Below, in pieces: positions 1 through 64,000 of a stretch of 64,000 nt of DNA (its first letter is position 1; every line of letters starts with the position of its first letter). Source of the DNA: Silurus meridionalis (Eukaryota > Chordata > Actinopteri > Siluriformes > Siluridae). Position numbers and translations under genes: made by a program. The DNA lies in NCBI RefSeq assembly GCF_014805685.1, contig NC_060886.1:24911608-24975607 (forward strand). The letters are read 5' to 3'. A model generated the notes under the pieces. The model saw nothing but the letters and a program-made list of their open reading frames with translations, ran no database searches and was not told the DNA's origin.

Positions 1-922
1 GATAAAAAGGTTATGAAGTTATAGTGTATAAGTTTAGTGCCTATAAGTGGGTTCCATGTTAGTTTATCCCCATTATGACACATCATCCCAATGTGAATTG
101 TAAAATGGAAAGAATAAGTCAAATGCTGCACAACAAAGAGGTCTGTGCTTTACAGAACAAATGAATAATGACACAAAACATATAGTGAAAACCACCCAAT
201 TGCTTCTAAACAGAAAGTGTTTAAAGGTTCTAAAATGTCAGAATGAAGGCGTCTATGGGTTCCAAATTTCAGGACGTCAAAGTATTTGATTGTTTAAGTA
301 TAAAAATACTTTTTTGTTTATGTTTTGTTCAATTTTTGAAAATGGAGAAAATATCTACAAATGGCAGTCATTTTTAAATGTTTAATTTTTTTGTCAATAT
401 AATAATTTAAAGACATCATTTTAATCACATCTATTCATTTCTAAATTACAACTAATGTGTACTAATGCAAAAAGTTTTAATATTGTGTCGCTATTCAAAC
501 ACCAATAAAAAAACAAACCTGTATTAATTCTACTACATTCGTCCAAAGTCAATGAAAAAAATGAGATTGCAGAAATTACTTTTTTTATCATGTAGGAAAC
601 TTCAACTAACTCTGAAAGCCCCTCATGCAATCACATGGTCCTTCAGACATGCAGCAAAATCCCAGAACACCGTCCACTCCAGATAAATATTGATCACGGA
701 TGGTTTTAATTACTTTTGTAAATTGAGCAATTTTGGTATTCTCTCTTGACTCCCTGTGGAATGTAAATGTGTGTGTATGTGTGTGAGGGGGAAAAAAGAG
801 AATACTGAGACCTATAAATCATGCTGGATACATAATTCATTGCAAGTGTGTGAAAAGGACAAGACAAGATGCTTTGGATCATTGCAAATAACATATGGCC
901 TAGTGTCTCGTCTTCACACTGG

Positions 923-925
<3 letters not shown>

Positions 926-970
<45 letters not shown>
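926..970. repeat. GT dinucleotide microsatellite
   Basis: About 22 uninterrupted GT units. Confidence 0.97.
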
Positions 971-971
<1 letters not shown>

Positions 972-1239
972 CCTTGGATAAGAGCTCCAGTGCTTCAGCA
1001 AGCCTCTTTTAATCCTGTGAAATATATTTTGCCTCCCGTGGGGAGAGTGACTGATACGTTGTAATGGTTTATGCACAGATTTTAAAAGCGGACAGTAGCT
1101 CATATATTACATTTTCTAATGTTTATAGGAGGGATCGAACGCTCTTTAATCACTAAGGGGAAAAAATACGGTGGAAATTATCATCTTGTTGCTGACAACT
1201 GCAGTTAATTGCATCATAAATACTTTGGGAATGTAGTCG

Positions 1240-1500
1240 GGTCATTTGTAACCATCACCGCTCGAAAATATCTGTGTGTGGTAGGACCTGTGAGGATCTC
1301 TCCTCACAGAATGCCAGCAGCCTGACCTCAGGAGAGTGAGCGCTGCTCTCAGGTAGATTACTCTGTGGAATAGCAGTCTTTGAAGTTTGGGAGCGAGGGA
1401 GAGATACTGCGGGATTGGGACGACCCTTGTGATGACCTCAGCGCTAAAATGCTCAGGCAAGCGCACCAGGAGTGCATTTCTCCATGCAGTCTTCATCAGA
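1240..1500. promoter_or_regulatory. Candidate conserved non-coding block
   Basis: About 260 bases of balanced composition (near 50% GC) without repeats in a very AT-rich desert. It includes GTGATGACCTCAGCGC (AP-1/CRE-like). No convincing coding frame. Conservation is suspected only from composition. Confidence 0.25.
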
Positions 1501-1714
1501 GGATCTCCTCCTTGTCAGAAGAGCACTCCAGGGCCTACACCCAACTTTAAAAGATGAGCAAGGCAGCCAGAGCAGCTGGGGCAATGACCCAAATCTGAGG
1601 AGACCTGGATGAGGATGTTGGGGTGACTCTGGTCAGCTGGACTGAACTGGGTGACTCGAGAGAATGAAGGTAAAACAAAGTGGCAATGCATTAAAAAAAA
1701 AATCTCAGAAAGAG

Positions 1715-1717
<3 letters not shown>

Positions 1718-1756
<39 letters not shown>
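1718..1756. repeat. CA dinucleotide microsatellite
   Basis: About 19 CA units. Confidence 0.97.
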
Positions 1757-1758
<2 letters not shown>

Positions 1759-3539
1759 ACTGAGAAAAATGTGGGCCTCCTACTGAGGGACTGACATTTA
1801 ATGGTCTTGGAAACATTTCTTTAATTTCACTTTCTTTCCGACTTTTCAAGGTAATTACTGCAGCTTTGATTTAATGTGATCTAAGAAAATGGACCAGATC
1901 TATTTTCAAACAAAGTTGGAATATGAAAGTAGGTTGAGTTGATTTTTTTTATGTATATTTTACATTTTTAAAGGATTTATCATTTTATTTTTATATTTTT
2001 CAGTTATTTTATTAGATTTTTTTAATCAGATTTTTTTTGTAGATAAATTCTCATTGCCTCCGTCTCACCTCAGCCTGACAGTGACCGAATACAGATCTGA
2101 AATATTGTTATGCAGTCTGAAAAGTGAGGCCCTATTCAAATCAATACAAGTGCAAACATGCTCCCTAACTCCCAGCTCCCTAACAGCATCTCCCCACAGT
2201 CTCATGGATTGCAAGGAGAGATAGTAGTGTGACATGAATTGCGATCCACATGTAGATGTCCAACATTGTATTGCTGCTCTGGGATCGAGACCTGTATTGT
2301 TATTTTGTGGGGATGCCATTACAACATAACCTGCAAATAATTATCTATATACATTCAGTGGAATAATACATGGGAGAAATGAGGTCAGGGGAAAAATATT
2401 TGAGAATAGTTGCAGTTTCTGCATTAGATACCAAAAATCAAAACGCTATATAATAAGTCTATAATATATAAAAACTAGTAAATATATGGGCACAATAAAT
2501 GGATGCAAAACCTAGTCAGATAGATTTGGCTAATGAATAAAAATAAATTCTAATAAATAGAATTTGGAAGATAAATTTGCAACAAATAAAAAAAAATAAA
2601 AATATATCATATATTTTATATAATTGTAATAAATAAAAGCCTTCAAATCCAGAATGTTATTGTTCACATACACAACAATACAACATGCAGTGGAATATTT
2701 GTCTGGATTATTTGTGACATATATTAAATATAATTATTATTATAGATTTTGCTCTAAAATAAATGTCATTAAATTTGCTCAGAATTAAAGCAGAATTTAT
2801 TTGTAAAATTTCTGTACCTGTAAACCAAGTTTTAATAGATTTTCTGCAATGCTTCTACCATTTTTAGTGTTTTTTTTATGTTAAAAGTGTTTATGCATTG
2901 TGAAAATTCAACCTTCATAATCATAAAGATTGTGGCCAGAAATGTGTACAAAAAAACGAACAATAAAAAAAGCTGAAATTAGGAAAGTGTGATCATAACG
3001 AAATAAATGCCTTTCATTTAGGGGTGCTAGTTTCGTATGTTTTTTATATATATCTTATAACAATAAAAATAATAAGGATTAAATTAATATTAGATTTAAT
3101 AGGGAAAATTTGGGAGCATTCACAGAGCTCCAAGGCAGTCCATGCAGGCAACTTTCTCACTACTAATGTAAAAACATGCTCAGCATCTGTTTTTGAGTGT
3201 TTTTAAGCTCCATGAGCATCAGTTAATCAGCCCAGCTGGGGATAAACACAACCTGATAAGTTCCAGCACCTTCCATAGATGCAGCAATGCTCCTGCAGTC
3301 TGCGGTCTTATCGCACATCCAGCTCTCCTCCACTCCGAATGGCCATCACTGCCGTCCACTCATCCTCCCTCTATCCCTTTTCCTTTCCAGCTCTTTCATC
3401 TGTGCTACTCTATAAGCCTTCTGGAATAGCAGCATAAACCACCGTCTATCTCGCAGGTTCTGATCTCCCTGAATTCGATTTATTGCTCTTTGAATTGCAG
3501 TTACAAAATGATGTCCTTTTTCTCCCTGTACAAGCCCAC

Positions 3540-3542
<3 letters not shown>

Positions 3543-3587
<45 letters not shown>
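3543..3587. repeat. TC dinucleotide microsatellite
   Basis: About 22 TC units, uninterrupted. Confidence 0.97.
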
Positions 3588-3590
<3 letters not shown>

Positions 3591-4788
3591 TTTCTCTGGC
3601 ATCAAACTGGCTGAATTGGTTGCTGTATTTATACAGCTCCAACTGAGATAAGAGTTGCGGCTCAGTGTGTACTTGAGCAAGCTTGAGAGGCTTTTTGCGA
3701 CTCATGTTACATCTGTTTTCACTCTGAAAAAAATAAAATAAATCTTAGGTTGTCACTCCATTCACTTTTTCATGGTCCCTTTATTTATTTTACCACGACT
3801 CTGTTGTGTGTATGTGTTTGTGTAGTGAAGAGATATTGTACGGGTTTTATTGGCTATGTTCAGGTGTATTGGCTGTATTGTTAATAGCTCCACTGTTGTT
3901 AAAGGAATTATGCACCTGAGCTCAATATGTGAGTGTGTTTTATTAGCTCAGCTCACCTGCTCAGCCACTGGCGTGTCCTAAAAATCTCATAAAACCCCAA
4001 ACAACAACAACATGTATGTGATGTGTTGATTAGTGAGATGCAAAGATTGGAAAGAAGCACTATTTATTGTCTCCTGTGTACCCTTTTTTTATTTTCTTTT
4101 TTTTATTTAGTCAAACTAGTGGAGAGAGAAAGAGTAGAATTTTTTGATCATGTTCATTTCATAACACGTGCCAAAGTGGATGGTGAGCTCTTGAAAAATG
4201 CAAACTAGATGCATTGCAGAAAATCATTGCCAAAGTGGGTTTTTCAAAAAAAAAAAAAAAAATGTTTGCATGGTGTGTTCTAGATTAATTCAGACAAATC
4301 AAATGGTGCATTCTGGAAGAACTCAAACTAAAAGCATCATAGTTTCTAGAATTATTTTATCAAAACACATTGTCGATTCTAGAAAAAAATTCTGTGTCAA
4401 TTGTCTCAAGTGTTGGTGAAGTTTTCAATGAAAAAAAGGTGCATGGCGCATTTTTAAAGGATTTCGACAAAGAGTACAGGGTGAATTATTACTGTAGGTT
4501 TTTAACAGTTACCTACCCATTACAGATTTACCTACACTAACTGACTAGACTGGAGCCTAAAGATTAAATCAAATATGATACCTTCTTGACTTTTTCATTT
4601 AAAGCTTTGTTGCAATTGATATTATCCTCACCCTGTCAATATCTATGGCCATGAGCTGCTCCCAGATATCAGTTCGAAGTTTGTCCTGGAACTTGTGCAG
4701 AAATGTTTCTTTTAAACAGATTAGCTTTAATTGTGGAACCTATAAGAGAGCTTTTTTGAAGTGGTAAAATTGATAAAAAAATTAAATG

Positions 4789-4888
4789 CTAGGCATGTCT
4801 CCAGCTCCCAGGTCTGTCTAGGGTTGTGCTTTGCACCCCCAGTGAGACATACAGCTGGAGGACAGAACGGTCTCAGTTGAGAAATAAG

Positions 4889-4951
<63 letters not shown>

Positions 4952-5100
4952 AGCCGCACCAAACTGGCAGATGTTAAAACTTCGGCATACAAGATACACG
5001 GTGGTCCTTAGATGTTTCTTTACCAGTAATCAGAGGAGCCCATTCAAATTCGCTACAGGATACATCACAGGTTAAATGTTGCATTATGAACAAGTGTGTG

Positions 5101-5104
<4 letters not shown>
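4789..5104 (+). repeat. Duplicated block, copy 1, with internal GA microsatellite
   Basis: GGCATGTCTCCAGCTCCCAG, CCCCCAGTGAGACAT, CAGCTGGAGGACAG, GGTCTCAGTTGAGAAATAAG, a GA repeat (4892-4950) and ACTGGCAGATGTTAAAAC occur in the same order as in copy 2 at 7874-8164. Both copies also run into a GT microsatellite. Non-coding. Confidence 0.75.

Positions 5105-5170
<66 letters not shown>
5105..5170. repeat. GT dinucleotide microsatellite
   Basis: About 33 GT units directly after duplicated block copy 1. Confidence 0.97.
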
Positions 5171-5172
<2 letters not shown>

Positions 5173-5844
5173 AGATAGTTGCTTAATGTGTGTCAACATA
5201 TATCATTATTAGATATTCAGGTGCATTTGTGTAGCAAATCTCTAAACTGTGCTGAAATGGCTCTGCACTCCAACAATTCAGCAACTTTGAGGTAAATACT
5301 CCTTCAAGATTTTGGCCCAGTCTTGCAACTGGAAGCCCTCTGCTCTGATATTGTGCTCAAATTGGCAGGTGGTGAGGTCGGGACCATGAGGGATGCTCAC
5401 CGCTCCTCCTGGGACCCCACTTGGCCAGCTCTCATCCTCATAATTATAATAAATTTGACATTTCACAGATAATATTGATTTCTCTATTTTAGCATTTCAC
5501 CATAGGTGACATAGTCTAGCGTCAAGAATGAAATTTCTATTGATCTCCTGCGCATTAATCCCTCTTGTGTATGTGATCATTTTTATAAGACCTTTTACCG
5601 CACATAAATCAATATTTCATATCTGCCGCTGCGACGGAGGAGATGTCATATTTGTAAACTGCGGCTTGACACCAACGATTCTTTTTCCCTGCTCCGGCTG
5701 CAACTGTGCAAGACCAGTCAATTTGAGTGCCTGCAAAAAAGGCAAAAGGATACAAAGGGCTGAGAGGAGGAGAGGAAAAACAGACAGGCCCTGCTCCCTC
5801 CTCCTCTCTTACCCCCCACCTCTAACGATGAAATAGCATTTTAG

Positions 5845-6010
5845 AAGGGAAATTAGCTAGTGGGTGGTAAGCGATGCATAATTAAAATGAATTGGCTAAC
5901 CGCCGCAATTGATTAGGCCTCTCCAACACTGGATTTATTGACCACAACACTAATTTGGCTGTTAACTTCTCATTGGTGTAGTTCTTTGTTCTGGGAAAGT
6001 GTAGCCTGTG
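5845..6010. promoter_or_regulatory. Candidate enhancer rich in homeodomain motifs
   Basis: Contains GCATAATTAAAATGAATTGG, CCGCAATTGATTAGGCC and ACACTAATTTGGCTG, a density of TAAT/ATTA cores and CAATTGATTAGG typical of vertebrate developmental enhancers. No coding frame and no repeat signature. Confidence 0.35.
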
Positions 6011-7439
6011 TTTTCCTGTCAGCTCTGTAATCAGACAGTCTCTCCAGAGCAGAGCCTGTTTTAGCTCGATCGGGGTACTTTGTTAACATTGTGTATATAT
6101 GGATGAAACTGTTTTGACCAAGATGTTAAGAAGATTAAATAGTATTTTTGTTTTCCTGAGGCTTGTATGAATATGCATCAAATGAAATCATTTGAGTATT
6201 TAGTCATCCATTGCAAAAAATACATTTATTTTGAAAAAGTTGTTCATTTTCCCCTGGGATTCGTTGTCACTACATCAGAAGCTGAACCAATCAAAATTGG
6301 TGGGGCCTTTTTTTTTCCCTCTTTTTTTATTTTTTTTATAATTTTTTTTTTTGTATTTCCAGAAAATAAATAAGCAATTACCGCACACTTTTCTTCATTT
6401 GTAGGAAATGAAAGAATCTTTCTAAGATTACAAGATTTCGGAGAGCAAAAGAACATCCAAAGGTAGCCGAGATAACAGAGCGTACCTATAATAAGGTTTT
6501 ATCATATCGTTAAGTAATGATACAAGGTCATTAATACACTAAATTATTTTTAAAATTAGGTAAATGAAAAAACCTGCATATTCGTTGTAAAAAAGTAATA
6601 AATAAATAAATAAAAATGTACACAAAAAAACAATTCATAAAATTGTATTTAAAAAACTGAATAAGGAATTAAACACCATCATGGTTTCATAACTCAATTA
6701 AAAATAATAATTAAATAAAACTTGGTGATGATAGGGTGGATTGTGTTTTATTCCTGTAAACCAACTTCCTAATAATTACAATGATTTATTAAGTAAATAG
6801 TGACAGTATTATCCATTTACACTTACACTCAACAAGCTGGTTTCTGTTATAACAGGTATAACGGTTTACTTTTTTCTCGTTTAAAGTTAATAAGACAAAA
6901 ATATTAAAATATCAAGAAACTGGGATGTTCCCATGTTGGTAAAAATTCGTTTAGACTGCTACAAATTGCTGATATTGTCGAATAAACATCTCCTTACAGA
7001 AAAGTATTGTGTATTTTTTTTATTATTGACACTTGGTAACATCATAGTGATGTTGCTATAGGAGATGGAGTATAAACTTGAAAGAAATGAAGAAACTTGA
7101 TCTCCAGAATCGAAAGTTCGAATTTATATTAAAACCAAATAAAAGTGCATTATTCATTCAGAGATCATTATGTTTTGCTTTCGAATGCAGTGGAATTGGA
7201 AAGAGAAAGAAACGTCCTGTCAGTGCTCCTGAAGATTTCCAACCAGTTAGCTGCAAGGTTTTGTTATGTGGCTTGGAAAGGGACATGACAGTGAGAGAAT
7301 GCATGCCTGTTTGGTGAAAAAAAAAATAAAAATAAAAATCCAGTCACCAGACACCTGACCTTTTCCAGTTTTTCGTTCAACTTGTCCCTTTTTTTTCCCC
7401 TCCTGCCAATGAAAGCTCTTTGTACGGTGCCTCAAGAAG

Positions 7440-7640
7440 GCCAATACATTAAGAGCATATGCTAATTCCACCAGTCACTCCTAATTGATGCCGTTTTACC
7501 AAGTATACAAGACTTCTGTCCACAATGGACCTGTTTCTGCCAGCTACACGGAGACAGAGCTCTGTAATTTCTTTAGCGAAAGAGCTCGCCTATTGCCGTG
7601 CCATTATTGCAAATTATAAGGCTTCCTTCAGGATACATTA
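7440..7640. promoter_or_regulatory. Candidate conserved non-coding block
   Basis: Contains GCATATGCTAATTCCACC (octamer-like ATGCTAAT), CTCCTAATTGATGCC and CATTATTGCAAATTATAAGG. Non-repetitive and frameless, with composition unlike the surrounding AT-rich desert. Confidence 0.35.
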
Positions 7641-7717
7641 AGTGCTATTCTCGTTTATTTTTTAAAGGCCATCCTTCTTTTTTCTTTTGTCTCTGTCTAT
7701 TATCTTTTATCCCTCTA

Positions 7718-7721
<4 letters not shown>

Positions 7722-7804
<83 letters not shown>
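7722..7804. repeat. Compound CT-GT microsatellite
   Basis: A CT run (7722-7760) abuts a GT run (7761-7804, one interruption). Confidence 0.97.
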
Positions 7805-7805
<1 letters not shown>

Positions 7806-7873
7806 ATGTGTTTCTTTGTCACTCTGTGGTCTGTCTTTTTTTGGTGAGGTGAAATCAATAAGACGTCAAAAGG

Positions 7874-7991
7874 CGGGCATGTCTTTAGCTCCCAGGCCTG
7901 CCTGTGGTGGTCTTTTACACCCCCTGTGAGACATCATCTTCATATAACAGACAGCTAGAGGATAGGCAGGTCTCAATCGAGAAGTCAAGAA

Positions 7992-8048
<57 letters not shown>

Positions 8049-8159
8049 AGTCTAAGTGCACTGGCAGATGTTAAACATCCAGCACAAAAGATGCACGATG
8101 CACAAACCTGATCCCTTTTATCAGCAGTTACATCCATTTGGAGTTTGCACTACTAATAA

Positions 8160-8164
<5 letters not shown>
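7874..8164 (+). repeat. Duplicated block, copy 2, with internal GA microsatellite
   Basis: GGGCATGTCTTTAGCTCCCA, CCCCCTGTGAGACAT, CAGCTAGAGGATAG, GGTCTCAATCGAGAAGTCAA, a GA repeat (7994-8047) and CACTGGCAGATGTTAAACAT parallel copy 1 in direct orientation about 3.1 kb away. Divergence is substantial, so it is either an old tandem duplication or two copies of a dispersed family. Confidence 0.75.

Positions 8165-8208
<44 letters not shown>
8163..8208. repeat. GT dinucleotide microsatellite
   Basis: About 22 units, directly after duplicated block copy 2. Confidence 0.97.
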
Positions 8209-8210
<2 letters not shown>

Positions 8211-8482
8211 GTTTAGATCAAATGTAATGATTATAATGTAATATCTTTTCCGTAGCATACATGCAAATCTGCATATCTATCCTTGCAGGGACCTTCCATT
8301 GACAGATACTAATTAATATTAGGCAACACTTAAATCCAAATGCATTATTTAATTTAATTTAATTTTATTTTATTTTTCTCTGGTAAAATAAGGCAAAAGA
8401 AAAAGAAAAAAATTTAAACAAAAAAAGAATTAATGATTAAAATTTGTATCTATTTGGTCCACAACAAGATGGGTGAAGACAT

Positions 8483-8483
<1 letters not shown>

Positions 8484-8540
<57 letters not shown>
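8484..8540. repeat. CA dinucleotide microsatellite
   Basis: About 28 uninterrupted units. Confidence 0.97.
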
Positions 8541-8542
<2 letters not shown>

Positions 8543-8843
8543 CTCTCTGTCTCTCTGTATCGCCCTCTCACTGCTATCTCTCTGTCCAACTCTGGCTCCT
8601 TATCCCTGTTTCTCCTCTTCATGGGGCTGTGAGGGTATGCCATGATTCCTCTCCTCTGTCAAAGATCTATCGCTCCTGTCACTCCTCTAATGTTCTGTGA
8701 GTGTGTTCCCTCATTCTTGGTAATGGTGATGGAGCGACTGTCTGAAGGCCTTTAGTTCTTTCTGCACATATTGGAAAAAGGGGGATGACCCTTCGGATCA
8801 CCACCTTTTAACACCATCACAACACTGATGTGTGCATGGCATG

Positions 8844-8846
<3 letters not shown>

Positions 8847-8907
<61 letters not shown>
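8847..8907. repeat. GT microsatellite with short GA end
   Basis: About 26 GT units ending in GAGAGA. Confidence 0.97.
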
Positions 8908-8908
<1 letters not shown>

Positions 8909-10330
8909 TTTGAGTGAGGAGAGACACAATACCATCTGTCTATCAGTTTCTCTATATGTGGATGCTTTTCTGTCCTCAGGATGAACTGACTATCAATTGT
9001 CTTTTATCTATCACAAGGTGAAGGACATTTGACCTCATAGTGGCATCGCTGTCCTGGTGACATGATCCATAGTGTTTTGTCTCTATTGTTGTCTTGTTGA
9101 GCGCTGATGACACCGTACACATCGCAGACAAAATAAATAGTTTTTAAAAATCACATTTTCATTATTCAAATTATGTAATCCAGATTCAATTAACACACAA
9201 ATTAAATACCAAATCATAATATTATATTTCAATTTTATATTACACACAAATTTTATCTTGTGCACATTCTGCATATTTTGGTAGGATTTTTGTTTAATAC
9301 TCACCTGGTAATTAAATTTTTACCAATTAGTTACTGCATTTTTTTTTTCCCATAATATCATGTATGATTGCTTGAATTTACAATTTGGTGAAAGACTGCT
9401 GGAATACACCTTTGAGTATTTTTCATGCGATCACATTTTACTCCATAATTGTGTGGATAAACATGTCGTCTATTAAATGTATGTTGGAGGGTGTTTCAAA
9501 TTAAAGTCTAAAAGGTTTGACATGAATTTGATAAATGAGAGAATTATTTTTTTCTGGTCACCCATTGAGTGCCATCACCCATATCTGGAACAATTGCACT
9601 GGATTAATAATTGATGGATTGATGATTGTCTAAAAAAAAAAATAAACACTTTATTTGTACATTGTTACATATTTGCAACTACCATTGCTTTATTTAACCA
9701 CTGTTGTATTTCCACATAGGTTCTTAAATTGTTCTTCATGAAGATGCATTGATGTACATTATGGTTCAACATCCATGGAACTTGTAATTGTACTAAAGGT
9801 ATTTTGTAGTCGAAAAATGTTCTTCAGCGTAAAAGAATAGTTTACACATAATCTCAAATGCTTATCATATATACTCTAATATAAAGAAGTTAACAAACTT
9901 GAACTGAATAGGTTGAAAATAAGTGAATAAATGAATGAATGAATTAATTAATTGAACTAATAGTTTAATCAATGAACATGTGAATAACATTACATTTCAA
10001 CTGCAAAATATTTTATCTGCAAAACTTTTTTTAGCCGAGTGATGTTGAACGGCTGACTCTTAATCCTGGTGGGCCTGCACCTGAACGACATTCAACCACT
10101 GCAAATGATCTAGAATGTAGTCACATTACTTGTTTTTAACCATCTTAAGTTTTCTTATATTACCTCACTAATGCTCACCTACAAAGTCAACACCCCTTTA
10201 CCTCTCATCACATATATATTGGTACTTCTTAAAAAAAAACACCCTGCTTTCTAAATATTTTTTTTCCCCAACAGACTGTGTCCTAATGAACCAGTATTAG
10301 AATGTATTTATTGATAAAGACTTCATAACA

Positions 10331-10387
10331 CTTTGTAAGTCACTCGGGTTAAGGGCATCTGCTAAATGCCATAAATGTAAATGTGAA
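10331..10387 (+). repeat. 3' tail of a short dispersed element, copy A
   Basis: CTTTGTAAGTCACTCGGGTT followed by AAGGGCATCTGCTAAATGCC and ATAAATGTAAATGTGAATG. This is the tail of a very common short element in fish genomes and matches copy B at 59131 with few changes. The element body upstream is not resolved. Confidence 0.55.
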
Positions 10388-11059
10388 TGAGTTGATTTAA
10401 TTGTTTATTGCAAATGTTATTTATATTAAGGTTCAAAAATTGTATGTCCTGGATCATGGCTAAGAGAGAAGTTAATTCATTTTTATTATGTTAAATGTAA
10501 AAGTTTGGCTCTTGGAGTTTTTTTTATAACACTGGAAATGGTTCTTTATGGAAATGGAAAATTTATGCCAATTTTTCCAGGTACCTTTTTCCTTTTTTTC
10601 TTTGTTATGTGTTTAATACAAAATTCACCTACTATGTCCAGAAAGAATGTTTTAATAAATGTTGCTGAATAATTTCCCCCTCGATTATTGTGCGTTACAA
10701 TCTTTAAACTTAAAGATACCGTTAGCTAATGAACATCATTTTTGAAGTATGATTGTCATATTTGTTCATATATTTTGTTCATTCATTAAACAATCATTAA
10801 ATATAGTAATTGAAAAAGTTATTGTTATTCATTAAAGAGTTATTGATTCTTTTTATTAAGTTTTTTCTTCTTTTTTAGGCAAACTATATTTACTGCAAAT
10901 GATGATCATTGTCATTTTCAATAACGATCGATTTGGAGTCTAGAATTACTTATCATGGTGCTGATAATATTGCTTTGTCCTATGTAGCCTCTGCCCAGGA
11001 TTCCCAGAGATGTTTTGTTTGAAAGGACGACGTTAAAGTATTTTTTGATTTATCTCCAT

Positions 11060-11240
11060 TTGTTAAGAGACTTTGACCTTTGTGAAATTTAATTCCACAA
11101 AATATAAAATGTTTAGTTTTGCCTCCAAGAGAACAAATGGCGCTTTCGAGGGGCACGAGAACGCCATTGTTGATGGCGGAGATATTTAATCGTGCGGAAT
11201 TAACAACCGTCATGGTTTCCGAAGATTAGATTAAGAAGCT
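11060..11240. promoter_or_regulatory. Candidate enhancer with a perfect NBRE (NR4A binding site)
   Basis: TGACCTTT at 11074-11081 is the reverse complement of the NBRE octamer AAAGGTCA bound by NR4A receptors as monomers. Downstream are ACAAATGG and CATTGTTGATGG (SOX-like). The block is non-repetitive. Confidence 0.35.
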
Positions 11241-11699
11241 ATTTTTCTATTTCCCAATGCACTTGATAAGCCGTAGTTAAAAGTATCCATTTGTTCTTTC
11301 TATGTAACCGAATAAACAATATGTATATTTACGTTTTTTTCCCCGAATGAAATTCAATCAAAATGCACATATTACATTGAGGCCCAGTGAAGGGAGACTG
11401 AAATTAAATTTGGCAGGCAGGAATTCAGTTACAGAGTTAAAGACTTAAAAAAAAAAAAAAGTCAGACTAGCTCTCTGGGTAAAAATGCTTAAGCTTTGTT
11501 TTCAATTTGTTGTGATCGTTTCTTTGCATGATGTCTATTTGTTAAAAACACTGCGCTATACATCTTACGTTGCATTGGGTTTCTTTGTGTATGCTTGTAA
11601 GTCTGTATCTTTGACAAGGCTTTGATATTACTGTCAGGCTTCCATGTTTTGATAGACTAAAAACTATTAATTCCAGCTTTTGACTATAATAGATGCTTT

Positions 11700-11930
11700 A
11701 ATTTATGACCCCCTTCCCCCATCCCTCCACCCGGGCCATGGGTCGCCGTCAGCCGGTGCTTTAATAACAGCATTATCCCGGAAGGTCCCGGTGTTGGAAT
11801 AAATCACACAAGAAGCTCTAGATGGAGATAGATTGGGAGGAGTAATTAGGCAAGCCTCTATGCCTCCTTCAATGCCACTCATTTAGCACACACTCTTTAT
11901 CAGTCTCCGCCTCAGACCAGCACATTGCCC
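11700..11930. promoter_or_regulatory. Candidate conserved non-coding block
   Basis: GC-richer segment with GGGCCATGGGTCGCCGTCAG, GGAGTAATTAGGCAAGC and CAATGCCACTCATTTAGC; non-repetitive, no frame, ending at a GT microsatellite. Confidence 0.3.
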
Positions 11931-11937
11931 TATATGT

Positions 11938-11939
<2 letters not shown>

Positions 11940-11982
<43 letters not shown>
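11940..11982. repeat. GT dinucleotide microsatellite
   Basis: About 21 units. Confidence 0.97.
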
Positions 11983-11985
<3 letters not shown>

Positions 11986-12551
11986 GAGAAAGGATTTCAA
12001 ATTCCTTCGTTATGTCATGGCAGAGACAGATCCTGTACAGCTGGGTGTCACTGGCTCTTGCTCTCCGTGCGACGCGTAGCACAGTTGGAAGGGTCTTAAT
12101 TGGAAGGAGTCGACTACACACACCCAACATGAAGACGGCCTCTGACGGAGGAAGACATGGGACATGATGCTTAGCCTTTTTTGGCACACCTTTCTCTCTT
12201 TTTCTCTTCCTATGTCTCTCGCTCTTTACACCCATACACACAGTCTTTTTCGAATCTGTGGTCAGCATTAGTGTTGTATGGGCTCTCTGTCCACTTGGCC
12301 TTATGTTCACATGTCACAATCTTCGATACAAGTGTATAAGTATGTCTGTCTCAGCAGATATGAGTCCCACATGTGTGGAAGCTTTTCCTTACTGGCTTGA
12401 AGTCATTTGCCTGATACAGATTTTTCTTTATTCTATACAAAATGTTCTTTGCTTCAGTGTTATTTAGGAACACTTCAAATATTATTAATTCATTTCTGCC
12501 TCAAGGCTCCATTGTAGCTTCTTCCATTATAAACTTTGTGTTTGCTGTTGA

Positions 12552-12554
<3 letters not shown>

Positions 12555-12613
<59 letters not shown>
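12555..12613. repeat. GT dinucleotide microsatellite
   Basis: About 29 units. Confidence 0.97.
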
Positions 12614-12614
<1 letters not shown>

Positions 12615-13269
12615 ATTTGAACTGCCAACTAGGAAAAAAGGAAGAAAACGCCCCTCTCAACTCCTTACCTACTTTCTTATTGGCAAGTGGTAAAGGTCGC
12701 CCTATTGTGACTCCACTACTACTCACTACATCCACATGTACTCAGCGGTCTTGAAATTGCCCCTACCTTTTTCACTTTACCCCTGTGTTGATCCAATCAC
12801 ATTATTCAATCCTCTGAGAGGATTGCTTTCTCATATTTCACAATCAGGATCCAACCAAAAAAAAATGTGTGAAAACACCAATTCTGTTTACCTGCATGAG
12901 TTTTGAGAGAGTGGACTAGCAAGCTAGGTCCTTAGGTGCACATGGAAAATGCTGTTTTTGTTAGAAATGCTGCAACATTGTCTGATTATCTTTTTATATT
13001 TATGTCTTCTCATCCTTTTAATATCTTTTTCTCCTCTCTCCTGGCAGGCTTGCCCTAGGTACGCTCTTACAGCGAGGCCTCCCCTCCTCCTCTCCACTTC
13101 CTCACCCAGGGATGAACGGATAAATGGAGATGAAAGCGAAAATTCTGAAACACTTGATTCATGATGTACCTCTGTCAGACTGTAGAAAGAAGCTTCTCTC
13201 CCCCCCATTCTCTCATTCGCCTGTATAATGAAGAGTAACAGTAGCACGCACACAACGATGACTGTGTCA

Positions 13270-13560
13270 GAAGACGTCAGGATTGGCTGATTATGGTGTG
13301 CTAAATATTGATCGCTGCTTCACATTTGTCAAAATTCCCTCCTACCTTTAATTAGAATTTCCCCATGTGGCATGTACAGAAACTAACCGAATACATTACC
13401 CCTGGCAGGAGCAGGGGGAGTCTGCTATATAATTGTGACCGCTTGTCTTTCCTCCTTTCTCCTGATTTTAGAAGACTCACGGCCGTCTGTTTGACAGTGT
13501 ATAAGTTCCTGTATAATCAGGCTAATTTTCCACCTCTTATCACAGAATGATCTCTCTCTT
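13270..13560. promoter_or_regulatory. Candidate conserved non-coding block
   Basis: Non-repetitive stretch with AAATATTGATCGCTGCTTCA, CCTTTAATTAGAATTTCCCC and TTTGACAGTGTATAAG. No convincing coding frame. Inferred from motif density only. Confidence 0.25.
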
Positions 13561-13886
13561 TTTCTATTCTTTTTTTGTACATTTTTTGTCCATTGAACCA
13601 CAATTTAGCTCTTTTTGTCTGTATTTATATGGGCATATGCTTTTCCTTTTTTTTTTTTTACTCTTCAACAATCTTTTATATTATAATTTCTTAACGTTCC
13701 CAATTCTCATTTTTTTTTAAAGAAAACTTAATTTGCTCCATGTCCCTTTGCTACTCATTTAAACTCTTTTTCCAAAAAATTTTCTCACTGATTTTAGCCA
13801 AAAGTGCTAAACTAACTAATTTCTGTTTTTTTTTTTTTTTTTTCTTCTATTTTCTTTTCCAGTAATTTGTCCCTTCTTCTGCTCAT

Positions 13887-13888
<2 letters not shown>

Positions 13889-13957
<69 letters not shown>

Positions 13958-13968
13958 CATACATACAC
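13889..13968. repeat. AT microsatellite followed by ATAC repeats
   Basis: About 32 AT units followed by a few ATAC units. Confidence 0.97.
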
Positions 13969-16912
13969 AATAATACAAATACATTTGTAGCATTTCATAA
14001 TCTTTCACACTTTTCCTCTGATATTTTTCTTCTTAACTTGCCTTATCCACATTTCCCTTTTCCCTTTACCTTTTCAAATCTAATCCAATTTTCTAATTTT
14101 GACAATCTTTCTCCACACATTTGCCCCACCTTTCTCCAATATTTTTCTGTTCATCTTGTAACAATTTTCCCATAATTCTTTCTATCATGCATCTTTTTTC
14201 ACCAGTAATTTCACCCAACTTAAACCATTCCCAAATGATCCCTTTTTCCACTTTGACTCCATCACTTTCTGTTCTCTTCCATAAATCCTTTCACACCATG
14301 CTTCTTTATTTTGATTCACTAATTTTTCTCATTTTCGCTGACTGACCTTAGGCGTCACCAACTAGGGAGTAAGAAAAAGAAGGAGAGACAAAAGAGAGAG
14401 AGAGAGAAAAGGGGGGGGGGATGGAGCGACAGACTGTGCTGGGAGAGGTGGCTCTCTCTATTAGTTTGTTTCATGCTACACTGCCTCAGTCACTGACCTG
14501 TGCGAGCCATGACAAGCCACACCAACGCAGCCTCAGCCAATCAGAAACGAGCTGGAAATTAGCACTGCTCTTTGCATTTGGCAGACAGAGGGCTCGACCA
14601 AGGGCAGGTCTGTGACTATTCCCACACTGTTGCATGGCCATACACATTTTATTGATTTTAGATTTGATTTGTTTCAGAGAGAGAGAGAGAGGGTCCCTTG
14701 TGGTGCTAAATAGTTCTCTAAATATTTTAGTATGTTTTGTATGGAATGTATTGAGTTTGACTGAGAAATGGCAATGACCTTGCACTTAAACGTTAATGCA
14801 CTAGGCCTCAAACAGGTGAGGAAGGTGTGTTTGTGTATGTGTGTTTTGTAGGACTTTTACAAATTAAAGTCTATTTCAATTTAAATTTTCCTATCCAATA
14901 ACTCAACTTACTTCTGTGTTTTTTCTGGCACTGACATTTACTGATTATACAGAATTGTTTCTGTTTTTTTTCTCTCTCTCTCTATTTTCGTATACTTTCC
15001 TCAAGCATATTTGTTGATTGAGCTACTCTGTACACACCTTGTAGACAGGTATATAAATCTCCTGTGTCTTTCAACTCAATATTTTATACATTTTTTACAT
15101 TCCAATTTTGCTTGAAATAATCCAATGAACATTGATCAACTCAGACATGGAAATAAAATAATAAGCAATTTATATAGTGAAATAATTCAGTTCCTATTTT
15201 TGCCTTTTTTTTTTCTTTTTTTTATTCTAATGTAAAATAAAGTAACTATCTGGAACAGAGTGGGTGTTTTATGGAAATATTGCATTCTTAACTGTACAAT
15301 TCACTCAAATGCAAATATAATCCTCTTTATTACAAACTGTGAAAAAGCCAAGATCATGTTAGTTGTGGTTCTGTGAACCCTGTACAACTGTAAGAATCAC
15401 CTACATGCCTTCTTTTGTTCCTCCACACATATGCCAAGACTTTACAACAAAGACAGAAGAGTTTTTTTTTGGAATTTGAAGAAACCCAATTTCATACAAG
15501 GTCATGCATTTGGATACATATGTCATATGTCAGATTATGCCATAAAGTCACCACATTGCCATAAAGAAAGTGAACCAAGTAACACTCATGTCACTGAAAG
15601 GATGACTTTGTCACTGTTAAAAGGTGGAATGCTGACTCCCATAGTGGGAGCTCAAACATCCTGGAACAGCATTATTCAAAATGAATAATATATATGAATA
15701 TGAATATGATGTAAGGAGTAATACACTCCTTGTTTAAAGACAACATTCAAATATTGATCTAGATGGCCACTTGATGACTGGTCGACAAGATGTTAGAATG
15801 TCAATGCTTAAACATGTGCTGTAAAATAGCATTTTGTTACTTCTGAAATATGAACATACTGACATATTAGCAGTGTTAGCTCATTTATATACACCATGGA
15901 AGTAAAACTAAAACAGGGTAGCATTACTAACGAAGAAAAATGACTAAAGAAGTATTGAATAAATAACCGACTTGAATAAATGCAACAGAACTCCATATGT
16001 TGTGCATTGGCCCAGAATGGGTTTTCTAAGTATTTATTACAAACACTGCAATCATGACTATTTATCAAAAGCATGTAACAAGATAAGGTGATTTTCACTA
16101 CTCCTTGGACAGTTGTAATATAACCTTAAAACTGTAAAACTAAATCTGAGTGGAAATATCTTGAAAAGAATGACCTTTATGTAATATTTAAATTAATCTT
16201 TTACAATTTCAATTACAATCAACTAAATATAAGATCATTTAACCATATTCCGGACAGTCTTGTAGCTTACTTATCAACAGTTCCTTTGTTCTTTTAAAAA
16301 GTTTAAAAGCTAAACTAGCTGCCAATAGAATAAGACTATTTTAGGCTTAAATATATATTAATACAGTATGGTATGAAATAAGCATAATAATTCAATGCTT
16401 GGCTTATTGTCATCTCATTATAAGACACAGGAAATCAATTTGCAGTTCAATACATTTACACCAACAGACTACTCACAAAAAAATTATAAGAAGCAGATTC
16501 CAAAATAAAATAAACACTATAATGACAGAAATGGGAGTGTTTTAATGGTGAAGGGAAATGACTACATGTAACAAAAATCCATAGAGTGGATAGAAATAGA
16601 AATAGTTCAGATCAAGTTTAGATCTTGAAAATACAACAGAAAAAGTGCAATTTTTTTGTTTTCTTTTCAAAAAAACCTGATGTTCCCCATCTGGTACTCT
16701 TTCATTTCTCACTGTGTGTGCTGCTGTGTTTGGCTCAGAGGGCCTTGCTTATTGTGTGCTGTGGTGTTAAGTCTAGATAGTCGGGTTTGTTCTGTGTTCT
16801 GTATGCGTTAAGTCTGTGTGTAGAGGCGGCAGGTGTTTTATTGCGCTGGGTTCGGCTGGGGTTTGACATACGCCTGTGCTTAATCTCTCTCTCTAAGGTG
16901 ACAAAGCCCAGT

Positions 16913-16916
<4 letters not shown>

Positions 16917-16952
<36 letters not shown>

Positions 16953-16953
16953 G

Positions 16954-16999
<46 letters not shown>
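16917..16999. repeat. Compound CT and CA microsatellites
   Basis: A CT run (16917-16949), a seven-base spacer, then a CA run to 16999. Confidence 0.97.
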
Positions 17000-17005
<6 letters not shown>

Positions 17006-17650
17006 AATCATACATACATATGCACACCTTTGGGTTGTCCTTTGCTTACATAATTAAAGCAGATTCAGTAAAATTTTGATTCATTAAACTTCATAACTGT
17101 GCGTTTTTTTACTTATAGCTGCATTTGTAACTTTCCTTTTTAATTACACATGCAGTTCTGGTAGAAAAGACTGCTCGCATTTTTTTGCACACCATTATTA
17201 ACAAGGAAATTCCTATGTTAATCACTTTTTTAAAATATGGCAGGTGTCTATTGTGTACAACTGTGTAAAAATAAATAATAATCCCAAAAAATGTTGTCAT
17301 TTTTTAATGAAAATACATCTAACTGCCCAAAGTCATTGCATTGTTATGTCCTAAATTAACAAACAAAGAGCAAACAATCTTTTTTGTATAATATTCAGAA
17401 AGAAAAATCTCTCCTTTGAAAGGAATATAAAATGAAAACTTTTTATTTCTTTATTTCATGTTTTTATTTTTATTTTTATTTTTTACCTGTAACTGTCTCA
17501 GAGTTAAATATGTGTTATACATATTTAGAGTAAAAAAATATGTGACATTTGATTTGACCATCATCTTTGTAATCCATGGATCCCTGGAAATGTCTGTGTC
17601 AACAGATAAATGTTAATTTATCATTTATAATATTTACATAATAATATATG

Positions 17651-17651
17651 T

Positions 17652-17725
<74 letters not shown>

Positions 17726-17787
17726 GAAAGGAAAGGAAAAAGAAAAAGAAAAAGAAAAAGAAAAAGAAAAAGAAAAAGAAAAGAAAA
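17651..17787. repeat. Composite all-purine tract: AAAG, GGAAA and GAAAAA repeats
   Basis: About 135 bases with only A and G on the plus strand: AAAG units, then a few AAAGG units, then seven GAAAAA units. Confidence 0.97.
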
Positions 17788-19446
17788 ATACACTGTGTTT
17801 GATCTAAAAGTGTCTTGGGATTGTAACCATTGCTAATTCAAGCAGAAAACTTGAATGAAAATAAAGTAAATTGTGAATTGCACATGGATGTAAATAGCAG
17901 ATGTTGTTCAACTATTGCCCAATGCACTTCTACTAGCCAAGGCTCAGTCCAACATAGTGTTCCATCACAGTTATGAGTTGTTGTACAGTGTGATCGCTGT
18001 CTGTATCTCTCTTTTTCTACAGCAGAGATGAATGAGTTTCTACTAAGGGAGCGCCACTGTTTACCCAGTAGGTCATGCAGGGGATGCTGTTTATTGTCCA
18101 GAAAGGCTGTATGTGTTATTATGTGGGTTTCATCCAAGTTTCTTGCTTTTCTCTCACATTACAATACATCCTTGTAGGCAGTGCTCGCAAGTCTTATGGG
18201 GGGGTCCCCAGTTATTGAGTAATGCATATATATTGTTTACTAAAAATCTTGGGGACCCCCCCAAGTTTATTTTTTACTTGTCATGGGGGGTCCCTAATGC
18301 CTTATAGGGGTCCCAGATCCCCCCAGCCCTCCTCAATTTAAACACTGCTTGTCAGTAGAATACACCCCATTCAGGGTGTATTCTGCATTAAGATCCACCT
18401 TGACCAGACCAGAATAAAGCAGATAAAAATCTATAAATTAATGATTGTCAAATAAATGTGAGCATCCCTATAATATCTATGTGAATCCAAATATATGTAT
18501 ATATGTCTAAATATTCAGACAATATAAAATTATATATAAATATAATTATGTATAATAATCCATCTTTTTTTGTCCGAAGTCCATCAAGAGTGCAGCAAAT
18601 GAAAGGTAATAAAGCTAGTGGAACTCTGATTTAAAGCTCACCTGATGCCTGGTACTGTAGCCCTGGTGGGATAGCTTACACTAAAGCACACTCTTTTACT
18701 CTCTAATCCCCACTCTATTTGATTCGCATTTAAACAAAGCTGCTGAAAAACTGCAGCAAACAAGTTCCAGTCTATCTACAGGATCAGGTCTCTTAGACAG
18801 TTTAGCTGGTCGTCCTCACTTCACGAGCTTCCACTGCACGTCATTTTTCTCCTGTTTTCCCTGTTTTATTGTCTGAAGAGGAAGGAGGGGCTCGGGGCTT
18901 TGTGGTGCTCGTTGTAATTGGTTTTCTGCTTGAACTTTCAACATCAGGCATGTCAAAGCACAGTAATACCCCCCTACACACACACACACACACACACACC
19001 AGAGTCAGTTGCGCACACGGCTCTGCTTTGTCGCAAGAAGAAAGGAAAGGTTGTAGAGACATAATGGTGAGCAGGTATGGGTTCTGAGCAAGTCTGTTAT
19101 CATTGTGTAAAATAAATAAATAAATAAATAAATAAATATATATATTTTTTATCATTTTTTTAATTAATAATTTATTCATTCATTTCAATTTAACAGATTT
19201 CTAAAGAAATGCAGTGATAAAAATATATTTGATAGAAATAGATGATAGTGATGGATTTTCAATATTTATTGTAATCCACGTTTAAATATGAAACAATATA
19301 TAATTGCACAGTGTTTACATTCAACTGGAATGAAGCAGATTCAAATTTTTTTTCCAAACCTCTTTGGCTCTGGGGCAAAAACTCCACGAAACATAAATCC
19401 TGCCCAATTTACTTGGAGATTTCTTTATTCCTGCATGGGTGTGTCC

Positions 19447-19448
<2 letters not shown>

Positions 19449-19490
<42 letters not shown>
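19449..19490. repeat. GA dinucleotide microsatellite
   Basis: About 20 units. Confidence 0.97.
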
Positions 19491-19495
<5 letters not shown>

Positions 19496-19626
19496 GTTGG
19501 GTGAATGAGATTGGGATCGCAGGTTCAGTGTAAGTGCACGCTGATGCTGAGTGAAAAGGATCTTGATCACAGTGACATTTTGAATCATGGGTCATGAGTG
19601 TGTGATGTGAAAAAGAAGAGAATAAA

Positions 19627-19857
<231 letters not shown>

Positions 19858-20483
19858 CAAATGGTACATCTCCAAATTGACCATTTAAAATTTTTTTCTC
19901 TTTCTCACACACACAAAACAACAAACAAATCCCCCCCATCACACACACACCAAACATATATGAATTCTACAACACAAATGGATGTAGAGATTCACTTTAG
20001 TTTGTGGAGGCAGATGAGTATGTTTTCATTTTTTTGCCAGAACAAGTATAAATAATTTGAAATTAATTACTGAATTGGGGCAGTATGTTAAAGTGTCCTG
20101 GGTGAATATTAACTGTATTAATAATTCTTAAATAATAGAATCTAATTAGAAAATTAGAAGAAATGATTTGATTTTCAAGGTCTTTTACCTTACTGTTTAT
20201 TGCAATACAAAAGAATTGTAAACATTCAAACATACACTAAATGTAATGAGTGTGTGAGGGAGACGTTTGATGTACTGGTGTTGCATTCAGGTGGCATTCC
20301 CAATGTTCACAGCATTTGTCTGCAGATTTAATATGACCTGGATGAAGATCTGACCAAATGTGAATGAATAAGACAATATGGGTATATATCAGGAAATATA
20401 CTGTGTTTTAATTCTGAATATATATTTTACTTAACTAAATATGTGATATTAAAAGAAAGGTATTTGTCAAAATATTGTGAATG

Positions 20484-20484
<1 letters not shown>

Positions 20485-20573
<89 letters not shown>

Positions 20574-20591
20574 TTTTTTTTTTTTTTTTTG
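20485..20591. repeat. TA microsatellite ending in a T-run
   Basis: About 42 TA units followed by AATT and about 20 T. Confidence 0.97.
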
Positions 20592-21206
20592 ACTAATGAC
20601 TACAAGAAAAAAAAGATGAATTAACAGCCAATATTCATTTTCTTTAATGTGGTGCCATTACTTTGAGTTACAGGAGTTATTCAGTGTCAGTGGTGTGACA
20701 TGCACAGGCCATTACACCAGTGACAGTAACATCAATGACAAAATGTTCATTATATTAAATGGTGTGAGTAGCATCGCACAACATGTATTGTTAATAGACC
20801 TTAATTCGATTCAATTTTGATTAATTAAAAACGGATCGATTTGAGATCTCACCTGGAGCTGGTGAGATATCCATGCTGATTTCAATATATCAGCTTTCAC
20901 TAGTGAAATCACATGCAGAGGCAAAGAAACTTTTAACATTATGCTCTTATTAAAATGTATTCTATTCTACAAATATGAATTATGTCATAATGATGCTCAT
21001 CATGTGCCATTAAAATACTTTTTGGAAAGCGTGCAAGTGATTTATGTTGTTGTCCAGAAAACGGGAGAGAAGAAAATATTCACAATAAGAAATAATCATT
21101 ATTTTCTTAATAACTGTACTCAAAAATACATCTGAGGTTCTAAAGTTTATAAACACCATCTCCCTGTGTTTCCAGCTCACTGTCTGTGTGTGTTTGGGGG
21201 GGATGT

Positions 21207-21208
<2 letters not shown>

Positions 21209-21256
<48 letters not shown>
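21209..21256. repeat. GT dinucleotide microsatellite
   Basis: About 23 units. Confidence 0.97.
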
Positions 21257-21258
<2 letters not shown>

Positions 21259-21399
21259 ATGAATTGCACGGTGCGTTGTTGCTGACCACTCCTAAAATGA
21301 TAATGTGACAACATCCATCAGGAATCAATGGCAAGCTACAGGCTACAGGGTGAGCCAGGCCTGGCGTTGCTGTCATTATGGAGTAAATATTTATGAGTG

Positions 21400-21640
21400 G
21401 CACTGACTGATTCCTTTGGCTTTAGTCAATCTCTTTCCAGGGGAGATGGTGAAATGATCAGCTCCGTGCTCTGGAGCTGTCCCTTCTGCTAATGGCCATC
21501 AGAGCAGGACATGGAGGTTTGATTTCCACATGCGGCGCCATCATTCACAGCCTGTCGCTCCTGTTCATTCTCCATACATGGCTGCCGGATTGATCGCCTG
21601 TTTAGTGCTATGAAGGATAGAGTCGAATAAAGCAGAAACA
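21400..21640. promoter_or_regulatory. Candidate conserved non-coding block
   Basis: About 240 bases near 50% GC without repeats, including CTTCTGCTAATGGCCATCAG and GGCTGCCGGATTGATCGCCT. Lies just left of the Tc1-like relic. Confidence 0.25.
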
Positions 21641-21761
21641 GAAGAGGTGTGTGTGTGTGTGGGGGTGGTTATTTTAATGAACTGCATTGAACATCTTATG
21701 TTTTCAAAATGTTCTAACCCTACTCTATTCAGATTTTGAACATAGCGGAACAAAGTTCTGT

Positions 21762-22175
21762 AGCCTCGGGTTCTGGTTTCTAGCTGACAGCAGTGAAATT
21801 TGATGTGGTCTACTACTGTTGTAGCCTATGCACCTTAACGTTTGACTTATTGGGCATACTGAGATGCTTTTCTGCTCACCATGGTTGTAAAGAGTGGCTC
21901 ATCTTGTTCCTGTTTAGCTCAAACCACTGCGGTCATTTCAATCAGACGTCAGTCATCTTTAATGTGTTTACAGACAGAGAAACTGATGTGTTTTTTTTTC
22001 TCAGGTGCTGAAATATTCCAACTAAATTGTTTCTCCAATTTCCCAGGTTGATATGAACATCACTTGAACCTTTGACCTGTAACTGAATGGTTTTGTGGTT
22101 TGCATCGCTGCCGATTGATTAGCCGATCGGATAAATCTATGAATGAACAGGTGCAACTGTTCTTAATGTTGCACA
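21762..22175 (-). mobile_element. Decayed Tc1/mariner-like element copy
   Basis: The block from TAGCTGACAGCAGTG through TGAGATGCTTTTCTGCTCAC and GATTGATTAGCCGATCGG to CAGGTGCAACTG follows a dispersed fish repeat I recognise. Its reverse strand carries a DDE-type transposase similar to Tc1/mariner. A 24-base segment (21860-21883) is exactly the reverse complement of 50560-50583. No open transposase frame remains. Confidence 0.55.
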
Positions 22176-22830
22176 GTTCTTCAGACAATGTTGGATAAAT
22201 AACCTTGTTGAAATGAAACATAACCAGCAATACGTATTAAATCGAGTTGATATGAAGTGAAAATCTTTGTTACTGAATGTTTGATCATTTGAGAAATTTG
22301 AATATAAAACAATTTAGATTTAGTCTAATCTAATTTGAAGGATAAAGTATTTACACACTCTAATTAGGCACTTTTAAGACACGATATTGCTTTACCCTTA
22401 ATCCAAGGCCTGTCTTTGAGTATTTTATCTATAGACTTTATCCTTTTATCTTTAATATCAGAAACCGCTTCCTCACTCTATCAAAACTCTATATATACTC
22501 TATATAGTGCACTGTATCTGATGTCGGACATTTTTGAATAGTATCCTAATTCTGACTGAACAGCTTCATTCTTGTTTATACCCACAATGCACTCCATTTT
22601 TGTCCATACTGCACAGCGAGGTGATGCAAAAGATGGCGGATGGAAACACTAGAGGCAGCAACTTTTACAAATGAGTACATTTTAAACATTTTTACCCCTG
22701 GAGTCAGTTTAAAGACACTATCAGAAACCCAGTTTATATATTTTTTCATTATCGATTATCTTTATTTCATTATCTTAAAAATTAATAAAATAAATAAATA
22801 AATGAGACAGTACTCTATTATCTTTTTTAT

Positions 22831-22837
<7 letters not shown>

Positions 22838-22895
<58 letters not shown>
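22838..22895. repeat. TA dinucleotide microsatellite
   Basis: About 29 units. Confidence 0.97.
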
Positions 22896-22899
<4 letters not shown>

Positions 22900-24429
22900 T
22901 TTTTTTGGTGAATATATATTCTTATAATTTGTATATAATTGATCAATAAAAATAAAAAAGCTGGTGAATAAACATGACAAACTGTTTTGTTTTGTTCTCT
23001 TTCTTCTAAACATAATAAATGTGTGACGAATATACAAGAACAGTAAAATATATATTTTACGATACACCACAGATGTTAATACAAGGTAGGTGTAACGTTT
23101 GTAAGGAAATTGCTCACTGCAGTCTCTTATCTCAGAATCATGATATTTATGTCAGTGTTCGAATTCGCTCACTCCTTTTCATTCCCCTCTTCCCAGGTAA
23201 TAAAAAGATGTTTTAGAAATAGCCAGAATGTGGATTTTTTTGTTAAGATTTGAGAGTAAGCAGTTAACTACGTTAGAGAAAATAAATCCATGATTAGTGA
23301 GTGTAAATCACAACTTCTAGAATTGATTACATCAATACACCTTATAACATGGTATGATAACTGATGTCATGTGCTGTGCAGGGGATTTGTGGAGAATGTA
23401 GTCCTTGTTCATAATCTTGCCAATTACATGGCAGTTGATTTTGTTGTTTCGAGATTGTTGCTAAAGCTTCAATTTTTTTTATAAATTCTATACTCCTGTG
23501 ATAATTGATGGTAGAGTTTTATAATAATGCTGTGTATACAGTGTATCTTAAGTCTGGAAGCAGTCAGTTATCTGAATCACCAAACCCTGGTCCTGTTAAA
23601 CCTTCAGGCACATTTTAGTGTTTACTGTGCTCCCAATCCACCCAGTTTAAGTAATCAGTAACTAGTGTATTTTTAAAGTTAACGTGAGCATGCTTGCGTT
23701 GAAAAATTATATTAAAAACAAAATTGTCTTAATTCAGTACCAAGGTTGCTTCTAAAGGAATGTCCTTTTTTTCCTTTTTTTTTTAAACCACCTAAGTAAT
23801 ATCAAGAAACCTCAATATTCATTGACGTTTGAAACACTTTTTGTGAGATTTTAGTATCATCGTCAACATAATCAGCAACTTGACATTAACCGGACAATAA
23901 CTGGATGACTTTGATCATCTGAACAAAGTGAAAACCAAAAACAGAAATCTTTTTCTGCTAAACATTTACAAACTGTTTAGATATTGTTTAGAAATTAAAT
24001 ATGTAGGCAGACAGCAGTCACCTCTCAATATTTTGAAATAATAATAAAGTGAAAGTTTTATAGCAATTTCTACACAATAATGTTTGACTCATATGACATT
24101 GTAATTAAAGTTTATTATGTGTAAACTAATATTACTGAGAATGTTAATGCAGATTGTATGTGTATTTGTTTTTTGCTAACATTAAAACAATATGCATCAG
24201 TATCTTATATATAAAAGTGTTATGTAATGCAAAGTGGACTTTCGACGATCCAGAGATGTGGTCAGCTGAACCCTTGTTGCGATTGCATCGCACATTTTCT
24301 GCTGAATTGGGCCACTTTAACAAGTGCTGGACGTCACTCTGGTGTGACCCATCTGCTGACCCCTACTCACTCAGAGGGCACATGAAGTTCCAAAAAGTAT
24401 TGCTGCACCATTTAATGACAGTGCTTTAG

Positions 24430-24640
24430 ACCTCTAAGTACTAAAACTAGGCCTCTCGGGCTCTCCGCTGCCTCTTAAAGTGGCCTGCTGCATTATAATT
24501 TCCGCAGCTACCTGTCTGTGCACTTAAGACAGAGCGGCTTTGGGATTTGCTTTAGTGCTGCATGCAGGGCTGAGCACGTGTTATTTCTGTGTCTCCGGTG
24601 TCATCTTCCTCTTTATCTACAGGAGCAGGCGAAGCAAAGG
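24430..24640. promoter_or_regulatory. Candidate conserved non-coding block
   Basis: GC-balanced, non-repetitive stretch with GCTGCATTATAATTTCCGCA and GCTGAGCACGTGTTATTTC (E-box CACGTG). No frame. Confidence 0.25.
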
Positions 24641-24883
24641 GAGCATGAGAGCACATGATATTTCCTCATTTCCCTTTCCATAATCTGTCAGTGTGCATGA
24701 AGGCAGTGTAAAAAGGCTACGTCTCCTTATTTTAAACTTCTAAAAGCTTGACTGAAAATCCCTTAACATGTGTAATTCTCACAAGTCTACATGTCCTCTT
24801 TTTTTTTTTACCCCCATTGTGCGCAGATTAGGCTTTCACCAACCAAACCGATTACTTCAGTCAACACAGAGTGAAAGCACCCC

Positions 24884-24884
<1 letters not shown>

Positions 24885-24922
<38 letters not shown>

Positions 24923-24926
24923 ACAC
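24885..24926. repeat. CA dinucleotide microsatellite
   Basis: CA run with a single interruption near its right end. Confidence 0.95.
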
Positions 24927-25534
24927 TTACACACAGATCTGCTAAATGTCAGCAAAGCGCTTTTGAGCGCAATCTTAATTTGACTTGGAATTAGTCTCTT
25001 TTCTCTTTTTTTGTATGCCAATGATCTAATTATTCAGACAGGTCTCTGCTTTGTGAGAACATCATGTGAAGAGAAACCCATGACAGTGCTGAGGGGGAAA
25101 AAAATAGAGATGCTTAGAAAGACAAGAGGGAAGTGGATGTTGTGCTGTATCTCAAAATGTTTCAATATGTGCAATAACTACATAGTTTCTGCACCTTAAA
25201 TAGTGTTTGTATAACCACTATGATTGCATGCTCTTGATGGGGGGGCTAAACTGTACTCTTCATCATTGCTGAGATTCTTTGCTCATTATAAACGTGCTTA
25301 TAGTGTACTTTAAAAGCTTTGATTTTTTTTTTTATTTAAATGGTTGGGATTAATTATGGTGCACTATAGTTACTTTTCCAGGTAAAAGGTACATATTATA
25401 GATAAAGAAAAATACAGTACAGCCCCAGTGACAAGGAAAAGTCCTAATCTGTACCCTTTATTAAAGAATGAAAGGCAGAACACTAGAACTTAGTACTTAA
25501 ATCACAATGTAAAAGTATGTGTGTGTATTTGTCT

Positions 25535-25538
<4 letters not shown>

Positions 25539-25588
<50 letters not shown>
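25539..25588. repeat. GT dinucleotide microsatellite
   Basis: About 25 units. Confidence 0.97.
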
Positions 25589-25591
<3 letters not shown>

Positions 25592-25799
25592 ATAAAGAAG
25601 TTGGACCTTCCAGGGATTCATATTATAGTTTGTTTGTTTATTTATTTATTTATTATTTTTTATTTACTCAGAAATTATCCATCATCCTCACCCAATCTGG
25701 CAACCAGGAATTCCAGATGGATACATTTCATCATCGTCAGTAAACACTTGGTCGGGATAGCTCTGGATCCAGAGTCTGAATTTTACGCATGGCATCCCA

Positions 25800-25852
25800 C
25801 ACGCATGCGCACACACACCCACTCACCCACACACACACACACACACACACAC
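25800..25852. repeat. Interrupted CA microsatellite
   Basis: CA and CACC units with interruptions, the last 22 bases pure CA. Confidence 0.95.
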
Positions 25853-26601
25853 AGTCGAAGTACATTCGTGTAGAACCCCAAACTATAGGTAAAGCACCGA
25901 GCTCAGGGTGGAGCAAAGAGAAGAGAACCCACCCAGCTGCGCCATCGTGCGCCACCTTCATTGAGGGAAAAGACCGAGAAATAATGTTCAAGCTGAAAAA
26001 TGCGCCCTGTGTTGGAGTAACAACATACATTCTTGAATTGATACTTTTTCTCTATTTGCAATGTTTTTTTTCTGATTTCTTTTTTTTATTGAACTACTTG
26101 AAAACTAATAAACTCCACATGTCCATACATTTTGTCTTTAGGTACTCTTTGTATTTTGTTTGAACAATAAATGAGTGTAATAGTAGAAAACTCTAGAAAA
26201 GGCTTTAAGGAATGATAGAAAGGGAAATGAGAGCAGAGCGCACAAGTATTTTATCTTAGAGCTGCTCTATAAGTCTCGCTCCTGAGAGCTGAATTCATTA
26301 CATATTAGAGAGTGGAAAAATCGCACATATATGACATATAGATGTCCGACAAAAGCCTTATATTTTTCCCATTATATATATATTTTTAATACAATTAAAA
26401 ACTCAACAAAACTGTCATGTAAATATATATATTACATTTTAATAACGAATATCCGAAAGATTGTGATAATTAAAAAAAAGAGAGAAAATGAGAGATAAAT
26501 CTCTCCCTGGTGCACATAAAATATCTCAGATTCATACATTTTATATTTTTGATCTTAGAATTAGATTTTGGATAAAAAACTTATTTTCTGATTTTTTTCG
26601 T

Positions 26602-26605
<4 letters not shown>

Positions 26606-26637
<32 letters not shown>

Positions 26638-26638
26638 C
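26606..26638. repeat. TTTA tetranucleotide microsatellite
   Basis: About eight TTTA units. Confidence 0.95.
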
Positions 26639-27807
26639 TGGGTCTAATCACATTTTTAAAAATCAAAAATGTATGCATTATGTAATACAAAATGCACTTG
26701 TAAAAGGAAACTTCTCTGAGCTCCAGATTCAATTAAACACCCAGAAAATAATGGTTTGGAAGATGGGACTTATAGCAAATTAGAAGTTCATGATTTGAGT
26801 TATTATTATTAAATGCAATTGGGTTATTTGAAGATTATTTGAAAAGTGAACATCTTACGGTTATTTTGATTGCAATGTCACTTTACATCAGTAAATCTTT
26901 ACATCTGCTTTTGTTTATTATTATTTTTGTCCGTTTATGCTTTCAAATCCTAAATCAAGGATATTGCATGATATAAGCAATATTCAATAGCGTTTATTTA
27001 TTTCCGATAAATATAAAGTAAAGATTCCATTTATGTTTTTATGAATCTTGGTTTCAAAAACGCTGCGATTTTCCAATTTGTTGATTTTAGTTGTATTATG
27101 CACATAATCCTTAATCATAGATCAATTTCACAGAACTTTCATTTTGAACTCTGATTTATTTATTTATTTTTTTTTTTTTTACATTATTGGTGTCTTTGTC
27201 CTTTATTATTCTTAAAAAAAATGTAAAAATAAAAGGTTTTTAAAGAGTTTTAACTGTCAGGGTTTTCTTCATTACTTTTGCTTCACACTGACGAGTTTAT
27301 GTTTGCTGTCTGATTTCACGATGGGCAAAAATGAAAGATAATTTATCGAATGTAAATTATTAAATTGACAAACTTTCATTATTCGGACGGATAATTAAAA
27401 CTAGAAGCACACATCAAAACTTTAAAAGTTTTGATTTGTGTTTTTGAATCAGTGAACATTTGAACAATAAATATTAACTTTTTACATTTACATCCTATTT
27501 TTATCTAAACATTTTAAATAGCAGCTCTGCCATGGATGATTAATAACAGCTGTATAATCGACTGCAAAAAAAGATGACATATCAAAATCCCAGAAAACAA
27601 TTTAATCACATTGAAGATCAGACTTGACTCTTCGTTGTCCGTTTGATTACATAAGTGTCCTGTTATCTGATTTGTTGAAGGTTAACTTGATCACTGTACT
27701 CTCATATATGAAAAACTTTTTCTTTTTTGTTAAAAAAAATTATTTGTTTGTTTGTTTTGAAGGCGATAAAAAACTGTGCCTGAATAAAGAAAAGAAATGT
27801 TTCAAAG

Positions 27808-27813
27808 TTTTAT
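27808..27813 (-). terminator. nr4a2: Candidate polyadenylation signal AATAAA for nr4a2
   Basis: A minus-strand AATAAA about 1.4 kb past the stop, followed by a T-rich stretch. A second AATAAA at 27860-27855 is an equal alternative. AT-rich DNA gives this hexamer often by chance. Confidence 0.25.
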
Positions 27814-28796
27814 TTTGCAAACATTAAATATTCCTTTTTCGCGTTGAGTTTTTTTTTATTCGGATTGGGATTGAAATTACACCATAGAAAAAAAGGGCAG
27901 TGATGCTCTGCACACACCTATATGAATATAGATATATATTATATATATGTATATATGTACATATACATATGATAAATTCTCAAATGGGAAATGACTCATA
28001 ACTGTAGCTGACATATATAAGAGAAATAAAACAAATTAAAAAAAAAAAAAAAAATGCAAAACAGGGACAGTGTGAATGTTGAAATCTAAAATAATCCAAA
28101 CTACACCATGATTCTAAACTCTTGGCAACGACAACAACAACAACGACAACAAAAAATCAAATCATAAATATAGAAACATTTATATTAAACAGCAACAATA
28201 CATACAACACGTACAAACAAGGAAATGGCTGACAGTCTTACAAACAATTTGGGGCCTTTCAGATTTTTTTTTTCTTCACTTATATACAGATTAAATAGTC
28301 TTTCTCCTCCTCATCTATACAGAAAAGTTGTCTCAGTACTATGAATTGTATCTTTTCTCCGTTTTTTTTTCTTCTTCTTCTTTTTTTTTTTTTTTTATAA
28401 AATCTAGCAGACTACATAGTGTCCGGAATAATATGAATAATCATGTTTTATATAGACAGCATCACCTCGATAGCAAGTGCCTATAGTCTTCTACAACATG
28501 CGTGGCCTCCTCTGCGATCCTGACAGAAATACACAGGCACAAGTTATTCAAAAATTAAATAGAAAGAAACAAATGAAAAAGAAAAGAAGATAGAAATGGC
28601 TCTTCTTTATACACTTCGGTGACAGAAACAAATCTATCCTGCGTGTAGTATAATACGGTTATAATACAGATCATGTGCGTTTTTCCAATGAGTTGAGAAA
28701 AAAGTGTTTTGGAGTCAAAAAAAAAAAAAAACAGAGTTAATGTTTTTTGCAGATTTATTTTCTCAACAGCAGTCCAAGAGTTACTTTAAGAACTGA

Positions 28797-28798
<2 letters not shown>

Positions 28799-28843
<45 letters not shown>
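28799..28843. repeat. CT microsatellite in the predicted nr4a2 3' UTR
   Basis: About 22 units, followed by a few TATC units. Confidence 0.97.
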
Positions 28844-28847
<4 letters not shown>

Positions 28848-28955
28848 CTATTTATCTATCTATCTATCCATCTATCCGTATGGGAGGTTTAATTAAATGA
28901 CATGAAATTGCAAAGAGAGCTGAAATGAAAATGCATGCATAACCGTCTGTGCGCG

Positions 28956-28960
<5 letters not shown>

Positions 28961-29004
<44 letters not shown>
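28961..29004. repeat. GT microsatellite in the predicted nr4a2 3' UTR
   Basis: About 22 units on the plus strand, so CA in the transcript, some 190 bases after the stop codon. Confidence 0.97.
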
Positions 29005-29006
<2 letters not shown>

Positions 29007-29190
29007 TTCATCTGGTGGACTGCCAATGTCCTTTGTAGAATGAAAATAATAATAATATTTATACTCATAATAAAAAAATCAGTAGTTTTCTGACTCTTAA
29101 AAGGAGTCTATGGAAGTTCGTTGAGGTCTTTTTGAGAGAGAGAAAAAAAAATGAAGTCTCTGTCTTTCATTGTCTTTTTGTTTGTTTGTT

Positions 29191-33645
<4,455 letters not shown>

Positions 33646-33902
33646 GGCTGCAAAAGAAAAGAAAGAAAAGAAAAGAAAAAAGCAATGAAAATAGATGCAA
33701 ATAAAAAACATTCGCAACAAAACGCCTGGAATAGGAACTTTCTGCAACGTGCAGCTGTACTTCACAAACACCAAGCTTTCAATCGACCTTATATTACGCA
33801 TAACTGTAAATGACTCTTAACAGCTATATATGGTCAGTAAGATAAATTACTACACAACTATTATTGCAAACAACTTTTCAAAACGTTTCAAAATTGCAGT
33901 AC

Positions 33903-34002
33903 CTTCAGCCGTGGGACTCTTTCTGGTCGCCACTCAAAACGCACGAGGCTGTCAGCTTCAGGTAACAAAGCAGGGTTCGAGATACAGTCCGGATTCAGCT
34001 TC
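33903..34002 (-). other. nr4a2: Probable nr4a2 non-coding 5' exon 2
   Basis: On the minus strand a pyrimidine-rich acceptor (GTGCTTTGCTTCAG) at 34004-34003 is followed by 100 bases and the donor GAAG|GTACTG at 33902-33901. The next acceptor is that of the first coding exon, 255 bases on. NR4A2 in other vertebrates has non-coding exons before the start codon, which fits. Exon limits are predicted from splice motifs only. Confidence 0.5.
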
Positions 34003-34558
34003 CTGAAGCAAAGCACAACTTCTTACTCAGATGAGCAATACCAATACATTTGCTATGAGAGCTACACATGGCACCAGTGAGCAGTGACAATCATTGCAAT
34101 CCGTCACTTCGAACTCTGCATAGTGCAGCTTTGAGAAGTTTCCCACTGATAAAACATCATGCACAAGCTCCGTCAATGTGTCCAGCTGAACTACTGTTTG
34201 GGTTAATGCAATATTCCTAGCTCTATCTTATGACATTACATGTCGAATGCATGCAAAAATTCAGCTTTTGGTGACTTAGTCAACAGTGGGACATTTGGCA
34301 AAGTTGCTGCATGCTTGTTGCGCGTTCAGAGGAAACCAGCAAAACTCGAGCAAGTGTCACTCTCTCTCACACAAACATCTCTGCATCCTCATCACCTCTC
34401 GGGTTTACATGACAAACCCAAAGAGCCACAGATTTCTTAAAAAAAAACCAATATTTCCAACAACGCGCGATCATCTTTACTGCACAGCTGCAAGCAAAAT
34501 GCATGCATGCAAAAACGTCTCTTACACACACACACACACACACACAGCGATAACATAC

Positions 34559-34740
34559 CTTTAAATCACCATCAGAAAAGTTGCATCGTATCCATACACT
34601 CGCAGGTTGCTACAGTGTAAAAAAAAACATGCATGTGTGTGTGTGTGGGTTCGTGTGTGAAAATGTCCAGCGCGAGCTAGAAGTCGAGTCGGTGAGACGG
34701 TGGAAGAAAAAAGGCGAAGCGCGCGCGGTGCTCCTCTCCA
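34559..34740 (-). other. nr4a2: Probable nr4a2 non-coding first exon
   Basis: The segment lies just downstream of the CpG-rich promoter and ends at a strong donor AAAG|GTATGT at 34558-34557. The upstream limit (about 34740) is set by a weak TATA-like CATAAAC at about 34769-34775 and is approximate. It contains an internal GT run and a T-run. The intron after it begins within 20 bases of another CA/GT microsatellite. Confidence 0.4.
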
Positions 34741-34860
34741 GACTAGCGCGCCGCGCCAATGTGTCTTTGTTTATGGGAGCGCCGCTCATCGCCACCCACG
34801 TGCTCTGGAATTAGACACGTCATCGCGCGCGTCGCCAATGACAACCACCAATCAAGTTTT
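34741..34860 (-). promoter_or_regulatory. nr4a2: CpG-rich nr4a2 promoter with CRE-like, E-box and CCAAT motifs
   Basis: A local CpG-dense patch (several GCGCGC runs) in an otherwise AT-rich window, immediately 5' of the predicted first exon. Motifs seen: CRE half-site TGACGTG (minus, 34822-34816), E-box CACGTG (34797-34802), and CCAAT boxes on the plus strand at 34756-34760, 34835-34839 and 34848-34852. There is a TATA-like CATAAAC near 34770. NR4A2 is known as a CREB-responsive immediate-early gene, so the CRE-like site is expected. Binding is inferred. Confidence 0.6.
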
Positions 34861-35029
34861 GGGAAAGGCTGACAGATAGGAAATACCCACCGGAGACTGA
34901 GTTTGCTGCGTGGTTTTTCTTTTTCTTTTCCCTTTTTTTTTTAATGCGTTTCACCATCCTCGATTCATTAAGTCACATTGATGCTTGCAGGAGGCCTGTG
35001 AGACAAACTGATTTGAGTGAGGAACAAGC

Positions 35030-35121
35030 AAGCAAACAAACAAACAAACAAACAAACAAACAAACAAGCAAACAAACAAAGATATAAACACTTTTATACA
35101 CACCTTTATACTTTAATAAAG

Positions 35122-35206
<85 letters not shown>

Positions 35207-35234
35207 GTCTGTCTGTCTGGCCAATGTCTGTCAG

Positions 35235-35283
<49 letters not shown>
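35030..35283. repeat. Cluster of AAAC, ATCT and ATT microsatellites
   Basis: AAAC units (35033-35080), about 21 TATC units turning into TGTC (35125-35218), then ATT units (35238-35283), within 250 bases and 0.3 kb upstream of the nr4a2 promoter. Confidence 0.97.
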
Positions 35284-35549
35284 GTTGTTGTTATTATTAT
35301 TAATTAAATGATTGTTTAAAATAGTTATATCTCAAAACCAAATATAAATAATTGAAATAAAAATCATTAGTCCAAACACAAAGGATTTAAGTGTCTCAGT
35401 TTCCACCAGTCTCGCCAGTACATAGGCAAAGGCTCATTCTACCAGTACACAGTACATCTACCACAAAACCTTTTACTACATCACGCCTAACATACTAATA
35501 TACGTGGTATATAATATCCCCCGCCACCCCTAGAGCCGCGGCTCAGCCC

Positions 35550-35910
35550 GGCGCCCCCTCGTATTAGACTGTACAGCGATATTTAGCAGCTGGGTAAGTC
35601 CTGAGCAGGTGGGGGAAGGGCTCATTAACGCCGGGGTTTGGTCGTCACTGCCGTACCAATTTCGCTGGAGGAACGAGAGATGCGACAGGAGGCGACAAAC
35701 GCGAGTCTGACGCACAAATCAGTGCTTTGACGCAGGCATTCACAACGGCCCAGGAATAGACTCCTTCATTTTCCATACCGCACCTAGACACAAGTTCCGG
35801 TGGCCATACAACCTATTCATAGCTTTATTCATTCTATATATGGCTTCTGACCTAACCACAGGCCACGGAGAATAATCTCGGGAAATGATCGTGGCAATTT
35901 GTCCTGACTG
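35550..35910. promoter_or_regulatory. Candidate upstream regulatory block of nr4a2 with CArG-like motif
   Basis: Roughly 0.8-1.1 kb upstream of the predicted start. GC-richer and non-repetitive, with GGGCTCATTAACGCCGGGG and a CArG-like CTATATATGG at 35834-35843. Serum-response control of NR4A immediate-early genes makes a CArG element plausible; binding is inferred. Confidence 0.3.
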
Positions 35911-36554
35911 ACTTTAGGACCCGAGGCTTCTCAGAGACCATGGAGAGAACCGTGGTTAAATCATTTATTTATATAGACCATTTTTTTGTATGCATTGAAA
36001 TCATTGATAACTTTCAAGAACACTAAACCGAGAGTGGATGTTCTTTGGTACGTTTACAGTGTACCAGCTGCATCTCCGAACGGGGGTGTCACACTCTCCT
36101 CTAGGGGACAGCATTGTTCACCACCCACCCAAAAAAAACCTGCCTTTCCTGTCATCTTAACGCACAATCTAAACATTAAACATGATCTACTGCAAAATAC
36201 CGACATATTTATGATTTACATATAAAATATTTACATAATTATGTTTTGCTCAGTTACTTATTTTAAAACACTTTCCAATCACCAGGACAGGTACAGTACT
36301 CAGCTGTGGTCTCAAGTTTTAATAGGCTTTTACAGAGGGATGTTGTATTACTGCTCTTAGCTTTCATTTACCTTTTAAATGAGAAGAAATTACATACAAT
36401 TAAATAATAATTGCCCATTGGCTAGCTTAATTAGTAAGTGCCTTATTTATATGCATAATTTAATCACTACTCTTTGGGGAGGGAGCAAATGAAGAGCAAT
36501 CAAATCGAACCAAAGTTATTTCCTAATTATGGCATGTTAAAGGGAGGGGTGAGG

Positions 36555-36555
<1 letters not shown>

Positions 36556-36608
<53 letters not shown>

Positions 36609-36611
36609 GTG
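36556..36611. repeat. GT dinucleotide microsatellite
   Basis: About 27 units with one interruption. Confidence 0.97.
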
Positions 36612-37129
36612 TATTGGGGGGGGTTATTATTTTTTTACTGTCTGTATACTGTGAGAATGCTAAAAGATTTTATGATTCTTGCCTTGCATTATTATGGTAT
36701 TTTAAGGACATGATAATACAAAATGATCAGAAATTAGTTTGTTGCAAGTAGTTTTTAAAAAGTCTATATTTATTACTAACCTCATTGCTTTTAAACACAA
36801 ATCATAAGTCATAAGTCTTGAGACTATAAAACAGCATATACAGTCAGAACGTAGCCAGAAATATTTTTCAGCACCATGGACAGTTACCACAACACCCGCA
36901 CCCCCCTATAACCATACCTCCCACCACCACCACCAGTACAAAATGTGAAGGTAAATATAGAGCTGCTATTCACCTATACATTTTAGACACATCTCTTTTA
37001 ATAAGGGAGTTTCCAGGTTCCCATGTCCTCCTCATTCAGCAAAACTCCCACTGTTTTTCAGATTTAAGCTTTTTTTTCCCCCTGCTCTAACACACTTGAG
37101 TTAGAGAAAGGACAGGGTGTTTTCCAGGA

Positions 37130-37280
37130 CTAGGATTGGAACCCTGTGCTCTAATGGTTCATTAACCTCCGCCATTCCACTGAGAATTACTTAGCACAAT
37201 TAGGTGATTAGCCTTCACAAACATTAGCAGTTCATCTCATTACTGTTTATGAGTCCACAGATAGCAATCACCCTATTTAC
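37130..37280. promoter_or_regulatory. Candidate conserved non-coding block
   Basis: Includes GTTCATTAACCTCCGCCATT, GCACAATTAGGTGATTAGCC and ATTACTGTTTATGAG: dense homeodomain cores and no repeat signature. Confidence 0.3.
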
Positions 37281-37841
37281 AAATGTACAGCTGTTTAATT
37301 TTGTCCTGGAAAAAAAATCTTATATGAGCCCTTATATAAACATATAGCACAGTTTATGGACCATTAGTTAGAATTAGTATCGAAAGTTATTGATACTGAT
37401 TGTAGACTATATTCTCTTATGCATATGCAAAGGATCTATAAACACATGGGAACAAACCAGTGACCAGTTATTTATGTTAGTTATATTCGGATAGACATGC
37501 AAGCTCTTATTTCAAGATTGCATTCTTACCATAAAGAAGAGCATGGTTAACTTTGTACCTTTCGAGGGTGGCTGTGACATCTTTAGGATTTAATTAAGCG
37601 TTTTATTGTACTGGATCTGTAGGTGTTCTTTAAATTAGTTTTAATGTGTAATGATTTCCCTAATGTTTGTATGTTCTGTCTTTTTTATCCTAATTAAAGT
37701 TAGTTTTTTGGATTAACATGGACTATGATTTCTTTTTTATGCACTTGTTTTTAAATAGAAAGCTGTAAACAGATAATCATAAAATTAGGATGAATTGGTG
37801 AGACATATTTACCATGCTGTACAAGTCAGATCCCTGTAGGC

Positions 37842-38010
37842 GTCACCTTCAACTTATGGGACTTAAAATATCTGCTGTTCTGCTAGCGTATTAATCCCAG
37901 ATATCACACCTTCTAAGGTCTTGTGGAGCCCCTGCATCGATAAGTCAGAAGTGTTTTGGTGGTCCAAGGTGATTGGCCTATATAGGCAGGTGGTTTCAAT
38001 GTTATAGATA
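37842..38010 (+). mobile_element. C-terminal remnant of a Tc1-like transposase with element end
   Basis: One plus-strand frame reads DLKYLLFC, RINPRYHTF, stop, GLVEPLHR, stop, VRSVLVVQGDW. It resembles the transposase C-terminus LVESMPRR-AVL-AKGG of fish Tc1-like elements. It is followed by GGCAGGTGGTTTCAATGTTA, close to the usual end of that family. At least two stop codons make it dead. Confidence 0.55.
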
Positions 38011-38549
38011 ATCTGTATCTGATGGATATTACTTCCACAACATAAATACTGCTATAATTAAACCATTTGGGTTTAGTGATTATTACTGATTAGACAAGAA
38101 AGATTTTCTTTCACTTCCTGCACAATGGGAAGCCTTTCTCCATATACAGTATGATGTAATTGTTTTTGATTTATGGTTGATAAAATCTCTACACTCTCCC
38201 TCAGCCACATTCTGCTGATTACATGATATAATTTCAAATTAATCAGACCCTGCTCTCAGGTTTTAATGCTGCACAATCCCAGACCTCATTCTCTTTCTAG
38301 GCACTACCCCTATGTCTTCTTTCCAATTTAAGGCTCCTCCTTTACAAGACTAAATGTCTACTTAATATGCTTTAATGCTTGCTCTCTGGATCAGGGGAGT
38401 ATTCCATCACTTTAACACACCTTCATATAACACATATTTAACTAGTTCAACCCTATGAAGCGGCTTGTCTTACGGCTGACAAGCTCTTCAGCAGAATGAT
38501 GAAGGTGTCCACTCCTGTGGCTTGATGAGACAGTAAAATGGGGACAGAG

Positions 38550-38690
38550 GCCCTGGGCTGCCCTGAGTCTGCACATCACTCAGCATTGAATATTCATTAA
38601 TCAGTGGCATGGCATGCCTTGTAATTGGCAGAAACATTAGTGATGAATCCTGTGGAATATTCCAACTCCTTGCATATTCATGTCTTTGGG
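38550..38690. promoter_or_regulatory. Candidate conserved non-coding block with POU-like motifs
   Basis: GAATATTCATTAATCAGTGG, TGCCTTGTAATTGGCAG and CTTGCATATTCATGTC occur within 130 bases: POU/octamer-like and homeodomain-like cores. Confidence 0.3.
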
Positions 38691-39211
38691 CAATATATCC
38701 TGGGTGTGTGGCTTCTTTTTCCCCTCATCTTCTCACCTTTCTGTCTTAAAAATAACGATTGAAAAAGTCGGCAAATCAGATTCATTCACTGCCGCTTTAA
38801 CAATATATACACTCCTGTTGGTTAGCTTTGATTGCATGGCATTTTTCTGCCTTGTACATTTTATTCTACAATAAAAAATCTAAATTTAGTTTTTGCAACA
38901 CATGTTTCTGGGGCAGGATTTTAAACACAATTAAAACACACACACACGCACCCATTCCAGCAGAATCTTTTTAAAAACTATTGTATAACACTATATTATC
39001 TAGTGCATTTTGAGCACAACAATGACTTTAAAAATCATTTCAGTGACGACACATGGCGTATAGTGTATAGAAATTAGAATAGGATCTAGCATTGGTATTT
39101 ATGACCTGGTGGTCACAGACACACAGTACCTGCAATTACACTTACCTGGAAATCTATAATATTTTTAATAATACTTAAGCACCTTTTAAGATAATTTAAG
39201 GTAGATACATA

Positions 39212-39212
39212 G

Positions 39213-39255
<43 letters not shown>
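39212..39255. repeat. CA dinucleotide microsatellite
   Basis: About 22 units. Confidence 0.97.
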
Positions 39256-39259
<4 letters not shown>

Positions 39260-39359
39260 AATAATGATTATAACATATGATTTAAGCAAACCAGTGCTGA
39301 CCTTGTATTTTCACATGTATATTTAAGACCTTTCATGTTTTTTTTGTGTGTGTGATTTA

Positions 39360-39540
39360 AATCAGGACCATCTGGATGGGACTGATACATGCTGGGAATA
39401 AATTAGTTAATTGCCACCCAATTGATTAGGTTTAATTAGGTTTGGGAAATACTTTAGGGAGCATTTTAGGTGACCTTATAGTGGTGTTTGCATAGTTTTG
39501 CATTAGTGCTGATCAATAATGAGTTCATTGAAATGACTAA
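39360..39540. promoter_or_regulatory. Candidate enhancer rich in homeodomain motifs
   Basis: Contains AATTAGTTAATTGCCACCCA and ATTGATTAGGTTTAATTAGG in one run, similar in style to the 5.9 kb block. Confidence 0.35.
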
Positions 39541-40122
39541 CTAACAGCATACGCACTGTACTGGAATTAGATTCTAATAATAATTGCGTTAGCTCTTAGC
39601 AGTTAACTGCTGCTTAACTTCATATGACATACACACATATTCAAGTACTGCAGTTCTAATAATTTTAGAAACATCATTATACTACATATAATTGAGGACG
39701 TAGAGGGAATGTCAATATATCTGCTTTATTGGGTTATTTTAGAAGCGGCGCATGGTTTTGGTTACTATAAGCATATATGCATGTGGTGTGCATATCTGTG
39801 ATTCATCATATCAGACAGTGGTTGTAGAGGGGGGGATGTAAATAAATTAGCAGGTGATTGATCATGTCTTATTTTGGTGGTGTCACACATCTTTGTTTGT
39901 CCTCCGTGGAAAATGCATGATTTGTGTTTTCTTAAATCCATCATACAGAATATGAAGCCATGCATAATAATGAAATGAATTTATTAATGTGCACTGTCCC
40001 CTCAAGTCATGTGACAGTGAAATGGATGACTGGTTTGTGTGCAAGGGTTTGTGTGTGTGCTTATGTGTGTAAAATTGTTAAGGATACTTTTTCAGCTGAA
40101 GCAGCTAGCCGTAGAGTAGATA

Positions 40123-40247
<125 letters not shown>

Positions 40248-40647
40248 GTTTATGATGATAAGAAAGAGGATTTGTAGCACAATAGCACACAATCATGCGT
40301 ACAACATTGTAACTTCTGAAATTCTGATTTAAATCTATAATTTGGTTCCATAAATTTAGCTACGGTTCTTGTTGAGTTACAACGTTGAACATCTTGGTTA
40401 ATCTCATTTGCATTACAGTCCCTAATGGAAAAATTTTTCAACAAATTATAGAAATTACCCACTTATTCCATACATTTATATGAAGAGTATGTACAGTTAC
40501 TATGACCTTATTAATTGCTGAACAATTTTTGTGTGTGTGCTTTAATTATATCTACAGACCAATATTAAAATGATATTTGTCAAGATTAAACTTTAAAGTT
40601 TTATTTCACTTACAGTTTTTCCAGTAGTTTTTGTCTTGGAGCACTAA

Positions 40648-40648
<1 letters not shown>

Positions 40649-40702
<54 letters not shown>
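40649..40702. repeat. GATT tetranucleotide microsatellite
   Basis: About 13 GATT units. Confidence 0.97.
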
Positions 40703-40703
<1 letters not shown>

Positions 40704-41164
40704 CATTATTTCATTTATTCATTCATTTACAGTAAGGGGTTAATTCTGGTCAGTGTCAGAGTAAATTTAGCCATCATAAATCTGTCTGTTGGATCGGACC
40801 ACACGGGCCCCACTGTTCCTTTGTTGGACCAATTTTGGTAGACACTAAATCCCGCAAGTTTTGGAGATGCTCTGACCCAGTTGGCTAACCATCACAATTT
40901 GGCCCTTTTCAAACTTACTCACATCTCACTTGTGCATTTTTCGTGCTTCAAATTTGAGGAAAAATGTTCACTTGCTGCCTAATATTTCCCACCCATTAAC
41001 AGATCCCCACCCAATAACATGATGAAGAGAGTGTGTTATTCACTTCACCGCTCATAATTTTATAATATCATAATGCTATGTCTGGTCAGTGTATGGTTAA
41101 AAGTAATGTATACCTGATTATCATACCTATGTTTTCTTTTAAAAAATCCAGTACAGATTTTGTC

Positions 41165-41240
41165 CTTAACTCTTCTGGGAAGGTTTTCATTATGGGTTGA
41201 GTAGATTTGTGTTTGTTCAGTCACATGAGAGTGGTAATTA
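41165..41240 (+). repeat. Decayed dispersed repeat fragment related to the 52.5 kb element
   Basis: Shares ACTCTTCTGGGAAG and a following AGTAGATTTGTGTTTGTTCA arrangement with the block at 52558-52640. Too diverged to classify further. Confidence 0.35.
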
Positions 41241-41311
41241 GGCCTGTAAATGTTTAGTTCATCAAATTGGTGTACCGTGGGGTGAGGTCATGATTCTGAG
41301 CAGGACAGACA

Positions 41312-41397
41312 AGTTCCCTTTCAGGAACTCGAGCTGCGTCGAAACGCTTTGGGAACGCAAAGCGTTTCAATGCAGCGTCTCGTTTCCTCAGGGAACT
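41312..41397. repeat. Long imperfect palindrome of a dispersed fish repeat
   Basis: The arms begin AGTTCCCT (41312-41319) and end AGGGAACT (41390-41397). The centre is a perfect 11-base stem GAAACGCTTTG / CAAAGCGTTTC (41341-41351, 41358-41368) with a six-base loop. The sequence resembles termini of repeats I associate with DIRS- or LTR-type elements in cyprinid and catfish genomes; that assignment is from memory. Confidence 0.5.
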
Positions 41398-41559
41398 AGT
41401 GTTACATACATAACCTAGAGACATTTTTCTACTTCAACAGGCATTGTCACAGTGAAACAGGTTTGGGTCTGTGTTCCTGTCAATGAATGAAATATGTAAT
41501 GTTACAGTATTTATAGATATGATACACAATTTCCAACTTTGTAACAACAGTTTGGGGAA

Positions 41560-41680
41560 GACCAATGTGTGGGTGTGATTGTCAGGTGTCCACACACTTT
41601 TGGCCATATGAATAATTTAGTATTATTGTCAGATGTGCTCAAATGGGAGCAGCCGAAAAAAGAAGACGAAGGTCAGATGT
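41560..41680 (+). repeat. Element end plus short LINE-like tail
   Basis: GTCAGGTGTCCACACACTTT and TGGCCATATGAATA resemble the terminus of a fish DNA transposon (TTTTGGCCATATAGTG form). About 40 bases on, GGGAGCAGCCGAAAAAAGAA matches the 3' tail of the RTE fragment at 53290 (GGAGCAGCCGAAAGAAGAAG), suggesting a severely truncated insertion. Confidence 0.45.
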
Positions 41681-41739
41681 GCTCAAAACAAGGCCGAATC
41701 ATGTACATTTCTTAAAGATTAGATTTTTTTTATTTCTTC

Positions 41740-41792
41740 CTCTTATTATTATCATTATTATTATTATTATTATTAGTAGTAGTAGTAGTATT
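41740..41792. repeat. ATT and AGT trinucleotide repeats
   Basis: ATT units followed by five AGT units. Confidence 0.95.
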
Positions 41793-42013
41793 TAGTATTA
41801 TTTTATTGTAATCATCTATGTTAATATTATTAAATTCAATGTACAGAATGTAAGAGTTACACTGAAATCATCGAATCACATGAACTTATTTGTTGGTGTT
41901 TTTTTTACAAATGTATTGAGACCTTTTGAATTTTTTTTAACAAATTTAATAAATTTGATAAATTACAAATTACACTTTGACACTGCAAAACCCCATCCTC
42001 CTTCTCTCTCTCC

Positions 42014-42035
42014 CACACACACACACACACACACA

Positions 42036-42083
<48 letters not shown>
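42014..42083. repeat. CA dinucleotide microsatellite
   Basis: About 34 units with one CT interruption. Confidence 0.97.
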
Positions 42084-42085
<2 letters not shown>

Positions 42086-42359
42086 TTCTTTGCTGTTCTG
42101 AATGACTTTCATCTTTTCCCTCTTCATCTGAGAGAGAGAGAAAAAAATGGGATCAATCCTCTTTACTTGTTTGGATTATTAGCAGCACACTGTGTGTGCG
42201 TCCCATCCCGTGTCTGTGTAGTTGCGTAACTCCTCGCAGCAGTATTGTCAAACTCTAAAGTGGATTCCAGTGGCCTCTCTGGAGACCCGGAAGTGCACGA
42301 CTTGGAGGGATTTATTTTTCTCTTCCAGAAAAACAGCAACTGCAGCAGCATTGAAGCCA

Positions 42360-42470
42360 GTAAAGCTTTTCCTCTCTTGAATGAGCCGCCGTTGCTTCAA
42401 TTATGACAAAAATCAATTATCTACGCTCAGAGTTCAAGGCTTCTTTAATCTGTCCATGTGTTTAATCTGT
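42360..42470. promoter_or_regulatory. Candidate conserved non-coding block
   Basis: GCCGCCGTTGCTTCAATTAT, GACAAAAATCAATTATC and TTTAATCTGTCC; homeodomain and SOX-like cores, about 1.8 kb left of the gpd2 relic exon at 44.3 kb. Confidence 0.3.
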
Positions 42471-42663
42471 TGTGTGTGTAAGAGGAGAAAAGAGAAAAAA
42501 AATTACAAGAAAAAAGAGAAAGAGAAAGAGGGACAGAATGATCCACTCTAATCCACATTTATTTTCTCTTTCTTCTTTTTAAATGTGGGATTTGTGAATT
42601 CCATTCATAAGGGAAGGCCCTGAGCCTAGATATGCTGTAAGACAGTCTTTGGAGCAATGTTAG

Positions 42664-42665
<2 letters not shown>

Positions 42666-42711
<46 letters not shown>
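42666..42711. repeat. CT dinucleotide microsatellite
   Basis: About 23 units. Confidence 0.97.
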
Positions 42712-42717
<6 letters not shown>

Positions 42718-44307
42718 CACCCACCAGAATATGTTTGTGAATATTGAACAACAACAATAAAAACATTGTTCTTATTGCTAATAATTATTTTTCAGATGAA
42801 ATAAGTTCTATAGTAACAACTTAGACAAGGAAGTACTTACTAAAATACTAAACTAAATTAATAATAAAAGTAATATAAATGTTTTATACAAGAAAAGGTG
42901 ATAAAAGAAACATCCAGAGAAGGTGACAAATTAAAGAGGGAAAAAAAATCAAACAAAAAGTCTCAGTAAAGCTTCAGTACACCTTAATATTGATTCTGAA
43001 TGTCTGGACCAGAACTGGAGATATGAACATTGTTCTCCCAAAACACATTCCCACAGATGGTGTATTGATGATGCTAGAGAGCACTGTTTAATACAATAGA
43101 TCATACCAAAATCTCCTATAGGTTTTTCAAGTGAGTTGAGCTCTGGTGAATTTCAAGGGCAAACCATATGATTTCTATTATTTTTAGCTTCACCAAAGTA
43201 TTCAGTATGGCCATGTGACCTATGGATGGGGGCGGAGTCATTCTGGAGGAGACCACTCACAACAGGATCGCAATGTATCATCATTGGTTAACAGTCATTG
43301 AGCAAAAAAAACTTGGCATACATATGAGTCCAGAGAACTGATCACTGTTCTTTTTTTGGCCTGGGGTTTGCTTTAATTAAACCCTGGTGCAGTTTAGATC
43401 AGGTCTGGAAGCGATCCACACTAAGCATCATTTGTTGTGTAATGAGATGTTAATTTCTGCCTTCATGATGCTGGGAAAATGGTTATTATTGTTATTGAAT
43501 GTATAAAACCAGACCTTTTTATAAAAAATAAAAATAAAACCTTTTTGGTTTTACCCTCGTTATCCTCATTATTTACCACATGCTCATTTTCATGCAAGCT
43601 TTAATATGACCTATGTGAGAGAGACATGTTTTTATTGCACCCTATCTGGATAGCCAAAAAGATTAGTAGCACATTTAATGTGTTCATACACAGCAAAATA
43701 GTTGTAATATTCATTTTTTTTTTTAAATCAACTGAAGGAAGCAAAGAAGATAATTGTGGATATATATTCATGCATTGTTTGGCTGCATTCATTCTCTGTT
43801 TTTCCTCTCCCTCCATCACTTTCTCTCACCTATAGTATAAAATTCTTTCCGTATTCCAGATTTACACAGAATCCGACTGTCATCTACCTTCAAAGCTTTT
43901 GTCACATTGGAACTTTTAACTGGTTGGAATCTATTTCGTATATTTTTTCATTATAGACTTTAGTGACCAAATATTGCATCTGAACTCTGAAAATGAGTTT
44001 GGCTCCCTTCTATTTAAGACTTTGGATTTTTTTTTAACAGTCACTGTTTATTCTCATGAATATTAATACAGTGCTTGCCCAATATATCTCTCTGTATCCC
44101 ATTCTCCTCTGTCACAGTCCTCCCTTAAACCAGATCACAGTGGAGGGAACAGATGCATATGAAAATGATATGTAATATTGCCTAAATATTTGGCAGAGAG
44201 AATAAGTAACCAAATATCAGAGAGGCAGCTGTTGATCTGGTGCCAGGGATTTTTGTTTCTTTCTCTCTTTCTCTCTCCCTCACTCTCTCTCTCTATCTCT
44301 CCCTCAG

Positions 44308-44425
44308 ATGGCCTTGGTAGAGAAGGGTGATTTCTCACCGGGGACCAGCAGCAGAAGCACTAAAGCTTATTCACGGCGGGGTCCGATATCTACAGAAAGC
44401 CATCATGAAATTAGATTACGAACAG
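44308..44425 (+). pseudogene. gpd2: Relic exon of gpd2 (mitochondrial glycerol-3-phosphate dehydrogenase), frameshifted
   Basis: After a pyrimidine-rich acceptor (CTCTCCCTCAG) the first frame reads ALVEKGDFSPGTSSRSTK. An extra A in the AAA at 44362-44364 shifts the frame, and the next frame continues LIHGGVRYLQKAIMKLDYEQ to a consensus donor GTAAAT at phase 0. Together they match the GPD2 exon that follows the FAD-binding GGGATG exon in vertebrates (human ALVERDDFSSGTSSRSTK then LIHGGVRYLQKAIMKLD). The intact enzyme oxidises glycerol-3-phosphate at the outer face of the inner mitochondrial membrane. The frameshift and absence of readable neighbouring exons indicate a dead copy. The plus strand fits the divergent NR4A2-GPD2 order known in human. 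An assembly error could mimic the frameshift but not the missing exons. Confidence 0.85.
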
Positions 44426-46770
44426 GTAAATGCTTCATTTTTTACTCTGCCGCTGACACTTATCCGCCAGAATTCCTGGTCCTTCTGGTCATATTGCTTT
44501 ATTTACCCTCACTCACCATTATTCATTCAAAAGAGGTCTTGACACGTTTGCATGGATTGAAAGGTGGGGATTTTTTTTCCCTCTCTCGCACTCTTTTTAT
44601 TTTCTGTAAAGTTGTTTCAGAGAACTGTGAGTACTTTTCTTTGGAGACAAGGTGGGTTAGAGAGGCCCTGTCATTATCAAAGATGGGAATTAATACAGAA
44701 AATTATATGAGAGTAATGGGTGGGCGAAACGCAGCATTTGGGCCTCCTTTTGTCTGCACGTTGTTAAGAAGTCAGCCAGGTTCAAACTGAAATGTCATCC
44801 TTTTCTGTTACATTTCAGAGTTTCTGAGGAAACTCATTATTTTAGGCCTGTGTTTTTCCCCCTTTCCACTCTTATTTGCCTCTCTGTATGAGCACACTAA
44901 GGTCTTAAAGGTGAAAGTGAGAGAGGCCCAATTAGCGAGATTGTGGTGAGAGGAACTGCTCACTCAGCACATATACTAAGATGTATAGACCAGTGCACAA
45001 GTCCAGAGATGAAGGAACAGGATTTTAGGCAAAGTGCAGTCACACGCTCATTAGGCTGGCAAAGTTACAATAAAATATCATTTCAGGCTGTGCGAAATTA
45101 TAATTTGTCTCTCACCACTAGATCAAGGTGTGTTAGTTTGGAGTTTGGAGAATTTCATATAATAACTAATGATATTTGTGGTGGTTATTAAAAGCAGGTT
45201 GTGTAATAAATACTTCACTGACCTGCTCTTGGACAACAGTCAGTCCAAAAGAGTGGCTTAGTTACAATCTAGCTGTGAGTAAAAACAATGCAAAGATGCA
45301 CAGAAATGCTCTGGGTTTTTTTTTTTACTAGATTAGGAGCTCTTTGTCCATGTAGAGACTTTGCTTAGTCTTTAATTACTCTCTCATTTAAGACTCTCAT
45401 TGAGGAAAGTCTTTTATTATTGGCTCAATCCTCCACTCCCAAATCTCTCTAATTGTAGGCCTGGCTTATTCAACAAGTATCCCAGTGATCAAATGTGATC
45501 CTTTGCAATGTGCCAGCCAGCCCACTCTACTGCTGTCTATTATGAATGAATGAAAATAATATAGAAAATCTTCAACCTATGATTATAATTATAAAAAAAA
45601 TAAAAAATGTATCATTTATTAGAAGACAATATAATACAATTGATCAATTCCTCAGCAGAAACAAGTTAAAGCGCATTTTGATTTCTTTCTTGCTGTAAGA
45701 GTTCACTCATAGACAATGGGATTCTTAGCTAACTAGCTAAGCCGACCCACAATAATGTATAGCTAGGCCCAAATCGACAAACAAACACATTTGTTCATCT
45801 TGTTTTATTCCTGATTGTGGCTGAACATGCAATTCTGATCAGTCATAAAGTATTGATTAACTGTCTGTAACAGAACAGCTGGTACATTAGATCTGACAGA
45901 AAGGCAAATAGCATGTTTATATAATTGCACATTTAATATATTGTTTCTAAAGTAATCACTTACACAAGAACTTGTATGGCAAATTAAACACATAACCTGT
46001 TAAAAACTAAACAGGTAACTGGATTATGGTAAATTTTCTGAGATTAGGTTGTTTACTTACTCATTTTCTAAAATGAGTCTAGAGTATCAATGCAGTGTAA
46101 CAGAGGTCACATTGTAACTAAGAGTTCAGACACTCTTGATGATGTGTATGGTATAAGAGAATAAAACACTTTGGGAAGTGATGTATTGGAAAATAGTCCA
46201 TTTCATGATGGTAAGATTAACTGCACTTTGTGTACTTCAATATAATGGATGTCATGTGTTTCTGCATAGTATGAAAGTAACCAAAAACAAATATGTTTTT
46301 CAGGTTGAAACTTGAGGATCCTGAAATGCACACCAAAAAGTTGTAAGGTTTTAGATATATATATCTAAAGAAGAAAAAGTTACAGATACAGAAAGTGGGA
46401 CTGGTTTACAACTTACTTGAGTAAAAAGATATTCTCTCACTCTATCCTTCCTACAATAGGAGGTCTTAATTTTATACAGATCATATAAGCAGCATTAATG
46501 CTCAGGCTTACTCCAATATCACCACTAATCCCATTTTGGTAAAACAAGATGATAGATAATAAACTGATAAGTGTTCAGGGATAGAAGGAAGGAGGTAGAG
46601 ACCAGACACTTCTCCTCTTAAAAAAAACGTAGACTAGTCAGTCGATGATGAAACAGCGTCTGCCCCAGAAACAGCAGTCCTACTCTGACACCTTTTTCTG
46701 AACGTTATTTCAGAAAAAGTAAATACAACACAGGAACTTTCAGCTTTTTTCAAAACATCAAAAGTGTATG

Positions 46771-46771
<1 letters not shown>

Positions 46772-46817
<46 letters not shown>
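46772..46817. repeat. GA dinucleotide microsatellite
   Basis: About 22 units. Confidence 0.97.
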
Positions 46818-46821
<4 letters not shown>

Positions 46822-47829
46822 AAAATCTGAGTGTAGGTAAATTTGAAAATGAGAGCCCCGTCACTGCTTCCCTTCATTTCTATGAAGTGAACAGTGTCTT
46901 GATTTGATTTCTGCCGTTTAGTATCAGCACTTTTAATTGCACATGACATTTCCCATACTTCACTGTGGTATTTAATGCAGAGGACAGGTGGGGCTCATTA
47001 ATGCCATGTGGGGGAGGTTCCAACCGGCACTCATACCCTACACCAGCGTTTATTCCAACCTTGCTACCAAGCCACAGTGCTGCAGGTTTTTTCTGCTCAT
47101 ACACCCTGATTCATTAGCTACTTGTCTGGCTTTTCCAGAAATTAATCAGGCATTTGTTAAAGGTGATGGATGAAACTAAGGAGCTTGATGAAACTTTGAA
47201 AGATATTTGTATGTAATCCTGCATACTTCATTTGATTTACACCTTAGTGTCACTGAAAAGATTGACCACTTTACCAAAATCACTAATCTTGTATCAACTC
47301 AATGGTTTTATTTTATAGGCTACTGGATATAGGCAACTATTTAGTTCATTTCCACCTGGAAACCATGAGAGGGATTTATACTCTGTCAGTCAGAGACACT
47401 GGCCAATCACAGGTGTTTGTGAGCTTGGGTATGTGGAAGAAGGTGTAGAGCATTTTCCTCTGAGTGTTGTGAAGCCAGTCAGCTGCAGCCAACTCTACAT
47501 ATCTCAGAGGAAGCATAGAAACACAGTTAACTGCCCCTCTCCATGTTGGTATTTTATGTATGATAAGGAGAGGTCGATGATGATTTGGTGATTTGGCAAA
47601 TTATAATAGGTGTGTAATTTAACATATACAAATGCACTTTAACAATAAAATAATACATGTACAATGTTTAATATTTATAGATTTAATCTATTAGATTACA
47701 TTTGAATATGTAAAATAAGCATACAGATCTATACTATTTGGAAAAACGATATTTTAATGAATAACATTTCTGTTCCAGTGATAAAATTCTGGTAGTAAAT
47801 GTTCACAAAATGTGAAGAGATTAAACTAA

Positions 47830-47939
<110 letters not shown>

Positions 47940-49194
47940 GAGTATTCTTTTAAGACTCAAAATATAGCAAGATAGCGTTTCTGTCTTTTGTTTTTGTATT
48001 TAATTATCAAGTAAGTAAGTAAATAAGTAAGTAAGGTAATTTTGGAATCAAAGCCAGTTTGGGTTCTTTACACTATTCTGCACTTGCCACTGGTGACAGC
48101 CTAAAACACATCTGCATACAGTAAATATATTTGGGTCACACCATTGCAACAAACTATTTACAGTGAGAGTATATTTTCTGTGTGGTGCAATGATACATCC
48201 ATTTGTTAACAGGTAAGGATAAAATGTTTCTGGACTGGTAAAAGCAGGTGGTATTATTGAGATGTTTTAAAAATCTACAACAAGGCACACAAAGGCTCAT
48301 GGATGTTCCTGTTTTATATCTACAGCCAGCACTGGCAAGTTTTTTAGAATCTTGGGTTCTCTGTTTTTTTCCTCACCTTCTAAAATGTCAATATGTGAAT
48401 TGATCTTTAGGTGTAGTCTCAGCACTCAGTGATCCTGGGGTAGGCTCTAGACTTACTGCAACCCTAATTATTCTATAAGTTACATTATGTGTTTGTCTTC
48501 ATAAAAACAAAACTGTCCCCAAACCTACTTGTGCAGCTTTACTACTAGGTCAGGTTGTAGATATTGTGTTTATTCAGGCACACCTAAATGTATACAGTAT
48601 TTCTGGCTATTCTTACACATTTGCAATCATAATGAAGTAATTTTAAGAGGAGATGTATTAAGAAAGGTTATAGACCTTTACACACCAATTGTTTTTTGTA
48701 ATTACCTTCTAAAAAACACACACACACATACATTTGAAATGACGTGGCCTCCACAACAAGGAAAATAGCCAGCAGGCCATTCGCTCCAGCTATTTCTACC
48801 AAATCTCACATCTCTCTCTCCAGGCTACAAGTGCTCCATGTTGGCATGAGGAAAACAAAGCATATGTTCATTGTTAGCCTGGGTGTATATGGCATGTCCT
48901 GTTCGCTCAGCCTCCACACTATTGCCGCTAACTCCCAACTTTGTTTCTCAAGGCTATCTGTCAGTCCGCATTTAGTGTGTGAGGACACAAAGATTCCCAT
49001 GCACTGCAAAAAGGCATGGTGAAGGAGGAGGGCACAAAGCTGTCAGCCTTTTTATCATCCATTTACAAGGAATTACATTACACATGACAAGGTAATACAC
49101 ACAGCAGGATTCAGAGATGCTTCCACTTATTGATTTTATTTCATTTCTAAATGTAATTGTTTTACAGACATCTAATTAAATGTAGCATTTCAGT

Positions 49195-49330
49195 CTGAAC
49201 ATTTTTATTTGTCACATACATAAGCATAAGCACAGTATGATATGAAGTGAAATGCTTTTACGGACTGGTCTATGATAGAGATTGGAATTAAAAATAAGGA
49301 TGAGAATAAAATGCAACGAATTTAAAAAGT
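49195..49330. repeat. Probable dispersed repeat (TTTATTTGTCACATACATAA type)
   Basis: TTTTTATTTGTCACATACAT followed by GTATGATATGAAGTGAAATG resembles a repeat tail seen widely in fish genomes (3' end of a LINE or related element). Family assignment is from memory and uncertain. Confidence 0.35.
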
Positions 49331-50518
49331 AATAAAAATGACAATAAAATAAAATAAACAGGATTTACAGTATAATAAAAAAATATAATATAATATAAAC
49401 AGAATTGCATTAAAAATATATAATAGAATGTAAAATGGAAAAGACTGGAATGGATTTTTTATTTATTTTTTACTGGTATAAATACAAATTTCTGAATGCT
49501 TCAACCTGAAGGAAAATGTCACACTGTCTTGAAATGTGTAGTTTAAACACATTTATTTAAATGAACATTCCTATATTTGGTTTATATGCACATGAGGTCA
49601 TTAAACACAATTCTTCTTCTACAGTGAACACAGGAAATCATATATCTTCTGTTTTATATATCATTTATAAAAATGTTTAATAAAAATGTAAAAAAATTTA
49701 AAGTATATCACATTAAATTATATATTTTATTTGTTCCTGTTCATTATATGTAGGTTCCTTTTCCCATTCTTTTTTTGACCCTCTTCCCCTAATCATTGCC
49801 AGAGGATTGATTACAAAAGAGATGTTTAGGATAATGACTGTGTTCACCAACGTCCTGTACCTGCAGTGGTTTAATCAGAGCCATCAGCTCAGTCGAGTGT
49901 CTCCACCATATGACTGCAGACACAACATTCATCGTCCCTACCCTTACTGTCTTTTTACTGCCAAATATCCTGCACTAGATTCACTCTTAATCCACTGGGT
50001 TTCCTTCCAGGAGAGGCTAAGAGAGGGATGAGTTGAGGAGAAGATGGGTGAAGGAGTGACAAAAAGAGAGGATCATTCCAGCATTGTCTCAGTGACAGTA
50101 TAATTATTAGTGGGTTTGAGGATGAATATAAACAAGCTAATTGATAGGTGTGCTTCAACAGAATATTTTATGCAAATATTTGCTAGCTGGTAAATACTAC
50201 TTGTAAATTATGAATAAGCCACCGCGAAAGCACTTAATCCTGAGGAGTAACAGTACATAAATAAACACATACTGAAAAATATGCAATTACTGCACACCTT
50301 AATAGAAATACCTGCACCCTGCAGTTTTGTAAACAGACAGTGTGGCAGCAGTGCAATGCATGCAGTCATGCAGATGCAGGCTAGAGCTTTAGTTTAATGG
50401 GACTTCAGTGATGTTAGTCATGTCTTGAATACTAGGATGGATTGAGTATTTTTTTTAAATATAGAATTTATTAGATTTTACAAAGAATACTGCATATGGT
50501 AATACCGTCGTTTTCCAA

Positions 50519-50700
50519 CTGACAGGAAGGCTACAGTGGGAAATTCTAATCTTTATAAACATGGTGAGCAGAAAAGCATCTCATAATGCACAAGGCATCA
50601 AATCTTGTGGCAGATGGGCTTCTACTCAACCAATAGCTCACCAAAACTTGAAAGATATTGTTTGCCTGTGCAAAGATTTCCCAGCAGCCTGGTAAATATG
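50519..50700 (+). mobile_element. Second, shorter decayed copy of the same Tc1/mariner-like family
   Basis: CAGGAAGGCTACAGTGGG, ATGGTGAGCAGAAAAGCATC and CTCACCAAAACTTGAAAGAT occur in family order, opposite in orientation to the 21.8 kb copy. The 24 bases at 50560-50583 match that copy perfectly in inverse orientation. It has large internal deletions and no intact frame. Confidence 0.5.
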
Positions 50701-51766
50701 AAGCAGATACTCCCACATGCTTAACAATGATCCATCCAACATATGTGAGATGTATGTAGTGATACCTAGACACAATATTGGGTTTTAAATATATAGGGTT
50801 TTAAAATATTCACAAATCACATGATGCTGTGGAAATCTACAGTCTGGGCTAAAAAGAAATCAGCCCAGATTCTACCTCATACCAGTTCATGTATTTACTT
50901 ATGATTGTTGCTGGTGCTGTTGGTCTTGTTTCCAAAATAGTGAGAATTAGGTCACTTTGAACCATTTGTTTTAAAGAAAAAGTCAAAAGATCAAGTGACT
51001 GTCAAAAGTAGGCCTAATTCTCATGCATTATTTCTTCAGAGGGAGCTGTGGTAGTCTTTATTAATACCAGTCCACAATGACTGTATGTTTTTCAAGCATA
51101 AACCAGCATAGTTTATGCAGAAAGCACAGTGAATCAACTGGAAAAAAAAGATATATTTCCTAAACCTTAATATATCATGCTCCTGTATGTAATTTGTTTT
51201 AAACTTGGCCTTTATATTTGCTGTGCATTTTTTTTCCTTTTCTTTGCTTCCGATTTTTTGTTCTAGAAAATTCCTTTGAGCGCATGGTAGCATTAACCAG
51301 AACCTAGTGGTTACTTAGCCTGGAGTTGTTTTAGGCAAAAGAGAGGAAAAGAGATCAGAACTCCTTAGGCCATCTTATTCCTACAACCAAACAATGTTCT
51401 CGGCCCACACTGAGGAGTTGCTCTTCCCTGGCAATAACAAATAGAAAGAGAGTTGCTCTAGACACCAACATTAAAAGTGATTAATCATTACTGCTTTCCT
51501 TTTTTCCCCCTAACTAAAAGATTATACTGCAATAAATCTTAAAAGATGTACATAGGAATCAGTCCGTAATGAAACCCTGCTTTGTTCATTTGTCACCTTT
51601 TAAACCCTTTCATTTAAATTACAAAACTTACGACCTTGTGACTTGGAGTATAGATCTCTGGTATTTTCGGACCCAGAAGGGATTAATCCATAAATTTTAA
51701 ATCCAGATTCTTCTGTTCATTAAGAGGAGTCCGTGTCAGTGTCTCCAGCAGGCTCTCTCTCTCTTT

Positions 51767-51769
<3 letters not shown>

Positions 51770-51825
<56 letters not shown>

Positions 51826-51826
51826 A
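51770..51826. repeat. CA dinucleotide microsatellite
   Basis: About 26 units with one AA interruption. Confidence 0.97.
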
Positions 51827-52261
51827 GTCTGTGAGCCTGTCAGAAATGCTATGCTGACATAGACGGATGGTGGAGTAGGGTTGCCAGTGACACAGCAAAT
51901 AATTATTTCCAATGATCAGCATGTTCTCTGTGCTGCTTCTCCTGCTTGTCTGCCTTAGGGATGAACCAGCACCGAATTAATCTCTTTCCCTCACATAGAC
52001 TCACATGGCAGTCAGGGCAACAGAGACAGCAAGAGTCTAACTTGCATTGCAAAACTTTACCTAGGACAAATATCCGCAAGGTTAGAAGTGCAAAAGAAAA
52101 AGTTTTATGCATTAAATTATTTTATCGGTTTTTATATCAAAATTGAAATCAAATGCATATCCTATTAATATCAATCAGTGAATCAATAAATCAAAGAAAA
52201 ACAGAATTATGGGGTCAAAAACAGAAACCGTTTAGAAAAATAAATAAGTACAGAATTGAAT

Positions 52262-52500
52262 TTATACAGTGCATTGAATAAGTATTCACCCACTTTTATT
52301 ATTTCTACATTTTGCAACGTTAGAAAGGAATTATGTAATGTCAATAATCTACACAAGATATAATCAGCAAAATTATTATTATACAGCAAAGCGGCTAAAA
52401 CTTTGGAGTACATACACTTCTCATTACTGTGAAACATTCAGTCTGTCCAATATCGGATATTAAGTATTCACCTGGTGTCACCTGGTCATAAATACGGTAT
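52262..52500. repeat. Repeat-like block with a GTGCATTGAATAAGTATTCA terminus
   Basis: Resembles, from memory, the end of Tc1-like repeats in fish that carry a GTGCATTG-AAGTATTCACCC segment. It is heavily decayed and lacks any open frame. Confidence 0.35.
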
Positions 52501-52539
52501 GTGATTTTTGAGCATTGCATTCCACATTTTATATCAATT

Positions 52540-53404
52540 TGCTCTTATAATTTCCTCCACTCTTCTGGGAAGATGTTCCACTAGATTTTGGAGTGTGCTA
52601 ATGGATATTTGAGTTTATTAGCCACAAGGGTATTATGAAAGGCAGGTACTGATGTAGGGTGGTATTATATGAGGAAGTGAGGTGTTCAGGTGTGTTAGAG
52701 AAGTATGTGAGGGTGGTGAAGGACATGTATAAGGACAGTGTGACAGCAGTAAAGTGTAGTGGAGTGGTGCAGTTGCAGAGAGAAGAGGTGGTGAATGTGG
52801 AGGATTTCAGGTACCTGGGTTCAACAGTGCAAAGTAATGGAGAGTGTGTTAGAGAAGTGAAGAAAAGAGTGCAGGCAGGGTGGAGTGGGTGGAGAAGAGT
52901 GACAGGAGTGATTTGTGATAGAAGGGTATCTGCAAGAGTGAAAGGGAAAGTTTATAGGATTGTGGTGAGACCTGCGATGTTGTATGGTTTAGAGACAGTG
53001 GCATTGAGTAAAAGACAGGAGGTGGAGCTGGAGGTAGCAGAGCTAAAGATGTTGAGATTTTCATTGGGAGTAACGACGATGGACAGGATTAAAAACAAGG
53101 AGGTACATGAGGTATATCGATGGGAAAATGCTTAAGGATGGAGACACCAGGAAGGAGGAATAGGGGAAGGCCATAAAGGAGGTTCATGGACGTGGTAAGG
53201 GAAGACATGCAGGTAGTTAGTTTTCAAGACGCAGATAAAGAGGACAGATTAGTATGGACACGGATGATCCACTGTGGCGACCCCTAATAGGAGCAGCCGA
53301 AAGAAGAAGAAGAAGGTACTGATATAGGGTGAGGAGGCCTGGGGTGCAGTCAGTGTTCCAAAGGTTTTACTAGGGATGAGATCAGAGCTCTATAGCAGGC
53401 CACT

Positions 53405-53405
<1 letters not shown>
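52540..53405 (+). mobile_element. Older dispersed repeat split by the RTE insertion
   Basis: The flanks of the LINE fragment read as one element once the insertion is removed: ACTCTTCTGGGAAGATGTTC and related sequence on the left, and GTGAGGAGGCCTGGGGTGCA on the right. I recall this as part of a DNA-transposon-like repeat common in fish. A diverged plus-strand relative is seen at about 41165-41240, sharing ACTCTTCTGGGAAG. The family name is not certain and no transposase frame is intact. Confidence 0.45.
52662..53314 (+). mobile_element. RTE-type LINE fragment, internally deleted, with target-site duplication
   Basis: A decayed non-LTR retrotransposon. The frame at about 52665-53130 reads EKYVRVVKDMYKDSVTAVKC, then jumps to VVNVEDFRYLGSTVQSNGEC, KVYRIVVRPAMLYGLETVAL and ELEVAELKMLRFSLGVTTMD. 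These are the pieces before and after the reverse transcriptase catalytic core, so the YADD-containing palm is deleted. After a frameshift, RRFMDVV-like and HCGDP-like remnants lead to the 3' end CCACTGTGGCGACCCCTAAT with a GAA-rich tail. It is flanked by an 18-base direct repeat (52644-52661 and 53315-53332, one mismatch). No endonuclease domain remains, so it is inactive. Confidence 0.85.

Positions 53406-53407
<2 letters not shown>

Positions 53408-53454
<47 letters not shown>
53408..53454. repeat. TA dinucleotide microsatellite
   Basis: About 23 units at the right edge of the repeat split by the LINE. Confidence 0.97.
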
Positions 53455-53461
<7 letters not shown>

Positions 53462-53666
53462 CCCAGTCTATATTTTATACAACTCTGTATATTTTCTAAT
53501 GATCTCCAGTGATGCTTTTTGTCTTAGCCAAAAATTTTGCCTTGGTTTAATACTTCTTTTCCTTTCATTGATGTGTCATTGTTCAAAAGAAACACATCTG
53601 ACCAGTGTCATCATACTTTAATATTTTGGGTCATGTGCTATCTCCAGGCACGAGAGCTTCTTTTCT

Positions 53667-53728
53667 CTGTCTCTCTCTCTCTCTCTCTCTCTCAGTAAGC
53701 CTCCCTATTATTTGCTGCCCTGTTGCAC

Positions 53729-53766
<38 letters not shown>
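53667..53766. repeat. CT and GT microsatellites
   Basis: A CT run (53667-53694) and a GT run (53731-53766), 36 bases apart. Confidence 0.95.
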
Positions 53767-53768
<2 letters not shown>

Positions 53769-53899
53769 ACATTCACCTTTGCATTTCTGATGCAGTCTGA
53801 CAGGCCCAGATGTGACAGATCGTTTCCGACACACTTCCATAGCACCAGTCAGTGCGCTGCAGGTGACTCAGTACCCTCCCCTTGTCTCGCTGTCCTGTT

Positions 53900-54014
53900 T
53901 CACCATACAAACACTCAAGAAACCTGATCGCTGTAGCTACTGCGCTGCCAAGGATGGTTACGTAGGTGCGTCGGAAGGACAGATTCCATAATGGTGTACA
54001 GTGGTGTCGGACAG
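53900..54014 (+). pseudogene. gpd2: Possible relic of the gpd2 exon preceding the 55.4 kb relic
   Basis: A short stretch ends in ACAG|GTAAAT at phase 1, the phase needed to join the 55425 relic. Just before the donor one frame reads RTDSIMVYSGV and then, after a shift, RTG. This loosely resembles the KTDP..GKVRVSGARC..LTG end of the vertebrate exon. Upstream similarity (AACCTGATCGCT, compare MNLAIA) is weak and needs several indels. The call rests mainly on position, strand and phase. Confidence 0.3.
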
Positions 54015-54310
54015 GTAAATACTATGAGAAGGCTGGAATGCTGAAAGAAAAGTGGTTTGATGAAATGGTGATGTGTGAATGCTATGTGACAAAGACATTG
54101 TACTGTGTATTGTTTTATTGTTATAAACAGGAGTACATGGAGTTCTCAGGAAACAGAGATAATACTAGAGCAGCAATTAGAGAATTAAAATAAATAAATA
54201 GTGAAACGATTGGTAGAGCTAGTCTGAGCTTTTACTCACTGTCTGTGTGGAGTTTGCATGCAGGCCTCATGTCCATGTTAGTTTACTCTTAGTTGTCTGG
54301 TTTGCTCCTA

Positions 54311-54313
<3 letters not shown>

Positions 54314-54386
<73 letters not shown>
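54314..54386. repeat. TA dinucleotide microsatellite
   Basis: About 36 units, in the interval between two gpd2 relic exons. Confidence 0.97.
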
Positions 54387-54388
<2 letters not shown>

Positions 54389-55224
54389 CCAGATTAGAGC
54401 AGATTAGATTGACATAGCAGCACATAGAGGCTAAAATCTGATTAGACAAAAAAAATCTAACATCCACATCCACGTACTGGAAACAGTGCAGCCAAGAGAA
54501 ACACTACAATCCGTAATTTTAGGTAATTGGCAGCAGATAAACCAGGAATGGACATAAATATTCGCACAAACCTTTTTTAAGGATAATATTTTAAGTGTTA
54601 GGTGTATGATATGTCTGGAGCTCTTCAGATGTGAAACAGCATATGAGGCAGAATTAACTCCTCACTTCGAATGGCCTGTGTTACCTTTTAAATGTCACAC
54701 ACACAGATGTGGCTGCACCGAGGATGAGCAGAGGGGAAAGGAGAGGTGTCTCTCTAACGTTTCATGAATAGTCATGAAGGGGTTGCTTTCGGATCATGGC
54801 CACCCCCTTGATGATTCGCTGAGCCACGGTGGAGATTTATGGACATTTAAGTCTGGTGAAGAGTCCTCATAAGAGCTGCAGCAAAAGATGGAGCACTGAG
54901 GAAGATATCTCACCTTTCTAATTTCATAATCGATACCTGACATTAAATAAATAAGTGGATGGTACTTTATTAACAATTGACTGTAAAAGACTACAGGTTG
55001 TGTAGACAGATAATCATTTCTCAAAGCCAGTCTGTGTTACAGCTTCTCTCATACCAACCTGTCAGAGTGAATCGTCCTCCTTTTTTAGCACTGACATTCA
55101 TATACATTTACAGCATTAAGCATCTCTATAATCCAAGGAGTCAACATCAAACATCCTATGTTCTCTCCCAGGGAGTGTTGAAAGTGTACTGATCACACAC
55201 ATACATACACACAGTGGCTCCTGT

Positions 55225-55424
55225 GCTGGTCTTTGACACACACAGGCGAGAGGGAAAATTAGGTATGTCTGCTCCCTATTAATTATAGTCCCTGCTTTAG
55301 TTTCGCATGGAGGCGGACGAGCCACTCCATTACGGTGAAGCTGTCGGCTGATAAATTAATAATCGCCCTTGTCAGGGCCAACAGATGAATGGGCAGCAGT
55401 GATTGATGCTGTTTTCTTTCACAG
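55225..55424. promoter_or_regulatory. Candidate enhancer abutting the gpd2 relic exon
   Basis: Non-repetitive, GC-balanced block immediately 5' of the 55425 relic exon, with TCCCTATTAATTATAGTCCC, GGCTGATAAATTAATAATCG and CAGCAGTGATTGATGCTG. It would lie in a gpd2 intron in the ancestral gene. Enhancer role is inferred. Confidence 0.35.
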
Positions 55425-55535
55425 GGCACCAGTTTGATATGAGGGCCAAATGTGTAATCGGTGCCACCCGAGCCTTCACGTACGACACTCAGAACAGAAT
55501 AGATAACCAGGACTCAAGTGCAGACCCAGACATCA
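55425..55535 (+). pseudogene. gpd2: Relic exon of gpd2, diverged in the conserved NATGPFTD region
   Basis: A good acceptor (TTTTCTTTCACAG) is followed by a frame reading HQFDMRAKCVIGATRAFTYD and then TQNRIDNQDSSADPDIIV. Vertebrate GPD2 has (G)QEFDVRAKCVINATGPFTD and then RKMDDKDAAAICQPSAGVHI. The start is near-identical (FD.RAKCVI.AT), but the invariant GPFTD is changed to RAFTY, and the ICQPSAGVH portion is shortened by several codons. The entry phase (G|GG) matches the GPD2 exon junction. No donor or following exon was recognised. It is plus strand and lies in the correct order after the 44.3 kb relic. Confidence 0.75.
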
Positions 55536-55616
55536 TTGTATGCAGATACGTAATAAAGAAAAGTAGTAAATTAGAGTCTGTTGCTTCTTGTTTGTTCCTG
55601 TTTTAGATCATGGGAT

Positions 55617-55860
55617 AAAGTTTAAGTTCAAGTTGATTTTTATAGCGTTTTTCACACAGTCTCAAAGCAGCTTTAAGGAACTTAAGAATTAAAGTGAATG
55701 ATGTGTATTTATCCCTGATGAGAAGCCTGGGGCAACTGTGGCAAGGAAAAACTTAGATAAATGAGGTAGAAACCTTGAGAGGAACCAGACACAAAAGGGG
55801 AACCCATCCTCATTTGGGTGATATAAAGAGTGTGATTATAAATCTTGAAACATTACAAAA
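55617..55860 (+). repeat. Dispersed fish repeat (CTTGAGAGGAACCAGAC family)
   Basis: Contains CACAGTCTCAAAGCAGCTTT, GTGTATTTATCCCTGATGAG, GGTGGCAAGG-like GTGGCAAGGAAAAAC and ACCTTGAGAGGAACCAGACA in the order seen in a repeat common in otophysan fishes. It starts about 80 bases after the gpd2 relic exon. No coding potential. Confidence 0.5.
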
Positions 55861-56869
55861 CACCAGAGAGTGAGAACTAACATGAATCCCGGAGTCTGTG
55901 TGATTATAAATAATGTCCTTTCTACCGTCTTATACAGTCATTTGACTTTGTGGAACCAGGAGCTTCTGAGCAACTCATAAAATAGCTAAACATTTGAGAA
56001 CATCATAGATTTAACATCAACTCCTCCATGCCAGAGCCTTTTAAAATTTGAAGAGGTCCAATGTCAATAAAGTCATGGTGGAGTCATGGCATGCAATTAG
56101 AGATTAATTCTTCAGTTAAAAGGGCACTGATGATGCACCTTGTCAAAGTGTAATTGTCAACCACGCTCTGAAAATCGAGTCCTCTTACTTGTTTACCCAT
56201 GAGTCCATATCAGCATGGTCTAATACAAAAGGAAATGCTATTTTTAAGTATCTTGTACTGCACAAAATTCGAGTAGTAACCTGAATTAAATACATGAATT
56301 AATACACATGATTTATGTAAATTTCAGTGGACAAAAAAGTGTTACCACAGAAAAAAGTATTTATTAATATCTGCAAAAAGCGTTAAAATCTGTCAAATCT
56401 ACAGTGACAGGCAGTCAGGGCTAGCAAGGCATTCTATTCTCGCCTAAACATTATCACTTCCGTTTGATAAAATCTTTGTCCATGAAAATGTTTTCAATTA
56501 TTCTTAATAGTCTATTCTTTTCATTTCATGCATGTGGGCAGAGTGCAAGTTTAGGATGGAGCTTCTATCCAATCAAATTTCACCGTAAGGCCTTCAGAAA
56601 TGAATGAGAATGAAGCCGTTGTTTTAATCAGATTGCGAGCTGGAGTCACTGGGGCCATCTAAAAGGCGTCCAATCACGTTGGCAATTTCACATCCTTTGA
56701 TTCGCTGGTCAGAGATCGCACGAGTCAGAGCTCACAAACCGCATTTGTAGCAAACTGCACAAGAATTTAGAATAAATTAAGAATTTAGTTTAACTTAGTA
56801 GATGACTAGCGCTAAGAAATTACTGTGAAAATCGGGGCAAGACTGAATAAAGTTTTGGTCAAGAAACAA

Positions 56870-57440
56870 TGGGCTTAAATAAAACATTAGGAAACAAGGA
56901 ACAAATGAAAGCAATCACCTGATTCGGGTTTGTCACATGTATGTAAAGTTCATTCAAACAGAACCTGCTGCCAAATTGAAGAAAATAAGCAAAAAAAGGG
57001 TCACAAGCCAAGTAGACATACAGAATTTGGAACGCCATCAGGGTCAGAATCAGGGTAGATTGACAGAATTTTGAGAAACAGGCTGTAACTTGGATGAAGG
57101 AAAGAACAAGAGTCATCTTCGGAAAAGGAACAGGGCCAGTGTGAGACAGGCAATAAAACAAAAAATGCAAAGTAATAAAAAAAAAGAGCTGAGAATGCAA
57201 ACTCAGACAGAGGTTCTGGTATAGAATATATATCAAGGAGAAGGAACAGACCCAGATATTCACTAGACTGAACAAAAATAGGATCTGCCAAAGACTTTTG
57301 AGCAGAAACAGCAACATGCATAACAGTAAATAGCAAACCTAAATTAAGTAAAAACTTAAAAATATCATATGGCAGTGCTAGAAACAGCGACAGACCCAGA
57401 TGCTAGGAGAAGTGCAAAAACAACAACAAAAAAAACACAA
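56870..57440. repeat. Probable decayed composite repeat, purine-rich
   Basis: Repeated CAGACCCAGAT motifs (57249, 57393) and CAGGGTCAGAATCAGGG-like strings suggest a degraded dispersed repeat related in style to the 59.5 kb block. The antisense open frames here are long hydrophobic runs produced by A-rich sequence and are not credible proteins. Confidence 0.3.
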
Positions 57441-57609
57441 TACTAGACACTTTTAATTAATTTATGAACAAGTTCACAGAGCAGACAGAAGCAACAATTT
57501 GTCATTACAGGTTTACTATCCTAAAGGTTGCTGCAGAAAAGAATTCTGGCAATCTTATGCGGTGTGATGTTCTCCTGCCAGTGGATCAAGGGCCATATAA
57601 GTTGCTGGG

Positions 57610-57771
57610 GGAGCAGGGCTCCTGGAAGTTGATGGTGGAGCATGGATACTGGAAGCTGCTGGTGGAGCAGGGCTCCTGGAAGCTGCTGCTGGAGCAGCGC
57701 TCCTGGAGGTTGCTAGTGGAGCAGTGCTCCTTGAAGCTGCTGGTGGAGCAAGATTCTTGGAAGCTGCTTTT
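57610..57771 (+). repeat. 27-base minisatellite, six units
   Basis: Six head-to-tail units of GGAGCAGGGCTCCTGGAAGC plus CTGCTGGT-type ends. In one frame each unit gives nine residues of the form EQGSWKLLV. The units are diverged (up to about six changes) but keep length exactly, so the frame stays open by multiples of three. No conserved protein is recognised around it. Confidence 0.8.
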
Positions 57772-58374
57772 TTGTGTTCTTAGTGGTGATAAGGTAGGTG
57801 TTTTGGAAACTATTGTTTTAGCAGAGTTATTTTGTGAGGGACTTGTAGAACATGATCATGGAGGCTGGAATTGGAACAGGGTTTTTGAAAGCTGCTGACA
57901 GGCAGTTGAATCTGACTCACAGAAGACACTCAAGGTTCTTCTTCACACTAACAGTGCTTGATCATATTTAAGTTGGTTAGAATTATTGCCTTACTCAATA
58001 TATAAAGGAATACATGTTTTAAAAGGCTCCCAAAATCTTCTGTGCCTGTTCATAGGCAGATAAATCGTGACACTGTAGTTGACTTGTTTACATTTAAATT
58101 GACTCATTTGAGAAAGTTTCCTATCCAATGAATCAAAATTTGATTTAATATTTGATATATAATACAATTTTATAGCCCCTAGCATACAACCCTTTCTCAT
58201 CTGAAGATATTGTTCAATATTTGCTTAAAATAAAAAATAAATAAAAGTGTGTATTTCACCGAATTGCATTTTTTCAGTTGAATATTTGTGGTTTATTTTG
58301 TAAATAGTGAGTTTGTAAGAAAATGGGTGGGATAGATCTTGCAACTATAAATGGGCTTTTGCACTATTATTCTG

Positions 58375-58378
<4 letters not shown>

Positions 58379-58424
<46 letters not shown>
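58379..58424. repeat. ATT trinucleotide microsatellite
   Basis: About 15 units. Confidence 0.97.
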
Positions 58425-58425
<1 letters not shown>

Positions 58426-59130
58426 CATTTTAATATTATGCCAATTAACAATTTGCATTTGCAAAATCACCACAACTGTAAACGTGTCTAAGAGGAGTTT
58501 AATTGTATCCTAATTCCAGTTATCCCATTTACCTTTACTTAGTATAAGCATTTTTAAACAAAGCAGCAGATAAGCATAGGCAATGGCAGCCTTTTCCAGT
58601 CTATGGCCAAAGGCAGGTCCATCTGTCTGCCTACAGCACAAAATGAAGTCATCTCAGATTATGACTTCTGACAAGTGAAAACCCCTCTTGTATGAATCTA
58701 CATGTGAAAACAGGATTAAGCTATACTGGGAGTGTTAAGGGCTGCTGAGTTTCCTCTGGGGGTGAGATTATCCTGTGGGCTTAGTCCCAGGAGAAAACTC
58801 CTTTGCTTTTGTGGTTAAACAGCAGAGCACCTACATTAACCTGACCGGGAGAGATGCATGCTTTGGTATAAAAAAGAAAGAAAAAAATGAGCAAGAAGGT
58901 ATTCCTTTATGATTTTGAATATGAAAATATGCAGCAGTGGGTATAAGTGATATTATACCCACAATTTATTGTTTTTTTGTTTTGCATATGATTTGATAAC
59001 AGAAACTTTAATATTCGGACTTACATTTCTTGTATATTGTCATATCTAAAATATAGAAAACGTAGCATATTCTACAGATTTTATGATTTCATTGAGTGTA
59101 GATTTATCCATTACTAGAGACTCAAAGCAC

Positions 59131-59194
59131 CTTTGTACGTCGCTCTGTATAAGGGCGTCTGCTAAATGCCGCAAATGTAAATGTAAATGTAAAT
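59131..59194 (+). repeat. 3' tail of the same short dispersed element, copy B
   Basis: CTTTGTACGTCGCTCTGTAT then AAGGGCGTCTGCTAAATGCC and a short AAATGT repeat. It is less diverged from the consensus I recall than copy A. Confidence 0.55.
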
Positions 59195-59487
59195 TATTTC
59201 ATTTCCTATGTTGGGATTTTTTTCTCTGTAGAACTATTAACATATAAGCACACTAACTGATAACACTATCAGTTAGTACATAGTTAGTTAGTATATAGTA
59301 CATTATCTATTTTCTACCAAAGATGGCAAAAGTACACATATTCTTCACTTAAGTAGAAGTACATATACTCATGTTTTAAAATAATCTGGTAAATGGTGAA
59401 GTACTGACTACACTTTTTACTCAGGTTAAAGTAAAGAAGTCTGGGCTCTAACATACTTTAGTAAAAACTACTTAACTACAGTAACAA

Positions 59488-59920
59488 AGTGTCAGAATCT
59501 TGCAGGTGACTGGAGAGATTGCGGGTATGACTAGGTGACTGGGGAGACTGAAAGGGTAGGAGGACCCAAATGCAGGATGCACACAGGGTTAAGGAAAATA
59601 CAGGCTTTAATAAAGAAAGGTAACTGAGCAATGGGGCAGGGCAAAAACACAGTTCAATAAACAGTCCAGGGTCAAAACACAGGCAAACAGGGCAATGCAG
59701 GGAAAGACAAAACCAAACACAAACCGAAAATCCAGTCCAAAGTCAAATCTGAGCAGAGCAGAGCAGCCAGGGAACAAGAGCAGGAGCAGCCATTGTGGCA
59801 AGAGTATTCCCAGGGACTTTAAAAGCCAGTGAGATCATCTGGCTAAAGTATTTGGTGTCCTTAAATACTGGGAGGCACAGGAAAAACGACAAGATGGCCG
59901 TCGACCCGAAATAGCTTATT
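59488..59920. repeat. Decayed dispersed repeat with purine-rich CAGG motifs
   Basis: A CA/GA-rich block (GGAGGACCCAAATGCAGGAT, CAGGCTTTAATAAAGAAAGG, CAAGATGGCCGTCGACCCGA). It resembles, from memory, the flank of an LTR-type or composite fish repeat. No frame or long terminal repeat partner was found in the window. Confidence 0.35.
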
Positions 59921-60184
59921 GTTTTTCAACTATAGATCAGGAGTTCAAATCCCTTTTACCCTCAACTGGCCACTTAAATGCTTGCATTATTCCTGTTATC
60001 CACAGAAATGTATTTCCTGCCTGTTAGTGAATCAAAACATAACAGAGGATAATACATTTGTCCAGAGAGCTGAAGAGAGTTGGCTGTCTTATATACTTCT
60101 ATTCTCTCAGCAGAGGCTTCAGTAGCTCTGTTAGACTGATGTGTCTGTGTGTACTGTACTGAGTGCACTGGGAGTTAGGAGCAG

Positions 60185-60360
60185 GTAAAATGAACAGCTG
60201 GTGCATGTCTTCCCTGAACGCCGACTTATTGATCTAGCTGGAGTGCACTAATTGTTTCGAGGGTGCGAGATGTTTGCTGGGTAATTTGATTGATTAGGCC
60301 ACACACCACTCTAGTTATTACAGAAAGCCAACCCCATAATGGCCATCTCTAGGAGCATCA
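60185..60360. promoter_or_regulatory. Candidate conserved non-coding block
   Basis: GACTTATTGATCTAGCTGGA, GTGCACTAATTGTTTCGAGG and GGTAATTTGATTGATTAGGC; homeodomain-rich, no repeat signature. Confidence 0.3.
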
Positions 60361-62866
60361 CATACTCATAGTTTTCACTATAGTTACTTGTGTAATGTAA
60401 GTAATTTGATTAGAATTTAGGCTCTGTTGTTAGCCTAAAGACAAAAGCAATGTGACAGAATTCGGGTCAGGCACTTGTGGAAAATGGCTCACAGATACAG
60501 ACTGGTGTCGATGAAAATGTGTCACTTAGTGTATGCGTTTGAGTTCTTAGTGTCCAACATTGAGTTCAGTGGTTAAAGGTGAGTGACTGTTGGAATGACT
60601 GAATGATCCTGCTAATGTCCTGCAGTCATAGGCTAATTTGAAGCATGCTGCCTACAGTCAAAGAGAAAGACAATATTAGAGAGATTTATTTAGAGATTTA
60701 TTTTTAACTCAGCTTTAGGAAATAAAGAATAATTTACAATAAATTATTATTTTAGTGTAGTACTTAAAAAAAATTAAGTGTAAAAAATGGTGTTAAAAAA
60801 CAGTTCACCTTCATAAATAAAACAGATAGCATTTGTATAACACCACTTCAACATAAAAGTGCTCAAATCATTCATTGCTTTAAAGAAATCAGTCCCTTTT
60901 TCTCTTAGATTTTTTTCAGCTTATGTAGATAGTCGTTTTTCCTTCTCCTACAATGAAGCAGTTCCCATTTTTGCTTTTCTGCTTTTTTTGTAACCATTTG
61001 CAAAAATGAACCAAACCTGGGACCATGTTTCACCAAAAGAGATAAAAATAGTTTTCAGCAGCTCAAACGGAGGGTTAAGCCTTTTGCATAAAAAAAAAAA
61101 AAAAACAGTGAAAAACAGAATCTCTTACTTTTTCATTACAAAAGGGACTTTAAAACATCTGGATTTAACTTAAATTAAAACATTGACCCCCACTGCTCTA
61201 TGTACAATTCTCCACTGTAAATCACCCAATCTCTTCTAACTGCCATTTTACAGAACACTTTCCAGGTTGTGTCATCTCAAACACCAAGCTTTTCTCTCCA
61301 CACTGTATCTGCCTCCCGTTCAACTTTCTTTTGTCTACAGTTTTAACACGACATTTGTAGATTTCTTTACCTTTTGCTTCCCAAATAGGTAAATCATCTC
61401 CTTATCTAAGTTCATCTGTTGACAGTCTGCTGATCCATTTTTTGATGATGATTTTAATGATGTCCTCTGTGACCGTAGCCTGAGCTCCTCAGCCACCGTA
61501 CTTGTGTCTTTAAAATCCAGTCCTGCCGTGTCCACTAGTCTCTTCGGTGTTGTGAACGTTTTGCACTGTTTGCGAAGCCTGTCGAAATGTCTTTAGTGCC
61601 CGTTTTCCTCTCACTAAAGGCTCTTCCAGAAGCCAGTGTAGTGCGACAGCAGGGCCGTGGGATTAATGCTTAAGCTTTAAAAACACTCAGATCCAACCAT
61701 GTATTTTTGTATAGTTTGAAAGCAAAACATTGCAATTCTGCTCCTAATGTCTATTAGGCCTTGCGCTCTTTCCTCTATAGGGAGGAACAGGACACTCTAA
61801 GGAACCCAGTGTAGTTTATCCCAAATGTAACTAATGATCACTGTATATTTTCAACAAGGCCAGTAGGGGGCTCCAGGCAAGCTAGGCAGTGTTAAAGCTA
61901 CTAAGTTGTTTGTCACAATTACCCTCTTTTTCCAAGATTCACTCCAAATTTTTACAATTCTTAATTGAGGTATATTCCTAGATATTTAAATTCTCTTTTA
62001 GTCAATTTTAGTCCCCCTGCTAGCTTTGGTAACCCATACGATCAGTTGATTCTAAAAAAGGATTAAATTTAGTTTCTTTGTTTTTTTCTGTGTTCATCAC
62101 TTTCTGTTTCTCTGTTTATATCTTGTTCATTGCTCGATTCTAATTTTGCTTCCTGACTGTTTCGGATTTTTTCCTCTTTTTCTACTTCAACTAATCCCAT
62201 TTTCCTAGTTTATGGGGGACTAGTTGTTATCCGGACTGGAGTGAAACCTGAATGTCATTGCTGTCTGTTCTTGTGCACTCATCCTTATTTTGGTTATTAG
62301 CATGCTGTATGTCCTGTTCAGTGTTATCCTTAGCATTTACTTGTGGGTTTTCTGTTCCTATTTCCATGTTGTTTACTTCCTGATCAGTGTTTCCTGACCT
62401 TCTGTGTTATTTTCTTCTTCTTTAATTTCATCCTGTCCACTGGTATCAGTTTTATGAGAGGTACACTGCTTTACCAAACCTAGACAACTGTTTTGATAAC
62501 ACATCATTATCAGTAAATAGGGGTACATTATCAATAAATCTGGGTCGTTAGACAGGATAACTTTTTTCTTGGGAGTACTGAGGGAGAGCGCTTTAAACTA
62601 GGTGTCTTTTATCACAACCCTACTAGCAACCACAGACTCAATTTTGTGAACTTAATTTACGAACAACTAACTTAGGTACCGCTGAAGCACACTTTACAGA
62701 GCATGCGGCAGTCATTATCACATTAAAACCATGCTTTTGCATCGGGTTTGTAAACAGCATGACGCCAAAAAACAAGGTGTCTTTCATATCTTTTACACAC
62801 GGAAAAAGAAAAACACGAGACCTTCACTCACACCTTCACCACAGGCTCACCCGCCTGCTTCCTCAC
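60361..62866. other. Intergenic DNA without recognised features
   Basis: AT-rich, with short composition-driven frames only. No later gpd2 exon was recognised. Confidence 0.6.
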
Positions 62867-62873
62867 GCATGCA

Positions 62874-62951
<78 letters not shown>

Positions 62952-62955
62952 GAGA
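62867..62955. repeat. Compound CA-GA microsatellite
   Basis: CA units (62871-62890) pass directly into GA units with occasional AAAG interruptions. Confidence 0.97.
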
Positions 62956-63166
62956 TGTGTAAAAGGTGAGTGAGTAGTCCAGGGCGAAGGCTTATTCACC
63001 CCTCCATCCTTGTCTCTGAACATAGGGAGTGGAGTTCTCTCACTTTGAGATGACAGGATTGGAAGGATGGTTGCAGGCCAGTTTGACACTTTGTACAGGC
63101 GATAACACCCATGACTTGAGAGTGGCCTGGAGTGGACAGACCTCTTTACTGCTCACATGCCCTCCC

Positions 63167-63187
63167 ACACACACACACACACACACT
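63167..63187. repeat. Short CA microsatellite
   Basis: About ten units. Confidence 0.95.
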
Positions 63188-63799
63188 TCATATCACTGTC
63201 TCAAGGAGTGGATTTCTCTCTTGTTTCTCTGCCTCAGGCTGTTCCTTTCTTCTTACTCTCAGGGATGGACTCTGTCCACTTATGAATCATCTGCATTCAG
63301 CCGCTCAATAGCTAGATTGTACTGGAAATTAAAGTGGCCCGTATGTTCGGAGTTGTCTGTTCCGAAAACGCCTTTCTGAACTGCAACTCTGAACACATAG
63401 TTCTGTGTTTTCTTGCTTTTCTTTTTTTTTTTTTATAAATACTTTTTATGTAATCTAGAAGAGCAAAAATGGGCAATTCAATGTCTATCATAGAAACAAG
63501 TACCAAAATTATGAAAACTAATAAGAACTGAAACACTTCTGGTTGGTTAAAGAGTTAAATGTATTTGATCCATATACAATGTAGATAATTCTGAAGCAGT
63601 TTTTAATTTTATAACAGTTATAATATCATTTTTTTTATATTTTCAGGTATTAGAGGTTGTTATGATTGATGTATACCACTTGTGTGTCAACTTACCACCA
63701 ACGCTAATTTATCTGCTTGCAATTTGAGATCCTCATGTGCTATTTCTTTGTGTTCTGTGTTGTTGTTTTGTGAAGAATAGTATGTGGTACATCTTGGCC

Positions 63800-64000
63800 A
63801 GGGTCCCATTAAATGGTTGCTCTATAGTTAAAACATTGGACTCCATGGTTGAGACATTAATCAGAATGTTCTAATCAAAACATCACCAAGGAGATTTGAG
63901 CAACCTTAAGCCTAGGACAAATGTATATATAGTGGTGTTAGGACAATAACAGACAACACCCCTCAGAGGCATCCACAATCTAGATCTTCACACTGGATCT
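63800..64000. repeat. Probable dispersed repeat running off the window end
   Basis: The stretch with AAACATTGGACTCCATGGTT, CAAAACATCACCAAGGAGA and AGAGGCATCCACAATCTAGA resembles a repeat I recall from catfish and related fishes. It appears to continue beyond 64000, so its size is unknown. Confidence 0.3.

Follow-up and report, generated by a model that had tools for sequence, protein, structure and literature searches.

Exonic remnants of genome duplication were reportedly described by Dong et al. in Nucleic Acids Research in 2010; in these, the lost copy of a teleost gene pair leaves behind an exon, which persists as non-coding DNA beside a retained developmental regulator. The gpd2 exon analyzed here is in the same situation, and differs in being known from the sequence of a single genome. 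It also resembles exonic enhancers (eExons or coding enhancers) in that exon sequence is proposed to regulate a neighboring gene; unlike these, the coding role of the relic is over, and the intact copy elsewhere in the genome would be the dual-use case. A further likeness is to the genomic regulatory block with a bystander, gpd2 being the metabolic bystander and nr4a2 the regulated target, linked at both copies, although here the nr4a2 locus is likened to such blocks by gene arrangement in one genome. Dong et al. are reported to have studied such remnants of duplicated zebrafish genes, and the one that they tested, from Elp4, reportedly influenced activity inside a larger piece and gave no consistent expression alone (PMC3342275). 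Among the papers listed in our literature search, none dealt with a relic of gpd2 beside nr4a2, and gpd2 was absent from the text of PMC13216554, which cites Dong et al. The exon described below probably joins the first of these kinds, having outlasted its gene as regulatory DNA.

The window, i.e., the whole stretch of 64,000 nucleotides that was analyzed, is the forward strand of contig C3 from 24911608 to 24975607 in a genome of 742.6 Mb. A sequence-only reading had placed a relic exon of gpd2 next to nr4a2, and this was borne out by alignment to the live exon, by a GPD2 profile, and by the rest of the locus. The relic, exon 3 in our numbering (E3) of gpd2 copy B, lies at 44308-44425 on the plus strand and reads as ALVEKGDFSPGTSSRSTK and, in the frame that follows, as LIHGGVRYLQKAIMKLDYEQ; these two peptides, their frames, the coordinates and the one extra A at 44362-44364 were all confirmed. 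Compared with the live gpd2 exon of the same genome, the relic had 81% identity across 120 aligned columns (E 3e-25), and the alignment placed a single surplus A within the A run at 44362-44364. When 163 kb were searched with a profile of 54 GPD2 proteins, the sequence 3' of the extra A scored 35.1 bits (E 1e-9), and that 5' of it 13.4 bits (E 0.004). The resemblance to GPD2 far exceeds chance. The same reading had taken both splice sites as intact, and this held for the donor, a GT at 44426-44427, and is questionable for the acceptor. In a gapped alignment, about 8 bases are absent from the exon directly 3' of the AG; in the alternative, ungapped alignment, the AG falls inside the exon and the true acceptor is overwritten by a CT-rich tract. 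This tract (44250-44304, plus strand, limits read by eye) possibly replaced the original acceptor, and it took 208 of the 211 matches of the exon-3 region in the 263 kb searched. An intact acceptor thus seems doubtful under either alignment, and the exon appears to carry two lesions, a damaged 5' end besides the extra A.

A search of the genome for a second, intact gpd2, which had been proposed with that reading, found it on another contig, at C1:1819334-1841824. Fifteen coding exons were read there (a count that excludes the first exon, with the start codon) with no stop until the end, every exon having an AG acceptor and the 14 internal junctions having GT donors. Exon 3 and a further relic exon, exon 7, are collinear with this live gene. 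PF16901, the C-terminal domain of the enzyme family, gave two matches in the whole genome, both in exons of the live copy. Used as a DNA query against the whole genome, the relic exon matched only itself; since this search missed the 81% identical live exon, its reach is short and does not extend to further copies at live-exon distance.

Both gpd2 copies have an nr4a2 gene beside them. In the window, the coding exons of nr4a2a occupy 29195-33645 on the minus strand, with the computed start codon near 33645 facing the relic. The dead copy adjoins a developmental regulator. On the other contig, a second nr4a2 (C1:1800335-1803730) adjoins the live gpd2 in the same order and orientation. The nr4a2 of the window is 98% identical to Ictalurus nr4a2a (P0147) and collinear with the C1 gene, which we infer to be nr4a2b. 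Between nr4a2a and the relic, 34741-34842 (69% of 104 columns, E 0.003) and 41169-41225 (73% of 62, E 0.022) matched weakly to places near the C1 nr4a2; they stand in the same order on C1 and are candidate shared upstream elements. The low-copy collinear comparison of the blocks also returned the nr4a2 exons and gpd2 exons 7 and 14, and because of its CT tract the exon 3 region was absent from the list; one further low-copy match between the blocks, at 36763, was out of order. In Solea senegalensis, gpd2 and nr4a2 are listed together for one BAC clone (PMC7915175).

Little else of the dead copy was recovered. The 163 kb around the locus were searched with three kinds of query, namely the exons of the live gene, its protein and the profile of 54 GPD2 proteins, and secure traces beside nr4a2a were found for exons 3 and 7 only, 13 of the 15 exons read from the live copy having none within this range. 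The exon 7 fragment (55421-55522, plus strand), which is decayed and has a 3-nt insertion, was detected by tblastn (E 3e-5 with the human protein and 4e-4 with the live protein), by blastn (E 2e-5) and by the profile (19.9 bits, E 4e-5). Exons 10 and 14 left doubtful traces: the former is a possible fragment with one stop codon at 61648-61716 (plus strand; profile 5.5 bits, E 0.85), right in strand and order, and the latter a blastn match (E 4e-4) outside the window, at C3:24983021-24983106 (plus strand), for which the profile gave no protein-level support. All four pieces are on the plus strand and in order, and a control search with the reversed protein gave nothing stronger than E 0.83. Neither the live protein nor the profile detected, within the 163 kb, an upstream gpd2 partner exon 5' of exon 3. 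An exon 12-like match at C3:24989973 was rejected, having an E of 4.4, at noise level, and lying out of order with the exon 14 match; a blastn match of exon 5 (E 0.009) was attributed to chance, being inside nr4a2a and on the opposite strand. The window also holds an open reading frame at 52653-53135, which may resemble the end of the reverse transcriptase of a LINE-type element.

To place the two copies, a tree of GPD2 (n = 54) was built from the live copy and 53 proteins chosen from 146 listed, the listings being the best 120 of 7992 and the best 120 of 7325 matches; its root is a midpoint only. Clade A (30 rows, support 100/99) contained all 13 otophysan rows, the live C1 copy among them, together with one copy each from milkfish and two clupeiforms; these 13 rows comprise catfishes, Electrophorus and cypriniforms, with no characiform. 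The live C1 protein all but coincided in this tree with that of Silurus meridionalis, with branch lengths of 0 and 0.0017, as befits a Silurus-like catfish. Clade B (10 rows, support 100/98), beside which the early-teleost branches are weak (85/53), was formed by milkfish, clupeiform (herring), salmonid, Polymixia, Centroberyx and Myripristis copies, and by none of the 13 otophysan rows, chosen as these were among the matches listed. Among these matches, milkfish, Polymixia, Engraulis and Alosa each had two gpd2 copies, one per clade, and the 13 otophysan rows were of clade A only. We also compared contig sizes for 17 gpd2 and 15 nr4a2 rows picked by eye. Thirteen of the gpd2 rows were on a contig equal in size to that of a picked nr4a2 row; seven of them are in clade A, two (Arapaima and the frog Pyxicephalus) fall outside A and B, and four are not in the tree. 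The four rows with no equal-sized nr4a2 contig (Chanos P0102, Polymixia P0122, Centroberyx P0079 and Myripristis P0114) all belong to clade B. The nr4a2 partner of the Chanos gpd2 was the sole one named nr4a2b among the matched rows.

The simplest reading of these data is that gpd2 A pairs with nr4a2b and gpd2 B with nr4a2a, and that the relic is what remains of copy B. The linkage of B to nr4a2a is taken from the Silurus genome alone; in the protein listing, which shows one contig per cluster, no B copy shared a contig with an nr4a2a. Synteny was used for this assignment because the relic fragment is too short for placement in the tree; an attempt with its 66 readable residues was given up when the tree program omitted it for that reason. 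Over 30 rows, the fragment had from 48 to 52 identities in 66, the top value of 52 being shared by five rows, namely milkfish B, Amia and three from clade A; its sequence, taken alone, does not place it in clade B. The relic's Gly in ALVE(K/R)GDF was found, among 115 of the 120 listed proteins, only in milkfish B (P0102 and its isoform P0103), and among the 53 database rows of the tree in P0102 alone, which gives weak support to a link with milkfish copy B. The paired nr4a2-gpd2 blocks and clades A and B together indicate an origin by genome duplication, and we hold it as almost certain that the relic is a whole-genome-duplication copy. By synteny, then, the relic comes from a duplicated gene whose coding copy is lost here and intact on C1. 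That it descends from a gpd2 exon is close to certain.

Relic and live exon 3 differed at 9 of 13 fourfold sites, and nr4a2a and the C1 nr4a2 at 87 of 167 (two wrong-frame alignments having been dropped; 88 of 193 with them). The divergence of exon 3 disfavors a recent duplication or gene conversion, though fourfold divergence alone does not date the death of the gpd2 copy. A recent copy of the live gene, whether segmental or retroposed, is in fact refuted, and we give it practically no weight: nothing was found in its favor, the exons are spread out in live-gene order, nr4a2 stands beside both copies, and the fourfold sites have diverged. The suggestion that the gene had died fairly recently was likewise not sustained, given this divergence, the 13 exons with no secure trace, and the lack of otophysan rows in clade B among the matches listed. 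The sequence-only reading had also considered a live gene with a sequence error, for which an intact set of gpd2 exons on the strand of the window would be expected. One base-call error is plausible in itself, as the frame of the first nr4a2a coding exon shifts once at 33360-33400, where Ictalurus nr4a2a reads through; the assembly is one base short there, whether through a private mutation or through an error in base calling. The extra A may therefore be an assembly error too, and the verdict on the relic would not change, since most of the gene beside nr4a2a is gone. Within the 163 kb searched there was no complete in-frame exon set; what is left of exon 7 is decayed, and a second lesion seems to mark the 5' end of exon 3, so that a live second gpd2 is refuted unless the contig is badly misassembled, and we judge it extremely improbable.

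The remains of the dead copy have decayed unevenly. Compared with milkfish copy B, 2 of 37 residues were changed in exon 3 (35 kept) and 12 of 29 in the exon 7 fragment (17 kept; Fisher p 0.0006). Compared with the live copy, the changes were 3 of 37 and 12 of 29, respectively, and when only residues shared by the live copy and the human protein were counted, they were 2 of 35 and 8 of 22 (p 0.009). If exon 3 had changed at the rate of exon 7, at most two changes in 37 would have a binomial probability of 9e-7, which becomes 1.4e-5 when corrected for 15 exons. These counts were made by eye, the first comparison being confirmed with a tool and the last by eye only; exon 7 is the sole comparison exon, within one genome, and exon 3 came to notice as the best kept exon. 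The exon 7 fragment is the recognizable part of its exon, and this should bias against the contrast.

Part of the preceding intron also seems to be preserved. The motifs TATGAAAATGA and CTAAATATTTGG, an 11-mer and a 12-mer, stand 13 bases apart in both copies, the relic having them at 44158-44193 (plus strand) and the live gene at C1:1820611-1820646, and form a block of 36 bp that starts 150 and 138 bases, respectively, 5' of exon 3. A pattern search for the two parts with 8 to 24 bases between them matched these two sites in the whole genome (742 Mb), and the reversed pattern had no match genome-wide; as the pattern had been derived by aligning these two copies, both sites were given beforehand, and what is informative is the lack of any others. 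The similarity to intron 2 of the live gpd2 covers 44131-44227 (plus strand) by blastn and local alignment. With window positions 44108-44232 as the query against 100 kb of C1, the best blastn match was the corresponding intron (E 0.001), the runner-up being a non-corresponding place (E 0.027). The local alignment of the intron side scored 21, whereas none of 2000 dinucleotide shuffles exceeded 19, for a piece chosen after the alignment had been viewed. Taken alone, the intronic match looks modest.

Because the intron piece and exon 3 are kept better than the other remains of the dead gene, a function at the DNA level is indicated, and we consider it rather likely, on these sequence comparisons, that they were kept because they belong to a cis-regulatory element of nr4a2a. 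The residual function entertained earlier would fit in this form, as regulatory DNA, and not as an enzyme. By codon position, exon 3 differs from the live exon at 4, 1 and 16 of 37 first, second and third positions; this pattern is coding-like, as expected if much of its history was coding, and counts against regulatory retention. Loss of one duplicate copy is common, and exon 3 could be a functionless leftover of an ordinary decaying duplicate in which most exons were deleted or drifted; the other scraps that persist (exon 7, perhaps 10 and 14) and the two lesions in exon 3 itself agree with this. We nevertheless find chance survival rather unlikely, as the state of exon 3 would be very improbable under uniform decay at the level of exon 7, and a matching intronic block is not predicted by it. 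Splicing into a non-coding or short transcript, with splicing or an RNA function preserving the exon, would fit the kept GT donor and an AG that lies 3' of a pyrimidine-rich tract. That acceptor may be new, however, the 163 kb searched showed no gpd2 exon upstream with which it could be joined, and a block some 115 to 150 bases 5' of the exon would be unusual for a splice signal, all of which make this account distinctly improbable.

Under retention as an nr4a2a element, the teleost genome duplication would have given two nr4a2-gpd2 blocks, of which the C1 block, with the presumed nr4a2b, kept gpd2 intact. The nr4a2a block would have lost the enzyme gene, with most exons decaying beyond recognition, and exon 3 and a piece of the preceding intron would have stayed as part of the element. 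Transcription factors would bind this element, and it would contact the nr4a2a promoter. Selection for regulation, nr4a2a as the target, factor binding and looping are all inferred; nr4a2a is the nearest regulated gene, its start codon lying about 10.7 kb from exon 3. Human NR4A2 is classed with likely targets of long-range regulation (PMC3923872), and in K562 cells its promoter is reported to contact that of GPD2 as well as five putative enhancers, of which four lie within 100 kb (PMC4650858). The behavior of the Elp4 remnant would fit an element that combines exon and intron sequence, and, like the NR4A2 contacts, it may serve as a supporting analogy. More tentatively, and with somewhat more doubt than belief, the intron-2 block and exon 3 might represent a pre-teleost nr4a2 enhancer inside gpd2, now dual-use on C1 and purely regulatory beside nr4a2a.

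The apparent loss of gpd2 copy B in otophysans could be dated. If the remnant is not regulatory, it is an ordinary dead duplicate. In zebrafish, dopaminergic neurons expressing nr4a2a need this gene for expression of tyrosine hydroxylase and the dopamine transporter (PMC2217549). If the remnant is regulatory, it would be a small, concrete DNA element of nr4a2a, and would reveal which positions of a gpd2 exon count for regulation after its coding role has ended; and if the dual-use enhancer proved true, the relic would separate the regulatory constraint on this exon from its coding constraint.
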